A program made the translations under genes and the position numbers. From assembly GCF_002729955.1 (NCBI RefSeq), contig NZ_PBYA01000034.1, forward strand, positions 1 to 64,000: a DNA stretch of 64,000 nt, written 5' to 3'. Each line of letters opens with the position of its first letter. Positions within the stretch are counted from its first letter, which is position 1. This document shows positions 1-64,000 of this stretch, piece after piece. Origin of the DNA: Salinisphaera sp. Its GTDB lineage: Bacteria > Pseudomonadota > Gammaproteobacteria > Nevskiales > Salinisphaeraceae. The notes under the pieces are model-generated. The model made no database searches. It saw only the letters and a program-made list of their open reading frames with translations, and was not told the origin of the DNA.

Positions 1-100
1 ACTGATCCACCCGATCGCGATGGAAGAAGGCCTGCGCTTCGCCATTCGTGAAGGCGGCCGCACCGTGGGTGCCGGCGTCGTGACCAAGATTACGGAATAA
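1..100 (+). CDS. tuf: Elongation factor Tu, C-terminal fragment
   Basis: Only the last 32 codons and the TAA stop lie in the window; the gene starts upstream of it. The visible residues ([18 protein letters not shown] and flanks) are the conserved end of domain 3 of EF-Tu, the GTPase that delivers aminoacyl-tRNA to the ribosome. The stop is 2 bases before the rpsJ ATG, so tuf and rpsJ are almost certainly cotranscribed and the rpsJ ribosome binding site lies inside the tuf coding sequence. Confidence 0.97.
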
Positions 101-102
101 AC

Positions 103-417
103 ATGGCCGCAAGTCAGAACATTCGTATTCGTCTCAAGGCCTTCGATCATCGTCTGATCGACAAGTCGGCACGTGAGATCGTGGAAACGGCCAAGCGCAC
201 GGGTGCGCAGGTGCACGGCCCGATCCCGCTGCCGACGCGCAAGGAGCGCTACACGATCCTGATTTCGCCGCACGTCAACAAGGACGCGCGGGATCAGTAC
301 GAGATCCGTACGCACAAGCGGATGATGGATATCGTGGAGCCCACGGAGAAGACCGTGGACGCGCTCATGAAGCTGGATCTTGCTGCGGGCGTCGACGTCC
401 AAATTAAATTGCAGTAA
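103..417 (+). CDS. rpsJ: 30S ribosomal protein S10 (NusE)
   Basis: The 104-residue product matches bacterial S10 along its full length (E. coli 103 residues), including the RIRLKAFDH start and the [12 protein letters not shown] segment. S10 is part of the 30S head and, bound to NusB, also acts in transcription antitermination. The ATG follows tuf after 2 bases. Unlike the usual tight S10 operon, 147 bases with a promoter and hairpins separate it from rplC. Confidence 0.98.
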
Positions 418-421
418 GACC

Positions 422-450
422 GAGACAAATCGGTTGCGGTCTGGTATAGT
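422..450 (+). promoter_or_regulatory. Candidate sigma-70 promoter between rpsJ and rplC
   Basis: A -35-like GAGACA (422-427) is followed after exactly 17 bases by TATAGT (445-450), five of six matches to the -10 consensus. Transcription would start near 457 and give a leader of about 108 nt before rplC. Seen in the sequence; promoter activity is inferred. Confidence 0.45.
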
Positions 451-464
451 CCGCGGCCCTGGCG

Positions 465-542
465 AACGAAGCCCGCACCACGCGGGCTTCGTTTACTGGA
501 TGCAACCAAACTTGAACTGTCGCCCCCTCTAGCGAGTGGCGA
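465..542 (+). promoter_or_regulatory. Hairpin leader upstream of rplC
   Basis: A perfect 12-bp stem (465-476 with 482-493, loop ACCAC) is followed by only three T residues, so it is not a classical terminator. A second, weaker hairpin (TCGCC 520-524 with GGCGA 538-542, inner CTC/GAG) follows. The rplC ribosome binding site GAGAAGG (548-554) lies just downstream. In E. coli the L4-controlled leader precedes rpsJ. Here a structured leader precedes rplC and so could be the regulated one; that role is inferred. Confidence 0.45.
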
Positions 543-564
543 TAAGCGAGAAGGTACTTAACAC

Positions 565-1272
565 ATGGCTATTGGATTGGTAGGTCGCAAGCGCGGCATG
601 TCCCGCGTTTTCGACGAAAACGGCGTGTCCGTTCCCGTAACGGTCGTCGAAGTCGAGCCGAATCGCGTCGTCCAGATGAAGGACAGTGACAGCGACGGCT
701 ATCGCGCGGTGCAGGTTACGACCGGCGCCCGTCGTGCGAGCCGCGTCACCAAGGCGGCCGCGGGTCATTTCAAGAAGGCCGGCGTTGAAGCGGGTCGTGG
801 TCTGTGGGAGTTCCGCGTCGAAGGCGATTGGCCGACGGTGCCGGTGGCGGCCCCGCAGCCGACCGAAGAAGGCGAGGAGCCCGCCGAGGCAGAGCAGGTC
901 GAGCTGGCCGTTGGCGGCGAGCTGACCGTGTCGCTGTTTTCGGAAGGCCAGATCGTCGACGTGGTCGGGCGTTCGATCGGTAAGGGTTATGGCGGCGTCA
1001 TCAAGCGTCATAACTTCCGCTCGCAGCGCATGTCGCATGGTAATTCCAAGGCGCACCGTGCGCCGGGTTCCATCGGCCAGAACCAGTCGCCCGGCCATGT
1101 GTTCAAGGGCAAGAAGATGTCCGGTCAGTTGGGTAATGCGCGCACCACGGTGCAGAACCTTCGGGTCGTCCGAGTGGATGCCGAGCGCAACCTGATTCTG
1201 ATCGAGGGCGGCGTTCCGGGCGCGAAGGGTGGTGACGTGATCATCAGCCCCGCGGTCAAGAAGGCCGGCTAG
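565..1272 (+). CDS. rplC: 50S ribosomal protein L3
   Basis: The 235-residue product is clearly L3: it has the [19 protein letters not shown] segment and [10 protein letters not shown], whose Gln is the methylated residue in E. coli. L3 is an early assembly protein with a loop near the peptidyl transferase centre. It is about 25 residues longer than E. coli L3 (209) because of an acidic Pro/Glu/Ala-rich insertion at about residues 86-113, between the two halves of the beta-barrel. RBS GAGAAGG lies 10 bases before the ATG. First gene after the candidate leader. Confidence 0.97.
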
Positions 1273-1299
1273 GCCCGACTTTTACGACAGGCATAAGTC

Positions 1300-1908
1300 A
1301 TGGAACTTAATTTGGCAGCAGGCGGCAAGACGGTATCGGTTTCCGACTCTATCTTTGCGCGCCCGTTTAACAAGGATCTGGTTCACCAGATCGTGACGGC
1401 ATACCTGGCCGGCGCCCGTGCCGGCACCAAGGCGCAGAAGAATCGCGCCGAGGTTAGCGGTGGCGGCAAGAAGCCGTGGCGCCAGAAGGGTACCGGTCGT
1501 GCTCGTGCAGGCACCATCCGTAGCCCGATCTGGACCGGCGGTGGCGTGACCTTCGCGGCGACCCCGCGCGACTATTCGCAGAAGGTCAACCGCAAGATGT
1601 ATCGCGCCGGCATGAGTGCGATCGTCTCGGAGCTGCTGCGCCAGGATCGTCTCACGGTCATCGAAGCGCCGGCGCTCGAAGCGCGCAGCACGAAAGGCCT
1701 GATCAAGGCGCTTGCCGATCAGAGCTGTGAGCCGCGCGGCCTGATCGTCGTGTCCGAGGTGGACGACAAGCTGGGCTATTCGGCCAACAACGTGGTCGGT
1801 CTGGACGTGGTCGCGGTGAACGCGCTGGATCCGGTGGTTCTGGTCGGTGCCGAGAAAGTGCTCATCACGGAAGAGGCGCTGCGCGCCCTTGAAGGTTGGC
1901 TGCAATGA
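1300..1908 (+). CDS. rplD: 50S ribosomal protein L4
   Basis: 202 residues, the normal length. The long basic loop that lines the exit tunnel ([14 protein letters not shown], about residues 63-76) is intact. In E. coli, L4 also represses its own operon by binding the S10 leader, so it is the natural candidate ligand for the rpsJ-rplC leader here. Its TGA stop overlaps the rplW ATG (ATGA), implying translational coupling. Confidence 0.98.
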
Positions 1909-2207
1909 ACCAGGAACGCATTTTTCAGATTCTGCGCGCGCCCCATATCTCTGAAAAGAGCACGGTGGTCGCAGACGCGAATAACCAGGTGGTCTTCGAA
2001 GTTGCCAAGACGGCAACGAAGCCCGAAATCAAGGCGGCGGTCGCTGCGCTTTTCGACGTGAAGGTTGAAGGCGTGACGACGGTCAATGCCAAGCCGAAGC
2101 TGAAACGGTTTCGCGGTCGGCCGGGCGTGCGCAGTGGCTGGAAGAAGGCCTACGTCACGCTGGCCCAGGGCGAGGAAATCGATTTCCTCGACGGCGCCAC
2201 CCAGTAA
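1905..2207 (+). CDS. rplW: 50S ribosomal protein L23
   Basis: L23 sits at the tunnel exit and docks trigger factor and SRP. The 100-residue form starting [10 protein letters not shown] at 1905 overlaps the rplD stop by four bases and has GAAGG (1891-1895) at proper spacing. An in-frame TTG at 1896 would add three residues but is less likely. The [20 protein letters not shown] core is typical. Confidence 0.97.
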
Positions 2208-2240
2208 GCGCTCATAGCAAGCGCCAAAAGGTAAGAAACT

Positions 2241-3077
2241 ATGGCACTCAAGAAAGCCAAGCCGACATCCGCGGGTCGTCGCTTTGTCGTCAGCGTCAAG
2301 GATGCGACGCTGCACAACGGCAAGCCCGAGTCCTCGCTCGTCGTCAAGAAGCACAAGCAGGGCGGTCGCAACAACAACGGTCGTATCACCGTGCGTCATC
2401 GCGGTGGTGGTCATCGCCAGCATTATCGTCTGGTGGATTTCAAGCGCGACAAGGATGGCGTACCGGCCAAGGTCGAGCGTCTGGAATACGACCCGAACCG
2501 TAGCGCGAACATTGCGCTGCTGTGCTACGCCGACGGCGAGCGTCGTTACATCATTGCGCCGCGCGGCGTGACGGTCGACACGAAGATCATGTCGGGTCCG
2601 CAGTCGCCGATTCGTCCGGGCAATGCGCTGCCGCTGGCAAGCATTCCGGTCGGCACCACTGTGCACTGCGTCGAAATGCGTCCCGGCAAGGGTGCGCAGC
2701 TCGGTCGCAGCGCGGGTGCCGCGGTGCAGGTCGCTGCGCGTGCCGGCGAGTATGCTGTGCTGCGCTTGAAGTCCGGCGAGACCCGTCGCGTGCATATCAA
2801 CTGCCGCGCGACCGTGGGTGAAGTCGGCAACTACGAGCACAGCCTGCGTCAGCTCGGTAAGGCGGGTGCGAAGCGCTGGCGTGGTCGTCGCCCGACGGTT
2901 CGCGGCGTGGCAATGAATCCGGTCGATCACCCGCACGGTGGTGGTGAAGGCCGTACCAGTGGCGGTCGTCATCCGACCAGCCCCTGGGGTTGGAAGACCA
3001 AGGGTTTCAAGACGCGTGCTAACAAGCGCACCGACGGCATGATCGTTCGTCGCAGCGTCAAGCGTAAGAAGCGGTAA
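2241..3077 (+). CDS. rplB: 50S ribosomal protein L2
   Basis: 278 residues (E. coli 273). The C-terminal [20 protein letters not shown] segment holds the invariant His near the peptidyl transferase centre, and the tail is very basic ([17 protein letters not shown]). L2 is needed for subunit association and peptide-bond formation. ATG with a purine-rich RBS (AAGGTAAG) 33 bases after rplW. Confidence 0.98.
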
Positions 3078-3107
3078 GCCGCGTTTTATAAAGGCACAGG
3101 AATAGCT

Positions 3108-3377
3108 ATGCCCCGTTCAATCAAGAAAGGCCCGTTCGTCGACCTGCATCTCGCCGCCAAGGTGGAAGCAGCCGCGAACAGCAGCACCAAGCGTCCGATC
3201 AAGACCTGGTCGCGTCGCTCCATGGTGACGCCCGACATGATCGGTCTGACGATTGCCGTGCACAACGGCCGTCAGCACGTGCCGGTGTTCGTGTCGGAAA
3301 ACATGGTCGGCCACAAGCTCGGCGAGTTTTCCCCGACGCGGACCTTCAAAGGCCATCTGGGCGACCGCAAGGGTTAA
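3108..3377 (+). CDS. rpsS: 30S ribosomal protein S19
   Basis: 89 residues, matching S19 throughout ([15 protein letters not shown] start, [16 protein letters not shown] end). It binds the 30S head with S13 and contacts the A-site tRNA side. It lies between rplB and rplV as in other S10 operons; RBS-like AGGAATAG precedes the ATG. Confidence 0.97.
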
Positions 3378-3394
3378 GGCGAGGACTTATCAAT

Positions 3395-3727
3395 ATGGAA
3401 TCGTTCGCCAAACTTCGTTTCGCGCGTATCTCGCCGCAGAAAGCCCGTCTTGTCGCCGATGAGGTGCGGGGCATGCCGGTCGAGCGTGCGCTGGAAACGC
3501 TGCAGTTTTCGAGCAAGAAAGCGGCGCATATCGTGCGCAAGGTGCTTGAGTCGGCCGTAGCCAACGCCGAGCACAATGAGGGCGCGGATATCGACGAGCT
3601 CAAGGTTGCCACGATCATGGTGGACGAGGGTCCGACCATGAAGCGGATGAAGCCTCGTGCCCGCGGTCGTGCCGATCGGATTTTCAAGCGTACGAGTCAC
3701 GTGACGATTCGCGTCGCAGACAAGTAA
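3395..3727 (+). CDS. rplV: 50S ribosomal protein L22
   Basis: 110 residues, standard length. The tunnel-lining beta-hairpin ([17 protein letters not shown], about residues 79-95) is intact; in E. coli this loop carries macrolide-resistance mutations, and I see no deletion in it. The start ATG at 3395 follows GGCGAGGAC. Confidence 0.97.
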
Positions 3728-3739
3728 ACGGATAAAGAT

Positions 3740-4420
3740 ATGGGTCATAAAGTACATCCTGTCGGTTTCCGTCTCGGTATTACCTCCGAGTGGAGCTCGC
3801 GCTGGTATGCAGAGAACGCCGGCTACCGCGACGCGCTGAACACGGATCTGGAGATTCGTGATTTCATTCGCGAAAAGCTGGCGCATGCGTCGGTGAGCCG
3901 TATTCAGATCGACCGTCCGGCGCGCAGCGCGCGGATCACGATTCATACGGCGCGTCCGGGCATCGTGATCGGCAAGAAGGGCGAGGATATCGACAAGCTG
4001 CGTTCGGAAGTCTCCGAGCGTATGGGTGTTCCGGTGCACCTGTCGGTCGAAGAGATTCGCCGTCCGGAGCTTGACGCTCTGCTTGTGGCCCAGAACATCG
4101 CGCAGCAGCTTGAGCGCCGTATCATGTTCCGTCGCGCCATGAAGCGCGCGGTGGGCAATGCGATGCGTCTCGGCGCCGGCGGTATTCGCGTGAACGTGGC
4201 CGGTCGTCTGAACGGCGCCGAAATCGCGCGTACCGAGTGGTATCGCGATGGTCGCGTGCCGCTGCATACGCTGCGTGCCGACATCGACTACGGCCTGGCT
4301 GAAGCCAAGACCACCTACGGCGTACTCGGCGTGAAGGTCTGGATCTTCAAGGGCGAAGTGTTCGATACCGATCCCAAGATCGAAGAAAAGCCCGCCGATA
4401 CCGGCGCGGCCGCGGGGTAA
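3740..4420 (+). CDS. rpsC: 30S ribosomal protein S3
   Basis: 226 residues (E. coli 233). The KH domain is visible at about residues 60-105 with its GxxG loop ([11 protein letters not shown]). The basic [11 protein letters not shown] stretch forms part of the mRNA-entry helicase site. The C-terminus is a short acidic/alanine tail. It is followed after 6 bases by rplP. Confidence 0.97.
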
Positions 4421-4426
4421 TAAGCC

Positions 4427-4840
4427 ATGTTGCAACCGAAACGAGTCAAGTTCCGCAAGGTCCAGAAAGGCCGCAACCGTGGTCTGGCCCAGCGCGGTAA
4501 TGCCGTGAGCTTCGGCGAGTATGGCCTGAAGGCGGTCGAGCGCGGTCGTCTGACGGCGCGCCAGATCGAAGCGGCGCGTCGTGCCATGACCCGTCATATC
4601 AAGCGTGGCGGCAAGACCTGGATCCGCGTGTTCCCCGACAAGCCGGTTACCAAGAAGCCCATCGAGGTTCGTATGGGTAAGGGTAAGGGCAACGTCGAAT
4701 TCTGGGTGGCCAAGGTGCAGCCCGGTTCCATGCTCTACGAGATGGAAGGCGTGAGCCGCGAAGTGGCACAGGAAGCCTTCCGTCTGGCCGCGTCGAAGCT
4801 GCCGGTCAAGACGGCCTTTGTCGAACGCAAGATTCTGTAG
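4427..4840 (+). CDS. rplP: 50S ribosomal protein L16
   Basis: 137 residues, one more than E. coli. It starts [19 protein letters not shown] and keeps the [15 protein letters not shown] segment that holds the Arg hydroxylated in E. coli L16. L16 helps position tRNA in the A and P sites. It is 8 bases from rpmC. Confidence 0.97.
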
Positions 4841-4848
4841 AGGCAAAG

Positions 4849-5037
4849 ATGAAAGCGAAAGAATTGCGCGAGAAATCGCCCGAAGATCTGGAAAAGGAAT
4901 TGCTCTCGCTGCGTCGCGAGCAGTTCAACCTGCGCATGCAGCAGGCTACGGGCCAGCTCTCGCAGACCCATCAGTTCGGCGTCATTCGCCGTGACATCGC
5001 GCGCATCAAGACCGTGCTGCGCGAAGCCGGCAAATAG
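4849..5037 (+). CDS. rpmC: 50S ribosomal protein L29
   Basis: A 62-residue helical protein of standard length ([21 protein letters not shown]...), located at the tunnel exit next to L23. The ATG follows AGAGGCAAAG, a good RBS. It sits in the conserved rplP-rpmC-rpsQ order. Confidence 0.97.
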
Positions 5038-5050
5038 GAACAGTTGAGCC

Positions 5051-5359
5051 ATGAGCGAAACGAGCGAAAACAAAAGCACCGCCGCCGAGCAGGACAAGCG
5101 CCAGCGCGTTCTGGCCGGCAAGGTCGTGAGCAATGCGATGGACAAGACCATCGTCGTGCTCATCGAGCGGCGCACGCAGCACCCGCTGTACGGCAAGTAC
5201 ATCCGTCGGAGCACGCGTCTGAAGGCGCACGATCCGGAGAATACCTGCCAGGTGGGCGATTTTGTTGAAATCGCAGAGGGTCGCCCGGTGTCCCGCCGCA
5301 AGGCGTGGTCGCTGCGGCGCGTGGTCGAGAAGGCCGGCGAATTCGATACCGCAGGATAA
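5051..5359 (+). CDS. rpsQ: 30S ribosomal protein S17
   Basis: 102 residues. The OB-fold core from about residue 17 ([19 protein letters not shown]) matches S17, but a polar N-terminal extension of about 15 residues ([15 protein letters not shown]) makes it longer than E. coli S17 (84); the C-terminus is slightly longer too. The start ATG at 5051 is 13 bases after rpmC, so the extension is likely real. S17 is a primary 16S rRNA binder. Confidence 0.96.
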
Positions 5360-5368
5360 ACGACAGCC

Positions 5369-5734
5369 ATGATCCAGACAGAATCGGTACTCAATGCAGC
5401 CGATAACAGCGGCGCCCGCCGGGTCCAGTGCATCAAGGTGCTGGGCGGCTCGCATCGCCGTTATGCGCGCGTTGGCGACATCATCAAGGTCAGCGTCAAG
5501 GACGCGATCCCGCGTGGTCGTGTCAAGAAGGGCGAAGTGATGAACGCGGTGGTCGTACGTACGCGCCACGGTGTTCGTCGCAACGACGGGTCGCTGATCC
5601 GTTTCGACAACAACGCCGCCGTGCTGCTCAACAACAACAACGAGCCGATCGGCACCCGTATCTTCGGGCCGGTCACGCGCGAGCTGCGTGAGAAGTTCAT
5701 GCGCATCATCTCGCTTGCGCCGGAGGTTCTATGA
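5369..5734 (+). CDS. rplN: 50S ribosomal protein L14
   Basis: 121 residues, essentially the universal length. It starts [27 protein letters not shown] and carries the [25 protein letters not shown] segment. L14 forms inter-subunit bridges. It opens the spc operon and its stop overlaps the rplX start by four bases (ATGA), so the two are translationally coupled. Confidence 0.98.
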
Positions 5735-6060
5735 GCTCCAGAAAGATTCGTAGCGGTGACGAAGTCATCGTGACCAGCGGCAAGGACCGCGGTCGTCGCG
5801 GCACGGTCAATCGCGTGCTCGAAGACAAGGTCGTTGTCGAAGGCATCAACATTGCGAAAAAGCATGTTCGCGCGGACCCGAACCAGGGTATCCAGGGCGG
5901 CATCGAAGAGCGGGAAATGCCGCTGCATATTTCCAATGTGATGCTTTACAACCCGGATACCCAGAAGGGTGAACGGGTCGGTTTCAAGTGGCTGGGCGAA
6001 GGAGCGGATCGACGCAAGGTCCGTATCTACAAATCGTCCGGCGAAGTGGTCGACGCGTAG
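5731..6060 (+). CDS. rplX: 50S ribosomal protein L24
   Basis: 109 residues (E. coli 104). The KOW motif is at about residues 7-33 ([20 protein letters not shown]). L24 is one of the two assembly-initiating 50S proteins. It overlaps rplN by 4 bases; the rplE coding frame opens at the next base. Confidence 0.97.
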
Positions 6061-6069
6061 GTGAACGAC

Positions 6070-6642
6070 ATGGAAGACACCATGGAAAATACGAGCAAAC
6101 ATCCCGCGCGCTTGAAATCGGTGTATGCCGATCAAATCGTACCCAAGCTGATGGAGCAGTTCGGCTTCAGCAGCCCGATGGCGGCGCCGCGCGTGACCAA
6201 GATCACCCTGAACATGGGTGTGGGCGAAGCGGTTTCCGATCGCAAGGTCATCGAGTCGGCCATGGCCGATATGGCCAAGATCGCCGGCCAGAAGCCGGTC
6301 ATGACCCGGGCCCGCAAGTCGGTGGCCGGTTTCAAGATCCGCGAAGGCTGGCCCATCGGTTGCAAGGTAACGCTGCGCCGCGCCCAGATGTACGAGTTTC
6401 TCGATCGTCTGGTGAACGTGTCGCTGCCGCGTATCCGTGACTTTCGCGGCTTGAACCCGCGTGCCTTCGATGGCCGCGGCAACTATAGCCTCGGTATCCG
6501 TGAGCAGATCGTGTTCCCGGAAATCGATTACGACCGGGTCGACGCACTTCGCGGTATGGATATCGTGATTTCGACCTCGGCCAAGAACGACGAAGAGGGG
6601 CGGGCACTGCTGGACGGGTTCAACTTCCCGTTCCGCAAGTAA
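6070..6642 (+). CDS. rplE: 50S ribosomal protein L5
   Basis: L5 binds 5S rRNA. The body ([51 protein letters not shown]) is canonical. The start is uncertain: GTG 6061, ATG 6070 and ATG 6082 are all in frame and would give 193, 190 or 186 residues (E. coli 179). ATG 6070 is chosen because AGGTG (6059-6063) lies 6 bases upstream; ATG 6082 has GGAAG (6072-6076) and is a fair alternative. Confidence 0.95.
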
Positions 6643-6664
6643 GCCGGCCCCGGAGACCCCAAGT

Positions 6665-6970
6665 ATGGCAAAGAAAAGCATGATCGCCCGCGATCGCAAG
6701 CGCATGAAGCTGGTGGCGAAGTACGCCGAAAAGCGCGCCGCGATCAAGGAACGTATCAACGACCCGGAGGCGACGCCGGAAGAGCGTTTCGCCGCTGCGC
6801 AGGAACTGCAGGCGCTGCCGCGCGATGCGAGCCCCACCCGGGTCACGCGTCGCTGTCAGGCGACCGGTCGTCCGCGCGGTGTTTACCGCAAGTTCGGGCT
6901 CTCGCGTAACAAGCTGCGGGAAGCCGCAATGCGCGGTGAAGTGCCCGGTCTCGTTATGTCCTCCTGGTAG
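6665..6970 (+). CDS. rpsN: 30S ribosomal protein S14 (zinc-free type)
   Basis: 101 residues, the same as E. coli. It is the long C-minus form: there is no CxxC pair and only one Cys, so it needs no zinc. The conserved end [33 protein letters not shown] is split here by numbering only. Located between rplE and rpsH as in other spc operons. Confidence 0.97.
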
Positions 6971-6994
6971 GCCACAGAAAAGGTATCGGTACGC

Positions 6995-7390
6995 ATGAGT
7001 ATGACTGACCCCATCGCCGACATGTTGACCCGTATTCGTAACGGGCAGTCGGCAGATAAGGAAAGCGTCGAAATGCCCTCGTCCAAGCTGAAACTGGCGA
7101 TTGCCCAGGTGCTGCAGGACGAAGGTTATATCTCCGGATTCGAAACCGTTGACCTGGACGGCAAACCGCGTTTGCGCGTGGAGCTGAAGTACTTCCAGGG
7201 ACACGGCGTGATCGAGCACATCGAGCGGGTGTCCAAGCCCGGTCTGCGTGTCTACCGCGGCAAGAAGGAAGTGCCCACGGTTGTCGGTGGTCTCGGTATC
7301 TCGATCGTGTCCACGTCGCAGGGCGTGATGACCGACCGCGCGGCTCGCGAAGCGGGTCATGGCGGCGAGATTCTCTGCTACGTGTCGTAA
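6995..7390 (+). CDS. rpsH: 30S ribosomal protein S8
   Basis: 131 residues (E. coli 130). It starts [18 protein letters not shown], with the conserved C-terminal [20 protein letters not shown]. In E. coli, S8 binds both 16S rRNA and its own mRNA at the rplE start to repress the spc operon; I did not detect that site with confidence here. Confidence 0.97.
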
Positions 7391-7422
7391 GGCACGTCGA
7401 GCAACGCACAGGAAGTTCGAAT

Positions 7423-7953
7423 ATGTCCAGAGTAGCTAAAGCCCCGGTGAGCTTGCCCAGCGGCGTTGAATGCAACGTCGCCGAGCGGGACGTGCGGGTG
7501 AAGGGCAAGAACGGCGAACTCAGCTTTCGACTGCCGGACGGCGTCGATGTCGAGGTCGCCGACGGTGCCGCCACCGCCAAGCCCACGGGCCGCAAGCCGA
7601 ATATGGCAATGGCCGGCACGGTGCGCGCGACGGTCGCGAACATGGTGAAAGGCGTCACCGAAGGCTTCGAGCGCAAGCTCGAGCTGGTCGGCGTGGGCTA
7701 TCGTGCCCAGGCTCAGGGCGACACGCTGAACCTGTCGCTTGGCCTGTCGCATCCGGTGGCCTACAAGATGCCCCAGGGTGTGACGGTCGCGACGCCGAGC
7801 AATACCGAAATCGTGCTGACGGGCGCGGACAAGCAGGTGGTCGGCCAGGCCGCCGCCGAAATCCGCAATTACCGGCCGCCGGAGCCCTACAAGGGCAAGG
7901 GTATTCGCTACGCCGACGAGCGCGTGGTTCGCAAGGACGCGAAGAAGAAGTAA
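7423..7953 (+). CDS. rplF: 50S ribosomal protein L6
   Basis: 176 residues, one less than E. coli. Both L6 repeats are present, and the C-terminal [15 protein letters not shown] motif, which sits near the GTPase-associated centre, is intact. ATG after AGGAAG with good spacing. Confidence 0.97.
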
Positions 7954-7998
7954 TCAACGGCGCGTTTCATTTACGGCCAACAACAGATTCATTACGCC

Positions 7999-8355
7999 AT
8001 GCACAAGAAAACGATTTCGCGACTGCGTCGCGCCCGTCGGGGCCGCATGCACATGCGCAACCTGGGCGCGCATCGCCTGTCTGTACACCGCACGCCGCAA
8101 CATATTTATGCGCAGATCGTAGCGCCCGATGGTTCGCGTACAATCGCGAGCGCTTCGACGGTCGAAAAGACCCTGCGCGAGGAATGCGGCAAGACCGGCA
8201 ACTGTGACGCCGCTCGCGTCATCGGCCGGACGATCGCCGACCGGGCCAAGGCTGCTGGCGTGGAAGCCGTAGCGTTCGACCGTTCGGGTTTTGCCTATCA
8301 CGGTCGAGTCAAGGCACTCGCCGACGCCGCACGTGAAAGCGGCCTGCAGTTCTAA
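7999..8355 (+). CDS. rplR: 50S ribosomal protein L18
   Basis: 118 residues (E. coli 117). L18 delivers 5S rRNA with L5. The basic N-terminus ([18 protein letters not shown]) and the [24 protein letters not shown] end are typical. The ATG at 7999 has no strong RBS directly upstream, but the reading frame and length leave no better choice. Confidence 0.96.
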
Positions 8356-8367
8356 CGGGATTTCTCA

Positions 8368-8877
8368 ATGGCAACACGTAACGAACAACGCACCGAAGGC
8401 GATCTGCTCGAGAAGCTGATCACCGTCAATCGCGTGGCCAAGGTGGTCAAGGGTGGCCGTCAGTTCGGTTTCACCGCGCTGACCGTGGTCGGCGACGGCG
8501 AAGGCCGCGTCGGCTTTGGCTATGGCAAGGCACGTGAAGTGCCGCTGGCCATCGCCAAGGCGATGGAAGCGGCTCGCAAGAGCATGATCCGCGTGCAGAT
8601 CAAGGAAGGCTCGACGCTGCAGCACGCCATCGTCGGTCGCCATGGCGCCACCAAGGTGATCATGCGTCCGGCCTCCGAAGGTACCGGCGTGATCGCTGGC
8701 GGCGGTATGCGCGCCGTATTCGAGGTCGCGGGCGTGAGCAACGTTTTGGCCAAGAGCTACGGCTCGCGTAACCCGATCAACCTCGTTCGGGCGACGATCA
8801 ACGGGCTGCGCGAAATGCACGATCCCGAGTTCATCGCTGCCAAGCGTGGCAAGTCGGTCGAAGAAATCACGGCTTAA
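8368..8877 (+). CDS. rpsE: 30S ribosomal protein S5
   Basis: 169 residues (E. coli 167). The double-stranded RNA-binding-like N-domain ([21 protein letters not shown]) and the [19 protein letters not shown] core are clear. S5 affects decoding accuracy and mRNA-entry helicase activity. It is 12 bases after rplR. Confidence 0.97.
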
Positions 8878-8889
8878 CGGAGGCGCGGG

Positions 8890-9075
8890 ATGGCCAGCAA
8901 AGAAATCACGATCAAACTCATCAAGAGTCCGATCGGCCGAGTCAAGCGTCATCGCGCCTGTGTGCGCGGTCTGGGGCTGCGTCGGCTGCATCATCAGGTG
9001 ACGGTGGCGGATACGCCGGAAAACCGGGGCATGATCAACAAGATCGTCGACATGCTCGCGATCCAGGAGTCCTAG
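8890..9075 (+). CDS. rpmD: 50S ribosomal protein L30
   Basis: A 61-residue protein of normal length (E. coli 59). [21 protein letters not shown] is the family signature. A strong GGAGG lies just upstream of the ATG. Only one base separates its stop from the rplO ATG. Confidence 0.97.
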
Positions 9076-9076
9076 G

Positions 9077-9505
9077 ATGAAACTCAACGATCTACAGCCG
9101 AACGACGGCGCGCGCAAGCTGCGCAAGCGCGTCGGCCGCGGCCCGGGCTCAGACCTGGGCAAGACGGCCGGCCGTGGCCACAAGGGTCAGAAGTCGCGTA
9201 GCGGTGGTTACACCAAGATGGGTTTCGAAGGCGGCCAGATGCCGTTGCAGCGGCGCGTGCCCAAGCGTGGTTTTCGCAGCCCGGTGGACGCGCCCGCTGA
9301 AGTGCGTCTCGATAACCTGAATCGCCTGGAAGGCGACGTGGATCTGGCGGCCCTCAAGGCCGCCGGTGTCGTTGCGCGTGAAGCACGGCGTGCCAAGGTG
9401 ATCGCTTCCGGCGAGATCAACGTGGCGGTCAACCTCAAGGGTGTAGCCGCGACCGCGGGTGCGGTCAAGGCGATCGAAGCCGCTGGCGGCAGCGTCGCCG
9501 AGTAA
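9077..9505 (+). CDS. rplO: 50S ribosomal protein L15
   Basis: 142 residues (E. coli 144). The Gly/Lys/Arg-rich N-terminus ([22 protein letters not shown] without its flanks) and the VPKRGFRSP motif identify L15, a late-assembly 50S protein. It directly precedes secY, with 2 bases between them. Confidence 0.96.
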
Positions 9506-9507
9506 CC

Positions 9508-10866
9508 ATGGCCAAGCGTCCCAACACTGCAGCGCCCGGCGGCTTTAACCCGAACTCGGGTAGCCTCACGGAAGTGCGTCAGCGCCTGCTGTTCCTGGTG
9601 GGTGCGCTGATTGTCTTCCGTATCGGCACGTTCATTCCCGTGCCCGGTATCGACCCCGCTCAGCTGGCGCGGCTGTTCGAACAGCAGGCGGGCACGATCC
9701 TCGACGTCGGCGTGATGTTTACCGGCGGCGCTCTCAAGCGCCTGTCGATCTTCGCGCTCGGCGTGATGCCGTATATCTCGGCGTCCATCATCATGCAGTT
9801 GATGACGGCGACGGTCCCGGCATTGAAGGAAATCAAGAAGGAAGGCGAGGCCGGTCGCCGCAAGATTACGCAATACACGCGGTACGGCACCGTCGCCCTG
9901 GCTTCATTCCAGTCGATCGGGACCGGCATCGCGCTGTGGAATCAGGGGATTGCACAGAGCGGTACCAGCGAGTTCGCCTTCATCTTCACGACCGCGGTGT
10001 GTTTGACCACCGGCGCTATGTTTCTGATGTGGCTGGGCGAGCAGGTCACCGAGCGTGGCATTGGCAACGGCATCTCGATGCTGATCTTTGCCGCGATCGT
10101 GGCGGGGCTGCCTTCTGCTATCGGTGGGACGCTAGACCTGGTGCGCACCGGCGAGCTGAGCATATTCTTCGTGATTGCCCTGTTCGTGGGCGCGATGGCC
10201 GTGCTCGCCTTCGTCGTGTTCGTGGAACGCGCTCAGCGGCGGATTCCGGTTCATCATGCCCAGCGCCAGCGCGGGCGCAAGATGTATGCGGCCCAGACCC
10301 AGCATCTTCCGCTCAAGCTGAACATGGCGGGCGTGATTCCGCCGATCTTCGCTTCGAGCATCATTCTTTTCCCCGCGACCGTTGTACGGTTTCTGGGTGA
10401 AGGCGGTTCGGTGGCGAACTGGGTATCGAATGCGATCGCGCCGGGGCAGCCGCTGTACGTGCTGTTCTATTCGTTGATGATCGTGTTCTTCTGCTTTTTC
10501 TATACCGCGCTCGTGTTCGATTCGCGGGAAACGGCAGACAACCTGAAGAAATCCGGGGCCTTCATCCCGGGTGTTCGGCCCGGCATTCAGACAGCCAACT
10601 ATATCGATACCGTTCTGACCCGGTTGACCGTGGCCGGTGCGGTGTACGTCACGGCGGTCTGTCTGCTGCCCGAGCTGTTGATTCTTCAATACAACGTACC
10701 CTTCTATTTCGGCGGGACTTCGTTGCTGATCATCGTAGTGGTTGTCATGGACTTCATGGCGCAGCTGCAGGCGCATCTGATGTCGCATCAGTACGAAGGG
10801 TTGATGAAGAAGAACAACCTGAAGTCCCAGGGGCGCGGCGGTGCCGGCGCCGGCATGCTCCGCTAG
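9508..10866 (+). CDS. secY: Preprotein translocase subunit SecY
   Basis: 452 residues with the ten-helix pattern of SecY, the channel-forming subunit of the SecYEG translocon in the inner membrane. Recognisable segments are the plug-side start ([14 protein letters not shown]), the [12 protein letters not shown] helix and the cytoplasmic loop [17 protein letters not shown] that contacts SecA and the ribosome. Only the ATG at 9508 fits. Confidence 0.98.
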
Positions 10867-10944
10867 CGGGCCGTCACCAAGCGCAACAACGATTACACCA
10901 CCGACCGTCGTCTACAACGGTCGGCGAGATGTCAGAGGTAGGAC

Positions 10945-11061
10945 ATGAAAGTTAGAGCATCGGTTAAGAAAATTTGCCGCAATTGCAAAGTCATCCGGCG
11001 CAACGGCGCCGTGATGGTGATCTGTTCGACCGACCCGCGCCATAAGCAGCGCCAGGGTTAG
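10945..11061 (+). CDS. rpmJ: 50S ribosomal protein L36 (zinc-ribbon type)
   Basis: A 38-residue ORF ([20 protein letters not shown] then a short basic tail ending RHKQRQG) that equals E. coli L36 in length. The zinc ligands Cys11, Cys14, Cys27 and His33 are all present, so this is the C-plus, zinc-binding form. GAGGTAGG lies just before the ATG. It sits between secY and rpsM, the standard position. Confidence 0.97.
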
Positions 11062-11071
11062 TCGGAAAACC

Positions 11072-11100
11072 TTGTAATCACAGAACAGAAAGGCTATATT
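11072..11100 (+). promoter_or_regulatory. Candidate promoter of the alpha operon
   Basis: TTGTAA (11072-11077) and TATATT (11095-11100) are separated by exactly 17 bases, about 80 bases before rpsM. A transcript starting near 11107 would carry a leader of about 75 nt, the place where E. coli has the S4-binding pseudoknot. I could not establish such a fold by eye. Confidence 0.5.
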
Positions 11101-11182
11101 GGCGGGCTTTTCCACGGTTGAATATTCGCGGGCGGCAAGATGCGCGCGACAACCATAGCCCGGTAGCTGGGAGATCAATCGA

Positions 11183-11539
11183 ATGGCGCGAATCGCTGGA
11201 GTTAACCTCCCGATCAACAAGCATGCGGTGGTAGCGTTGACGTCGCTTTACGGCGTCGGTTTCACGCGAGCACGTGAAATCTGCGCGGCCTGCAACGTGG
11301 CAACGGACACCAAGGTCAAGGATCTCACCGAGGGTGAGGTCGAGGCGCTGCGTGCCCAGGTTCAGCAGTACACGATCGAAGGTGACCTTCGTCGTGAGAT
11401 CTCCATGAACATCAAGCGACTGATGGATCTGGGCTGCTATCGCGGTCTGCGTCATCGTCGCGGTCTTCCGGTGCGCGGTCAGCGTACCAAAACCAATTCG
11501 CGCACGCGTAAGGGCCCCCGTCGGCCCATTCGCCGCTAG
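11183..11539 (+). CDS. rpsM: 30S ribosomal protein S13
   Basis: 118 residues, as in E. coli. It begins [20 protein letters not shown] and ends in the basic tail [15 protein letters not shown] that reaches the P-site tRNA. It is the first gene of the alpha operon, behind its own candidate promoter. Confidence 0.97.
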
Positions 11540-11572
11540 TTCGTTCTCGCACGAGAGTACAGGTAACGCTTT

Positions 11573-11977
11573 ATGGCGACAGGCACGTCTTCCACAGCAT
11601 CTCGTACGCGCAAAGCGCGCGCACGCCGCAATGTCACCGATGGCATCGCGTTCGTGTATGCCACCTTCAACAACACGATCATCACGATCTCCGATCGTCA
11701 AGGCAACGTGTTGTCCTGGTGCACGTCGGGTAGCTGTGGCTTCAAGGGTTCGCGCAAGAGCACGCCGTTCGCAGCGCAGGTTGCTGCCGAGCGCGCCGGC
11801 GAAGGCGCGGCGCAGTACGGCGTCAAGAATCTCGAGGTTCGGGTCAAGGGCCCCGGCCCGGGACGTGAAGCCGCGGTGCGTTCGCTCAATGGTGCAGGCT
11901 TCAAGGTGACCGGCATCATCGACGTCACCCCGATCCCGCACAATGGCTGTCGTCCGCCCAAGAAGCGCCGCGTCTAG
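11573..11977 (+). CDS. rpsK: 30S ribosomal protein S11
   Basis: 134 residues (E. coli 129). The core [20 protein letters not shown] and the C-terminal [16 protein letters not shown] are universal. S11 forms part of the platform near the mRNA exit. A serine/threonine-rich N-terminal stretch accounts for the extra residues. Confidence 0.97.
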
Positions 11978-12014
11978 CGCGCTCGGGCGACCGAACCGGA
12001 ACAGGTAGAGAACA

Positions 12015-12638
12015 ATGGCTAAGTACACAGGACCGAAATGCAAACTTTCGCGCCGGGCAGGCACTGACCTGTTCCTCAAGGGGCGTGGTCGTTCGCTGGA
12101 AGGCAAGTGCAAGATCGATACGCCGCCCGGCGCGCAGGGTACCCAGCGCCGCCAGCGTCTGTCGGACTATGCCCTGCAGCTGCGCGAGAAGCAGAAGCTG
12201 CGGCATATGTACGGCGTGCTTGAGAAGCAGTTCCGCAACTACTACAAGAAGGCCGCGCAGAACAAGGGCGCGACTGGCGTAGTGTTGCTGCAGCAGCTGG
12301 AGAGCCGTCTGGACAACGTCGTGTACCGCATGGGTTTTGCCTCCACGCGTGCCGAGGCCCGTCAGCTGGTGAACCACAAGGCGGTCGCGGTCAACGATTA
12401 TCCGGTGAACATTCCCTCGTACGAGGTGAAGGTCGGCGATACCGTCGCGATCCGTAACCGTGCGAAGCATCAGCCCCGCATCATCGAGTCGCTGCAGGTT
12501 GCATCGCAGCTCGGTTTGAGCGAATGGGTCGAGGTGGACGAGAAGGGCCTGAAAGGCACGTTCAAGGCCGTCCCGGATCGCGACCAGGTGCTGCCGGATA
12601 TCAACGAGAATCTGGTCGTCGAGCTTTACTCGAAGTAA
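12015..12638 (+). CDS. rpsD: 30S ribosomal protein S4
   Basis: 207 residues (E. coli 206). It has a basic N-terminal region ([19 protein letters not shown]), then an S4 RNA-binding domain at about residues 97-160 ([20 protein letters not shown]). S4 starts 30S assembly and in enterobacteria represses the alpha operon. Confidence 0.97.
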
Positions 12639-12674
12639 TAGGCGCTGTCTTAGACAGCAAGAGGTATTTGCATT

Positions 12675-13661
12675 ATGCAGTCCAGTGAATTGCTGAAACC
12701 GCGCCTGGTCGAGGTCGAGCGGGCGAACGAGCGGCGCGCCAAGATTGCGCTTGAGCCGCTCGAGCGTGGCTACGGCCATACGCTTGGCAACGCGATTCGG
12801 CGGATCCTGCTGTCCTCGATTCCCGGGGCGGCGATCACCGAAGTCAAGATCGACGGCGTACTCCACGAGTACACCACGGTCGAGGGTATGCAGGAAGACG
12901 TCATCGACGTGCTGCTCAACCTCAAGAACGTAGCGGTGCGCATGCACTCGCGCGAAGAAGCCGAGCTTCACCTGCACAAAAGCGGTGAAGGCCCGGTGAC
13001 CGCCGGTGATATCACCACCGATCATGACGTTGAAATCGTCAACCCGGATCTCGTGATTGCGCATCTGACCAGCGGCGAGCTGCGGATGAGCATGAAGGTC
13101 GAGCGCGGTCGTGGTTACCAGCCGGCGCAGAGCAAGTCCGAAGCGGGCGATGAGGATACCGGTGCGAGCGAAATCGGCGCGCTGCGACTGGACGCCAGCT
13201 TCAGCCCGATCCGTCGCGTGAGCTATGCCGTCGAACGTGCGCGTGTGGAACAGCGCACCGACCTCGATAAGCTCGTGCTCGATATCGAAACCAACGGCAG
13301 CGTCGAACCCGAAGACGCGGTTCGCACGGCAGCGGCGACGCTGTACGACCAGCTGGCCGTGTTCGTCGACCTCGAGGCGCGTCAGGAGTCGAGCCGCAAG
13401 GGCGAAACCGGCAAGACCGACCCGACCCTGCTCAAGCCGATCGAAGACCTCGAGTTGACGGTACGCTCGACCAACTGCCTCAAGGCAGAAGACATCCACT
13501 ACGTGGGTGATCTGGTTCAGCGGACCGAAACGGAACTCATGCGTACGCCGAACCTCGGCAAGAAGTCGTTAACCGAGATCAGCGAGGTGCTCGCCGAGCA
13601 CGGCCTGAAACTCGGCATGACGGTCGAGAACTGGCCGCCGGCCGAACTCGAAAAAGCCTAG
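12675..13661 (+). CDS. rpoA: RNA polymerase subunit alpha
   Basis: 328 residues (E. coli 329). The N-terminal dimerisation domain holds the [20 protein letters not shown] signature at about residues 44-64. A flexible acidic linker lies near residues 235-250, and the C-terminal domain ([18 protein letters not shown]... LGKKSLTEI) that binds UP elements and activators is complete. It is cotranscribed with rpsD and rplQ. Confidence 0.98.
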
Positions 13662-13695
13662 CGTTTTTTCGCGAATATAGACTAAGGACAGAGCT

Positions 13696-14097
13696 ATGCG
13701 TCATCGCAAGAGCGGTACTAACCTGGGGCGCGAATCCTCGCATCGCGCGGCCATGATGAAAAACATGTCGGCGTCGCTGTTCAAGGCGGAGCTGATCCGG
13801 ACAACGCTGCCCAAGGCAAAGGAATTGCGTCGGGTCGCAGAGCCGCTGATCACCCTCGGCAAGACCGATACGGTCGCCAACCGTCGACTGGCGTTCTCGC
13901 GTCTGCGCGACAAGGAAGCGGTCGGCAAGCTGTTCGGCGAGCTGGGTCAGCGTTACGCGCAGCGCCCGGGCGGCTATCTGCGGATTCTCAAGTGCGGCTA
14001 CCGCCCCGGCGATAACGCGCCGATGGCGTATGTCGAACTCGTCGATCGCCCAATGATCGAAGACGACGAAGACGAGTCGGTCGAAGCCTCCGCTTAA
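13696..14097 (+). CDS. rplQ: 50S ribosomal protein L17
   Basis: 133 residues (E. coli 127). It starts [20 protein letters not shown] and has a strongly acidic C-terminal tail ([12 protein letters not shown]) not found in the E. coli protein. It is the last gene of the superoperon and is followed at once by two hairpins, the second a clear terminator. Confidence 0.97.
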
Positions 14098-14117
14098 GAC
14101 GACGGCGTCGTCTGATT

Positions 14118-14145
14118 AAAGCCGGCCCTAGGGCCGGCTTTTTTT
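14118..14145 (+). terminator. Rho-independent terminator of the alpha operon
   Basis: GCCGGCCC (14121-14128) pairs with GGGCCGGC (14131-14138), extended by AAA/TTT, and is followed by a run of seven T. A smaller hairpin, AGACGAC-GGC-GTCGTCT (14097-14113), overlaps the rplQ stop and may add to it. Confidence 0.92.
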
Positions 14146-14196
14146 ATGAGTAGAATAAGCGCGGTTTTTCGTGCGACGTGTTTCCGGGGAGTTGAG

Positions 14197-15288
14197 ATGC
14201 ATTTGTTCAGGGGCGTTGCTGCCGCCGCGGCAGTGGGGTTGGGGTTGTTTGTGCCGGTCGCGCAGGCCGATACGGTGTTTCTCGACGATGGAAGTCGAAT
14301 CAACGGCAAGATCGTGTCGTTGTCGTCGGACGAAGTGGTCATTGATCCGGCGTTCACGGATACGCTGACCATCGAGCGTGCGCGTCTATCGGGTTTGACC
14401 AGCGACGAGGCGGTCGAGGTGATGCTGGCGAGCGGCAAGACAACCCGTGCACGGTTGTCTTATGATGAGCAGAGCGGCGCTCAGGTTGTTCAGGCCGACA
14501 GCGACGATACGAACGGCGCGCTCGCGCTCGACGACGTAAGCCAGATTGCGCCCAAGGTGGTTGCCGCACAGCAGGACGACGACGAGTACGCGCTGCCGGA
14601 ATCCGACAGTCTGCCGCCCGAAGATGCCGACTACTGGTCGGGCAACGTCGAGCTCGGCCTGAACGGTCGCTCCGGCAATACTGATACCAGCGCCTGGCGC
14701 ACCAAGCTGTCCGCGCTGCGCGATACGGGCGATACGCGTCTGTCGCTGTCAGCGACCGCTGACCGAGAGGAAGAAGACGACGAGACGACGGCCGAGGAGT
14801 ATCTCGGCAATGCACGGTTCGAGTACGATCTGACCCAGCGTCTGTTCTGGTTCCTGCAGCAGGAGCTGGAGCGCGACGAGTTCGAGGATATCGATCTGCG
14901 CTCGCGCAGCCTGATCGGCCCCGGCTATTTTCTGGCCCGACGCGATCGCCTGACATTCAAGGTCCGTAGTGGTATTGGTCACCAATACGAGCGTTACACC
15001 AGTGGCGGCAGCAGCCACGAGGCGATCTTCTCGGCGGGTTGGGACTACGCCCAGCTGGTCGGTGAATGGCTCAAGTTGACTCACGATTTCACGATCTATC
15101 CCGAGGTGACGAACAGCCCGAGCGAAAACTTCATCCTCGAATCCGCGCTGGGCGTCGAGGTGCCGATTGCCAATAGCGACGCCTGGCATCTTCGGGCAGG
15201 GCTGGAACACCAGTACAACAACAACCCGGAGCCGGGTGTCGAGGACCTCGATACCACCTACAACCTCGGCGTGGTGCGCGGCTTTTAG
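14197..15288 (+). CDS. DUF481-family outer-membrane beta-barrel protein
   Basis: 363 residues. A signal peptide (MHLFRGVAAAAAVGLGLFVPVAQA) starts at ATG 14197, preceded by GGGGAG; an upstream in-frame ATG at 14146 lies in the terminator T-run and is rejected. The mature N-terminus (DTVFLDDGSRINGKIVSL) looks like the small beta-domain seen before some DUF481 barrels. An acidic linker follows, then about 210 residues of alternating strands starting YWSGNVELGLNGRSGNTDTS, typical of DUF481 (YdiY-like, salt-induced outer-membrane proteins). The function of the family is not established. Monocistronic by context. Confidence 0.85.
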   Translation: MHLFRGVAAAAAVGLGLFVPVAQADTVFLDDGSRINGKIVSLSSDEVVIDPAFTDTLTIERARLSGLTSDEAVEVMLASGKTTRARLSYDEQSGAQVVQADSDDTNGALALDDVSQIAPKVVAAQQDDDEYALPESDSLPPEDADYWSGNVELGLNGRSGNTDTSAWRTKLSALRDTGDTRLSLSATADREEEDDETTAEEYLGNARFEYDLTQRLFWFLQQELERDEFEDIDLRSRSLIGPGYFLARRDRLTFKVRSGIGHQYERYTSGGSSHEAIFSAGWDYAQLVGEWLKLTHDFTIYPEVTNSPSENFILESALGVEVPIANSDAWHLRAGLEHQYNNNPEPGVEDLDTTYNLGVVRGF

Positions 15289-15434
15289 GGGCGCTCTGCA
15301 CAAACGGTCACCGACTCAAAAAGGCCGCGTCTACGTTGCCAGGCTTGACCTGCCAACAATGCGGGCGCTGAACGCCTTGCCGCAGCATCTGTGAGGACGC
15401 GAAGGCGACCCGCGAGAGGTTATGCAGAGCTTCG

Positions 15435-16268
15435 CTAGTCGTCGGCCGCGTCGGCCTCGACCTGTACGAGGTAGGGCGCGGCCGTATCGATGCGCAGGAC
15501 GCTGAGCTGGCCACCCCAGGCGGCGCCGGTATCGATGCCCCATACCCGGTGTTCCGGCCAGGCGACCTGTTCGAGCGCCGACCAGTGGCCGAACACGATG
15601 CGCTCTCCGGCCGCCGCACGGCGTGGCCAGGCGAACCAGGGCACCAGCGCCGGTGGCGCATCGGCCAGGGTTTTCTTGTAGTCCATGTCCAACCCACCGT
15701 CGGGCCGGATGAAGCGCTGGCGCGTGAGCGCGTTGGCGATATAGCGCAGGCGTTCCAGGCCGCGAAGTGCCGGCGACCAGTGGGTGGGGGTATCGCCATA
15801 GAGGCCGGCCAGGAACTCGACGTGGGCCGGGCCGCGTAGCGCAGCCTCAAGCTCGTGCGCGTGTTCCCGGGCATCGGCCACGGTCCACTCGGGGGGGATG
15901 CCGGCATGGACCATCGTCCAGTCCAGGCTGGGGTCTTGATGCAAGAGCGGGCGATGACGCAGCCAGGCAAGCAGTTCATCGCGGTCGGGCGCCTCGAGCA
16001 CCTCGCGCAAGCCCGGCTTGGCCTTGTCGAGCGCATCCCGGCGCTGCGCCAGGGCAAGCAGGCTCAGATCATGATTGCCGAGCACCGTGATGGCGTGCTC
16101 GCCGAGGGCGCGCACGCGCCGTAACACGCCGAGCGAATCCGGCCCCCGATTGACCAGATCGCCGACGAACCAGAAGCGCGGGTCGTCGTGCTCGGTACGC
16201 AGCCGCTCGAGCAGCCGGTCCAGCGTCGACGCCGCGCCGTGAATGTCACCGATACAGAATATGGCCAC
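15435..16268 (-). CDS. apaH: Diadenosine tetraphosphatase ApaH
   Basis: 277 residues (E. coli 280), starting at a GTG (MAIFCIGDIHG) with AAGGA (16277-16281) 8 bases upstream; longer readings begin in sequence without family similarity. The metallophosphoesterase motifs GDIHG, GDLVNRGPDS, GNHD and the late GHW are present. It hydrolyses Ap4A to two ADP and removes Np4 caps from RNA. In many gammaproteobacteria it ends the lptD-surA-pdxA-rsmA-apaG-apaH cluster. Here it is cut off from rsmA by an opposite-strand gene, and apaG is absent. Confidence 0.95.
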   Translation of the reverse strand: MAIFCIGDIHGAASTLDRLLERLRTEHDDPRFWFVGDLVNRGPDSLGVLRRVRALGEHAITVLGNHDLSLLALAQRRDALDKAKPGLREVLEAPDRDELLAWLRHRPLLHQDPSLDWTMVHAGIPPEWTVADAREHAHELEAALRGPAHVEFLAGLYGDTPTHWSPALRGLERLRYIANALTRQRFIRPDGGLDMDYKKTLADAPPALVPWFAWPRRAAAGERIVFGHWSALEQVAWPEHRVWGIDTGAAWGGQLSVLRIDTAAPYLVQVEADAADD

Positions 16269-16956
16269 GAGGCATGTCCTTGTCGCAAAGGCTTGTGAGT
16301 GATCCAGCGCCGGGTGGCTGGCGGTGCACGCGCTGTGCAGCGCCACGCCTGTCCCGTGCGCGGCGCCCGCGCGCAGACGCGCAAGCGTGTCGTCAGCGTG
16401 AAGGATCGACTATTTTAAGCCGTAGCCGCAACACGGCCGAAATCCATCCGGCGCGGGTCGCCCGCACGCAGGCCGCGACGATACGTGCCGCGACAATCAA
16501 TTCGAAAGCCGTGATGCCGATACATGAAGACAGGTATGCGGCCCGCGGTAGCGAAGCGCTCGCCGCTGAGGCCTCGAACGGGGTTTGCCGGCGCCAAGGG
16601 AATAATCCGGCTCGGCCGCGGCGCTGTGCCCGACGCGAGGCTAACGAGCTGAATAAAAAGGATCACGGTCTGCTAATGTGGGTTTCAAGGGCAATTGGAG
16701 AACCCGGTCGTAACGCCCGAGTGCGCAGTTGCTTGCGAGCGTTCGCGTCTGTGCGTACGCGCGCTTCGATTACGCCTGCAAGGACGCTTGCGCGCCGTAC
16801 GCATCCGGTCTGTGTGATCCCGTGGATAAGCCGCCATGCAGAACGGTGCGTGCATGGAGCGGCAGGCGGGGCCGAACGGGGCCCGCATGGACGTACCAGC
16901 GCGACGCCTGCAGGCAGGCGTTGACAGGTGGGCTTGGACTCGAGGATGAATAACGC
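16269..16956. other. 688-bp intergenic stretch without a supported gene
   Basis: No reading frame here shows a family resemblance or the codon pattern of the neighbours on either strand. It must hold the apaH promoter and that of the gene at 16957. A perfect 8-bp inverted repeat ACGCCTGC-AG-GCAGGCGT (16904-16921) lies 35 bases before that gene. TTGACA at 16921-16926 has no convincing -10 partner. Confidence 0.5.
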
Positions 16957-18774
16957 ATGAAGACCGCTGCGCCCAAAGAGAAGCCGGCCAAATCGACGCC
17001 GCGGACCGCGCTGTATGCACTGGCCGCGCTCTGTGTGATTCTGATCGGCTACGCCGGATTGCGCACGCTGGAACTGGCGAGTACGGCGCGGGCCGATATG
17101 CTCGCAGACGCCGAAGCGGCGGTCGTATCCGAAACGGCCGGGCATATACGCCAGGATCGCGTCCCCACTCGCCTGATTGAGGCCGCCGAAACCCTGCTGG
17201 CCGACCCGGCGCTGCGGTTGAACTATGTCACCGTGCGCAACGCCGGTGACGCCACGCTGGTGTCGCGCGGCAGGTTTTCGAACCGGTTCGAATTCTTGGG
17301 CCCCGATATCGCACGCACGCTGCGTGCCTGGGACTATCGCCTGGAATCGACGCAGACGACAGTACCCTTGTCTGCCGCAGGTCAGGCCGGCGCGGTGGGG
17401 TCGGCCGAGTTCGGCGTGAGCTGGTTTGCCGTACTGGGCCATGCCGGTGTGGGTATGGTGATCTGGGTTATCGTCCTGCTGGCCGGTATCGTCGGCCTGG
17501 TGGGTGCTCTGGTGGCCGCCCGTGCCGCGCCGCGGGACGTCTTCGCTCACGCCGAGACCGAGCCGGTGCCCACGCCTGCAGCGGCGAACACGCCTGCCGT
17601 AGAGCCGGCGAAAAGACAGCGCGCGGGAAAGACGGCTTCGTCGCGCCTGTTTCGACGCGGGGCCAGGAAAGATACCGACAACGAATTCGAACCCATCGTA
17701 GCCGCGACACCGTCGGCGCGGGCATCAGAGCCCGTCCCTGCAGGTGCGCCCGGGCCCGTCCCGGCGGCCGAGCCCACGCCTGAGCCGAAGCCAAAGCAGA
17801 CGTCTGAGCCGAAGCCGACGCCCGAGCCGAAGCGGTCGGCGAGTCCGGCCAGCACCGCGGCTCCGGCCCGTACGCCAGCCCAGCCGCAGCAGTCGCAGGC
17901 CGGGCATACTGAAAAGACTGTAGCCCCGGCGGCATCCGTTCCCGACGACACGCGCCCCCGGTCCAGGCCGAAAACCCCGGCTGCGCCGGGGGCGCAAACC
18001 CAGGCACAGACCAAGGCCCCGGCGCCGGCGCGTCCAGCGATTGCCCCGGCCGAGGCCGAACTGCATGCGCCGCGTCTGGACGCGGAGCCGCAGCTGGGCG
18101 ATGCCACCCTGGATCTGCGTTTCTATCCAATCTGGCGCGACAGTAACCGCGAAGTTCTGGCCGGGGCCTGTGCGGCCCTCGCATGGCGGCGCCCCGATAC
18201 CCGGCTGGTGGATGCCGATACCCTGACGCGGCTGGCCGAACAGAAGGGCGCGCTGCGGGCATTCACCCAATGGATCGCACGGCGGTTTTCGTTGTTGCAC
18301 AGCAACTGGCGAACGCTGGAAATCAACACGGTGCCGATCGTGCTGCCCATTCCGAGCGCGATGCTGGCCTTCGCCGATGCCGAGGCGGTATGGCGGGATA
18401 CGCTACGCCGAACCGATCGCGACCCCAACGATCTGATTCTGCGCCTGACCAGCGCCCGCTCTCACCGCGGTGCGCATGCCTCGCTACCGGTACGGCGTGC
18501 CTTGACGCTGGTCGGCCACGACAAGCCGGTGCCGGCCGACTGTGACGTCGCCTGTATCGACCCGGAGCAGGTCGGCCCGGACATCGAAGCCTGGTTTGCA
18601 CGTGTCGAGCAGCTCAAATCACCGGTGCTTCTGGGCCCGCTGACCGATCCGGAGCCCTATGCGCGCTTGATCAATCACGAGCGCGTGCTCTGGTTCAGTG
18701 ACGATGCCCAGGCGCTGTGTTCGCCGCGCGAGTTCGCCCGCCTGCTGACACGCTGCAGTACCCGGCCGATCTAG
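16957..18774 (+). CDS. Two-TM protein with periplasmic domain and degenerate EAL-like C-terminus
   Basis: 605 residues, not recognised as a named family. TM1 is at about 16-38, a periplasmic region at 39-160, and TM2 at about 163-189. A long Pro/Ala/Glu/Lys-rich linker follows at about 195-375 (EPKPKQ, EPKPTPEPK repeats). The last 220 residues follow the pattern of an EAL domain: LRFYPIWRD (for FQPIVD), a helix ending CAALAW (for EALLRW), ADTLTRLAEQKGALRAFTQWI, and LILRLTSAR (for LEITES). The glutamates and asparagine needed for c-di-GMP hydrolysis and metal binding are missing. By analogy with LapD it could be a signal receptor without enzyme activity, but there is no GGDEF domain. GAGGA precedes the ATG. 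Confidence 0.6.
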   Translation: MKTAAPKEKPAKSTPRTALYALAALCVILIGYAGLRTLELASTARADMLADAEAAVVSETAGHIRQDRVPTRLIEAAETLLADPALRLNYVTVRNAGDATLVSRGRFSNRFEFLGPDIARTLRAWDYRLESTQTTVPLSAAGQAGAVGSAEFGVSWFAVLGHAGVGMVIWVIVLLAGIVGLVGALVAARAAPRDVFAHAETEPVPTPAAANTPAVEPAKRQRAGKTASSRLFRRGARKDTDNEFEPIVAATPSARASEPVPAGAPGPVPAAEPTPEPKPKQTSEPKPTPEPKRSASPASTAAPARTPAQPQQSQAGHTEKTVAPAASVPDDTRPRSRPKTPAAPGAQTQAQTKAPAPARPAIAPAEAELHAPRLDAEPQLGDATLDLRFYPIWRDSNREVLAGACAALAWRRPDTRLVDADTLTRLAEQKGALRAFTQWIARRFSLLHSNWRTLEINTVPIVLPIPSAMLAFADAEAVWRDTLRRTDRDPNDLILRLTSARSHRGAHASLPVRRALTLVGHDKPVPADCDVACIDPEQVGPDIEAWFARVEQLKSPVLLGPLTDPEPYARLINHERVLWFSDDAQALCSPREFARLLTRCSTRPI

Positions 18775-18820
18775 CTCGGCCAATTCATCGGCCCGCGCCC
18801 GCGCGGCGGAAATTGCCGGT

Positions 18821-19612
18821 TCAGAGCTCGCCGGCGTTGTCCTTGTCGGCGTGGGCACGGTTGGCAAGACGGGCGAAATCGGCTGCGGCAAGGCGTTCGG
18901 GTCGCAGCATCGGATCGATATCGCAGGCTTCGATCGCCGCAGCATCGAGAAAACCGCCCACGGCATTGCGCAGCGTCTTGCGCCGCTGACTGAAAGCCGC
19001 CGTCACCAGCCGGTCGAACAAGGCCGGATCGTGGATTTCGAAATCCGGCGCCCGTGGCGTGATGCGCACCACCGACGACATCACTTTCGGCGGCGGATTG
19101 AAGGCCCCCGGGCCCACGTCGAACAACGCCTCGGCCCGGGCCCGGGCGGCCACGGAGACGGTCAGTCGGCCATAGTCGCGGCTACCGGGGGCGGCCGTCA
19201 TGCGATCCACCACTTCCTTTTGCAGCATGAAATGCATGTCCACGATCGGCGCGGTGCTGCCCAGCAGCGCGAACAGCAGCGGCGAGGAAATGTTGTAGGG
19301 CAGGTTGCCAACCAGTCGCAGTGGCCCACGGCGCTCGGCCAGGGCGGCGTAGTCGATACGCAGTGCGTCGCCTGCGATGACCTCCAGACGCGGGTCGCGG
19401 GTGGCCCGGGCTTCGAGTTCGGCAATGAGGTCGCGGTCGATCTCGATGACGCTCAGCCGCTCGACCTGTTCGAGCAGGGGCGTGGTCAGCGCCCCCTGGC
19501 CGGGGCCGATTTCCACCAGGGCATCGTCCGTGGCCGGCGCGAGCATGCTCACGATACGGTCGATCACGCCGCGTTCGTGCAAGAAATGCTGTCCAAATCG
19601 TTTACGGGCCAT
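18821..19612 (-). CDS. rsmA: 16S rRNA dimethyladenosine transferase RsmA (KsgA)
   Basis: 263 residues (E. coli 273). The SAM-binding EIGPGQGALTTPL motif and the catalytic NLPYN motif are both present. RsmA dimethylates A1518 and A1519 of 16S rRNA late in 30S assembly. It is downstream of pdxA in the same direction, with a 146-bp gap that may hold its own promoter (TAGAAT-like -10 on the minus strand near 19675). Confidence 0.97.
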   Translation of the reverse strand: MARKRFGQHFLHERGVIDRIVSMLAPATDDALVEIGPGQGALTTPLLEQVERLSVIEIDRDLIAELEARATRDPRLEVIAGDALRIDYAALAERRGPLRLVGNLPYNISSPLLFALLGSTAPIVDMHFMLQKEVVDRMTAAPGSRDYGRLTVSVAARARAEALFDVGPGAFNPPPKVMSSVVRITPRAPDFEIHDPALFDRLVTAAFSQRRKTLRNAVGGFLDAAAIEACDIDPMLRPERLAAADFARLANRAHADKDNAGEL

Positions 19613-19758
19613 GGCAGAGCTCTTCGAGGACGGTCAACGGGCAGGGCGGCGTTCGTACGCCGCACGGTCGATTCTATCGAGCGGGTAATAAGCGGCGACG
19701 GGGCCGCTGGCGGCAACGGCCGCCGTGGTTCATCGAGCGTGGGCTGGCGAAAGTCCGT

Positions 19759-20772
19759 TCATCGTGCACGGCCACTGCTGTGAACGGCAGCGGCCATGTG
19801 CAGGGCGGTATCGATGGCAGCCTGCAGACTGCCGCAATCCACCGCATCGCTGCCGGCCAGATCAACGGCCGTGCCGTGGTCGACCGAGGTGCGAACGATG
19901 GGCAGGCCCAGGCTGATGTTCACCGTGCGGCCAAAGCCCAGGTGCTTGATCACGGGCAGGCCCTGATCGTGATACATCGCGACCACCGCATCGGCGCCGG
20001 CCAGCCGATGCGGGGTGAACAGCGTATCGGCCGGTAGCGGCCCCACCAGGTCGAGGCCGCGTGCGCGCTCGGCTTCGAGCACCGGCGTGATGACCTCGAT
20101 CTCTTCGCGACCGAGATAGCCGTCTTCACCGGCATGCGGGTTCAGCCCGGCCACGAGAAGCCTCGGCCGGGCGATACCGAAGCGCTCGCGCAGGCCGGTT
20201 TCAGTCACGCGCAGGGTGTGGGTCAACGACTCGCGGGTCAGCGCGGCCGGTACATGGGCGAGGGGAATATGCACGCTCGCCAAAGCAACGCGCAGCGCGC
20301 CATCGTCGGTGGCCAGCATCATCACCGGCTCGTCGCTTGCACAGCGCTCAGCCAGATAGCCTGTGTGGCCGGAAAACACGATACCGGCCTCGTTGATCAC
20401 CGCCTTGTGCACCGGCCCGGTCACCAGACCCGCGCAGCGCCCGTCTTGGCACAGGTCGACCGCGCGATCCAGGCAGTCGAGCACGTAGCGGGCGTTGGCG
20501 CAATCCAGCACGCCGGGTTTGGGGGTGTTCATGCATCGCAGCGGTTCGATGCCCAGCGTGCCGGCCGGCAGCGGCCGCGGCGGCGCGTCGTAGTCGATGG
20601 TCTCGAGCGTGAGCGCCAGCCCGAGCTGGGCAGCACGGGCCTGGAGCAGGTCCGGATCGGCCACGGCCACCAGCTGGGCCGACTGCTCGCGCTGGGCGAT
20701 ACGTACGGCCAGATCCGGGCCGATACCGGCGGGTTCGCCCGGAGTGAAGGCCAGGCGGGCAGTCGCGCTCAA
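19759..20772 (-). CDS. pdxA: 4-hydroxythreonine-4-phosphate dehydrogenase
   Basis: 337 residues. The start RLAFTPGEPAGIGPDLAVRIA and the metal-binding His regions (FSGHTGYLAE, MYHDQGLPVIKH) identify PdxA of pyridoxal-phosphate synthesis. The start codon is a TTG at 20772. No other start is possible upstream, because the surA stop TAG lies in the same frame only two codons before it, and no nearby downstream start fits the family. It is cotranscribed with surA. Confidence 0.95.
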   Translation of the reverse strand: MSATARLAFTPGEPAGIGPDLAVRIAQREQSAQLVAVADPDLLQARAAQLGLALTLETIDYDAPPRPLPAGTLGIEPLRCMNTPKPGVLDCANARYVLDCLDRAVDLCQDGRCAGLVTGPVHKAVINEAGIVFSGHTGYLAERCASDEPVMMLATDDGALRVALASVHIPLAHVPAALTRESLTHTLRVTETGLRERFGIARPRLLVAGLNPHAGEDGYLGREEIEVITPVLEAERARGLDLVGPLPADTLFTPHRLAGADAVVAMYHDQGLPVIKHLGFGRTVNISLGLPIVRTSVDHGTAVDLAGSDAVDCGSLQAAIDTALHMAAAVHSSGRAR

Positions 20773-20778
20773 GGGTGG

Positions 20779-22197
20779 CTAGCCACCGCCGGTGGCCTGA
20801 TAGCCCGGCATGCGTACATCGACATAGGCTTCGTCGCGCAGCTTGCGCAGCCACAGCTCGCCTTCCTCGACCGACTTCTGTTCGCCCAGCGTACGCCGTA
20901 CGCGGTCGCGAGCGGCTTCCTGGGTCTGGTCGCGCTGGCGCCGATCGGTGACCTTCAGGATCTCGTAGCCTTCGCCGGTCTGGAAGACCGGGCTGACCTC
21001 ACCGGGCGACAGCGCTTCGAGCTGGCGCCGGGTGATCGGGTCGAGCCGCTGCTGTTCGGGCTGTACCCAGCCCAGGTCGCCGCCCTGGTTGGCGGTTGCC
21101 GTATCGTCGGAATACTCGCGCGCCAGCGCGGCGAAGTCGTCGCCGGCCTCGAGGCGCTCGCGAATCTGGCGGCCGAGTTCGCGGGTGCGTTCGGCGTCGC
21201 GAATTTCGTTGGGCTTGAGCAGGATATGGCGGGTCTGTACTTCCTGCACCATGACCTTGGGCTGATTCTGGGCGTCGCGGCCGCGCACGTCTTCCAGCTG
21301 CACCAGATGAAAGCCTTGGCTGTCGCGGAATACCTCGCTGGTCTCGCCGGGCGATAGCGAGGGCACCACGTCGCGGAAGGTGCGCGACAGATAGTTGCCC
21401 TGCATCCAGCCCATATCGCCACCGTCGAGCGCGTTCTCGCCCTTGGAATGGGACGCGGCCACGTCGGCGAAGTCGGCATCGCCGTCCACGATCTGCTCAC
21501 GCAGTGCTTCCAGCTGGTCGCGGGTGGCTTCGATGGTGGCCGAATCCGCGCCCTCGCTTACCGGCAACAGGATATGGCGTACCCGATACTCACGATCCTG
21601 GGCGTTGCGCAGCGACTGATTTTCCAGGTAGCGGTCGACGTCCTCGTCGCTCACCGAGACCTTGGACATCACTTCCTGGCGACGCAGCTTGCTGACCAGA
21701 AGTTCTTCGCGCACCTGCTCGCGCAGCTGTTCCATGGTCATGCTGTCGGCGGCCACCGCACGCATGAACTGCTGCATGTCCATGTTGTTCTGCTGGGCGA
21801 TACGGCCGATGCCGGCATCGATTTCCTGATCGCTGACTTCGATACCGCGCTCACGCGCGCGCTGGACCTGCAGGCGCTGCATGATCAGCTGATCGAGCAC
21901 CTGCGAGCGCAGGATATTGGGCGGCATCTGGTCGGCGCGCCCGCCGGCGCGGGCACGAATACGCGCCACCGCCTCGTTGAGTTCGCTCTCCAGAATCACG
22001 CCATCGCCGACCACGGCCACGATTTCGTCCAGGGTCTGGGCGCTGGGCTGTGCGGGGGCGGCGTCGGCGCTGTCCGACGAGCGGCTCATCAGCGAGTAGT
22101 CGTCGGGAAAGCCCAGGCTCTGTGCCGATGCCGGCAGAGAGAGGAACGCCAGCGGCGTGATGGCGAGCGCTAGGCCCGTAGCGAGGAGATATCTCAT
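20779..22197 (-). CDS. surA: Periplasmic chaperone / peptidyl-prolyl isomerase SurA
   Basis: 472 residues. A signal peptide (MRYLLATGLALAITPLAFLSLPASA) is followed by the N-terminal chaperone domain and two parvulin domains (first near YRVRHILLPV, second near QTRHILLKPNE). SurA escorts outer-membrane proteins, LptD among them, to the BAM complex. Its ATG overlaps the lptD stop (ATGA), which couples the chaperone to its client. It runs into pdxA in the same frame. Confidence 0.96.
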   Translation of the reverse strand: MRYLLATGLALAITPLAFLSLPASAQSLGFPDDYSLMSRSSDSADAAPAQPSAQTLDEIVAVVGDGVILESELNEAVARIRARAGGRADQMPPNILRSQVLDQLIMQRLQVQRARERGIEVSDQEIDAGIGRIAQQNNMDMQQFMRAVAADSMTMEQLREQVREELLVSKLRRQEVMSKVSVSDEDVDRYLENQSLRNAQDREYRVRHILLPVSEGADSATIEATRDQLEALREQIVDGDADFADVAASHSKGENALDGGDMGWMQGNYLSRTFRDVVPSLSPGETSEVFRDSQGFHLVQLEDVRGRDAQNQPKVMVQEVQTRHILLKPNEIRDAERTRELGRQIRERLEAGDDFAALAREYSDDTATANQGGDLGWVQPEQQRLDPITRRQLEALSPGEVSPVFQTGEGYEILKVTDRRQRDQTQEAARDRVRRTLGEQKSVEEGELWLRKLRDEAYVDVRMPGYQATGGG

Positions 22198-24674
22198 GGG
22201 AAGCGGATGGTATCAAAAGAGCTGCTCGAACTGCGGCCACGGTTGTCGTCGTCGTAGACGTCATCGTCGACGAACGACTGGACGGTGTCGCCGAACTGGC
22301 CGAGGCCGTTGAGTACGAACTGGAACATGATGGCGGTATCCATGCTGCCGTCGTTGTCTGCCACATAGCGCCGCCAGGCCACACGCCCTGCCCAGCAGCA
22401 GGAGGGGCGGTATTCGAAGCCGGCCAGCGTCTCCACGTTTTGACTCTCCTCGAGCGAGTAGTTCCAACGTCCGAGTACGTCGAGGTTCTCGGTGACCGGT
22501 GCGCGCAGGCCGACCGCGGTCTGTTCCAGATCCTCGTAGGCGCCGGGCACCAGCGTGGTACGGGTGTTGTCGTCGTCGATACGGTCGACTACGCGCAGCG
22601 GCCGATAGTCGTTGTAGCGGCGATAGCCCAGATCGAGTTGATAGCCGGCATCGGTGCGATAGCTGGCCGTGGCAGAGGCGCGATTGACGCGGCTGTCGTC
22701 GGGGTCGTACTGCACCGTGGTACGGGCGGTGATGTGCTCGGTGGGGCGCAGCTCCAGGCCGGCCACATAGTCCGAACCGCGATCGCCGTAGCCGATTTCG
22801 CCGCTGGCGGGCATGTTCACGCGCAGATCCCGAAAGCCGGTGACACGACCGAAGTCGACCTTGGCCACGGTGCGCCCGCTCTCCGGCTCGATGAAACGCG
22901 AGGACACGCCCAGGGTGAGCTGGTTGGCGTCGCCGATACGATCCGAGCCGACAAAACGGTTATCCGAAAACAGGCGGTCGAAGTGCAGATCGGCCACGCC
23001 GGAATCGAAGATGGGGATATCCGACTGGTCCTCGTAAGCGGTGTACAGATACTGTGCGCGCGGCTCCAGCGTCTGTACCCAGCCATCGTTGAAGCTGCGC
23101 GCGAAGCGCAGCCCGCTGCCGAAGGTGAACTGGGGGATATCGCGGGTGATCACATCGTCGCCGCCGGTATCCGCGGGACTGAAGTTGTTGGCGTCGTCGA
23201 AATTGCGAAGCTGGTAGCGGGTTACGCGATAGGAGGCTTCGCTGTTGGCATACCAGCCGCCGCGATCCACGCCCCAGAGCAGGCGTGGGCGTGCTTCGGC
23301 GCGATAGGCATCGATATCGTCGTCGCGTTGAAAATTGCTGAACTCGGCGTCGAGTCCGGCACGTACGGGCGTGCTCGGGGTGAGCATTTCCAGGCGCGCC
23401 TGAGGCATGCGCTTGTAGGGCTCGTTGCTGAACGCCCGGTCGAGGTTGTCGTTGTCATCGTCGTAGTCGTCCAGGGTCTGGAAATCCTGGGCGAGCAGGG
23501 TGAAGCGCAGGCCGGTGTCCACCGCGGTCAGGCGCACGGCCTGTTCCAGCTGCGAGGTCGAGGTGCCGGCGAGATCGTTGCTGAGATCGTCGAAATACTG
23601 ATCGTCGCTCACGCGCGTGTAATTGGCCTCGACACCCAGATGCGGGGTGAGCTGGCCAATATGCTCGAAGTGGAACAGCGCGCGATCGTCGTCGTATTCG
23701 TTATCGCTGGGCAGGTATTCGCCGTCGAATTCGCCGCGGTGGTGGGCATAGAGATAGCGTAGCTGGCCGCCCAGCTGCAGGCCCCGCTTGCCGAGTATGC
23801 GCGGCACGAGGGTGGCGTCGTAGTTGGGCGCCAGGTTGAAGTAGTAGGGCACGGCCAGTTCGAAGCCGGAATCGCTGGTACTGCCGATCGTCGGCGGCAG
23901 CACGCCGGTGTGGCGCCGGTTGTCGATCGGGAAATTCAGGTAGGGCGAATAGAACACCGGTACGCCATAGAAGCGCATGACCGTATCGAAGGCCTCGCCG
24001 CGGCCGCTGGTGCGATCCAGCTCGATACGGTTCGCCGACAGCAGCCAGGCCTTGGTTTCGCCGTCGCAGGTGGTGTAGTCGGCGTCGGTGAGCTCGAAAC
24101 GCCCACCCCCCAGCGCGTTGACCGTGGCCGCCTGACCCCGGCCGCCGTTGGTCAGTATCGAATAGTTGGCCTGCTTGAACTCGCCGGTCTCGTCGTTGAC
24201 CAGCACGTCGCCGCTGTCGGCGGTCAGGAAAACGCCGGGCCGATAATATTGCAGGCCGTCGCGTGCCTGGGCACGGCCGCTCTTGCGGTCGTAGCGCACG
24301 AACGGTGCTTCCAGGGCCTGGCCGTTGCGCTCGAGCCGGACATTGCCGGTGGCCTCGGCGACTTCGTCCTGCAGACTGGCCTGATCGGCGACGAGGGTGG
24401 AATCCGCGCTCGGTTCGGGCAGGGCGATGGGCGGCGTATCGACCGCACACCCCATCTCCGCGGCAATGCTAGGCTTGGGCGCCAGCGCGCCGACACAGAT
24501 AACCGAAACGCCCAGCACCCACGGCGTCGCGGTCGGCAGGCGCAGCGCGAAACGACCCCGCTGCAACGCCGACTGGCGCTGCAGGCAGCCGGTATCGAAA
24601 CGACCCGAACTGAAACGACCCAAACCGAAGCGACAATAGTGAACAGCGATACGAATCACGGCGGGATGTCTCAC
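22194..24674 (-). CDS. lptD: LPS-assembly protein LptD
   Basis: 826 residues. The OstA-like periplasmic domain spans about residues 95-230 (NVRLERNGQALEAPFVRYDR), followed by a 26-strand barrel. LptD inserts lipopolysaccharide into the outer leaflet with LptE. The cysteines match the E. coli arrangement: one at the mature N-terminus (EMGC, residue 76), one in DYTTCDGE and the adjacent pair in PSCCWAG, so the inter-domain disulfides should form. Before the signal segment (TPWVLGVSVICVGAL) lies an unusual 45-residue lead containing three 5-residue RFxxG repeats. ATG 24674 is the only ATG start. Confidence 0.93.
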   Translation of the reverse strand: MRHPAVIRIAVHYCRFGLGRFSSGRFDTGCLQRQSALQRGRFALRLPTATPWVLGVSVICVGALAPKPSIAAEMGCAVDTPPIALPEPSADSTLVADQASLQDEVAEATGNVRLERNGQALEAPFVRYDRKSGRAQARDGLQYYRPGVFLTADSGDVLVNDETGEFKQANYSILTNGGRGQAATVNALGGGRFELTDADYTTCDGETKAWLLSANRIELDRTSGRGEAFDTVMRFYGVPVFYSPYLNFPIDNRRHTGVLPPTIGSTSDSGFELAVPYYFNLAPNYDATLVPRILGKRGLQLGGQLRYLYAHHRGEFDGEYLPSDNEYDDDRALFHFEHIGQLTPHLGVEANYTRVSDDQYFDDLSNDLAGTSTSQLEQAVRLTAVDTGLRFTLLAQDFQTLDDYDDDNDNLDRAFSNEPYKRMPQARLEMLTPSTPVRAGLDAEFSNFQRDDDIDAYRAEARPRLLWGVDRGGWYANSEASYRVTRYQLRNFDDANNFSPADTGGDDVITRDIPQFTFGSGLRFARSFNDGWVQTLEPRAQYLYTAYEDQSDIPIFDSGVADLHFDRLFSDNRFVGSDRIGDANQLTLGVSSRFIEPESGRTVAKVDFGRVTGFRDLRVNMPASGEIGYGDRGSDYVAGLELRPTEHITARTTVQYDPDDSRVNRASATASYRTDAGYQLDLGYRRYNDYRPLRVVDRIDDDNTRTTLVPGAYEDLEQTAVGLRAPVTENLDVLGRWNYSLEESQNVETLAGFEYRPSCCWAGRVAWRRYVADNDGSMDTAIMFQFVLNGLGQFGDTVQSFVDDDVYDDDNRGRSSSSSFDTIRFP
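24588..24632 (-). repeat. Three 15-bp tandem repeats in the lptD leader region
   Basis: On the minus strand three consecutive 15-mers each begin CGTTTC or CGCTTC and end GGT or GGC, coding RFGLG, RFSSG and RFDTG. They lie inside the N-terminal lead of LptD, before its hydrophobic signal segment. The copies differ at several bases. Confidence 0.7.
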
Positions 24675-24734
24675 CCTTTGGCGTGGCGAAACGCGTGGCC
24701 CTGGCCACGGCGCGGCGCCGCAGAAAGCGGTTGT

Positions 24735-24748
24735 GTTCGCAAGCGAAC
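24735..24748. promoter_or_regulatory. 14-bp palindrome between lptD and amgK
   Basis: GTTCGC-AA-GCGAAC is a perfect inverted repeat in the 155-bp divergent region. It lies 15-29 bases downstream of a candidate lptD -10 box. It could be an operator or a hairpin in the lptD leader; no regulator is known from sequence alone. Confidence 0.35.
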
Positions 24749-24763
24749 CCCCAATGCCGCCCG

Positions 24764-24792
24764 ATTATGCGCACCCGCTCGAATACCCGCAA
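24764..24792 (-). promoter_or_regulatory. Candidate lptD promoter
   Basis: On the minus strand TTGCGG (24792-24787) and CATAAT (24769-24764) are 17 bases apart, about 90 bases before the lptD ATG. The -10 matches five of six consensus bases, the -35 three of six. No sigma-E type GGAACTT motif was seen. Confidence 0.35.
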
Positions 24793-24829
24793 TAAAACAG
24801 GTCGCACCACGCGTCGGGGAGTCAGCCGC

Positions 24830-25819
24830 ATGAACGGCAGCCAGGATTCCCGCAGGCACGCACTGGAAGCCTGGGTCGCGCAGCAACTCGAGGCCATGCC
24901 GAGCTGGACGGTCGCCTCCGCCGACGCCAGTTTCCGACGCTACTTCCGCGCCCGACTGGGCGAAGGCGAAGCCGAGCGCAGCTATATCGCCATGGATGCC
25001 CCGCCCGAACGCGAGGACAATCCCGCATTCGTACGCATCGCCGAACTCATGGCCGCCGCCGGCCTGAACGTGCCGCGGGTGCTGGCGGTCGACTACGAGC
25101 ACGGCTTCATGCTGCTCAGCGATCTGGGCACGCGCACCTTTCTCGACGTGCTCGATGCCGACAACGCCGATGCCCTGTTCGGCGCGGCCACCGGTGCGCT
25201 CATCGATTGGCAGCAGGCCAGCCAGCCGGGTGTGCTGGCGAACTACGATCGCGCCACCCTGGGCACCGAGCTGGAACTGTTTCGCGACTGGTATCTGGCG
25301 CGCCATCTGCGCTACACGCCGACGGCTGAAGAACAGGCCGATATCGATCGCGCCTTCACTTTTCTGCTCGATGAAATCTGTGCCCAGCCAAAGGTTTACG
25401 TGCATCGCGACTACATGCCGCGCAATCTCATGGTCAGCCATCCGCTGCCGGGCGTGCTTGATTTTCAGGATGCTCGTTACGGGCCGGTGACCTACGACCT
25501 GGCCAGTCTGTTTCGCGATGCCTTCATCAGCTGGCCGGCCGATCGTATCGACGGCTGGGTTCGCCACTACTGGGACGCCGCCCGCGAGCGTCGTATCCCG
25601 GTCGGCGACGATTTCGAAGCGTTCAAGCGTGATCTCGCGCTCATGGGCGCACAGCGCCATCTCAAGGTGCTGGGCATCTTCGCGCGTATCGCCCACCGCG
25701 ACGGCAAGCCGCGCTATCTCGCCGATACGCCGCGCTTCGTGCGCTATCTGGAGCCCGTGGTGGCGGCATACGAACCGTTGAACGGACTGGCCCCGCTGCT
25801 GGCGAAGTCCGCGCCATGA
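24830..25819 (+). CDS. amgK: Anomeric MurNAc/GlcNAc kinase AmgK
   Basis: 329 residues with the aminoglycoside-phosphotransferase fold: Brenner motif VHRDYMPRNLMV (HxDxxxxN) at about residues 191-202 and the Mg-binding LDFQDARYGP segment. In Pseudomonas, AmgK phosphorylates MurNAc at C1 in the fosfomycin-resistant peptidoglycan recycling bypass. The adjacent MurU homologue makes that function likely. ATG 24830 (MNGSQDSRR) with GGGGAG 7 bases before it is preferred over an upstream reading that overlaps the lptD promoter region. It overlaps murU by four bases. Confidence 0.9.
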   Translation: MNGSQDSRRHALEAWVAQQLEAMPSWTVASADASFRRYFRARLGEGEAERSYIAMDAPPEREDNPAFVRIAELMAAAGLNVPRVLAVDYEHGFMLLSDLGTRTFLDVLDADNADALFGAATGALIDWQQASQPGVLANYDRATLGTELELFRDWYLARHLRYTPTAEEQADIDRAFTFLLDEICAQPKVYVHRDYMPRNLMVSHPLPGVLDFQDARYGPVTYDLASLFRDAFISWPADRIDGWVRHYWDAARERRIPVGDDFEAFKRDLALMGAQRHLKVLGIFARIAHRDGKPRYLADTPRFVRYLEPVVAAYEPLNGLAPLLAKSAP

Positions 25820-26490
25820 GCGCACCCATGAAAGCGATGATTCTGGCCGCCGGACGCGGCGAGCGCCTGCGCCCGCTCACCGACGAAACCCCCAAGCCGT
25901 TGATCGAGGTCGGGGCCCGCTCGTTGATCGGCCATCACCTGCATGCATTGGCAGCCGGCGGTTTCGAAGACGTGGTGATCAACGTCGCATATCGCGGCGA
26001 GCAGATCGTGGCCGCGCTCGGCGACGGCAGTGCCTGGGGGCTGCGCCTGCACTACAGTCGCGAAATACCCGGCGAACTGGATACCGGCGGCGGCATCCGC
26101 CAGGCCCTGCCGCTGCTGGGCGAGGCACCATTCGCGCTGATCAGCGCCGACGTGTTCACCGACTACGACTATGCCCGGCTGCAGGAACGCCACCATGCCG
26201 ATGCGCACTGCGTGCTGGTCGATAACCCCGAACACCATGCACGGGGTGACTTCGGCCTCGTCGACGGCCGGCTGGTCGATCGCGACCCGCGGCTGACCTA
26301 TGCCGGCATCGGTGTGTTTGATCCGCGGCGATTCGCCGCGCGCGATACGCAACGCTTTGCCTTATCCGTGGTCATACGCGAAGCGCTGGCCGAGGGCCGG
26401 GCCAGCGGCGAGCATCATCAGGGCGAATGGATCGACGTCGGCCGGCCCAGCGCGCTCGAGGCGGCCCGCCGCGCGGCCGAGCGTGGCTGA
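25816..26490 (+). CDS. murU: MurNAc-1-phosphate uridylyltransferase MurU
   Basis: 224 residues with the nucleotidyltransferase signature MILAAGRGERLRPLTDETPKPL near the N-terminus and the DVFTDYDYARL metal-binding region. It makes UDP-MurNAc from MurNAc-1-P and UTP, feeding recycled sugar back to cell-wall synthesis without de novo MurA. Its ATGA overlap with amgK indicates coupled translation. Confidence 0.92.
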   Translation: MSAPMKAMILAAGRGERLRPLTDETPKPLIEVGARSLIGHHLHALAAGGFEDVVINVAYRGEQIVAALGDGSAWGLRLHYSREIPGELDTGGGIRQALPLLGEAPFALISADVFTDYDYARLQERHHADAHCVLVDNPEHHARGDFGLVDGRLVDRDPRLTYAGIGVFDPRRFAARDTQRFALSVVIREALAEGRASGEHHQGEWIDVGRPSALEAARRAAERG

Positions 26491-26581
26491 AGTCGAAAGC
26501 GCTGTTAGAATCCCGGGCCTGTCGCGCCGGTCACCGAGGGCGAATCGGGCCGACGCACCGTCAAGACAATGGAGAAGCCGC

Positions 26582-27010
26582 ATGCCGGCGAGTATGTCGA
26601 ACTCTTTGATCCGGATACTGTTTGCCGGGCTCGTGATTCTCGCGAGCGCGGGCTGTGCATCGAATGCGGTGGTCACGCCCAGCGCGCCCGACCAAAGCGT
26701 ACTGGCGCCGGCGGAACAGGCGCTGGCCAAGGCACGCGCGGCCGATGCCGACACCTTTGCGCCACGTGCGGTCGATGCTTCGCGACGCCGTATTTCCACC
26801 GCCCGCGATATTCTCTACAGCGCGGCGCGTGCCAATCGCGAACTCAACGACACCGAACGCGCCCGGGTCGAGGCGCTGGTAGCAGCGGCCGAGCTGGATG
26901 CCCGTTCGGCGTTGACCCAGACCCAGGCAAAGGCGGTACAGACCAAGCTGGCCGAGCTGCAGGGCCAGCTCGACGGTTCGGCCGCGAACGCGACGGAGGG
27001 TGCGCGATGA
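26582..27010 (+). CDS. DUF4398-like small lipoprotein
   Basis: 142 residues. Start ATG 26582 has GGAG 7 bases upstream; longer in-frame readings run antisense-like through murU. The N-terminus is a lipoprotein signal (LFAGLVILASAGC), with Cys25 as the probable lipidated residue. The rest is helical and Ala/Glu/Arg-rich (EQALAKARAAD, RARVEALVAAAELDAR), as in DUF4398 proteins, which lie in the periplasm; their function is unknown. The stop overlaps the next ATG, and the partner gene is an OmpA lipoprotein with a similar helical region. Confidence 0.75.
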   Translation: MPASMSNSLIRILFAGLVILASAGCASNAVVTPSAPDQSVLAPAEQALAKARAADADTFAPRAVDASRRRISTARDILYSAARANRELNDTERARVEALVAAAELDARSALTQTQAKAVQTKLAELQGQLDGSAANATEGAR

Positions 27011-28020
27011 ACAAGTCCTGGATGATCGCGCTCAGCCTGGCCCCTTTCATCGCCGGCTGTTCCGTATTCGAAAGCAACGTGGTGCCGCCGGGCCCGGCGC
27101 TCACCGGTGTCAATGCACAGAACGCCGCGCTGCAGAGCCAGATCAAGCGCGTGCGGGACGGCGAAGCACGCTTTGCGCCGCTGGACAACGCCCGCGAGGC
27201 GCTTACTGCTGCCGAAGCACAGCCGGACGTCGAGCAATACGCGGCCAACGAACTGGCCGGGGCGCGCAGCGCGCTCGAAGAGGCCGAGCAGGGCTGGCAG
27301 GGGCTCGCCAACAAGCAGCGTCCGGCCGATGCCAAGCTGGTGGCAGTAGCCGAACAGGCCCATCGGGCACGGCGTCTGGCCGAAATCGCCCGCTATACCG
27401 CGGTACGCGAAATCAATCTCGAAAAGCTGATCGCGGTCAACGACGAGCTCAAGGCGCGCGGCGAGCGCTCGGCGCCCGCCTCGGGCAGTGCGCCGGCCGC
27501 CGGCGCGGGCGAAGTACAGCCGGTATCGCCGGCCGATCGCAAGCTGGTCGGACAACAGGTGGTGCCGGACCGCTTCGGCGATGTCTCGTTCGAAACCGGT
27601 ACGGCGCGCATGAAGGCCGAATCCCAGGCCGCCGTGCGCCAGCTTGCCGACCTGCTCAAGGCGCATCCGACCGTGGGCGTGGCCATCTTTGGCCACACCG
27701 ACAGCGTTGGCCCCGCGCCGGAATCCATCGACCGCTTCGTGGCGGCTAACCCCGGCCTGGACGAACAGGCCCCGACTCGCGAAGACAAGGTGCGCGCCTT
27801 CAACCTTGCGTTGTCGGCCGCGCGGGCACGGGCCGTGGCCCAGCAGCTGGTGGAAAACGGTGTTCCGGCACGGCGTATTGGCGCCCGTGGTTTCGGGGAT
27901 ACCCAGCCGGTGGCCTCCAACGACACCGCCGAGGGGCGGCGCGCCAACCGCCGTATCGAAGCCGTGATCGTACCGGGTCCCGACAGCCCCGAAGCCCGCA
28001 GCGCGCGCTCGGGCTCCTAG
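27007..28020 (+). CDS. OmpA-domain lipoprotein with DUF4398-like helical region
   Basis: 337 residues. Lipoprotein signal MNKSWMIALSLAPFIAGC, then an Ala/Glu-rich helical segment (about 35-150), an Ala/Pro/Gly linker, and an OmpA C-like peptidoglycan-binding domain (about 185-320: FGHTDSVG ... LSAARARAV ... NRRIEAVI). The domain carries an insertion of about 25 residues (PAPESIDRFVAANPGLDEQ and on) right after the HTDSVG loop, where most family members continue directly into the next helix. It probably tethers the outer membrane to peptidoglycan together with its upstream partner. Start overlaps that gene (ATGA). Confidence 0.85.
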   Translation: MNKSWMIALSLAPFIAGCSVFESNVVPPGPALTGVNAQNAALQSQIKRVRDGEARFAPLDNAREALTAAEAQPDVEQYAANELAGARSALEEAEQGWQGLANKQRPADAKLVAVAEQAHRARRLAEIARYTAVREINLEKLIAVNDELKARGERSAPASGSAPAAGAGEVQPVSPADRKLVGQQVVPDRFGDVSFETGTARMKAESQAAVRQLADLLKAHPTVGVAIFGHTDSVGPAPESIDRFVAANPGLDEQAPTREDKVRAFNLALSAARARAVAQQLVENGVPARRIGARGFGDTQPVASNDTAEGRRANRRIEAVIVPGPDSPEARSARSGS

Positions 28021-28034
28021 GCTGGGAAAGCGAA

Positions 28035-28065
28035 GGACGACGCGCGCTTCGTGCGTGCGCCGTCC
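28035..28065. terminator. Hairpin between the convergent OmpA gene and lexA
   Basis: GGACGACGCGCGC (28035-28047) pairs with 28053-28065 with one G-T pair and one mismatch. It has no T-run on either side, so it would be a weak or Rho-assisted terminator. Confidence 0.35.
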
Positions 28066-28071
28066 GGCCGT

Positions 28072-28710
28072 CTACTGCAGGCTGCGGATCACGCCGACCG
28101 CGATGCCTTCCAGGGCCAGCGACTCGCGTTCGGTATCGACCACGATATCGGCATAGTCCGGGTTTTCGGCCTGTAGGCGTGCGGTCTGCCCATCGCGGGC
28201 AAACCGTTTGACCGTGACTTCATCATCGACCCGGAACACGGCCACCTGGCCGTTGCGCACTTCGCTGGCCTGGGACACGGCCAGCAGATCGCCATCGAAA
28301 ATGCCCACGCCGATCATGCTGTCGCCGCTGACGCGCAGCAGGTAATCGGGCCGGCGCGAAAACAGCGCCGAATCGACCTCGCAATGACGTTCCACATGCT
28401 CCACCGCGAGCAGCGGCGCGCCCGCAGCCACGCGCCCGATCACCGCCAGATTGAGCGTATGCGCCGCAGCGGCTTCGCTGCGCTCGGGCGTGTCGTCGGC
28501 CGCGGTCAGGCGGATACCACGGCTCAGGCGAGCGTTGAGTTCGATAAAACCCTTGCGCTCGAGCGTACGCAGATGCGCCTGGGCCGCGTTCGCCGAGGCA
28601 AATCCGAGGGCTTCGGCGATCTCGGCCCGGGTGGGCGGCGTATGGCGTTCGGCGATCGTGTCCCGGATGAAGGCGTAGACGCGCCGCTGTTTTTCGGTGA
28701 GCTCGTTCAT
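28072..28710 (-). CDS. lexA: SOS repressor LexA
   Basis: 212 residues (E. coli 202). N-terminal winged helix-turn-helix (TPPTRAEIAEALGFASANAAQ). The self-cleavage bond is the Ala-Gly in RVAAGAP, and the catalytic pair is Ser in SGDSMIGVGIFDGD and Lys in VTVKRFAR. Start ATG 28710 (MNELTEKQRR) is preferred to a longer reading. I found no CTGT-N8-ACAG box upstream, so autoregulation by the usual gammaproteobacterial operator is not supported by what I can see. Confidence 0.95.
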   Translation of the reverse strand: MNELTEKQRRVYAFIRDTIAERHTPPTRAEIAEALGFASANAAQAHLRTLERKGFIELNARLSRGIRLTAADDTPERSEAAAAHTLNLAVIGRVAAGAPLLAVEHVERHCEVDSALFSRRPDYLLRVSGDSMIGVGIFDGDLLAVSQASEVRNGQVAVFRVDDEVTVKRFARDGQTARLQAENPDYADIVVDTERESLALEGIAVGVIRSLQ

Positions 28711-28852
28711 CGTGTAAGGATATCCAGTTGCCGTGCCCGCGCGCAATCAAAAGCGCGCAGGAAACGCGTTTGACGCGCTGCAACACGAGCGTTAATCTAT
28801 ACACATGCTGCAACGCAGCAAACGAAAAGAAATTAATTGTGAGAGGGCCAAC

Positions 28853-29518
28853 ATGAAGATTCAGGAAATCGTTTCGGATGTCCGTAATCGCGTCGGTACG
28901 GTAGGGCGCAATTACCAGGATGCGTTCAAGGCTTATTTCGACGCGCAGCGTCAGGCTGTAGGGGTTGTGACCAAGAACGGTCAGACGCTTGCCAATACCG
29001 AAATCGGCGCCGCCAAGAACGTGTTTGCTGCAGCCAAGTCGAGCTTCGACAAGGCGCGCAAGGACGGCGTGCGCAAGGTCGCCAACAACCCGCAGGCCTA
29101 TGTGCCCAACGGCCGCGACCAGATCGTGTCGGCCTACAAGGACACCATCGATCTGCTGGTGCAGACCACCAACGAGTTGAGCAACGTGTTCACCAGCGGC
29201 TACAAGTCGGTCGTCGGCAAGCTCTCCGGCGAAACGAAGAAGGCGTCGACCACGCGTAAGCGTGCTGCCTCGAGCAGCCGCAAGACGGCGAATGCCACGG
29301 CCGGCAAGAGCACGAGTGCCAAGAAGAGCACGTCGGGCCAGACCACGGCTACCAAGCGCAAGACGACCTCGACGCGCAAGAGCACGGCCAGTGCATCGAA
29401 CGCCAAGTCCGGCACGAGCACCACGCGCAAGCGCAGCACCGCCAAGAAGGCGAGCGCACCGGCGCCGTCGAACAGCGCCGAGGCCACGCCCGGCAGCACC
29501 GACAGCAGCGCCTCGTAA
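28853..29518 (+). CDS. Phasin-like protein with histone H1-like C-terminal tail
   Basis: 221 residues. Residues 1-115 (VRNRVGTVGRNYQDAFKAYF, LANTEIGAAKNVFAAAKSSF) are amphipathic helices of the phasin type. Residues 120-221 are almost only Lys, Ser, Thr, Ala and Arg in KKST/RKTT-like units, like AlgP or histone H1 tails that bind DNA or polyphosphate. Strong RBS GAGAGGG 5 bases before ATG 28853. A TGCTGC-AAC-GCAGCA hairpin (28806-28820) lies in the leader. Family members associate with polyhydroxyalkanoate granules; the tail could link granules to DNA (inference). Ends at a strong terminator. Confidence 0.8.
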   Translation: MKIQEIVSDVRNRVGTVGRNYQDAFKAYFDAQRQAVGVVTKNGQTLANTEIGAAKNVFAAAKSSFDKARKDGVRKVANNPQAYVPNGRDQIVSAYKDTIDLLVQTTNELSNVFTSGYKSVVGKLSGETKKASTTRKRAASSSRKTANATAGKSTSAKKSTSGQTTATKRKTTSTRKSTASASNAKSGTSTTRKRSTAKKASAPAPSNSAEATPGSTDSSAS

Positions 29519-29550
29519 GCCAACGCTGGTTAGCGAGCGCTAGCGCAACG

Positions 29551-29579
29551 AAAAAGCCCGGCTTCGGCCGGGCTTTTTT
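29551..29579 (+). terminator. Rho-independent terminator after the phasin gene
   Basis: AAAAAGCCCGGC (29551-29562) pairs perfectly with GCCGGGCTTTTT (29567-29578) around a TTCG tetraloop, followed by further T. Confidence 0.93.
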
Positions 29580-29683
29580 GTGCCTGCTATAGCACGGCCC
29601 CGGCCATAGCCGGGCGCTCAATCGAACAAGGGCTTACTTGCGTATGCAAGACACGGCTGGCTGCATGCGCAAGGAAAATATCA
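29580..29683. other. Gene-free sequence between the terminator and the inverted repeat
   Basis: No gene or clear signal is seen. It is the start of an 850-bp non-coding stretch (29580-30425); the remainder is described in the repeat entries that follow. Confidence 0.5.
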
Positions 29684-29898
29684 TCCGCGAATGAACGCGA
29701 AGAAACGCGAATGAAGTCAGCAGGCAGACAGGTCCAGGGCGTGTGATGAGCCCTTCAAGCCTTGTGCGCCGTTTGCCCAATTACAAGAAGATTCCTGGCT
29801 CTGGATAACGTCCAGCATGCAGCGGGGACACTAGTCCACCCGGCCTTCGAGCGCTCTGTCTTCCGCCTTATTCGCGTTTCTTCGCGTTCATTTGCGGA
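29684..29898. mobile_element. MITE-like element with 31-bp terminal inverted repeats
   Basis: The left arm 29684-29715 and the right arm 29868-29898 are inverted copies of each other with about 29 of 31 matching positions (core GAACGCGAAGAAACGCGAA). They enclose about 150 bp with no ORF of note. No target-site duplication is obvious. A shortened copy of the arm lies at 46451-46476. No transposase is in the window, so mobility is inference. Confidence 0.5.
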
Positions 29899-30010
29899 CA
29901 ACCCGCTTTGCCAAGCCGGCCACCTGGCAAGAGAAGGCTCACGCGGACGGCGCATCCTTAGCGCGTTCGATCATCGTGTATGCCGAGTGATTGTGGATCG
30001 ATGAGGAGTC

Positions 30011-30079
30011 GGCTGATTCAGCGACGCCAGAGCAGGGCTCCCGCGGCTTGTCCGCGGGATGCGATCGCTGATGTCAGCC
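30011..30079 (-). other. Hairpin unit 1 of the folE2-tail array
   Basis: Outer stem GGCTGA (30011-30016)/TCAGCC (30074-30079); middle stem CAGCGA (30019-30024)/TCGCTG (30065-30070); inner stem CCCGCGG (30040-30046)/CCGCGGG (30052-30058) with loop CTTGT. Confidence 0.75.
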
Positions 30080-30173
30080 GGACTTCGAATCGAACGAAGG
30101 CTTAGCCGGTGGAGCGATCCTTATCGTGTTCGATCATCGCGTAGGCCGAATGATTGTGAATCGATGAGGAGTC

Positions 30174-30240
30174 GGCATTCTCGGCAACTTGAGCAGGGTT
30201 CCCGCCGCTTGTCGGCGGGATGCGCTTGCCGATGTATGCC
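30174..30240 (-). other. Hairpin unit 2, with compensated base changes
   Basis: Outer stem GGCAT (30174-30178)/ATGCC (30236-30240); middle stem TCGGCAA (30181-30187)/TTGCCGA (30226-30232); inner stem CCCGCCG (30201-30207)/CGGCGGG (30213-30219) with loop CTTGT. All three stems differ from units 1 and 3 on both strands, so pairing is preserved. Confidence 0.75.
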
Positions 30241-30334
30241 GGACTTCGAATCGACCGAAGCCTCAGCCGGTCGGCCGATCCTTGTCGTGTTCGATCATCG
30301 CGTAGGCCGAGTGATTGTGAATCGATGAGGAGTC

Positions 30335-30403
30335 GGCTGATTCAGCGACGACAGAGCAGGGTTCCCGCGGCTTGGCCGCGGGATGCGATCGCTGATGTCA
30401 GCC
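30335..30403 (-). other. Hairpin unit 3, adjacent to folE2
   Basis: Outer stem GGCTGA (30335-30340)/TCAGCC (30398-30403); middle stem CAGCGA (30343-30348)/TCGCTG (30389-30394); inner stem CCCGCGG (30364-30370)/CCGCGGG (30376-30382) with loop CTTGG. It starts about 20 bases beyond the folE2 stop and could serve as its terminator, though no T-run follows. Confidence 0.75.
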
Positions 30404-30425
30404 GGACTTCGAATCGAACGAAGGC

Positions 30426-31292
30426 TTAGCCGGTCGGCCGATCCTTGTCGTGTTCGATCATCGCGTAGGCCGAATGGTTGTGAATCGATTCGAAGTTCTC
30501 CGACTCCACAACGTAATACCGAAAACGCGGGTCGTCGTTCAGGCACTGTGCGACATCGCGCACCACGTCTTCGACAAACTTCGGGTTCTCGTAGGCGCGT
30601 TCGGTCACGGACTTTTCGTCCACGCGCTTGAGAATGCCGTAAAGCTCGGATGATGCCTGGGATTCCGCGATTTCGATGAGCTCTTCCAGCCAGAAGAATT
30701 CGGTCGCGCGTACGCGGATGGTGATCAGCGAGCGCTGGTTATGGGCGCCGTAGTCGGAAATATCCTTGGAGCAGGGGCACAGGGTGGTCACCGGCACCTT
30801 CACTTCGACATACAGATCGGTACGCTCGCCGCGCTGGTCGCCGATGAAGGTGACGTTATAGTCCATCACGCCTTTTTCCCGGGTCACCGGCGCGTACTTG
30901 TCGATGAAGTAGGGGAAGCTCATCTCGATATGGCCGTTGTCGGCTTCGAGACGCTCGGTCATCTCACCGAGCATGGCCCGGAACGAATCGACGGTAATCT
31001 GGTGCTCGTGCGCGTTGAGGATCTGCACGAAGCGGGACATGTGCGTGCCCTTGAAGTGGTGCGGCAGGTTCACGTACATGCCGAAGGTGGCCACCGTGCT
31101 CTGGTGGCCGCCCACGCGCTGCTCGATCGATACCGGGTGGCGTATGTCGCAGATCCCGACCTTGTTGATCGCCAGATGACGCTGATCGGCTCGGCTCTGG
31201 ACATCCTCGATCTCGGCACCGGTACGCGCATTGTCGCGCGCGTTGGAAGCGGTGTTCTTGCTGGCGCCCTGCGCCTTGGCCACGGTACTCAT
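30426..31292 (-). CDS. folE2: GTP cyclohydrolase FolE2 (type IB)
   Basis: 288 residues. Starts [14 protein letters not shown] at ATG 31292. The catalytic cysteine segment [12 protein letters not shown] and the GAHNQRS motif are those of FolE2, which makes dihydroneopterin triphosphate for folate without needing zinc. In several bacteria it replaces zinc-dependent FolE under zinc limitation. I saw no convincing Zur box upstream. The 3' end is duplicated three times downstream (see the tandem array). Confidence 0.95.
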
Positions 31293-31423
31293 CGTGTTGG
31301 TTCCAGTCAGGCGAATCGGCCGCCGAGCCGATCCAAAGCGCGCCATGTTAGCGCGCGCGGACTCGGCCCACAAAGCGGCTGTGTCTGATTGATGGGGTCG
31401 ATCCGCGCCCTTGCAAGACGCGC

Positions 31424-31765
31424 CTAGCCCGGCGGCCAGGAGAAGTCGCGCCCACCCAGAATATGCACATGCAGGTGGAATACGCTCTGGCCCACGGCCT
31501 CGCCGTTATTGACCACCAGGCGAAAGGCTTCGCCGTAGCCTTCGTTCCTGGCGACCTGACGCGCGGTCAGCAGCAGGTGGCCGAGCAGGGCCTGGTCGTC
31601 GGCTTGCGCGTTGACGAGCATGTCGATGGGCTTTTTCGGGATCACCAGGATATGCATCGGCGCCTGCGCGTTGATATCGCGAAACGCCAGGCACTGGTCG
31701 TCTTCGTGGACGATATCGGCATCGATCTCGCGATTGATGATCTTGGAAAATATGGTTTCGCTCAT
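31424..31765 (-). CDS. hinT: HIT-family purine nucleoside phosphoramidase (HinT-like)
   Basis: 113 residues, the normal size of HinT. The histidine triad HLHVHILGG is at about residues 97-105, and the N-terminal [15 protein letters not shown] is typical. These enzymes hydrolyse nucleoside 5'-phosphoramidates such as AMP-lysine. It lies 131 bp from folE2 on the same strand and is divergent from the reductase at 31935. Confidence 0.9.
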
Positions 31766-31867
31766 GGGTGAATCCGGGTTGGGTGAACCATTGCGCGTCG
31801 AGGCATTGTGTCAGAAGCGATCGTGCAATTCCTGATAGTGGCGCAAGGGCCCCGCATGGGGTTAACG

Positions 31868-31904
31868 TCAGCGATGCGAGCGACGCCGCCAGCGGCATCG
31901 CTGA
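31868..31904 (+). promoter_or_regulatory. Hairpin in the leader of the fatty acyl-CoA reductase gene
   Basis: TCAGCGATGC (31868-31877) is perfectly complementary to GCATCGCTGA (31895-31904), a 10-bp stem with a 17-base loop, 30 bases before the ATG at 31935. Its role is unknown. Confidence 0.4.
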
Positions 31905-31934
31905 GGACGATATCCAGACCAGGACAAAGCAATA

Positions 31935-33944
31935 ATGAACTATCTCGTGACCGGCGCGACCGGTTTCATCGGTCGTTTCCTTGTCGAAAAGCTTCTGGCA
32001 CGGCGCAATGCGACCGTGTACGTGCTGATGCGTCGTGCCAGCGCCGATCGTTATGCCGGCCTGTGCGAGCGGCTGGGGGTGGGCGAGGACCGCCTGATTC
32101 CGGTCTGGGGCGATATCACCAAGCGCGGGGTGATCGATCGCGAAGCGCTCGAGCATCTGGCCGGCAGCATCGATCATGTCTTCCATCTGGCCGCGGTCTA
32201 CGACATGAACATGACCGACGCCCAGGCCGACAAGGTCAACAACGAGGGCACGGCGAATATCGTGGCGCTTGCCGGCGCGCTGGCCAATGAATCCGGCAGT
32301 AAGCCGTGCTTTCATCATGTGTCGTCGGTGGCAGTGGCCGGTGCCGACTACGAAGGCCTGTTCACCGACGAGATGTTCGACGAGGGCCAGCATGTTCGCC
32401 ACCCCTACTACCGGACCAAGTTCCAGTCCGAGGCGATCGTGCGCGAGCACTGCAAGGTGCCGTGGCGGGTGTATCGGCCGGGCATGGTGGTCGGGCATTC
32501 CGAGACCGGCGAAATGGACAAGATCGACGGTCCGTATTACTTCTTCAAGCCGATCAAGCGCATCCGCGACAACGTGCCCAAGTGGATGCCGCTACTCGGC
32601 ATCGAAGGCGGCCAGATGCCGGTCGCGCCGGTGGACTATGTCGTCGATGCCATGGTGCATATCGCCCACAAGCGCAATCTCGACGGCCGCGCGTTCTTTC
32701 TGATCCAGAACGAGCCGCCCACCGCCGGCGAGATGCTGCGTATCTTCATGCGCGCAGCCCACGGCCCCGATATCGTACGCAGCCTGCCCACCCACGAATG
32801 GCCGGCAAATATCGAGCACCAGCTCAAGCGTCTGGCCGGCAATATTCCCAAGGCCGAATGGCTGGAAAAGCGTATTTCCAAACGTATTGGCGTGCCGCTG
32901 TCGATTCTGGGCTATGTCAACAATCGCGCCGTTTTCGAGGACGTGAATACCCAGGCTGCGCTCAAGGGCAGCGGTATCCATTGCCCGCGCCTGGAAGACT
33001 ATGCGGAGACGCTATGGTGCTACTGGGAAATGCATATGGACTGCGATTTCCATGTGCCCGAGAAGCTGCTTCGCCGCATGCAGGACAAGGTGGTGGTGAT
33101 CACCGGCGCCTCCAGCGGTATCGGTTTCATGACCGCCAAGAAGCTCGCCCGGGCGGGGGCGACGGTATGCATGATCGCGCGCACGCCGGACAAGCTCGAA
33201 GAAACGCGGGCCATCGTGGACAAGATCGGGCTCGGCAACGCCTATGCCTATCCCTGTGATCTAAGCGACATGGAAGCCATCGATGCCTGCACGAAGCAGA
33301 TCCTGGCCGACCATCATCACGTCGATATTCTCATCAACAACGCCGGGCATTCGATCCGCCGCGGCGTGTTCGAGTCGCTCAATCGCTTCCACGACTACGA
33401 ACGCACGATGCAGCTGAACTACTTCGGCGCCATCCGCATGATCTTCGACTTCCTGCCGGCGATGGCGAAACGGCGTACCGGGCATATCATCAATATCTCC
33501 AGTATCGGCTGTCTGACCAACGTGCCGCGTTTTTCGGCCTATGTGGCCTCCAAATCCGCGCTGGATGCGTTTTCGCGCTGTCTGTCGCCGGAGGTGGCCT
33601 CGCGCAATATCGATCTGACCACGATCTACATGCCGCTGGTGCGTACGCCCATGATCGCGCCCACCAAGCTCTACGACTACGTGCCCACGCTCACCCCGGA
33701 ACAGGCCGCCGACATGATCGTGTGCGCGATTCTGGAAAAGCCCAAGCGCATCGCTTCGCCGCTGGGTACCACCGCCCAGATCAGCTATGCCCTCTGGCCG
33801 AAGGTGAACGACTTCGTGCTGCACAAGGCGTTTCACATGTTCCCGTCCTCCAAGGCCGCCCGGGGCGGGCGTTCGTCCGAGGACGAAAAGCCCAATATCC
33901 CGGGCCGGGTGCTCGCGGCACTGTTGCCGGGGCCCTACTGGTAG
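31935..33944 (+). CDS. Two-domain fatty acyl-CoA reductase (alcohol-forming, Marinobacter type)
   Basis: 669 residues. Domain 1 (1 to about 370) is an extended SDR of the NAD_binding_4 type, with MNYLVTGATGFIGRFLVEKL, the active YxxxK in YYRTKFQSE and HSETGEMDKIDGPYYFF. Domain 2 (about 382-620) is a classical SDR with ITGASSGIG, NNAG and YVASKSALD. Order and motifs match the Marinobacter reductase that turns fatty acyl-CoA into fatty alcohol for wax esters. A wax ester synthase is not in the window. Monocistronic, with a bidirectional terminator after it. Confidence 0.9.
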   Translation: MNYLVTGATGFIGRFLVEKLLARRNATVYVLMRRASADRYAGLCERLGVGEDRLIPVWGDITKRGVIDREALEHLAGSIDHVFHLAAVYDMNMTDAQADKVNNEGTANIVALAGALANESGSKPCFHHVSSVAVAGADYEGLFTDEMFDEGQHVRHPYYRTKFQSEAIVREHCKVPWRVYRPGMVVGHSETGEMDKIDGPYYFFKPIKRIRDNVPKWMPLLGIEGGQMPVAPVDYVVDAMVHIAHKRNLDGRAFFLIQNEPPTAGEMLRIFMRAAHGPDIVRSLPTHEWPANIEHQLKRLAGNIPKAEWLEKRISKRIGVPLSILGYVNNRAVFEDVNTQAALKGSGIHCPRLEDYAETLWCYWEMHMDCDFHVPEKLLRRMQDKVVVITGASSGIGFMTAKKLARAGATVCMIARTPDKLEETRAIVDKIGLGNAYAYPCDLSDMEAIDACTKQILADHHHVDILINNAGHSIRRGVFESLNRFHDYERTMQLNYFGAIRMIFDFLPAMAKRRTGHIINISSIGCLTNVPRFSAYVASKSALDAFSRCLSPEVASRNIDLTTIYMPLVRTPMIAPTKLYDYVPTLTPEQAADMIVCAILEKPKRIASPLGTTAQISYALWPKVNDFVLHKAFHMFPSSKAARGGRSSEDEKPNIPGRVLAALLPGPYW

Positions 33945-33953
33945 CCCGAACGT

Positions 33954-33984
33954 AAAAAAGCCGCCCTCGGGCGGCTTTCTTTAT
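33954..33984. terminator. Bidirectional terminator
   Basis: AAAGCCGCCC (33957-33966) pairs with GGGCGGCTTT (33969-33978). A T-rich tract follows on the plus strand (TTTCTTTAT) and six T follow on the minus strand, so it can stop both the reductase gene and the convergent aroG. Confidence 0.9.
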
Positions 33985-34017
33985 CGGCGCTGGCCTCTCG
34001 CGAGAGAGGGCCACGGT

Positions 34018-35094
34018 TCAGTCGTCGTCGCTGTGTGCGCGCAGGTCACGACGCTCGGACACGGCCTTGGCCAGTTCGCCGAGCAGGGCGTCGGTGTCTT
34101 CCCAGTGCAGGCAGGCATCGGTGATCGAGACGCCGTATTCGGGTTCGACGCCCGGCACCAGCTTCTGATTGCCTTCCTTGAGATGGGATTCGATCATCAC
34201 GCCGAAGATCGCACGGCTGCCGGCCGCGATCTGGCCGCCGACGTCGTCGCCGACTTCCAGCTGCTTCTTGTGCTGCTTGCGGCTGTTGGCATGCGAGAAG
34301 TCGATCATCAGCCGGCCCGACAGCTGGGCCTGTTCGAGCAGGGCGACCGCGCCGGCCACCGAGTCGGCGTCGTAGTTCGGCCCGTTCGCACCGCCACGCA
34401 GAATGATATGCGTATCGCGATTGCCTTCGGTGGCAAAGATCGCGGACTGGCCTTCCTTGGTCAGCGACAGGAAGTGGTGCGGATGATGGGCCGCGCCGAC
34501 CGCGTCCACTGCGATCTTGATGGAACCGCCGGTGCCGTTCTTGAAGCCGACCGGGCAGGACAGCCCCGAGGCCAGCTCGCGATGGCCCTGGCTTTCGGTG
34601 GTGCGGGCGCCGATCGCGCCCCAGGCCACCAGATCGGCCAGATACTGCGGCGAGATGAGATCAAGAAACTCGACGCCGGCCGGAATGCCCTGATCGGCCA
34701 GCTTGAGCAGCAGTTCACGCGCCAGGCGGATGCCCTTGTTGATCTTGAACGAATCGTCCATGTCCGGGTCGTTGATCAGACCCTTCCAGCCCACCGTGGT
34801 ACGCGGCTTTTCGAAATACACCCGCATGACGATGAGCAGGTCGTCGGCATAGCGTTCGCGCGCCTCGGCGAGTTTTTTCGCGTATTCGAGCGCGGCGTCC
34901 ACGTCATGAATGGAGCAGGGCCCGACCACGACCAGCAGGCGGTCGTCCTCGCCGTGCAGAATCTTCTGGATGGCCGTGCGCGTGTTGTAGACCGTCTCGG
35001 AAGCGGCTTCGCTCACGGGCAGCTCTTCGAGTAGCGCCTGCGAAGAAATCAATTCCTGAATGCCCTTGATACGGAGGTTGTCGGTTTCGTGCAT
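34018..35094 (-). CDS. aroG: 3-deoxy-7-phosphoheptulonate synthase (AroG-like, class I)
   Basis: 358 residues (E. coli AroG 350). LLVVVGPCSIHD, MRVYFEKPRTTVGWKGLINDP, GARTTESQ and MIDFSHANSRKQ are the class I DAHP synthase signatures with the metal- and PEP-binding residues. It makes the first shikimate-pathway step. Start ATG 35094 (MHETDNLRIKG) is set by family alignment; the RBS is weak. Which of the AroF/G/H feedback types it is cannot be told by eye. Confidence 0.93.
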   Translation of the reverse strand: MHETDNLRIKGIQELISSQALLEELPVSEAASETVYNTRTAIQKILHGEDDRLLVVVGPCSIHDVDAALEYAKKLAEARERYADDLLIVMRVYFEKPRTTVGWKGLINDPDMDDSFKINKGIRLARELLLKLADQGIPAGVEFLDLISPQYLADLVAWGAIGARTTESQGHRELASGLSCPVGFKNGTGGSIKIAVDAVGAAHHPHHFLSLTKEGQSAIFATEGNRDTHIILRGGANGPNYDADSVAGAVALLEQAQLSGRLMIDFSHANSRKQHKKQLEVGDDVGGQIAAGSRAIFGVMIESHLKEGNQKLVPGVEPEYGVSITDACLHWEDTDALLGELAKAVSERRDLRAHSDDD

Positions 35095-35312
35095 GGTAAT
35101 TCGGGCGAATGCGGCCGGCGACGACCGTGTAAAAATGAGCGGCGAGTCTAGCAGACGTACCGTGATTTCAGGCACGGGCCGGTCGGACCGATAGTTGGGG
35201 CGTATACACGGACATGAATCACGGCGTCTGTCTGGCCCGCCAGGGCGTAGCGGCATTCACGGCGTAGCCTGTGGCCGCACAAGCCCGCAGGCGTTTGAAA
35301 GGAAAGCAATCC

Positions 35313-37469
35313 ATGACCATCACGCGTATCGGCCTGGCCGTTTTCGTAGTCGCACTCATCGTGGCCTGGTTCGTGGCCAACCCCGGGCAGTATCTGGGCG
35401 GCGCCTGTAGCGATCAGGTATTCAGCCTGGCCTGTTTCGAAAGCCAGCGCGCCGCGCTGGGCGAGCTGGCCGCCGCCCACGGCCTGCTGTTCGCTGTCGG
35501 CTTCTTCGCGATCTATGTCGCGGTGACCGCCATTTCGCTGCCGGGGGCAGCGGTGATGACGCTTATCGGCGGCGCGCTGTTCGGCCTGGTGGAGGGCACC
35601 CTGCTGGTGTCGTTCGCATCGGCCATAGGGGCGACGCTTGCCTTTCTCATCGCCCGCTTCGTGCTGCGCGAAAGCGTGCAGAAACGCTTCGGTTCGCGCC
35701 TGAAAGCCCTCAATCGTGGCGTCGAGCGCGACGGGGCCTTTTATCTGTTCGCCTTGAGGCTGGTGCCGGTATTCCCGTTTTTCGTGATCAATCTGGCCAT
35801 GGGCCTCACCCCCATTCGCACCCGCACCTTCTACTGGGTCAGCCAGCTCGGCATGCTGCCGGGCACGCTCGTCTATGTGAATGCCGGCACCCAGCTCGGT
35901 CAGGTGCAATCCCTGTCGGGCGTGCTTTCGCCGGGGTTGATCGGCTCCTTCGTGCTGCTCGGCCTGTTTCCGCTGATCGCCCGCAAGACGCTGGATTTCG
36001 TAGCCTCGCGCAAGGCGCTCTCCGGCTACGACAAACCCAAGGAGTTCGATCGCAACCTGATCGTGATCGGCGCCGGTTCGGCCGGGCTGGTGGCCTCTTT
36101 GATCGCGGCCACTGTTAAGGCCAAGGTCACGCTCATCGAAAAGAACGAAATGGGCGGCGACTGCCTCAACACCGGCTGTGTGCCCTCGAAAGCGCTCATA
36201 CGCAGCGCGAAGCTCATGCACGAAATTCGCCACAGCCGGGAGTACGGCATCCGTTCGGCCAGCGCGAACTTTCATTTCCAGGACGTCATGGATCGGGTGA
36301 GGTCGGTAATCGCGACCATCGCACCGCATGATTCGGTCGAACGCTACGAGTCGCTGGGCGTGGACTGTATTCAGGCCGGCGCACGGCTGGTCGATCCGTG
36401 GACGGTGGAAACCGACGATGGCCAACGGCTGACGGCACGCCATATCGTGCTGGCCACGGGCGCAGTGCCGTTCGTGCCGGCCATCGACGGGCTGGCCGAT
36501 ATCGACTATCTCACCTCCGACAATCTCTGGGATCTCACCGAACTGCCCGAGCGCCTGGCGGTCATGGGGGCGGGTTCGATCGGCTGCGAAATGGCCCAGG
36601 CGTTTGCGCGGCTGGGCAGTCAGGTCACGCTCATCGAACAGGGCGAGCGCATTCTTTCGGTCGAGGACGACGATATCAGCGCACAGATGCGCGATCGGCT
36701 CGTCGCGGAAGGCGTGTCCGTGCGAACCGGTCTCAAGGTGACAGCGGCCAGCCGCAACAGCCGCGAGACCGTGCTTACCTGCAAGCTGGGCGAGCGCGAA
36801 ACCGAGATTCGCTGCGATCGGGTGCTGGTCGCGGTCGGCCGCAAGGCACGCACGCAAGGCATGGGCCTGGAAGAGCTCGGCCTGGTCAAGGACGGGCGGA
36901 TCGCGGTGGACGAATACCTGCAGACCGCGCTGCCGAGCATCTATGCCTGTGGCGACGCCATCGGCGGCTATCAGCTCACCCATGCGGCCTCCCATGAAGC
37001 CTGGCATGCGACGGTCAACGCCCTGTTTGGCGCCTTCAAGCGCTTTGCCGTGGATTATTCCAGGCTGCCCTGGTGTACGTTCACCGACCCCCAGGTCGCC
37101 CATGTAGGTCATAACGAAAACAGCGCGCGCGCGGCCTCCATCGAATACGAAGTCACCCGCTACGATCTGGCCGGCCTGGATCGGGCGATCGCCGAATCGG
37201 CCCGCGAGGGGGTGGTGAAGGTGCTCACCGTACCCGGCAAGGACACCATCCTGGGCGCGACCATCGTGGGCGAGGCGGCCGGCGAGCTGATCATCGAATT
37301 CGTATCGGCGATGAAACACGGCATCGGCCTGAACAAGATGCTGGCGACCATCCATCCCTATCCGACGCTGGCCGAGGCCAACCGTTTTGCCGCCAGCGAG
37401 TGGAAAAAAGCGCACGCGCCTGAGTGGGTCTTCCCGTGGCTTGCGCGCTTTCATGCCTGGCGCCGATAG
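35313..37469 (+). CDS. TVP38/TMEM64 membrane domain fused to FAD-dependent disulfide oxidoreductase
   Basis: 718 residues. Residues 1 to about 240 form a TVP38/TMEM64 (DedA-like) membrane domain with 5-6 helices. From about 245 a complete pyridine nucleotide-disulfide oxidoreductase follows: FAD motif VIGAGSAG, redox pair GGDCLNTGC (Cys at about 284 and 289), NAD motif GAGSIGCEMAQ, and HPYPTLAEANR near the C-terminus as in mercuric-reductase relatives. There is no extra Cys pair at the C-terminus as in true MerA. The electron acceptor at the membrane is unknown. ATG 35313 with AAAGGAAAG upstream is preferred over an earlier in-frame start at 35271. Confidence 0.85.
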   Translation: MTITRIGLAVFVVALIVAWFVANPGQYLGGACSDQVFSLACFESQRAALGELAAAHGLLFAVGFFAIYVAVTAISLPGAAVMTLIGGALFGLVEGTLLVSFASAIGATLAFLIARFVLRESVQKRFGSRLKALNRGVERDGAFYLFALRLVPVFPFFVINLAMGLTPIRTRTFYWVSQLGMLPGTLVYVNAGTQLGQVQSLSGVLSPGLIGSFVLLGLFPLIARKTLDFVASRKALSGYDKPKEFDRNLIVIGAGSAGLVASLIAATVKAKVTLIEKNEMGGDCLNTGCVPSKALIRSAKLMHEIRHSREYGIRSASANFHFQDVMDRVRSVIATIAPHDSVERYESLGVDCIQAGARLVDPWTVETDDGQRLTARHIVLATGAVPFVPAIDGLADIDYLTSDNLWDLTELPERLAVMGAGSIGCEMAQAFARLGSQVTLIEQGERILSVEDDDISAQMRDRLVAEGVSVRTGLKVTAASRNSRETVLTCKLGERETEIRCDRVLVAVGRKARTQGMGLEELGLVKDGRIAVDEYLQTALPSIYACGDAIGGYQLTHAASHEAWHATVNALFGAFKRFAVDYSRLPWCTFTDPQVAHVGHNENSARAASIEYEVTRYDLAGLDRAIAESAREGVVKVLTVPGKDTILGATIVGEAAGELIIEFVSAMKHGIGLNKMLATIHPYPTLAEANRFAASEWKKAHAPEWVFPWLARFHAWRR

Positions 37470-37505
37470 CATGCAGGCGCCGGACGAGCGCGGGCCGCTT
37501 TCGCC

Positions 37506-38234
37506 TTGACTGGCCTGCTGGTGGCGGCCGCCTTTGTCACGGCCGTGCTCTCGGGCATGGCCGGCATGGGCGGCGGCACCCTGCTGATTGCGCTGATGTT
37601 CGCCCTGGGCATGCAGCCGGCGCTGGCTCTGCCGCTGCATGCAGGGGTGCAGTTCGCGGCCAACGCCTCGCGCAGCGTGGTCTATGGCAGCCATGTGCGC
37701 TGGCGGGCGCTGGCGCTATTCGCGCTCACGGCCGTGCCCGGGCCGTTTCTCGTCGCGCCCTGGGTGGTCGATGCCAACCCGGACTGGATTCGTCTGCTGC
37801 TCGCCGTGTTCGTTGTCATGGCGGTCTGGCCGAGCTGGGCGGCACGCCTGAAGATCCACGGGCGGGGTGGGCTGCTTGCCGCCGGCGCGATCGCGGGCGT
37901 GCTGGGCCCGGTGGTCGGTGCCACCGGCCTGCTCGTCGCGCCGTTCTTTCTGCGCGATGACTGGCGCAAGGAACAGATCATCGCCACCCTGGCCGTGGCC
38001 CAGGCCGGCAGTCACCTGCTCAAGATCGGCGCCTTTTCGCTCAGCGGTTTCAACGTGTTCGCGCGCCTCGATCTGCTGCTACCCATGGCGCTGGCGGCCT
38101 TGCTGGGGACGCTGGTGGGCCGCCGGCTGCACGGGGTGTTTTCCGAGCGTGGTTTCCGCCTCGCGGTACGGGCTGTCATGATCGTGCTGGCGCTGCGTCT
38201 GGCCTGGGACGGGCTGGGCGGCCTGTGGCCTTGA
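37506..38234 (+). CDS. TauE/SafE-family membrane permease
   Basis: 242 residues with about eight hydrophobic helices and the two repeated motifs of the family (VLSGMAGMGGGTLL near the start, GPVVGATGLLVAPFF in the middle). Members export sulfite, sulfoacetate or related anions. The start is uncertain: TTG 37506 is the first, GTG 37521 is possible, and neither has a good RBS. It directly follows the fusion flavoprotein (36 bp) and may be cotranscribed. Confidence 0.8.
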   Translation: MTGLLVAAAFVTAVLSGMAGMGGGTLLIALMFALGMQPALALPLHAGVQFAANASRSVVYGSHVRWRALALFALTAVPGPFLVAPWVVDANPDWIRLLLAVFVVMAVWPSWAARLKIHGRGGLLAAGAIAGVLGPVVGATGLLVAPFFLRDDWRKEQIIATLAVAQAGSHLLKIGAFSLSGFNVFARLDLLLPMALAALLGTLVGRRLHGVFSERGFRLAVRAVMIVLALRLAWDGLGGLWP

Positions 38235-38289
38235 GGCTTGGCGCGTTCCCCAGCGTCGGCGTTTTGTTGCTCATATTCGGGAGAAGCCG

Positions 38290-38430
38290 TTGTCGACCTT
38301 CGTGATACTCGCCTTCGTGTTCGGCCTGGTCGGCTTTTCGCTGGCTGCCGTCGCGTTTGCCCAGACCGCCACGCTCAAAAAGCGTATCGATCGGCTGGAA
38401 GCGCGTTCGCAAACCGAAAGCGCGCCGTGA
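38290..38430 (+). CDS. 46-residue single-TM protein
   Basis: A short ORF from TTG 38290 with GGGAGAAG just upstream. It encodes one hydrophobic helix (residues 3-24, VILAFVFGLVGFSLAAVAFA) and a charged, possibly coiled tail (TLKKRIDRLEARSQTESAP). Its TGA overlaps the GTG of the thioesterase gene, so it looks like a real, coupled gene. Function unknown. Confidence 0.55.
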   Translation: MSTFVILAFVFGLVGFSLAAVAFAQTATLKKRIDRLEARSQTESAP

Positions 38431-38861
38431 GCCTGAAAGACGCCGGCCAGATCGAAACGGTGATACGGCGCAACGTCGGATCGCCCGGCCAGCCCGCCTT
38501 TCGCGTGCTCGCAGTGGGTTCGGCCCATGCCGATATCTGTCTGCCCTACGACGAGGGCATGACCCGCCTGGGCGATACGATATCCGGCCCGGTGCTCATG
38601 ACCGCGGCCGATGCGGCCATGTATGCCGCCATCATCGCCCACGTGCCGGACGGCGAATATGCGGTGACCAGCCATTTCAATATCGATTTTCTGCGCCGGC
38701 CGAAAGCCGCCGACGTGCTGGCGCGCGCTACCTTGCTTCGCGTGGGCCGGCGCACGGTGACCTGCCGGGTCGAGCTGTTCTCGCAGGATTTCGACACCCT
38801 GGTGGCCCATGTCACCGGCGCCTATGCGCGCATGAATACCGCCACCAGCGGCACCGTCTGA
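38427..38861 (+). CDS. PaaI-type hotdog thioesterase
   Basis: 144 residues from GTG 38427. The hotdog fold is suggested by LGDTISGPVLMTAADAAMYAAI (helix with Asp) and SHFNIDFLRRPKAADVLARA. These enzymes hydrolyse acyl-CoA thioesters; the substrate cannot be told. It overlaps the 46-residue ORF by four bases. Confidence 0.75.
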   Translation: MSLKDAGQIETVIRRNVGSPGQPAFRVLAVGSAHADICLPYDEGMTRLGDTISGPVLMTAADAAMYAAIIAHVPDGEYAVTSHFNIDFLRRPKAADVLARATLLRVGRRTVTCRVELFSQDFDTLVAHVTGAYARMNTATSGTV

Positions 38862-38870
38862 GCCGCCGCG

Positions 38871-39524
38871 CTACCAGCGTTCGATCGCCGCCCGGGCGGC
38901 CGCATTGGCCGGACGTGCGATCAGCCCGCTCTGGGTCAGGGTGATGTCGTAGCGCGCGTTGTCGGCCATGGGAACATAGGTCGCGCTGCCGTAGCGGGCA
39001 TCGACCGCCTTCGCCCAGCCGGGCAGGCGCCTGGCAAGCGCGAAGGCGTTGACCCCCGGTTCTTCGGCGTCGAGGGCTACCACGCTGCGCGGCCGGGTTC
39101 GCTCATCGGCAATATCGCGATATCGACCGCTCAGGCGCTCAAGCCTGAACAGGGCATCGAAGCCGAGCAGATTGGCCCAGGCCCGCCATTTGAGCACGCG
39201 GGCATCGAGCTGAAATTCGTCGCCGGTCAGCTCGAACAGCCGCGGCGCACCGTTATCGCTGGCAAGCGTTGCCTGAAAGCGCTGGTCGTCCAGCGCCTGG
39301 AAGCTCAGCTGTGCCACCGGCTGTTCGTAGCTCAGGCGCTGGTAGGTATGCAGGTTGAGTAGCAGGGCGCCGGCCAGTGCGGTCAACGCCAGACACAGGC
39401 CGCCGCAGGCGCCCGAGCAGGTGGCAGTGAACAGCCGCCGTCGGCGCAGGCGTGTCGTGGCGTGACCGAGCAGGACCACCCCGATCGCGGCCAGCGCGGC
39501 CAGCGTGCAGTAGACAACGATCAT
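38871..39524 (-). CDS. Conserved two-TM protein of unknown function
   Basis: 217 residues. Two N-terminal helices (about 1-20 and 35-57), then a soluble domain (QPVAQLSFQALDDQRFQATL, DGARYGSATYVPMADNA-like pattern). It resembles proteins sometimes labelled multidrug transporters in pseudomonads, but with two helices it cannot be a transporter on its own. Its ATG overlaps the stop of the DUF167 gene. Confidence 0.55.
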   Translation of the reverse strand: MIVVYCTLAALAAIGVVLLGHATTRLRRRRLFTATCSGACGGLCLALTALAGALLLNLHTYQRLSYEQPVAQLSFQALDDQRFQATLASDNGAPRLFELTGDEFQLDARVLKWRAWANLLGFDALFRLERLSGRYRDIADERTRPRSVVALDAEEPGVNAFALARRLPGWAKAVDARYGSATYVPMADNARYDITLTQSGLIARPANAAARAAIERW

Positions 39525-39787
39525 GGCGTGGGCCGGCCCAGGCGCCGGGCGAATTCGCCCGGGTCGATATCATCGATTGCGACACGCTTGAGCGCGCGCG
39601 TCTGGCCACGCTCGATACGTATCGTGGCCGGCGCGACGTGCAGCGCCTCGGCCAGCAACGCGATAACGGCCCGATTGGCCTTGCCTTTTTCCGGCGCGGC
39701 GCGCACGCGCACTTTGAGCGCGGGGCCCAGCCAGCCGCTGATCTGATCCTTCGATGCGCCGGGTACGACCTTGATATCGATTTGCAT
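39521..39787 (-). CDS. DUF167 (YggU-family) protein
   Basis: 88 residues. KVVPGASKDQISGWLG and APEKGKANRAVIALLAE are the DUF167 signature. A small alpha/beta protein of unknown function found in all domains of life. Its start overlaps the terminator of the upstream gene, and its stop overlaps the next ATG. Confidence 0.88.
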   Translation of the reverse strand: MQIDIKVVPGASKDQISGWLGPALKVRVRAAPEKGKANRAVIALLAEALHVAPATIRIERGQTRALKRVAIDDIDPGEFARRLGRPTP

Positions 39788-39814
39788 AAAAAAACCGGCG
39801 CATCGCTGCGCCGG
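39788..39814 (-). terminator. Rho-independent terminator of the GlsB/YeaQ gene
   Basis: CCGGCGCA (39795-39802) pairs with TGCGCCGG (39807-39814) around TCGC. On the minus strand seven T follow, directly abutting the start of the DUF167 gene. Confidence 0.88.
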
Positions 39815-39842
39815 CTGTCGGTTTACAAGACCAACGCGTTAA

Positions 39843-40094
39843 TCAACGCGATTTCATCACGCGATACAGCCACAGCAGCAGGATGGCGCCGAGAATGGCG
39901 ATCACAAAGCTGCCGAGATTAAAGCCGGATACCGTGCCCATGCCCAGGGCGGTGGAAATGAAGCCGCCGAGCACCGCGCCGAGTATGCCGATGACGATGG
40001 TCACGATGATGCCGCCCGGGTCCTTGCCCGGCATGAGCAGCTTGGCGACGGCGCCGGCAATCAGGCCGAAGATGATCCATGCAATGATGCCCAT
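39843..40094 (-). CDS. GlsB/YeaQ/YmgE-family small membrane protein
   Basis: 83 residues with three hydrophobic helices and the glycine-rich pattern IIFGLIAGAVAKLLMPGKDPGG typical of transglycosylase-associated small stress proteins. Function not firmly known. It has its own terminator. Confidence 0.88.
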   Translation of the reverse strand: MGIIAWIIFGLIAGAVAKLLMPGKDPGGIIVTIVIGILGAVLGGFISTALGMGTVSGFNLGSFVIAILGAILLLWLYRVMKSR

Positions 40095-40165
40095 CAGTTA
40101 AATCCTTGTTCGTAGGGGGTTCGAGTACTGTGCGCGCCGCCGCAGAGCCGTGCAAGTGGGTGATT

Positions 40166-40975
40166 TTACGCCTTGCGTCGGTAGCGATCCTTGGCCCGGC
40201 GCCCCTTCGCGGCCAGCAGCGGCTGCAGCAGACGGGGCAGCGAGGGCATGAGATAGCCGGCGGTGGCCATCACCCGGCTCATGGCCGGGCGGCTGCGTTC
40301 CACGCGGCCGTCGCGGGCACAGGCGAGGATGAGTTCGGCGATCTGCTCGGGCGTGCTCATGTCCTGGGAGAAGGTGATATCCGAAACCGAGTCGATATCC
40401 TCAAGAATGAAATCGGTGGCGATCGGGCCGGGTGAAACCACGCTCACGCTGATGTCGGTATCGGCGAGTTCATCGGACAGGGCATAGGTGAAGGCCCGCA
40501 GCCCGAATTTGGTGGCCGAATAGCTCGCACTGCCGGCCAGCGGCATATGGCCGGCGATCGAGGCCACGTTGACGATGGCCGCGCCGTCGCTTTGGCCGAG
40601 CGCGTCCAGCGCCAGGCGGGAAAGCATCAGCGGCGCACGCAGGTTGGTATCCACCATCTGGCCGATTTCGTCGGCGCTGCGTGTGGCCACCGGCCCGCGA
40701 TGATGACAGCCGGCGTTGTTGACCAGCAGATCCAGACGCCCGTGCACGGCCAGCGTCTGCTCGATGAGCGCTCGACAGCCGGATTCGCTCGATACGTCGG
40801 CGGCGATGGCTGTGGCACCGATATCGGCGGCAACGCGCTCGAGCTTTTCGATACCGCGGGCGGCGACGATGACTTTCGCCCCCGCGGCTGAGAGCGCGCG
40901 CGCCGTGGCTTCGCCGACCCCGGCCGAGGCGCCGGTTACCAGCGCGACTCGGCCCGAAAAATCCTGAATGGCCAT
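40166..40975 (-). CDS. Short-chain dehydrogenase/reductase
   Basis: 269 residues. Cofactor motif TGASAGVG (about 14-21), NNAG near 87, and the catalytic Ser ... YSATK triad near 137-155. The C-terminus is basic (AKGRRAKDRYRRKA). Substrate unknown. 4 bp downstream of the DUF1232 gene on the same strand, so probably cotranscribed. Confidence 0.88.
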   Translation of the reverse strand: MAIQDFSGRVALVTGASAGVGEATARALSAAGAKVIVAARGIEKLERVAADIGATAIAADVSSESGCRALIEQTLAVHGRLDLLVNNAGCHHRGPVATRSADEIGQMVDTNLRAPLMLSRLALDALGQSDGAAIVNVASIAGHMPLAGSASYSATKFGLRAFTYALSDELADTDISVSVVSPGPIATDFILEDIDSVSDITFSQDMSTPEQIAELILACARDGRVERSRPAMSRVMATAGYLMPSLPRLLQPLLAAKGRRAKDRYRRKA

Positions 40976-40979
40976 GGCG

Positions 40980-41402
40980 TTACTCGACCCGCCGCAGTGG
41001 GCGCCTGTGTTCGGGGCGGTCGAACCATTGATCGAGCTTCTGGGCGGTGCGTCGACGTACGTCGTCGTTGATGTACTGCGAAAGCGCGGCCACGGCCAGC
41101 GCGAGGGCCGACAGATCGTCGGTGAGCCCGAAACCGAACAGCCAGTCCGGGATCGCGTCCATCGGCAGGATGAAGTAGCCCAGCGCGCCGTAGGCCGTCA
41201 CCCGGGCCCAGCGCGGCGTTTCCGGCCGCTGCGCGGCATAGTGAAGCCACAGGGCCTTTTCCAGCAGTTCGTAGCCGGCGCGCTTGGCCACCCGCGATAC
41301 CTTGGTCCAGAAGCGCGTATTGGAATACTGCCCGGCATAGTCGCGGACTTCGGCCGCGCTCTGCGGGGGCTCCGCCGGTCGGTGAACGGTCGTTACGGTC
41401 AT
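40980..41402 (-). CDS. DUF1232 (YkvA-family) protein
   Basis: 140 residues. The core YFILPMDAIPDWLFGFGLTDDLSALALAV without its last residues is the DUF1232 signature: two helices around a PxDxIPD motif. Function unknown; possibly membrane-associated. Upstream of the SDR gene on the same strand. Confidence 0.85.
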   Translation of the reverse strand: MTVTTVHRPAEPPQSAAEVRDYAGQYSNTRFWTKVSRVAKRAGYELLEKALWLHYAAQRPETPRWARVTAYGALGYFILPMDAIPDWLFGFGLTDDLSALALAVAALSQYINDDVRRRTAQKLDQWFDRPEHRRPLRRVE

Positions 41403-41497
41403 CGGTACTCCCGGCGCGGTGCGCCCTGGATGAGAACGGTATCACCGAGCGTAGCGCATGCACGGGCCCTGCGCGTATCCGTATCGTTCGCCGGTCG

Positions 41498-41532
41498 AGG
41501 GCGTATCGTCATGAGATATGACGATACGCCCT
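41498..41532. terminator. Perfect 15-bp inverted repeat at the stop of the glutamate synthase-like gene
   Basis: AGGGCGTATCGTCAT (41498-41512) and ATGACGATACGCCCT (41518-41532) are perfectly complementary, loop GAGAT. The stem begins within the TAG stop of the minus-strand gene at 41531. There is no T-run after it on either strand. Confidence 0.6.
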
Positions 41533-43120
41533 AGATCGCCGGCAGGAAGCTGTGCGCCTGCGCCTTGCGCCAGGCCTGCTCGTAGCGGCCGTCGCCCTGG
41601 CGGGTGAGCAGCTCGCCGGTTTCCAGAAACCGGTAGACCTGATCGGCGGTATGGATTTCGGAGTCGGTGGTACGCCGGCACAGATGCTCCGGGCGGAGCT
41701 GGCCCGGGTGATCGAGGCCGACCGTGGCCACGACTTCCTGCATGGCCGCGACCGTGCGCCGATGGAAGTTGTAGACACGCTCGCCCTTGTCGGGCACCAC
41801 CACCGCGCGCTGACGCCATTTGTTCTGGGTGGCCACGCCGGTCGGGCAGCGGTCGGTATGACAGGATTCCGACTGCACACAGCCCACCGCGAACATGAAG
41901 CCGCGTGCCGAGTTGCACCAGTCCGCGCCCAGGGCCATGTTCGCGGCCATCTTGAAGCCCGAGGTGATCTTGCCCGAGGCGCCGATACGGATACGATCGC
42001 GCAGCCCCGCGCCCACCAGCGTGTTGTGTACCCACACCAGGCCCTCGCGCAGCGGCGTGCCGACATGATCGGCCAGCTCCAGCGGGGCCGCACCGGTACC
42101 GCCCTCGGCACCGTCGACGACGATGAAATCCGGGGTGATGCCGGTCTTGAGCATGGCCTTGGCAATGGACATGAACTGCCAGCCGTGACCGACGCACAGC
42201 TTGAAGCCCACCGGCTTGCCGTTCGCGCCCTCGCGCAGATCGGCGATGAATTCCATGAGTTCGATGGGGGTCGAAAAGGCGGGGTGTGCCGGCGGCGACA
42301 CGCAGGTCTGGCCGACTTCGATACCCCGTGCCTCGGCGATCTCGGGGGTGACCTTGGAGCCGGGCAGCACGCCGCCGTGGCCGGGCTTGGCGCCCTGGCT
42401 GAGCTTGATCTCGATCATCTTGACCTGGTCGTCGTTGGCGACCTGCACGTATTGATCGCGATCGAAGCTGCCGTCGGCGTGTCGGCAGCCGAAATAGCCG
42501 CTGCCAATCTCCCAGATGAGATCGCCGCCAAACTCCTTGTGGTGTCGGCTGACCGATCCTTCGCCGGTATCGTGGGCAAAGCCGCCCTTGGCCGCGCCCA
42601 GGTTGAGCGCGCGGATCGCATTCGCCGACAGCGAGCCGAAGCTCATCGCCGAAATGTTGAGCGTGGAGGCTTCATAGGGCTGGGTGCACTGCGGGCCGCC
42701 GATACGCACCCGCGGCGGCGTTTCGCTCGGGGTCTTGGCGGCAATGGAATGCACCAGCCATTCGTGGCCTTCGGCATAGACGTTGTGCTCGGTGCCGAAC
42801 GGATCGGCGTCGTTGACGTTCTTGGCGCGCTGGTACACCTGCGAACGATGCTCGCGCGAAAAGGGGGCGGCCTCGGTATCCGACTCCAGCAGGTACTGGC
42901 GGATCTCGGGGCGGATCGCTTCGATCATCCAGCGAAAATGGGCCAGCAACGGATAGTTGCGCAGCAGCGCATGTTCGCGCTGGAAGAAATCGTGCAGGCC
43001 CATGCCCAGAAAGGTGACGCTGATCAAAAAGAACAGCCCGAAATAGCGCGGCATGCCGAGGGTGAGATAGCCGAACCCCACGGTGGCAACGACGAAGGCG
43101 ATTAGAGCGATATAGCGCAT
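41531..43120 (-). CDS. Membrane-anchored FMN-binding glutamate synthase-like protein
   Basis: 529 residues. Two N-terminal helices (about 1-20 and 26-44), then a GltB-type FMN barrel (SAMSFGSLSANAIRALNLGA; GAKPGHGGVLPGSKV; VDGAEGGTGAAPLELADHVG) and a C-x5-C-x4-C cluster motif (CVQSESCHTDRCPTGVATQ) for a 3Fe-4S centre. The glutaminase domain of GltB is absent, so it cannot use glutamine by itself. The in vivo reaction of this stand-alone family is not established. Confidence 0.88.
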   Translation of the reverse strand: MRYIALIAFVVATVGFGYLTLGMPRYFGLFFLISVTFLGMGLHDFFQREHALLRNYPLLAHFRWMIEAIRPEIRQYLLESDTEAAPFSREHRSQVYQRAKNVNDADPFGTEHNVYAEGHEWLVHSIAAKTPSETPPRVRIGGPQCTQPYEASTLNISAMSFGSLSANAIRALNLGAAKGGFAHDTGEGSVSRHHKEFGGDLIWEIGSGYFGCRHADGSFDRDQYVQVANDDQVKMIEIKLSQGAKPGHGGVLPGSKVTPEIAEARGIEVGQTCVSPPAHPAFSTPIELMEFIADLREGANGKPVGFKLCVGHGWQFMSIAKAMLKTGITPDFIVVDGAEGGTGAAPLELADHVGTPLREGLVWVHNTLVGAGLRDRIRIGASGKITSGFKMAANMALGADWCNSARGFMFAVGCVQSESCHTDRCPTGVATQNKWRQRAVVVPDKGERVYNFHRRTVAAMQEVVATVGLDHPGQLRPEHLCRRTTDSEIHTADQVYRFLETGELLTRQGDGRYEQAWRKAQAHSFLPAI

Positions 43121-43165
43121 GGACTCAATCCAGGCAGTAGAAATCGGGGCGCCGGTACAGCGCGT

Positions 43166-43981
43166 TCATGTCTGGCACACCGGGCAGAAAAAGGTGCTGC
43201 GCTGGCCGATCACTTCGCGGCGAATCGGCCCGCAGCCGCGCGGGCAGGGCTGTCCGGCCTTGCCATAGGCTGCGAGGCTGAGCTGAAAATACCCGGTATC
43301 CCCATCCACGCCGATATAGTCGCGCAATGTCGTGCCCCCGGCGACGATGGCATCGGCGAGTACCTGCCGTATGGCCGTCGCAAGCGCATGGTAACGCCTC
43401 CGGCCGATACGCCCGGCCGGCCGACGTGGATGAATACGCGCGGCGTGCAATGCTTCGCAGGCATAGATATTGCCCACCCCGACCACGGTCGTGCTGTCCA
43501 TGATGAATGTTTTCACCGGCGCGCGACGGCCCCGCGAGCGCTCGTAAAGCCAGTCGCCGTCGAACGTATCGCCCAGCGGCTCGGGGCCCAGATGGGCGAG
43601 CAGGGCAAACGTGTCCGGTGCTTCGTCAAGCCAGAAGATCGAGCCGAAACGCCGGGCGTCGTTGAAGCGCACCGTCCAGTCGTTGTCGAGGGCGATATCG
43701 ACATGGTCATGGGCGACCACCGGCGTATCCGCCGGCACGATACGCAGCCGCCCGGACATGCCCAGATGCAGGCAGACATGCCCGGTTTCGGCTTCGAACA
43801 GCAGATACTTCGCCCGCCGGTGCACGGTGCGGATCACCTGGCCGGGTAAGACCTCGGCAAGTGCAGCGGAGACCGGCCAGCGCAGCTGCGGTTGCCGCAC
43901 GATGACCGTGCGTACGCGCTGGCCGCGCACATGCGGTTCGATCCCCGCGCGCGTGGTTTCGACTTCGGGCAGTTCGGGCAT
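43166..43981 (-). CDS. mutM: Formamidopyrimidine-DNA glycosylase
   Basis: 271 residues (E. coli 269). Pro1-Glu2 catalytic start (PELPEVETTRAGI), the conserved Lys in RRAKYLLFE, the H2TH region (VGVGNIYACEALHAA) and a C-terminal zinc finger. The first half of the finger is C-x3-C (CPRGC) rather than the usual C-x2-C; the second pair (CPVC) is normal. It removes 8-oxoguanine from DNA. Confidence 0.95.
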   Translation of the reverse strand: MPELPEVETTRAGIEPHVRGQRVRTVIVRQPQLRWPVSAALAEVLPGQVIRTVHRRAKYLLFEAETGHVCLHLGMSGRLRIVPADTPVVAHDHVDIALDNDWTVRFNDARRFGSIFWLDEAPDTFALLAHLGPEPLGDTFDGDWLYERSRGRRAPVKTFIMDSTTVVGVGNIYACEALHAARIHPRRPAGRIGRRRYHALATAIRQVLADAIVAGGTTLRDYIGVDGDTGYFQLSLAAYGKAGQPCPRGCGPIRREVIGQRSTFFCPVCQT

Positions 43982-44088
43982 CGCGACATTCTGCCACGAT
44001 CATCGAACAGGGCCGCCCCGGCATGGCCTTCTCCCCCGTGAATGCGCCGTCCAAACGGCTGCCGGAATCCGGTGATATTCACGCACCA

Positions 44089-44117
44089 TGAACATGGCGC
44101 GTTGCCGCCGGTATAAT
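44089..44117 (+). promoter_or_regulatory. Promoter of the bile acid symporter-family gene
   Basis: TGAACA (44089-44094), a 17-base spacer and a perfect TATAAT (44112-44117). Transcription would begin about 7 bases later, at the ATG at 44124 itself, so the mRNA is predicted to be leaderless. No RBS is seen before that ATG. Confidence 0.6.
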
Positions 44118-44123
44118 TGCGCT

Positions 44124-45149
44124 ATGCAGAAACTTAGCTGGCTCAAGCGGATCCTGCCGGATCGATTCATCGTGGCGCTGCTGTGTGCAATCGCGCTCGC
44201 GAGTTTCTTGCCGATCCACGGCACGGCGGCGGTCTACTACGACTATCTCACCAACGCCGCCATCGCGTTGCTGTTCTTCCTGCACGGGGCAAAGCTTTCG
44301 CGCGATGCCATTTATGCGGGGGCGACGAACTGGCGGCTGCATGTGGCGGTGTTGCTGGCCACCTTCGCGCTGTTCCCGTTGATTGGCCTGGTGAGCCAAC
44401 CCTTGCTCGCCGGCTGGCTCACGCCGGAACTGCTCGCGGGCGTGCTGTTTCTCTGCCTGCTGCCGTCGACGGTGCAGTCGTCGATCGCTTTCACCTCGGT
44501 CGCCCGTGGCAACATTCCGGGCGCCGTATGCAGTGCCAGCCTGTCCAACCTGCTGGGCGTTTTCATCACGCCGCTGCTTGCCGGCCTGTTGATCAGCAGC
44601 GAGTCGATCAGCGGCGGCGGCTCGCTCAATGCCGTGGTCGATATCCTGGTCAAGATTCTGCTGCCCTTCGTGGTCGGCCAGATCGCCCGGCGCTGGATCG
44701 GCGGCTGGGTGGCCGCCCATCCGAAGCTGGTGAAGTTCGTCGATCAGGGCTCGATCGTGCTGGTGGTCTATGGCGCCTTCAGTGCTTCGGTGGTGGAAGG
44801 GCTCTGGCAGCGCACGCCGTTGTCGGCGCTGGCGGTCATCGCGGTGGTATGTGCCGTGTTGTTGGCCCTGGTGATGAGCCTGACTTTCCTGGTCGGTCGG
44901 CGCTTTTTCTCCCGCGAGGATGAAATCGTGCTGCTGTTCTGCGGTTCCAAGAAATCCCTGGCCAGCGGTATTCCCATCGCCAAGGTATTGTTCGCGGGCA
45001 GCGCGCTGGGCAGTGCGGTGCTGCCGCTGATGCTGTTTCATCAGTTGCAGCTGATCGTCTGTGCGCTGATCGCCGCCCGTTATGGCCGTGCGGCGGATGC
45101 GGCCGAAGCTGACGATGTCGGCCGTGCGGGCGCGGGAGTCACGCGCTGA
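44124..45149 (+). CDS. Bile acid:sodium symporter-family (YfeH-like) transporter
   Basis: 341 residues with about ten helices. LLPSTVQSSIAFTSVARGN and FCGSKKSLASGIPIAKVL are the two crossing-helix motifs of the SBF-like (YfeH) branch. The substrate is unknown. ATG 44124 is chosen because the TATAAT box ends 7 bases before it; an earlier in-frame ATG at 44088 would lie upstream of the predicted transcript start. Followed after 2 bases by an MFS gene. Confidence 0.85.
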   Translation: MQKLSWLKRILPDRFIVALLCAIALASFLPIHGTAAVYYDYLTNAAIALLFFLHGAKLSRDAIYAGATNWRLHVAVLLATFALFPLIGLVSQPLLAGWLTPELLAGVLFLCLLPSTVQSSIAFTSVARGNIPGAVCSASLSNLLGVFITPLLAGLLISSESISGGGSLNAVVDILVKILLPFVVGQIARRWIGGWVAAHPKLVKFVDQGSIVLVVYGAFSASVVEGLWQRTPLSALAVIAVVCAVLLALVMSLTFLVGRRFFSREDEIVLLFCGSKKSLASGIPIAKVLFAGSALGSAVLPLMLFHQLQLIVCALIAARYGRAADAAEADDVGRAGAGVTR

Positions 45150-45151
45150 GC

Positions 45152-46369
45152 ATGGCTGCGCCGGCCCGGCCGGCGACCGGCTGGGCCATCGCCGGGATCG
45201 CCTTTCTGGGCGGTGTAGGCGGTGGGGTGGTGTTTCCGATTCTGCCGGTCATCGGTATGGATCTGGGCATCTCCGGCTTCATGATCGGGCTGATCCTGTC
45301 GGCGAACCGCATCACCCGTCTGGGGTTCAATCCAGTCACCGGCAGTCTGCTGGATCGCTTCGGTGCGCGCTGGCCGGTGGCCGTCGGCCTGGCGATCGAG
45401 GCGCTGGGTACGCTCGCCTTCTCCTTCGGGCTGGTCGCCGACTCACCGGGCCTCTGGTTTCTCGCCGGGCGGGTGATCTGGGGCATCGGTTCGTCGCTGC
45501 TGCTGGTGGGCACCCTGGCGGCGGTGATGGCCATCGCGCCCCGTGCCAGCCGTGGTGGCATGACCGCGCGCGTGCGTACGGCCATTAGCCTCGGCCTGCC
45601 GGCGGGGCTGGTCATCGGCGGACTGATCGCCGATAGCGCATCGGCCAATGCCGCGTTCTTGACTGCGACCGCGCTGAGCGTGGCCGCGGCGGCACTGACG
45701 CTGTTCGTGCTGCCACCCACGCCCGCGCCAAGGGCTGAAGAAAAGCGACGCCGGGCCGACGGCCAAAGCACCCGCGAACAGTGGCATGCGCTTCTGAGCG
45801 TGAAAACGCTGCGCATCATCTGGGCGGCGAACGCGCTGCTGTTCTTTGCCGTCTCCGGCGTGCTGCTGGCCACCATCGCGGTGCTGGTCGATCAGCGCGG
45901 CCTGTTCGTGTTCGGGCTCGGCGCGGAAGGCAGCGCCGGGCTGCTGATGGCGGTGTTGATGAGCGCCCGGGCTGGCGCGTCGCTGGCTGCCGGCGGCGTA
46001 CTCGATCGTTCGACCTCGCGTACACGCCTGCTGCTGCCGGCCATGGCCCTGGTTGCGCTCGGTTTCGTGGGCCTCGGCCTGGCCGGCACGTCGCTTACCG
46101 CGGCGGCGGCGCTGCTCGTGATCGGCGTCGGTTCGGGCGGGCTGACCATTCCGCTGCTCACGTTGCTCGGCGACGTGGCGCCGGCGCATCTGCACGGCCG
46201 GGCGTTATCGGTCTATCAGTGGTCGAGTGACTTCGGCGGCGCGCTCGGCCCCGCTGCGGGGCTCGAGTTGGGCCGTTGGCTCGGCTTTGGGCCGAGCTAT
46301 GCCGGCGTCGGCGTATTGATGCTGGCGATGGCGCTGCCCCTGTGCTGGCTGATCGCGCGTGAACGCTGA
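45152..46369 (+). CDS. MFS transporter
   Basis: 405 residues, 12 predicted helices, with the loop 2-3 motif seen as NRITRLGFNPVTGSLLDRFGAR without its ends (motif A: G-x3-DRxGxR). It belongs to the drug/sugar efflux branch; the substrate is unknown. Two bases after the symporter gene, so in one transcript with it. Confidence 0.88.
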   Translation: MAAPARPATGWAIAGIAFLGGVGGGVVFPILPVIGMDLGISGFMIGLILSANRITRLGFNPVTGSLLDRFGARWPVAVGLAIEALGTLAFSFGLVADSPGLWFLAGRVIWGIGSSLLLVGTLAAVMAIAPRASRGGMTARVRTAISLGLPAGLVIGGLIADSASANAAFLTATALSVAAAALTLFVLPPTPAPRAEEKRRRADGQSTREQWHALLSVKTLRIIWAANALLFFAVSGVLLATIAVLVDQRGLFVFGLGAEGSAGLLMAVLMSARAGASLAAGGVLDRSTSRTRLLLPAMALVALGFVGLGLAGTSLTAAAALLVIGVGSGGLTIPLLTLLGDVAPAHLHGRALSVYQWSSDFGGALGPAAGLELGRWLGFGPSYAGVGVLMLAMALPLCWLIARER

Positions 46370-46450
46370 CGGCTTCTGACGCGCGTTTCAAAACCTTCGG
46401 CTTAAGGCGCGAACAGCAGATCAGCCCGCCTCCCAGCCACCTGTCTCTTG

Positions 46451-46476
46451 CCTTGATTCGCGTTAATTCGCGGACA
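46451..46476 (-). repeat. Shortened copy of the 29684/29868 repeat arm
   Basis: On the minus strand it reads TCCGCGAATTAACGCGAATC, sharing the TCCGCGAAT-N-AACGCGAA core with the MITE-like arms 17 kb away. It lies in the gap after the MFS gene. Confidence 0.5.
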
Positions 46477-46546
46477 AGTCTTCTGTTTTTATGAGGGCGA
46501 CGGAACGAGTCGTTCGCCGCATCAGGCAAGGCTTTGAGTCGCCGGA

Positions 46547-47443
46547 TCAGTCGTTAGTCGGCGTCGTGCGCCCAAGCGGGCACCGTCCGGTTTCACGGCC
46601 GTCGTTGTCCACGAATACCGTTTCGGCCCGAACCGTATCGCCCTCGACGGTGAGCGCAATATGGTGGCGCTTCGCGCCGTCGTCCTCGATACGCGGCACG
46701 CGCGCAGCGTTGAGGTAGAGCGTGGTGGCGTCCTGGGCCCAGGTATCACGCCAGGCGCCGGTATGCTTGCTGCGATGGTGCATATGCCCGGCCAGCACGG
46801 CGTGCACGCGCCGGCCCGTGGCATGGGCATGATCGATGGCCGCACGCAAATCTGGGTCGCCGAAATCGCCGTATTCCGGGTCGAAGTCGCAGCCGAAGGG
46901 TGTACCCGGCGTATTGCCCAGCCCGGCGGGGCCGTTGTGGGCAAGCACAACGAGATTGGCAGGTGCGGCGTCGACAAGCGCGCAGAGTTTGTCCGCACTG
47001 GACTGGAAATCGGTCACGCCGAACGCCGATTGCAGGTAGTGGCGATAGTAGAAGCGGTTCGGCCCCATGGCATGGGGACGGGCGACAAGCAGGCCGAGAT
47101 CGCGACCCAGTTCGGCCAGGGTATAGCCGCCCAGGCGTATGCCGCCCAGGGCCTCGTCGAGCTGGCGTACGCGTTTTTGCATGCCGCGCGCGCCCAGCCG
47201 GGCCGCCAACGGCCGGTTCTTGACCTCGGCGAGCAGCTGCCACAGCCCCACGCCGTCGTGATTGCCGGGAATCGCCCAGGCAGGCTTGGTGAGCGCGGCG
47301 AGCTGGCGGGCGACCGGCAGGGCGTTGACCACCCGCGCGAAGTCGCCCACGAACAACAGCATGTCGTAGTCGCTGGTATTGAAGAACGCCGTGTCGCGTT
47401 CGTCCCAGAAGCCGTGTATGTCGCCGATGACGCCGAATTTCAT
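46547..47443 (-). CDS. Calcineurin-like metallophosphoesterase
   Basis: 298 residues from ATG 47443 (MKFGVIGDIHGFWDERD). Metal-binding motifs GDIHG, GDFAR, GNHDG, LAHNGP and GHMHH appear in order. Substrate unknown; cyanobacterial and proteobacterial relatives act on phosphodiesters. An earlier in-frame start (47479) exists but lacks family similarity. Confidence 0.85.
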   Translation of the reverse strand: MKFGVIGDIHGFWDERDTAFFNTSDYDMLLFVGDFARVVNALPVARQLAALTKPAWAIPGNHDGVGLWQLLAEVKNRPLAARLGARGMQKRVRQLDEALGGIRLGGYTLAELGRDLGLLVARPHAMGPNRFYYRHYLQSAFGVTDFQSSADKLCALVDAAPANLVVLAHNGPAGLGNTPGTPFGCDFDPEYGDFGDPDLRAAIDHAHATGRRVHAVLAGHMHHRSKHTGAWRDTWAQDATTLYLNAARVPRIEDDGAKRHHIALTVEGDTVRAETVFVDNDGRETGRCPLGRTTPTND

Positions 47444-47509
47444 GGCGAACGTTTTAGGCTGACACGGCTTCGACGTCAAACCCGTGCCGTCATGCCGGGC
47501 CGGTCGTGA

Positions 47510-48815
47510 TCACAAAGCGATCTCTGCGCGCAGCGTGGCGACCTTCGCATCGTCCAGGCCCATTCCGCCGGGATTGACGATGTACTGGAAATCCGGCTTG
47601 AGCGTCATCCAGGGCGTGAGCTGTACGGCATGGAAGACTTCGACCGCGGTCTCGTGGTCGTCGATAAAGCCGGCGCCCGGCGCGTCGGAGAAATCCACCC
47701 GGCTGACCATCAAGCCGGTGACATCGTCGGGGCGGTCGGTGACCAGGCCGGTCGCCTGAACCCCGGCGCCGATATGCGTGGCCAATTCGCTCACCTGTTC
47801 GTCGGCCTGCCTGGCCGTATTGGGCAAAGCCGTCCACGGCCAGCGACGAGGCCGGGTCTTCGTAGAGCGATTGATCCCAGACCAGATACAGGCCGTCGCT
47901 GCTGTCATCCATGCCGCCGTCGAAGCGGGCGAAATCGCCGTCGTGGCGCCAGTAACCCAGGCCCAGGCGGCCATCCCGGTCGGCCCAGCTGTAATCGAGG
48001 CCGACTTCGCCCACGCTGAAGCGATCGCTGTCGTCGCCAAGGAAGTTATCCGGCCCACGCGTGCCGGTGCGTCGGCCGTTGAGGCTGGAGCCGTCATAGA
48101 GGCCGGCACGGGCATAGACACCGCCCGGCAGCTCGGCGAATAGCGCGATGGCGGTGGCCGGATCCGGGTAGGAGGGGAACGCCAGGATCGTGGGCGAAAA
48201 GCCGGGCGAGGAATTCAGGAACTGGTCGCCGTTGTCGACATAGGCGAAGTCTTCGTTGGCGTCCATCTTGCCGAGCTTGACGGCCAGACGCTCGTCGAAC
48301 AGATCCTGGCGATACCAGAGCGAATAGAAGGCATCCAGCGGCGTTTCGTCGATGTTGGAATACACCTGAATATCGCCGCTGTCGAGGTTGCCGTTGTCGC
48401 CGTGAAAGCCCAGGTAGGACGCACGCAGCGTGCCGCCCGGCCAGCCAAAGGCGGCCTCGGTATCCAGTTCGATGCCGGCCTCGATCAGATAGCGTGCCGC
48501 GGTGGCGCGCGGGTCGGCGCCGCCATCGAGTACGATCGAATAATCGCCGATGGCCACCGCGTCGAAGCTCAGCCCACCGGCTTCGGCGGCCGGGCGCAGC
48601 CCGCCCATATCGCCGAACAGCGTATCGCGGGTCGCGATATCCGGTGCGCCGCTCACGTCGGCCTCGTCGGTGGATTCGGCCATGGACGGTTCGGTGCCGA
48701 CCATCAACGCGCCAAGGAGCAGGGTGGAGACGAGTGCACCGCCTGAACGTCGTGTCGTTCGCCAGGCGAGGCGAACTGACGGTTTCGAGGCGGGCTGAGT
48801 ACGGTGTCCGGGCAT
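47510..48815 (-). pseudogene. OprB-like porin, frameshifted by a 4-bp duplication
   Basis: Read from ATG 48815 (AGGA 7 bases upstream), it has a long signal region (ALVSTLLLGALMVGTEPSMA) and about 280 residues of an OprB-type porin (LSFDAVAIGDYSIVLDGG, AVKLGKMDANEDFAY). At 47805-47812 a tandem GCCTGCCT (AGGCAGGC on the coding strand) shifts the frame. Removing one 4-bp copy restores YGQADEQVSELATHIGAG and the rest of the barrel to a stop at 47510. The frame as it stands instead runs on through low-complexity Arg-rich sequence to a stop near 47490. It is divergent from sitABCD with a shared operator-like site, so it could be a metal-selective porin (inference). It may be a mutation, a phase-variable switch or a sequencing error. 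Confidence 0.75.
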
Positions 48816-48845
48816 GGGGATTCCTTGAGTCTTCTTATTCGATTG

Positions 48846-48883
48846 CTCGGCGCCAATATTGCGATTGACAGCCTCGGCGCCAA
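48846..48883. repeat. Two CTCGGCGCCAA direct repeats in the porin promoter
   Basis: CTCGGCGCCAA occurs at 48846-48856 and 48873-48883, 27 bases apart. Each contains the palindrome GGCGCC. They overlap the -10 and -35 of the candidate porin promoter. Confidence 0.55.
48855..48883 (-). promoter_or_regulatory. Candidate porin promoter
   Basis: On the minus strand TTGGCG (48883-48878) and AATATT (48860-48855) are 17 bases apart, 40 bases before the porin ATG. Confidence 0.4.
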
Positions 48884-48893
48884 AATTTAGCAT
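48865..48893 (+). promoter_or_regulatory. sitABCD promoter
   Basis: A perfect TTGACA (48865-48870) is followed after 17 bases by TAGCAT (48888-48893). The -10 lies inside the MntR-like inverted repeat, the classic layout for repression. Confidence 0.6.
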
Positions 48894-48903
48894 TGGCTAA
48901 ACT
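48884..48903. promoter_or_regulatory. MntR-like operator between porin and sitABCD
   Basis: TTTAGC-ATTG-GCTAAA (48886-48901) is a perfect 6-bp inverted repeat with 4-base spacing in AT-rich flanks. It shares the TAGC-N4-GCTA core and spacing of the E. coli MntR box. It covers the sitA -10 and abuts the -35 of the divergent porin, so one manganese-responsive repressor could control both (inference). Confidence 0.6.
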
Positions 48904-48972
48904 TTAGGGCCAGACGTTATACAGGCTGTGGGCGCGTCCTGGTTTCTTGTTCAGTTCTTGGCGGAGTTACGC

Positions 48973-49881
48973 ATGGGCATTCGAGGCTGGATGATCACGG
49001 TCGTAGCCATGGCCTGCTGGGCGGGCGCGACGCCCACCTTGGCCAGTGACGATGCGCGCTTCAAGGTAGCGACCACGTTCACCATCCTGGCCGACATGGC
49101 GCGCAACGTCGCCGGCGATCATGCCGAGGTGGTCTCGATCACCAAGCCGGGCGCCGAGATTCACGATTATTCGCCCACGCCGCAGGACATCGTACGCGCC
49201 AGCGATGCAGACCTGATTCTCTATAACGGCTTCAATCTGGAGCGCTGGTTCGAGCAGTTCCTGGCCCATCTGGGCGATGTGCCTTCGGCCACGCTCAGCG
49301 ACGGCGTGCGCCCCATTGCCATCGCGGCCGGCGACTATGAAGGCATGGCCAACCCGCATGCCTGGATGGGGCTTGAAGGGGCTGAAATCTATGTCGACAA
49401 CATTCGCGATGCGTTGATCGAGCACGATCCGGACCACGCCAATGCCTATCGCGACAACGCCGCCGCCTACAAAAAACAGATCCGCGACACCATCGCACCG
49501 CTGCGCGATCGCATCGCCCGGATTCCCGAGTCCCAGCGCTGGCTGGTCAGCTGCGAGGGGGCGTTCAGCTATCTGGCCCGCGATTTCGGGATGAAAGAGC
49601 TTTATCTCTGGCCCATCAACGCCGAGCGCACCGGCACCCCGCAACAGGTGCGCAAGGTGGTGGACGGCGTCAAGCAACACGCTATTCCGGCCGTTTTCTG
49701 TGAAAGCACCGTTAACACCTCGCCGGCCCGGCAGGTCGCCCGCGACACGGGCGCGCGTTACGGCGGGGTGCTCTATGTGGACTCCCTATCCGAGGCCAAC
49801 GGCCCGGTGCCCACCTATCTGGACCTGCTGCGTGTCGATGCACAAACCATCGCCGACGGCCTGCACGGGCGCCGCGAATGA
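48973..49881 (+). CDS. sitA: Manganese/iron ABC transporter, periplasmic binding protein SitA
   Basis: 302 residues, cluster A-I binding protein. Signal peptide MGIRGWMITVVAMACWAGATPTLA. The metal ligands are His in GAEIHDYSP, His in NPHAWMG, Glu in CEGAFSYLA and Asp in YVDSLS, as in SitA/YfeA. INAERTGTPQQVRKV is a SitA-type segment; there is no His-rich loop as in ZnuA, so Mn/Fe rather than Zn is likely. GGAG lies 6 bases before ATG 48973. Confidence 0.92.
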   Translation: MGIRGWMITVVAMACWAGATPTLASDDARFKVATTFTILADMARNVAGDHAEVVSITKPGAEIHDYSPTPQDIVRASDADLILYNGFNLERWFEQFLAHLGDVPSATLSDGVRPIAIAAGDYEGMANPHAWMGLEGAEIYVDNIRDALIEHDPDHANAYRDNAAAYKKQIRDTIAPLRDRIARIPESQRWLVSCEGAFSYLARDFGMKELYLWPINAERTGTPQQVRKVVDGVKQHAIPAVFCESTVNTSPARQVARDTGARYGGVLYVDSLSEANGPVPTYLDLLRVDAQTIADGLHGRRE

Positions 49882-49920
49882 GCCTTGATCGCAGCCGAAA
49901 CACCCGCCGAGACATGCAGC

Positions 49921-50856
49921 ATGGCTGAGTCTGGCGCGCGCTCCGACCGGGCTACGCCGGAAAACAGCCGGGCGGAGGGCATCGCGGCGCGGCATGTCAC
50001 CGTGACCTATCGCAACGGCCATACCGCGCTCTACGACGCCAGCTTTACCACGCCGCGCGGTTCGATCGCCGCGCTGGTGGGCGTGAACGGCGCGGGCAAG
50101 TCCACCCTTTTCAAGGCGATCATGGGCTTCGTGCCGGTCGCCGGAGGCGATATCCGCCTGCTCGGGCGCAGCGTCAAGCAGGCCCTGGCCAGCAATATGG
50201 TCGCCTACGTGCCGCAGTCGGAAGATGTGGACTGGAGTTTTCCGGTGCTCGTCGAAGACGTGGTGATGATGGGCCGCTACGGCCATATGGGGTTTCTGCG
50301 CCGACCCCGGCGGGCCGATCACGAGGCCGTCGAGCTGGCGCTGCAACGTGTCGGCATGACCGATTTTCGTCAGCGCCAGATTGGCGAGCTCTCCGGCGGC
50401 CAGCGCAAGCGCGTGTTTCTGGCCCGCTCGCTCGCCCAGGACGGCCAGGTGATCCTGCTGGACGAGCCGTTCACCGGCGTGGATGTGGGCACCGAGGAGC
50501 GCATCGTTGCTCTTTTGCGCGAACTGCGCGATGAAGGGCGGGTGATGCTGGTTTCCACCCATAATCTCGGCAGCGTGCCCGAATTCTGCGATCAGAGCGT
50601 GCTGGTCAAGCAGACCGTGCTCGCCTACGGCCCGACCGAAACCACCTTCACCCGGGCCAACCTGGAACGCGCCTTCGGCGGCGTGCTGCGTCATTTCAGC
50701 CTGGGCGGCGCGACCTTGCACGACGATGACGACCCGCGCGAAGTGTCGATCATCACCGACGACGAGCGGCCCTTCGTGCACTACGGGGATCCGGGTGAGC
50801 ACGACAGCCATCGCCAGGCGCCGCTGACCCGGGCCCAGCGCGAGCGCGACGCGTGA
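49921..50856 (+). CDS. sitB: Manganese/iron ABC transporter, ATPase SitB
   Basis: 311 residues. Walker [10 protein letters not shown], signature LSGGQRKRV and Walker B VILLDEPF are intact. The C-terminal tail (about 45 residues after the ABC domain, rich in Asp/Glu/His) is longer than in enterobacterial SitB. ATG 49921 is chosen; an in-frame TTG at 49885 is an alternative. It overlaps sitC by four bases (GTGA). Confidence 0.9.
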
Positions 50857-51776
50857 TCGCTACGCTCGTCGAGCCGTTCACCTATAGCTACATGCTTACG
50901 GCCATGTGGGTGTCGGCACTGGTGGGCGGGGTCTGTGCGTTCCTGTCGGCCTACCTCATGCTCAAGGGCTGGTCGCTGATCGGCGATGCGCTGAGCCACT
51001 CGGTGGTGCCCGGGGTGGCCGGCGCCTTCATGCTGGGCCTGCCGTTTTCCGTGGGCGCCTTCATCGCCGGCGGGCTGGCCGCGGGAGCGATGCTGTTTCT
51101 CAGCGAGCGCTCCGGGCTCAAGGTGGACGTGATCATCGGCATCATCTTCACCTCGTTCTTCGGGCTGGGCCTGTTCATGGTGTCGCTCAACCCGATGGCG
51201 GTAAGCATTCAGACCATCATCATGGGCAATATCCTCGCCATCACGCCCGAGGATACGTTGCAGCTCGCACTCATCGGCTTCGTATCGCTGGCGGTGCTGC
51301 TGGCCAAGTGGAAGGACCTGATGGTGACCTTCTTCGACGAAAACCATGCCCGCTCCATCGGCCTGAAGCCCGACCTGCTCAAGCTGCTGTTCTTCGCGCT
51401 GCTCTCGGCGGCGATCGTGGCGGCGATGATCACGGTGGGCGCGTTTCTGGTCATTGCCATGGTGGTCACCCCCGGGGCCACGGCCTATCTGCTATCAGAT
51501 CGCTTCCCGCGGCTGATCGCGCTGTCGGTGCTCATCGGCACGCTCACGAGCTTCGTCGGCGCCTATATCAGCTATTTTCTCGATGGCGCGACGGGCGGGA
51601 TCATCGTCAGTCTGCAAACGCTCATCTTCCTGGGCGCGTTCGTTTTCGCGCCCAAGCACGGCCTGCTGGCCAGCCGCCGCGAGGCCGCGCAGGCTTTGCG
51701 CGACCAGCGGGCCATGCGCCGGGCAGAGGGCAGCGAGCACAGGCCGGCGCCGGGCAACACGGGGCCGGGCTCATGA
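50853..51776 (+). CDS. sitC: Manganese/iron ABC transporter, permease SitC
   Basis: 307 residues, start GTG overlapping the sitB stop. ABC-3 family permease with 7-8 helices; [21 protein letters not shown] and [12 protein letters not shown] are family signatures. The cytoplasmic tail is basic and longer than usual ([20 protein letters not shown]). Translationally coupled on both sides. Confidence 0.92.
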
Positions 51777-52639
51777 GCGTGGATACCCTGCTGCTACCGT
51801 TCGAATTCTCTTTCATGCGCAACGCGTTCTGGATTGCGCTGTGCGTGGCGCCGCCGACCGCGCTGCTGTCCTGTTTTCTCGTGCTCAAGGGCTGGGCACT
51901 GATGGGCGACGGCGCCAGCCATGCCACGCTGCCGGGCGTGGTGCTGGCCTGGATTCTGGGCGCGCCGCTGATCGTGGGCGCGTTCGTGGCCGGCATGGCC
52001 TGCGTGCTGGCGACCGGCTATCTGTCGCAGAACAGCCGCGTGAAGCAGGACACGGTGCTGGGCGTGGTGTTCTCGGGCATGTTCGCAGTGGGCATCGTCA
52101 TGTACACCTGGGTGCACACCAACGAACATCTCACCCATGTGCTGTTCGGCAATATGCTCGGTATCAGCCGGGAGGATCTGATGACCTCGGGGGTGATCGG
52201 CGCGGCTGTGTCGGCACTGCTCTTGCTCAAGTGGAAGGATTTCGTTCTGCATGCCTTCGATCCCGCCCAGGCGCGCGCTTCGGGGTTGAACACGGCGCTG
52301 CTGCATTACGGCCTGCTGGTGTGTCTGTCGCTGACCATCGTCGCCACGCTGACATCGGTGGGGCTGATTCTGGCGGTGGGGCTGGTGATCACGCCGGGCG
52401 CTATCGCCTTTCTGACCGTGCGCAGCTTCGGGCGCATGCTGGTGGTGTCGGTCGGTGTATGCCTGGCCTCGATGCTCGGCGGGGCTTATCTGAGTTTTTT
52501 CATCGACAGCGCGACCGCTCCGACCATCGTGCTTGTTCTGACCGCGCTGTTCATCCTGGCGTTTGTATTCCGGCTCACGACCAGCCGTCGCAACTCGCGG
52601 CGCAGGGTGTTGCGCAGCGTCAATACGACAGCCAATTAG
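51773..52639 (+). CDS. sitD: Manganese/iron ABC transporter, permease SitD
   Basis: 288 residues, a paralogue of SitC (LVLKGWALMGDGASHATLPGV, VGLVITPGAIAFLTVRSF). As in other sit/yfe operons two different permeases form the channel. The ATG overlaps the sitC stop. It is the last gene of the operon; a CACGCCGGCGTG palindrome (52647-52658) lies just after it. Confidence 0.92.
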   Translation: MSVDTLLLPFEFSFMRNAFWIALCVAPPTALLSCFLVLKGWALMGDGASHATLPGVVLAWILGAPLIVGAFVAGMACVLATGYLSQNSRVKQDTVLGVVFSGMFAVGIVMYTWVHTNEHLTHVLFGNMLGISREDLMTSGVIGAAVSALLLLKWKDFVLHAFDPAQARASGLNTALLHYGLLVCLSLTIVATLTSVGLILAVGLVITPGAIAFLTVRSFGRMLVVSVGVCLASMLGGAYLSFFIDSATAPTIVLVLTALFILAFVFRLTTSRRNSRRRVLRSVNTTAN

Positions 52640-52695
52640 CGACGCGCACGCCGGCGTGTCGCGCTGGCGAGCCCCCGCCGCCGCGGGCCAGCCGA

Positions 52696-53808
52696 TCAGG
52701 GCGCGTCGATATAGGGCGCGATGATATCCGCGACTTGCGCCGAGAGCGCGTCGCCATCGTCGGTGTCGGTATTTTGTGCGGCCTCGAAAAGCCGTGCGAA
52801 CAAGGGCTTACCGTCCACGCTCGCGCGGATTTCCAGGCGGTCGTGTTCGGCCATGGCCCGATCCCAGTAGCGCCGTACGGCTGCCCAGAACGCCTGTGTT
52901 TGCACCCAGTAGGTATCGGCCGGCGAGAAATCGGTATCCACGATTCGCTGGTAGCGAACCAGGCCGATCTCCTGGGCCAGAGCTGTGGTCTTGCCATCGC
53001 GCTCGGCGATCTTGCGGGCATGCTGTTCGTGTAGCCAGCCGTGCGGGGTCAGCGTGAGCGTATGCCGGCCTGAGAGTACGTCATAGTCGTCGCGCACGCT
53101 GGCCTCGCGGCGCGGCAGCGGCCGGCCGAAGCGTTCGCTTTGCCAGCTCGCCACGTCGTTGTCGTAATGCCAGCGCCCGAGTGCTTCGTAGCGCGGCGAG
53201 TCGTCCACCTGATAGACCGTCTGTTTCCAGCGCCCGGCGGCTTCGCGATCGGATAGGGTGGCTTTGCGCCAGACGCGATCACCGGCGTAGCGCCAGATCG
53301 AGGCCGGCTGCCACTGCCAGCGCTGGCGCCAGTGCTTCATCACCATCGGTTCGCTGATCTCGCCGTCGTCGCCGACGAAGCGCATCACCATGATGTGCTG
53401 CAGCTCGATCTCGGTCGCACGGTCGGCGATCAAGAAGATGCGTTCGGTGGCCCAGGAACGATAGGGCCGGGCGTCGCGTTCGATATCGGGCGCGAGCGTG
53501 GCGGTTTCGATGAACTCGAAGGTCGCGCGATAGTCGCCGGCCAGGGCACGAATGGCTCGGGCATCGCGCTCGCGCTTGTCGAGGCCGGCTGCGTGGACCG
53601 CCCGATAGGCGTCGGGCACCCGTGCGTCCAGTTCTACCGGCGCACCCCGGGTGGTGCCGCCACGTGGCGCCGGCACGGCCTGCGACGGGCTATCGAATCC
53701 CTGACTGAAGACATAGGGCGTGGCCGCCTGCAGCCCGGGCGCGAAGGCCATGGCGAGCATGAGCAGCACGCCGGTGGCCCGGTGCCGGGGTGTCGGCCGG
53801 CCGCTCAT
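52696..53808 (-). CDS. Exported DUF6607-like protein
   Basis: 370 residues from ATG 53808, with a signal peptide (GVLLMLAMAFAPGLQA). The body contains ELQHIMVMRFVGDDGEISEP and PMVMKHWRQRWQWQPASIW-like motifs reminiscent of DUF6607, a family of unknown function often near TonB receptors; I am moderately sure of that match. A much longer reading through the upstream permease is out of frame with it and is rejected. The start overlaps the permease stop (ATGA). Confidence 0.65.
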   Translation of the reverse strand: MSGRPTPRHRATGVLLMLAMAFAPGLQAATPYVFSQGFDSPSQAVPAPRGGTTRGAPVELDARVPDAYRAVHAAGLDKRERDARAIRALAGDYRATFEFIETATLAPDIERDARPYRSWATERIFLIADRATEIELQHIMVMRFVGDDGEISEPMVMKHWRQRWQWQPASIWRYAGDRVWRKATLSDREAAGRWKQTVYQVDDSPRYEALGRWHYDNDVASWQSERFGRPLPRREASVRDDYDVLSGRHTLTLTPHGWLHEQHARKIAERDGKTTALAQEIGLVRYQRIVDTDFSPADTYWVQTQAFWAAVRRYWDRAMAEHDRLEIRASVDGKPLFARLFEAAQNTDTDDGDALSAQVADIIAPYIDAP

Positions 53809-54986
53809 GCCGGTTCGAGTCGCCGCAGCAGGGGCGCCCGCAGCGGCTTGATCGAGATCGCGACGAGCACGACGGCGGCCGGCAACGACAGCCAGAGCGG
53901 CATCAATGCATGATCGGCGTCGACGCCGGTGACCATGTCGATACCTAAGGCCGCGACCGCCGCATCGGTGGCCAGGCCGAATGCCAGCGCACAGGCGCCC
54001 ATGCAGCCCAGGTAGAAGCCGGCAAAGGCGCTGCCGAACTCCTGTCGCACGGCGCCGATCGTGGCCAGGTTGGTGGCCGGGCCGGCCAGCAGAAAGACCA
54101 GCACCGCGCCCGGCGACATGCCGGCGGCGAGCAGGGCGGTGGCAATCGGCGTGGACTGGGTCGCGCAGACATACAGCGGCACGCTGATCGCCAGCATGAT
54201 GAGCATGGCCGGAAAGCCGCTGCCATAGGTGGCCAGGGTTTCTGGCGGTACCACCGTCAACGTGATGCCGGCCACCACCAGCCCGGCCAGCAGCCAGAGT
54301 CCGAATTCGTCGAGGATGCGGGTGATCGCATAGTGCATCCCCTCGGCCAGGCGGGCGCGTTTGCCTGCCGGGGTATCGCGTGAGCCGCAGCAGTCCGCAC
54401 TCGTCGCGGTGTTCGACGGTTGGGCCGCCGCCGCGCCAGCCGAGCGATGCCGAGCCGGTTCGGCGCCCGCACAGCAATTGTCCGCGCTCGCCGCGGGGGG
54501 CGATGCACAGCAGTTCGGCTCGTTGCTGACGCGGGAACAACAGCCGCCGGTAGTCGCTGCGGCGCTGGGCTTTGCGATCGGCATCAGGTGCGAGGCCAGG
54601 CCGGTAATGATTGCGCTGGCGATCGCCGCAACGGGTCGTACGACGGTGAAAAACGGGCCGAGCAGGGCATAGGAGGCGCCGACCGAATCGGCGCCGGTTT
54701 CCGGGGTGGCGATCAGAAACGAGGTGGTCGACGCCCGCGACGCGCCGCTGCGATGCAGGCCGACCGCCACCGGAATCACGCTGCAGGAACAAAGCGGTAG
54801 CGGCGCGCCGATGAGCGCGGCCTTGATCGTGGGCCAGGCACCGTGCCCGCCCAGCCAGCCCGCGATACGCGGCTGCGGTACGAAGGCGCGGATACCGGCG
54901 GCGATCACCAGTCCGAGCAACAGCCAGGGCGCTGCCTTGAGGAACAGCAGTCCGGTGTTGACGACAATATCGACAGCGATGGACAT
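53805..54986 (-). CDS. SO_0444-type Cu/Zn efflux permease with Cys-rich loop
   Basis: 393 residues. Two four-helix halves with the paired motifs GAPLPLCSCSVIPVAVGL and VPLYVCATQSTPIATALLAAG (DUF318/ArsP-like permease). A cytoplasmic loop at about residues 145-210 carries four CC pairs (GGCCSR, NCCAS, NCCAG, DCCGS) and could bind thiophilic metal. These features fit the SO_0444 family of Cu/Zn exporters. Translationally coupled to the DUF6607-like gene and divergent from a copper-type TonB receptor. Confidence 0.8.
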   Translation of the reverse strand: MSIAVDIVVNTGLLFLKAAPWLLLGLVIAAGIRAFVPQPRIAGWLGGHGAWPTIKAALIGAPLPLCSCSVIPVAVGLHRSGASRASTTSFLIATPETGADSVGASYALLGPFFTVVRPVAAIASAIITGLASHLMPIAKPSAAATTGGCCSRVSNEPNCCASPPAASADNCCAGAEPARHRSAGAAAAQPSNTATSADCCGSRDTPAGKRARLAEGMHYAITRILDEFGLWLLAGLVVAGITLTVVPPETLATYGSGFPAMLIMLAISVPLYVCATQSTPIATALLAAGMSPGAVLVFLLAGPATNLATIGAVRQEFGSAFAGFYLGCMGACALAFGLATDAAVAALGIDMVTGVDADHALMPLWLSLPAAVVLVAISIKPLRAPLLRRLEPA

Positions 54987-55070
54987 GAAAAAAAGCGTCT
55001 TGAGCGTATCGCTGACAGCATACCAGCGGGGGTCGGGTCTGCCGCGGCAACGCCTGCAGGTGAGCGTATA

Positions 55071-55150
55071 CCACTTTCAAGCCGGCGCTGCGACGATTTG
55101 CCGCATGGGCGCAAGTGGCCGTGCCCGCTATGGTTTCGCCACTTTCAAGC
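55071..55150. repeat. 12-bp direct repeats in the divergent permease/receptor promoter region
   Basis: CCACTTTCAAGC occurs at 55071-55082 and again at 55139-55150, 68 bases apart, the second only 13 bases before the TonB receptor ATG. They could be regulator sites or a duplication scar. No clear promoter boxes were found in this 177-bp gap. Confidence 0.45.
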
Positions 55151-55163
55151 GTTTGGGGAAAGC

Positions 55164-57275
55164 ATGTCGCGTATTGTTTTTGGCGTGTTGGCAACGGGTT
55201 GCGTCTGGGCAACGACAGGTTGGGCGCAGTCGCCGAGCGCGCTTGAACCGATCGATATCCAGGGTGAGGCCCCCGCTGCCGAGCGGCAGACGCGCACACC
55301 GGCGCCGGGGGCGGCGGATACGGCAGCGGCACTGCGCGACGTGCCCAACGGCGCACTGCTCGACAACGGCGGTATCTCCGGTCAGACGCAGTATCGTGGC
55401 AGTGCGGGCTATCGCAACGCGGTCCGTATCGACGGCATGGGCGTGACAAGCGGCGGGCCGAACTGGATGGATCCGCCGCTGCACTATGCGCCGGCCGCGC
55501 TCGTGGACGACGTAACGGTCACACGTGGCCTGTCGTCGGTTGCCGACAGCGTGGACCAGATCGGCGCGGTGATCGATGCGAAAACCGACCGGGGGCAGTA
55601 CGGCGATAACGACCAATTCGAACTGGGCGGGCGCCTGTCCTCGACCGTGCGCAGCGTGAATAACAGCCACAGCGTGGGCGGGCGCGCACAGCTGGCCAAC
55701 GAGCACAACAAGATCGGGCTGTCCGCGGTCACCGACCAGGCCAGCGATAAGAAAACACCGCTGGGGCGTATTCGAGCCTCCAGCTACGACCGGCGCCAGT
55801 ACGGCCTGGATTTCGGCAAACGCTGGTCTGCCGGCGAAACCACCGGGTTCGTACGCCATCAGGATACGGGGCGCACCGGCACGCCGGCCCTGCCGCTGGA
55901 TATCGAGTTCTTCGATACCACGCTCGCCCAGCTCGGGCGCAAGACCACGCTGGGCGATACGACGGTCGATGCACGTATCTCGTTCAATGACGTCGACCAC
56001 CAGATGCGCAACGACACCCTGCGCGAAGCGCCGGATTTCAGTCCGCTCAACGGCGGCGCGCCCGATCGACGTCTTATCGACGCCAGCAGTCGTGGTTATA
56101 CGGCCGAGCTTGATCTCGGCCATCCCGCCTTCGGCGGCACGCTCTCCGGCGGGCTCGATTTGCGCTATGCCGAGCACGATGCCCGCGTGCGCGATCCGGA
56201 CAACGCGATGTTCTTCGTCGACGCCTTCGACGATATCCGCCGCGAAACCTATAGCCTGTACGGGCAATGGGCCGGGCCCCTGGCCGAGCTCTGGACGGGC
56301 GAGGCGGGCCTGCGCTACACGCGGGTGGTCACCGATGCCGGCGACGGCGGCGTGGCCCCCGGTCTGCCGCAGCCGGCCCGGAACGTGGCTACCGATTTCG
56401 CGGCCGCCGACAAGCGTCGAAGCGACGACAATATCGATCTCGTCGCCAAGCTCACCCGTACGCTCACCGACGAGTGGTCGGTGTATGCCGGGCTGGCGCG
56501 CAAGACGCGTTCTCCGCACTACGTCGAGCGCTATGCCTATATCCCGCTGGAAGCCACCGCGGGGCTCGCCGACGGCAACAACCATATCGGCGATATCGAT
56601 CTCGACCCCGAGGTGGCCTACGAGATCAATCTGGGCACCGACTTCGAAGGCCAGCGCCTGAGCTTTTCGCCGCAGCTGTTCTACCGGCGCGTGAACGACT
56701 ACATCACCGGCGTGGCGGTCGACGATACGCCGGGCACGATCGATTCCGATGTCGAGCGGGTGAGCAACGTCAACGGCGACCCCACGCCGCTGCGCTATGC
56801 CAATGTCGATGCCGAACTCTACGGCGCGGATATCGCCGCGGCCTACGCCATCAACGACGCCTGGCGGCTGGATGCCGGGGCAGGCTATACCCGCGGCAAG
56901 CGTCGGGATACCGATGACGATCTCTATCGTATCGCCCCGGCCAATCTGCGTGCGGGCGTGACCTGGCAGGACGCCGACTGGCGTGTATCGCTCACCCAGC
57001 GCTATATCTTCGAGCAGAACCATGTTTCGCGTACGCACGCCGATGCACGGCTGGGCGAGCCCGAAACGGCCGGCTATGCGCTGACCGATATCGCGGCGAG
57101 CTACCGGGTGAGCCCGAGCGTGACCGTGACCGCCGGCCTCGACAACCTCTTCGACAAGGGGTATCGCGACTTCCTGGCCGGCTATAACCGGGCGACGGGC
57201 AGCGATATCGACGTCGGCCAGCGCCTGCCCGGCGCGGGCCGCAACGCCTATGTGAGCCTCACCGCGGATTTCTGA
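55164..57275 (+). CDS. TonB-dependent receptor, copper-receptor type
   Basis: 703 residues. Signal peptide to WAQ (about residue 22), a TonB-box-like EPIDIQG, a plug domain (LLDNGGISGQTQYRG, NWMDPPLHYAPAALVDDVTV, resembling the OprC/NosA plug) and a 22-strand barrel ending in F (YVSLTADF). GGGGAA lies 5 bases before ATG 55164. The neighbouring Cu/Zn permease supports a metal or metallophore ligand; the exact substrate is not shown by sequence. Followed by a terminator. Confidence 0.82.
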   Translation: MSRIVFGVLATGCVWATTGWAQSPSALEPIDIQGEAPAAERQTRTPAPGAADTAAALRDVPNGALLDNGGISGQTQYRGSAGYRNAVRIDGMGVTSGGPNWMDPPLHYAPAALVDDVTVTRGLSSVADSVDQIGAVIDAKTDRGQYGDNDQFELGGRLSSTVRSVNNSHSVGGRAQLANEHNKIGLSAVTDQASDKKTPLGRIRASSYDRRQYGLDFGKRWSAGETTGFVRHQDTGRTGTPALPLDIEFFDTTLAQLGRKTTLGDTTVDARISFNDVDHQMRNDTLREAPDFSPLNGGAPDRRLIDASSRGYTAELDLGHPAFGGTLSGGLDLRYAEHDARVRDPDNAMFFVDAFDDIRRETYSLYGQWAGPLAELWTGEAGLRYTRVVTDAGDGGVAPGLPQPARNVATDFAAADKRRSDDNIDLVAKLTRTLTDEWSVYAGLARKTRSPHYVERYAYIPLEATAGLADGNNHIGDIDLDPEVAYEINLGTDFEGQRLSFSPQLFYRRVNDYITGVAVDDTPGTIDSDVERVSNVNGDPTPLRYANVDAELYGADIAAAYAINDAWRLDAGAGYTRGKRRDTDDDLYRIAPANLRAGVTWQDADWRVSLTQRYIFEQNHVSRTHADARLGEPETAGYALTDIAASYRVSPSVTVTAGLDNLFDKGYRDFLAGYNRATGSDIDVGQRLPGAGRNAYVSLTADF

Positions 57276-57306
57276 TCCGCAGCCGGCGACTTTGACGCCG
57301 ACGATC

Positions 57307-57347
57307 GCCCCGCGCTGGCTGTAGGCCAGCGGGGGCTGTCTTTGTTT
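57307..57347 (+). terminator. Terminator after the TonB receptor
   Basis: GCCCC-G-CGCTGGC (57307-57319) pairs with GCCAGCG-GGGGC (57325-57336), one bulged G and loop TGTAG. It is followed by TGTCTTTGTTT on the plus strand. Confidence 0.8.
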
Positions 57348-59089
57348 CAGGCGTCGTCGGCGGGGAGCGCGACCCGTCGGTCGTCGCGGTAGTGCTGCTC
57401 GTAAAGTATCGAGCCATCGTCGTCGTAGCGCGCGCTGCGTCCGTCGCGGGCGCCGTGGCTGTAGGTCGTCAGCTCGACCATGCGGCCGTTGTCCGCGAAC
57501 TGGTACCAGCGGCCATCGCGCCGGCCCTGATCGTCGAACTGTCCGGATGCCAGGACATAGCCGGCTTCGTCCTTGGCGACCCAGCGGCCGACCTGAACGC
57601 CGTCGCGATAACGCCCCTGCCAGAGCTGCTCGTTCGTGCGGGTGCGCCACGGGCCATCGCGCTTACCGTTTTCGTAGCGACCCTGTGCCGCCAGCCGGTG
57701 ATCGTAGGCACGATATTCGACGTATTCGCCCACCTGAACGCCGTGTCGATAGTGTGCGCGCGAGACCAGCTCGCCTTTGTCGTCGGTATGCGTCAGCGTA
57801 CCGTGGAGTTCGCCGTGATCGTCGTAGTGGCTTTCGGTACGCAGGCCGCTGTAGTCGTATGACACGGCATCGCCCACCTGGGTGCCATGGCGAAAACGCG
57901 AATGCTCGTACAGCTCGAAGTCGCGGTAGCTGGCCTGCTCGCCGTGGCGTTTGCCGTTGTCGTCATAGCGTTCGATCGTGTAGCGCCCGCCGTCGGACCC
58001 GCTGGCCTTGTATTGCTTGCCGACCGGGTGGCCGTTGCGTTCGACTGTGTGCCGACGAACCAGGCCGTTGCTGGAGAAAGACAGATTCTCGCGATAGCCG
58101 GTGTCGGGGTTCTCGATACGTTTGGAGGTTACATAGCCGTTTTTGTCGTGCCAGCGCGTGATCTTGAGCGTTTCACCATCGCGCTCGACATGGTGCATGA
58201 ACACGCTGGGCTTGCCGCCGTTGTAGCTCTTCGAGGCGATGAGTTCGCCGCTGCCGTCGTCGGCATAGGTGCGCGAACGCGAGGGTCGGCCTTTCTGGTC
58301 GTACCATCGATTCTCGCCAACGTATTTTCCGTTGCGATAATGTTCGACGCTCCTGAGCTGGCCGTTATCGAACCAGTTGCGTTGTTCGCCGTGTCGCTTG
58401 CCGTCGGCGTAGCGCCATAGCCGGACAAGCCGGCCCTTTTCGTTCCAGTGACGCTGCTCGCCGTCGAGTTTGTCATTACGATAGTGGCTGCGCCGCGTCA
58501 GGTGTTCGCCGTCGTTGCCATAGCTTTCGGCCCAGCCGTTGCGTTCGTCGTTTTCGTACTGTTCGAGACGGTAGAGCGTACCCGCCGAGTAGGTTTGCTT
58601 GATGCCTTCGATCCTGCCGTCGACATAGGGCGTACGACAGCGAAGCAGACCGGTAACACGGTTGTAGCAGCGCACCTCGCCGTCCACCACGCCATGTTTG
58701 ACCGGTTTTTCGAACCCCAGTTTGCCGTCGTCGGTGAAACCGACCACCAGACCGTTGAAGCGGCCCTCGGCGTCGTGGATCCCGACCTGTTGCAGCGCGC
58801 CGCTTTCCGGGTCGTGGCTTTCGTAATAGCCGACCCAGTAGCTGTCGTCGGCGTTTATGTCGGGGTCGGACAGATAGCTGCGATAGCGCAGCCGATCGCT
58901 GTCGATCGTGTGGACATCGGTCAGCCAGCCAGGGCCGTCGCGCTCGTCGGCGACGGTGGCCTTGTAGACGGCCTGTGCTTTGGCTACGGGGTCGAAATCT
59001 TCATCGAGCCAGAACACGCCCTGGGCGAATGCTGCGCTATGCGCACAGGCCAGACTGAGTGCGATTGCGCTATGCCGGATCCACTTCAT
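57347..59089 (-). CDS. Secreted MORN-repeat (YwqK-like) protein
   Basis: 580 residues. Signal peptide MKWIRHSAIALSLACAHSAAFA, a unique region to about residue 130, then some 15-18 MORN_2-type repeats (YADGKRHGEQRNWFDNGQ, YRNGKYVGENRWYDQKG, YENGKRDGPWRT). Such proteins are often labelled toxin-antitoxin YwqK antitoxins, but a signal peptide and this length argue against a cytoplasmic antitoxin. Its ATG overlaps the stop of the upstream paralogue gene, so the two are made together. Function unknown. Confidence 0.8.
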   Translation of the reverse strand: MKWIRHSAIALSLACAHSAAFAQGVFWLDEDFDPVAKAQAVYKATVADERDGPGWLTDVHTIDSDRLRYRSYLSDPDINADDSYWVGYYESHDPESGALQQVGIHDAEGRFNGLVVGFTDDGKLGFEKPVKHGVVDGEVRCYNRVTGLLRCRTPYVDGRIEGIKQTYSAGTLYRLEQYENDERNGWAESYGNDGEHLTRRSHYRNDKLDGEQRHWNEKGRLVRLWRYADGKRHGEQRNWFDNGQLRSVEHYRNGKYVGENRWYDQKGRPSRSRTYADDGSGELIASKSYNGGKPSVFMHHVERDGETLKITRWHDKNGYVTSKRIENPDTGYRENLSFSSNGLVRRHTVERNGHPVGKQYKASGSDGGRYTIERYDDNGKRHGEQASYRDFELYEHSRFRHGTQVGDAVSYDYSGLRTESHYDDHGELHGTLTHTDDKGELVSRAHYRHGVQVGEYVEYRAYDHRLAAQGRYENGKRDGPWRTRTNEQLWQGRYRDGVQVGRWVAKDEAGYVLASGQFDDQGRRDGRWYQFADNGRMVELTTYSHGARDGRSARYDDDGSILYEQHYRDDRRVALPADDA

Positions 59090-61473
59090 GGCAGCGCCTT
59101 GAGCGTGTCATGCCAGCTGTGTGTGCGCGGTTCGCCGTCGAGTTGCATGACCATCACGTGATCCGCCGCGCCCCAGAGCCGGATGACTCCATCGTCGTAC
59201 ATGTAATCGTCCAGTGCGTGCTCGCTGGCTTCTGTCTGCCAGTCGTCCAGGCGTTGATCCGGTGCGGCGTCCTTGCGCATCGGACGTAACGCATGGCCGT
59301 CGGCGTCGTAAAACCGAATGCTGTCGAAAAAGGCCGCTGCGGAACGCTGCGGATCTGGCGTACGGCCGGTTACGGCTTTCAGGTCGATCAGCCAGGGCTT
59401 GTCGGAGTCGATCGCGATGCGCTGCCAGCGCGGCGTACCGGGGCAGGCGAGGGTGGTTTGCACTTCGATGCCGTAGAAATAGGTCCGCACGCCGTCGTCG
59501 GTTGCCAGCTCCCAGGTTTGCTCGCCCGGCGCGTCTTCGTCGTCTGCGCGCCTGCCGTAACGATTGGCGCTGGGCCGGGGTTGCCAGAGCAGCGCATGGC
59601 CGGCCAGCGCGGGGGCGTCGGCGGTCAGTTCGCAGGCGCCGGCCAAACCTTCGGGCAGTACCAGGCGCAGGCGGTTCTTGTCGGCATCCTCGGTGTGGAC
59701 GTCGTCAAATGCGACCGGGCCTTCGGCCGGCGTGGCCTGCTCGTCTGGCCGGCTTAACGTCTTCTTCTCGGGCGGCGCCAGATCGCGGTTGCTATAGCGC
59801 GCGGCGAAATCCCGGAATGACACGCGATAGGCGCGGCTTTCGGTGCTGGTCTTTGCATGGCGCAGCGCAAGCTCGGCGGGCGTGTGGTCGGATTGCACCT
59901 TGAAGTGCTGTATCCAGGTCAGCGGCTGATCGACACGCGCCAGTGCGATTTCTTCGGTGGTGCTGAGCCAGCTGTCATGGGCTGTGCCCAGCGTTCGTGC
60001 ACTCAGACCGGGCTGGGGCGTGGTCGAATCGGGCCAGTAATACGCGGTGCCCGAGGTATACAGATCCACCCACCAGCTGTCGTCTTCATTGGCGACCGGC
60101 TTTGCGGTCACCTTGACGCGGTCTTCGCCCACTTGCGTGGGTTGTTCGCCGAGCTTGAGCGTTGTCTTCTCTCCCGCGTCGGTCGGCGTGTATTCGAACT
60201 GCGCCTCGACGCGGGCCACGCGATCGAGCGCGGGCGTGTTCCAGCCCAGGCTGCGGAGTTTGAATATCTGCAGGGCACCGGGGTTGTCCGGCCGGCTGTC
60301 GTAGTCGAGTGTGTCGAATACCAGCGGGATATTCAGCGGTTGATCCTGGTCGTCGTAGAGCGTTATATCGGTCAGCTCGAGCGAGCCGAAGGGTATTTCG
60401 TCAAAGGCGTCGACTTCAAAAGCCAGCCCCAGCTGGTGGCCGTCGGCCATGAACACCGGGTTGCGCGCGTCGAGATCGAGCTCGGTGGGCGCGGTGGGCG
60501 ACTCATCCTGGGCCTGTGCCTGGGTTTGCGGTATGGGGTACTCGCGGTCGTCGTCGAACGACGGGCCGGTGATCAGGTTCGACAGGCCATCGGCATACAA
60601 GCCCGTGGCCAGGTCCTCGCGGTGCACGGCATAGGCCAGACTGCGAACGGCGGCCGAGTGGTCGCCGACGCGTATATTCATATGCGAAACGGCGGCCATC
60701 GACTCAAGCCAGCCGGTGGCGCGATCCAGGCGTACGCGTGCTTCAAGACGTACGTCGGAGATACGTGCGTCCAGGGCCAGGCCGGCCAGTTGCCGGCTAA
60801 TCGGGTTGTCGTTGTCGAGGGTGTCGGCACGGCCGGTGATTTGCAGCAAGACCGAGTCGTCGGTTACCCGCGTGACCTTAACGGCAACGTCGTGCATGCC
60901 GCGATAGGCATCCAGACGAACTTCGGCGCCTTCGCGTGCCGGCAGCGATGCGGCGATCGTCGGATCGACGATCTGGGTCTGAAAGGCATCGCCGGTGAGC
61001 CCGGGAGCCTCGATCTCGAGTGCGTCGATCTTGTCCTGATCGACCAGGGCGATATCGCTCTTGCCGTCGGCATCGATGGTGAGATCGAAGCCGTCGCGCA
61101 GCATATCGGCGACCTCGCCGGCGTTGCCGTCCTCGGCCTCGCTACTGGAGAACAGCGTTTGATAACCGCGTTTGATCTCGAGCAGTTCCGGGGTCACGCG
61201 CAGCCGTGTGCTTTCGCCGACATGATCCACGCGATAGCGCAGCACGCCCGTACTGCTTGTTTCATTGGCGCGCGATGCATCCTCGGGGATGATTTCCACC
61301 CGGCTGGCCACCGCATAATCGCGCACCTCGCCTTCGGTGGGCGTAAAGCGCACGGCACCGCCCGGCGAATACAGCGTATAGGCGGCAAGAGCGAAGCCGC
61401 CGATGATGACGAGTAAAGCGATCCAAAGAGCTTTTCGATTCAAAACAGACCTACGAGAAAGGGTCGCGTGCAT
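59086..61473 (-). CDS. Membrane-anchored member of an unrecognised tandem paralogue family
   Basis: About 795 residues from ATG 61473 (TTG 61443, with TAGGT upstream, or GTG 61545 are alternatives). One N-terminal anchor (KALWIALLVIIGGFALAAYTL) and then an all-beta-looking extracytoplasmic region. It shares landmarks with the next gene: EGEVRDYAVASRVEI, LRYRVDHVGESTRLRV, LFSSSEAED, MLRDGFDLTIDADGKSDI, VRLDRATGWLESMAAVS, LGWNTPALDRVARVEAQFEY. After about residue 590 it has an extra C-terminal domain with two Cys and YGIEVQTTLACPGTPRW. No named domain recognised. Confidence 0.7.
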   Translation of the reverse strand: MHATLSRRSVLNRKALWIALLVIIGGFALAAYTLYSPGGAVRFTPTEGEVRDYAVASRVEIIPEDASRANETSSTGVLRYRVDHVGESTRLRVTPELLEIKRGYQTLFSSSEAEDGNAGEVADMLRDGFDLTIDADGKSDIALVDQDKIDALEIEAPGLTGDAFQTQIVDPTIAASLPAREGAEVRLDAYRGMHDVAVKVTRVTDDSVLLQITGRADTLDNDNPISRQLAGLALDARISDVRLEARVRLDRATGWLESMAAVSHMNIRVGDHSAAVRSLAYAVHREDLATGLYADGLSNLITGPSFDDDREYPIPQTQAQAQDESPTAPTELDLDARNPVFMADGHQLGLAFEVDAFDEIPFGSLELTDITLYDDQDQPLNIPLVFDTLDYDSRPDNPGALQIFKLRSLGWNTPALDRVARVEAQFEYTPTDAGEKTTLKLGEQPTQVGEDRVKVTAKPVANEDDSWWVDLYTSGTAYYWPDSTTPQPGLSARTLGTAHDSWLSTTEEIALARVDQPLTWIQHFKVQSDHTPAELALRHAKTSTESRAYRVSFRDFAARYSNRDLAPPEKKTLSRPDEQATPAEGPVAFDDVHTEDADKNRLRLVLPEGLAGACELTADAPALAGHALLWQPRPSANRYGRRADDEDAPGEQTWELATDDGVRTYFYGIEVQTTLACPGTPRWQRIAIDSDKPWLIDLKAVTGRTPDPQRSAAAFFDSIRFYDADGHALRPMRKDAAPDQRLDDWQTEASEHALDDYMYDDGVIRLWGAADHVMVMQLDGEPRTHSWHDTLKALP

Positions 61474-61747
61474 GGAGCCGGCAAGGCTTGCTGGATGAGG
61501 CGACATGGGTTTTGAGAGCGGAGGATGAAAACGGGTGTACAGCACTCGACTTTCGTGTGCGCGTTGACGTGCCCCGATTTTTGCCGACAGCGGGTTGCTG
61601 CGCTGCAGGAGCGGCGATGCGGCTGAGTTGTCGACAGCTTCGCGACGAGCGCGGATTCGCCGCGGCCATTCGACCCACCCGCCCGCCTGTCATGCGCGCA
61701 GGCCGCTATCGGGCCGGTTGATGGCAGGCTGTAGCCGGTCACGGTCG

Positions 61748-63379
61748 CTAGGGCGCCGCGTTCTGTCGGGTGAATGTCAGCTTTTGCCGGCTCGTGCCGG
61801 GCGTCGGCCGCAAGAGAACGAGCGCGAATGAGTCGACGTCGCCCTTTATCTCGTATTGTTGGCGCCACACATCGGTATTGGAGACACGGTCGAGCAGGCT
61901 CCGGTCGGTGGGGCGCATGCCTTTGTCGGCACGGTCGCTGGAGACCGCCGAATCGCCTTCGAACACAGCGTTGTGGTCGGGTGCGTAGTAGTGGGTATAG
62001 CTTCCGCGCAGCGTTACCAGCCACCCCCCATTGATCGGCACGGCGCGGGCATGTGCAGGACCGTCGTCGAGCTGGCTCGGCGTGTCTTGCAACGGTAATC
62101 GGGCATCGGCCGGGGCATCGATCGCCTGGTAGGTGAACCCTGCTTCTACCTCGGCGATATCATCCAGGTCTGCCTTGTCCCATCCGAGCGGGAGAAGACG
62201 CACGGCCGCGGTGTTTTCTTCGGTGAAATTCGGGCCGATCCATGCCAGCACGAAGTCGTTGTCCAGCGCCTTGCCGTTGGCATCGCGCAGCGTGAGCGTG
62301 TCCAGCGTCAGTTGATCGAGGTTCGGGTTAGCGGCTGTGTGATACCGGATCGTGAGCACCAGGGCGCCATCTTCATCGTCGATATGAAAGTCACCCTCGG
62401 CATCGGCCAGCGGTTGTTGCGATACGTCGAAGCCTTGATCTTCCGGTACGTCTTCTGCGCTGTCCGGTAGATACAGTTCACTGCCGGGCATGGCTGCGAG
62501 CAGGGTATTGGTCTTGAACTGCTTCAGGCTGTCATGGAGCGCGCCCGTCGCCGGCTTATCGACAGCGTGCATGGTCGTGGCGCTGCGCATGCGGGCGGTG
62601 CGATCGCCTTTTTTCAACGTCTGTTCGCTGATGATCGTCATGGCGTCGATCCACCCGCTGTCGCGATCGATACGCACGCGCCCGTGGATATCGGTAAAAC
62701 GTGCGCTGGTGCCATAGGCGGTGCCGTCCATGGCGTGGGCCGTCGCCGAGCTGTCTTTGGCGGGCTTGAAGGTGGCGGTCACGCTGTTGCTGTCGACCTG
62801 GGTAACGGTGAGAAGCAGGGGCGGCAAGTTCTCGAGGCCGTCGATCGTGATCTGTTCGCCCGGGCGAGCCGGCACGGGCTGCGCGAGCGCCGGCGCGAAC
62901 AGCTGTGGCTCGAACTGATCGATGGGCGCCTCGGCCTCGTTCGCGAGCGTTCGCATGGCAATACGGCCGTTGTCTTGCAACCGTGTTTCGCCGCTTTCCC
63001 GGTTCATGGTCAGATCGAAGCCGGCACGCATCAGGTCCGGAATGTCGGTTTTTTCGAACGCCTGCGGCTGTGCGCTCGAGAACAGGACCTCGTCGTTGTT
63101 CTCGGCTTGCATGAAGCGGGGTTCCATATTGATCTGCAGCATGGGCTCGGTCGCGTCGACGCGATAGCGCATCACGCTTTGAAGCGTGAACCAGCGGCTG
63201 GCAGAGGCGGCCGGCTCGTCGTCGGCCTTGAACTGCATGCGCATGCCGACGCGGTAATCGCGATGGTCGCCCTTGGCCGGGTCGAAGGCCACTGCCGGAT
63301 CTGCCGCGAATGCGGCGGCGCCCAGGGTGTTAAGCGCTAAAACAGCGACCAGCGCCGAAATGAGTTTTCTATGCGGCAC
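61748..63379 (-). CDS. Secreted member of the same paralogue family
   Basis: 543 residues from GTG 63379, which has AGGAG 6 bases upstream; an earlier in-frame GTG at 63427 lacks an RBS. Signal peptide LISALVAVLALNTLGAAAFA. The family landmarks follow in the same order as in its neighbour: KGDHRDYRVGMRMQFK, MRYRVDATEPMLQINM, LFSSAQPQ, LMRAGFDLTMNRESGE, VRIDRDSGWIDAMTIIS, LGWDKADLDDIAEVEAGFTY. It lacks the extra C-terminal domain. No named domain recognised. Confidence 0.7.
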   Translation of the reverse strand: MPHRKLISALVAVLALNTLGAAAFAADPAVAFDPAKGDHRDYRVGMRMQFKADDEPAASASRWFTLQSVMRYRVDATEPMLQINMEPRFMQAENNDEVLFSSAQPQAFEKTDIPDLMRAGFDLTMNRESGETRLQDNGRIAMRTLANEAEAPIDQFEPQLFAPALAQPVPARPGEQITIDGLENLPPLLLTVTQVDSNSVTATFKPAKDSSATAHAMDGTAYGTSARFTDIHGRVRIDRDSGWIDAMTIISEQTLKKGDRTARMRSATTMHAVDKPATGALHDSLKQFKTNTLLAAMPGSELYLPDSAEDVPEDQGFDVSQQPLADAEGDFHIDDEDGALVLTIRYHTAANPNLDQLTLDTLTLRDANGKALDNDFVLAWIGPNFTEENTAAVRLLPLGWDKADLDDIAEVEAGFTYQAIDAPADARLPLQDTPSQLDDGPAHARAVPINGGWLVTLRGSYTHYYAPDHNAVFEGDSAVSSDRADKGMRPTDRSLLDRVSNTDVWRQQYEIKGDVDSFALVLLRPTPGTSRQKLTFTRQNAAP

Positions 63380-63463
63380 GCGCAACTCCTGTTGGATAAA
63401 AGCGGCAAGGGCCTGGGAGAGACCCACGATCAGAAAAGGGGCGTCAACAACTCGGCCGTGCTC

Positions 63464-64000
63464 TCATGGCGATGTGCGGCGTTTGAATCCGACACGGTAT
63501 TCATGGCGCTTGCCGCGGCTCAGCCGCACCAGCGGCAAGTCGACGGGCGAGTGGTCGGCGTCGATACGAATGCTGGAGACGTCGCGGCCCAGACCGTCGA
63601 CGCGGGAAAGCAGGGTCGCTTCGCCAACGCTCAGCCAGCTGTCGTCTAGCGCGATGTCATAGGCGCCGGTCAACCCGGGTGCGATCGCGTGACGGCTGGG
63701 GTAATAGCGGGTATCGGCCGTGTTGTCGGCACGCAGCCGCCAGCGGTGGGCGTGCGTGGGGTCGGGCGTGGCCTGTAGCCGTGCGCCCGCGTGTTCGAGG
63801 GTATGCCTGTCGTCGTCGAGACGCAGCGTGAAATAGTGCGCCTGCTGTTCGTGATAGATCAGCGTGGCTTCGGCGCGGGCGACCTGTTCGAGCACGGCCG
63901 GGTCGCCGCCCAGGTGCTTATAGGTGAACGTCTGGCCGTCGTCGTAGTTCTCATGGTCGAAGAACGGGTCGATGTAATACAGGGCGGCCGGCACGTCGAG
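63464..64000 (-). CDS. C-terminal part of a third paralogue, cut by the window edge
   Basis: The last about 178 codons are visible; the start lies beyond the window. It aligns with the C-terminal halves of the two downstream genes: VLEQVARAEATLIYHEQQ matches the RVARVEAQFEY and DIAEVEAGFTY segments, and AYDIALDDSWLSVGEATLL matches AHDSWLSTTEEIALA. It ends RGKRHEYRVGFKRRTSP, like YRVSFRDFAARY in the membrane-anchored paralogue. 84 bp separate it from the next gene. Confidence 0.65.
   Translation of the reverse strand, partial: LDVPAALYYIDPFFDHENYDDGQTFTYKHLGGDPAVLEQVARAEATLIYHEQQAHYFTLRLDDDRHTLEHAGARLQATPDPTHAHRWRLRADNTADTRYYPSRHAIAPGLTGAYDIALDDSWLSVGEATLLSRVDGLGRDVSSIRIDADHSPVDLPLVRLSRGKRHEYRVGFKRRTSP

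Follow-up and report, generated by a model that had tools for sequence, protein, structure and literature searches.

How did the end of a folE2 gene come to be present four times over, with a hairpin between each copy and the next? The question is raised by a 64,000-nucleotide stretch of Salinisphaera DNA, referred to here in its entirety as the window, in which the open reading frame of folE2 (GTP cyclohydrolase FolE2; 30426-31373, minus strand) is directly followed by a tandem array. The frame matches NF010200 above its cut-off (E 2.8e-89) and PF02649 (E 2.7e-96), both profiles aligning from residue 56 onward; as listed it opens with TTG, and translation probably begins at the ATG near 31292.

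The folE2 array

TRF places the array at 29933-30489 (period 163, 3.4 copies, score 832). The four tails lie, like the gene, on the minus strand, with duplication edges at 30489, 30326, 30165 and 30002 and hence spacings of 163, 161 and 163 bp, so that the preliminary description of this DNA, in which four folE2 tails repeat every 161-163 bp with hairpins between them, is borne out. The duplicated tail comprises the last 64 nt of the gene, each of the three intervening hairpins spans around 100 nt, and unit identities are 143/164, 155/163 and 140/166. Reading outwards, copy 1 (30426-30489, stop TAA) is folE2's own 3′ end; copy 2 (30263-30326) encodes a peptide identical to that of the gene, with two synonymous and no non-synonymous codons and a change of stop from TAA to TGA; copy 3 (30102-30165, stop TAA) has three synonymous codons and one that is non-synonymous (Pro to Ser); and the outermost copy 4 (29939-30002, stop TGA) has decayed, with four synonymous and six non-synonymous codons. 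The earlier statement that the second and third copies keep the peptide and a stop with only synonymous changes is thus accurate for copy 2 and fails for copy 3.

Unnoticed in the preliminary description was a partner strand inside the gene itself. At the edge of the duplicated segment the gene sequence GAACTTCGAATCGA (X; 30485-30498, minus strand) is able to pair with CGATTCGAAGTC (X′), which is found behind the stops of tails 1 to 3. In unit 1, X′ (TCGATTCGAAGTCC, the reverse complement of X) lies at 30404-30417, and in units 2 and 3 at 30241-30254 and 30080-30093, all on the minus strand. On the same strand, the hairpins occupy 30327-30403 (unit 1), 30166-30240 (unit 2) and 30003-30079 (unit 3), with their conserved cores at 30354-30386 (GCATCCCGC..GCGGGAACCCTGCTC in unit 1), 30191-30223 and 30030-30062, respectively. 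Their folding energies of −51.6, −46.8 and −49.3 kcal/mol correspond to z values of −7.6 (for 30320-30417), −5.8 and −4.8, and for each hairpin none of 200 dinucleotide shuffles was as low in energy. A covariance model matched the unit 1 hairpin with an E-value of 4.5e-22, the unit 1 sequence itself being among those used to build the model.

The hairpin structure is kept across copies. The second inner stem pair is compensated in 74 of 80 copies (shuffle maximum 52) and the foot pair -2/+4 in 88 of 98 (shuffle maximum 56), C-G and G-C being about equally frequent at the latter. Two hairpin types are shared among species, represented in the window by units 1 and 3 and by unit 2, respectively. 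The unit 2 type (TCGGCAA/TTGCCGA) resembles that of genome G008 (TCGACAA/TTGCCGA) and that of G007 (TCGGCAA/TGGCCGA); in G007 the second unit is chimeric, with a 5′ arm of the unit 2 type and a 3′ arm of the other, and its arms mismatch because they come from different hairpin types. The stem differences of the middle copy, previously presented as covariation within the array, are as stated, but the covariation need not have arisen there, given that the type also occurs in G008 and G007. Since the unit 2 type is present in other species, the compensatory change is more plausibly a product of mixing, two older hairpin types having been shuffled.

Dispersal and anatomy of the hairpin

The array stretch was matched in 17 of 61 genomes, some of the matches covering the coding tail only and at least one (G028) being apparently due to chance. 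Salinisphaera relatives have the same layout behind folE2 with one to four tails, some species having degenerate remnants or none, and the contigs of several relatives end within the array. Extra folE2 genes lacking the array are present in G001 and G006 (L051, L052), that of G006 running, as judged by eye, into transposase-like sequence. In the window's own genome the covariance model matched only the three folE2 hairpins, with 150 of 3528 candidates scored, and, as scoring was confined to 150 first-look candidates in each genome, it may contain further weak copies. Elsewhere in the genus the same search, which the preliminary description had recommended, did reveal further copies in four genomes, dispersed and mostly in inverted pairs. 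In a protein tree, the Salinisphaerales clade has arrays in 12 of 15 rows (two degenerate, one deduced from contig ends); a betaproteobacterial array-bearing folE2 clade contains 13 rows, which were all picked for carrying the element and are for that reason uninformative on its frequency, and arrays are absent from 19 class representatives. A single joint clade of all array-bearing folE2 genes is not rejected (AU p 0.363): one shared origin fits the tree, as do separate hits at the same nucleotide.

The core may be written GGTCGCATCCC-stem-GGGNCCCTGCTCC. Among 84,980 species, each represented by one genome, two folE2 tails lie 141-171 bp apart in 11 contigs, among them contigs from Methylophilaceae, Hydrogenophilus, Hydrogenophilaceae and Thiobacillus. 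Outside Salinisphaerales the same kind of core is present in five of the six double-tail contigs read. The exception is L061, a Methylophilaceae folE2 locus, where 1914-2150 of the minus strand holds a tail copy and X′ with a different hairpin (GCCGCGCTAGCGGC..) and no common core. A loose core pattern is also found away from folE2 (G015, G018, G146, G150 and G151), with 43 matches against 8 control matches in 14 genomes. Wider scans, with patterns stricter than this one, found the core in 37 of 117 genomes of a Thiobacillus family set, in 45 of 399 genomes of one betaproteobacterial order and, with a looser pattern than in the order scan, in 9 of 369 genomes class-wide, the G880 match in this last set being apparently due to chance; reversed controls gave no match in the genomes listed in any of the three scans. 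G411 has 24 core copies at no more than one mismatch, a count that exceeds its figure in the order-wide scan since one mismatch was permitted, and its larger, near-identical composites, in which a second hairpin is inverted (L188, L217, L222, L224), mark it as a candidate site of an active form. BIME-like inverted pairs of cores occur in G015, G003, G005, G007 and G012, whereas the arrays at folE2 and rho are head-to-tail. At L155 (around 1320) and L152 (around 1356) core pairs lie, by eye, within apparent open frames of other genes, like in-frame insertions.

IMG/VR yielded two virus-like contigs with the core and no double folE2 tails. In the virus-like contig of L181 (approximately 2400-2630) the hairpin is accompanied by a 61-bp perfect direct repeat and by matching X and X′, and is apparently a young insertion. 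A plasmid collection gave no match to the array, and plasmid and phage collections gave none to the 64-nt hairpin at the sensitivity used. No Rfam family reached its gathering score for the hairpins of the window region or for 12 other loci; a sub-threshold match to mir-718 (E 0.42) overlaps one hairpin of L102.

Read in the direction of the core, the parts are X (within the gene), the gene end as direct repeat 1, X′, a foot stem and GGTCGCAT, followed by a stem, NCCCTGCTCC, a foot stem, X″ and direct repeat 2. At the junction of X″ and repeat 2, inspection by eye finds 3-4 nt that are unpaired with X′ in many copies, forming an internal loop in the outer stem; these are absent from the L062 and hypD sites. 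Direct repeats (score at least 12) flank 41 of 104 copies as against 10 of 795 control comparisons, copies with short flanks having been left out and those within arrays not being independent. The inverted match of X to X′ (score at least 9) is seen in 25 of 73 site clusters and in 13 of 715 swapped controls, and in 22 of the 25 positive clusters X ends 83-97 nt ahead of the core, within a search range of 61-150. The detectable direct repeat varies between 29 and 118 nt in 23 rows with a separate remainder, while repeat and remainder together come to 63-88 nt in 22 of them (the exception, L186, has 132), a measure taken over 31 hand-chosen sites, most already repeat-positive and two of which (L125 and L168) coincide. 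No conserved motif was found in the loop between X and X′ (mean 0.09 bit over 70 representatives), nor was a clear target-site consensus evident by eye at the hand-chosen sites. The remaining 63 of the 104 copies have no direct repeat at the threshold, and 48 of the 73 clusters no X:X′ match at score 9; many of the copies lacking repeats are inverted pairs of the kind seen in REP/BIME repeats.

In 67 pairs of copies with unrelated flanks, likeness extends some 15 nt ahead of the core and 16-18 nt past it, falling to background beyond. Because likeness between loci stops there, the portable part, H, measures some 60-65 bp, its ends being approximate since the pairs were picked by likeness in 14-nt windows close to those ends. 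Short flanks, runs of N and near-duplicates were dropped from the tests of X:X′, loop, stems, cross-locus likeness and tags or boxes. In 19 of 22 folE2 rows with the core, X′ matches the X of its own species at 10/12 or better, the poor fits being L158 (7/12), L063 (8/12) and L029, a false positive of the loose pattern; of 26 rows without the core only two have a fitting X′, both of them arrays with variant hairpins. At the level of sequence, these comparisons demonstrate a dispersed hairpin whose likeness ends near the limits of H and which at many sites is accompanied by direct repeats and by an X′ derived from the target; that the element moves is something we infer from them.

Target genes and an empty site at rho

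Genes bearing the hairpin at their 3′ ends comprise folE2, rho and ilvD, all named by NCBIfam, and a glyoxalase-like gene; those bearing it at their 5′ ends comprise kdsA (twice), murC, murU, hypD, sdhA, Hsp15 and a 2Fe-2S ferredoxin, the names Hsp15, ferredoxin and glyoxalase-like all lying below curated NCBIfam cut-offs. NCBIfam gave no name for L186 or for the gene of L181. The core is directed away from the gene at all 14 sites examined: it is on the strand opposite to the gene at nine 5′ sites, and on the same strand at four 3′ sites and folE2. This orientation agrees with a long duplication of the target, tolerated where it includes the gene end. Since the hairpin is opposite to the gene at the nine 5′-end sites, no RNA strand is common to all sites, and the earlier proposal of selection on a folded RNA is unsupported as the main explanation. 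In the window, a nucleotidyltransferase gene (PF00483; 25816-26487) is by eye like the murU of L151, whose 5′ end bears a hairpin; the covariance model found no hairpin copy at the window gene.

Of 103 genomes with a match, 12 have a second rho tail immediately after rho, and G155 adds a partial copy. The rho arrays contain at least three different hairpin sequences, several of them beyond the strict core pattern, the motif being readable in eight of ten regions (G266 and G260 were unreadable). One pair of genomes, G198 and G199, is identical at 672 of 705 nt over the 3′ part of rho. In G198 a terminator-like hairpin stands approximately 20 nt after rho, and in G199 the same hairpin follows 169 extra bp, consisting of X′, the element and a copy of the rho tail with its stop, all ahead of the native terminator. 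The G199 tail copy matches its own rho tail at 78 of 79 positions, as compared to 71 of 79 between the G198 and G199 tails, and within the 270 nt aligned after its rho stop G198 has no element. We read the two as an empty and an occupied site, the one clean pair of this kind among those read; a gain of the rho 3′ end by horizontal exchange is a conceivable alternative. Downstream sequence has diverged in G159 and G160, the neighbours of G161 by rho.

Just beyond the folE2 array of the window, within 29690-29893, inverted repeats AAGAAACGCGAAT (29700-29712) and ATTCGCGTTTCTT (29870-29882) enclose approximately 157 bp, and a string resembling them, with TTCGCGTTCCTTCGCGG, comes after the rho array of G248 (L311).

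Origin of the array

Our verdict is that this is a real and widespread REP-like hairpin insertion element, marked by a long duplication of the target and a foot derived from it. We consider it probable, if well short of certain, that the folE2 array is the product of such a small non-coding insertion element, which duplicated its target, acquired X′ from it and was amplified in tandem. H would be a portable hairpin made up of a foot stem, the core and a second foot stem. Its entry would leave a direct target duplication, originally of perhaps 65-90 bp, together with an X′ of about 10-12 nt on the 5′ side of H, the reverse complement of the target at the duplication edge. With that edge 60-85 bp inside the gene end the gene would be restored, so that insertions would survive at 3′ and 5′ ends alike. 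At the Salinisphaera folE2 the unit of tail, X′ and H would then have been tandemly amplified to four tails and three hairpins. The reaction may involve a break, or a pair of nicks, some 75 bp apart; H might cap one broken end or be reached via fold-back template switching, and a capped end that opened a few nucleotides off-centre would give the palindromic X′ foot, with fill-in and joining to follow. A direct copy, a short inverted copy, a hairpin and a direct copy, in that order, is the scar expected of capped-end or fold-back routes. Arrays would subsequently grow and mix by unequal recombination, as the chimera in G007 illustrates. The suggestion made from the window alone, of a small element that rebuilds the coding tail as it inserts, repeatedly, at a gene's 3′ end, finds good support in the dispersal of the hairpin and in the local copying of the rho tail, but was drawn too narrowly, 5′ ends being occupied too.

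Searches for Y1 transposases, reverse transcriptases and integron integrases did not find a mobilising enzyme. PF01797 (Y1 transposase) is present in 18 of 20 genomes, and a RAYT partner is not supported: the strict core is found in none of 30 fetched Y1 loci, a part of all Y1 genes in which the core was sought within the flank fetched, and the loose pattern gave two matches only (L239, L249). A reverse transcriptase partner (DGR, retron or group II intron) was likewise set aside, RVT_1 being matched in only six of 20 element-bearing genomes, with some of the assemblies of the other 14 incomplete. Of 20 element-bearing genomes, 15 have an integron integrase above the curated cut-off, as against none of 14 control genomes, the comparison being with these controls rather than with element-free relatives; every genome of both sets matches below the cut-off. 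The window's genome has such an integrase above the cut-off (G000:C31:47200-48141).

It is the integrase counts, along with a hairpin topology similar to that of attC, which favour integron-like cassettes, in which the hairpin would be an attC-like single-strand site moved by the integrase. We nevertheless regard this account as very improbable: none of 98 cores has complementary RYYYAAC/GTTRRRY boxes within 40 nt, nor does any of the three hairpins of the window, no core lies in 17 fetched integrase regions, and five of the 20 element-bearing genomes have no integrase above the cut-off. Integron insertion, moreover, is not known to copy 65-90 bp of its target. Poorer still are the prospects of a lone, ancient event that duplicated the folE2 3′ end in tandem and has simply been followed by decay. 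Copy 4 has decayed and the units are degenerate in G002 and G003, as that account would have it, but the architecture recurs at genes other than folE2 and in further bacterial orders, which refutes it as a full account.

A more serious competitor to the insertion element, though still an unlikely one, is local rearrangement, in which a pre-existing REP-like hairpin stalls replication and snap-back template switching makes X′, the tail and later the array. An inverted X′ and a direct tail, both copied from local sequence, are a fold-back signature, and REP-like core pairs do exist in the same genera; set against these are the G198 rho, without a hairpin in the 270 nt aligned after its stop, the nearly fixed position of X′ before H in unrelated genes, and the near-identity of H at unrelated loci. 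Lower again we would place selection for an RNA structure in the 3′ untranslated region of folE2, with a regulatory or protective role and with the tandem copies as by-products. Strong folding, compensated stems, the recurrence behind folE2 in two clades and a stop codon in all four tails speak for it, but the same core is found opposite to the gene at the 5′ ends of other genes, in inverted pairs and in a virus-like contig, no Rfam family reaches its gathering score, and in G001, of the same genus, there is a single folE2 tail with no covariance-model match.

By the features tested, the hairpin lies outside the GTAG and CGTC groups of REP, attC and Rfam families, and by their general features outside MITEs. 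A search of the literature found, among the papers listed, no title or abstract opening describing these gene-end duplications or the core motif. Among the closest known systems are REP/BIME palindromic repeats, which are mobilised by RAYT and fall into GTAG and CGTC superfamilies; these too are short, palindromic, dispersed, often in inverted pairs and near gene ends (PMC3733652). A target duplication and a target-derived arm are, however, absent from the passages of that paper drawn on here, and the string 'duplicat' does not occur in its main text (PMC3733652). GTAG lies within 20 nt of the core in 0 of 98 cases on the left and 2 of 98 on the right, CGTC in 7 and 14, respectively; no GTAG/CGTC column is conserved, and the core is longer, with paired internal loops. 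The reverse reading starts with GGAG, a putative variant tag.

attC is a single-strand site with an outer stem, an unpaired spacer, an inner stem with a bulged base and a variable terminal stem. Our hairpin is alike in its single-strand fold, outer stem, unpaired spacer, inner stem, variable terminal stem and tandem arrays, and differs in that its cores are without boxes and away from the fetched integrase regions, the 'cassette' being copied from the end of the adjacent gene. MITEs have terminal inverted repeats and target site duplications of approximately 2-10 bp; they are similarly non-coding, short and palindromic with a target duplication, whereas here some 65-90 bp are duplicated and the outer arms derive from the target rather than being terminal repeats borne by the element. 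Tandem inversion duplications, made by snap-back template switching, have direct, inverted and direct copies around a palindromic junction, the same order as here, but at our sites the junction contains a conserved portable hairpin, and the geometry is close to constant. Islands that integrate at gene 3′ ends (tRNA, guaA and similar) likewise duplicate the gene end and leave the gene whole; here, by contrast, no integrase or cargo is seen, units are approximately 105-170 bp and gene 5′ ends are used as well.

A bolder reading, which we offer tentatively and with more doubt than confidence, is that a protein-less hairpin of about 60-65 nt represents a new class of mobile DNA, driven by a host or unlinked enzyme and duplicating about 75 bp, in which the hairpin would cap a broken or nicked target end or serve as an RNA or single-stranded DNA template. 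Were this so, each jump would rewrite a target-matching arm of 10-12 nt, and the ends of essential genes would be occupied harmlessly. Palindromic repeats are common in bacteria and the arrival of most is unexplained. The scar described here is informative in the length of its target copy, its inverted foot and the abrupt end of the likeness between hairpins, and these render the insertion reaction testable. It suggests how an element of this kind may occupy the ends of essential genes such as rho, murC and kdsA in many lineages, and how essential genes may gain duplicated 5′ or 3′ ends and arrays of repeats.
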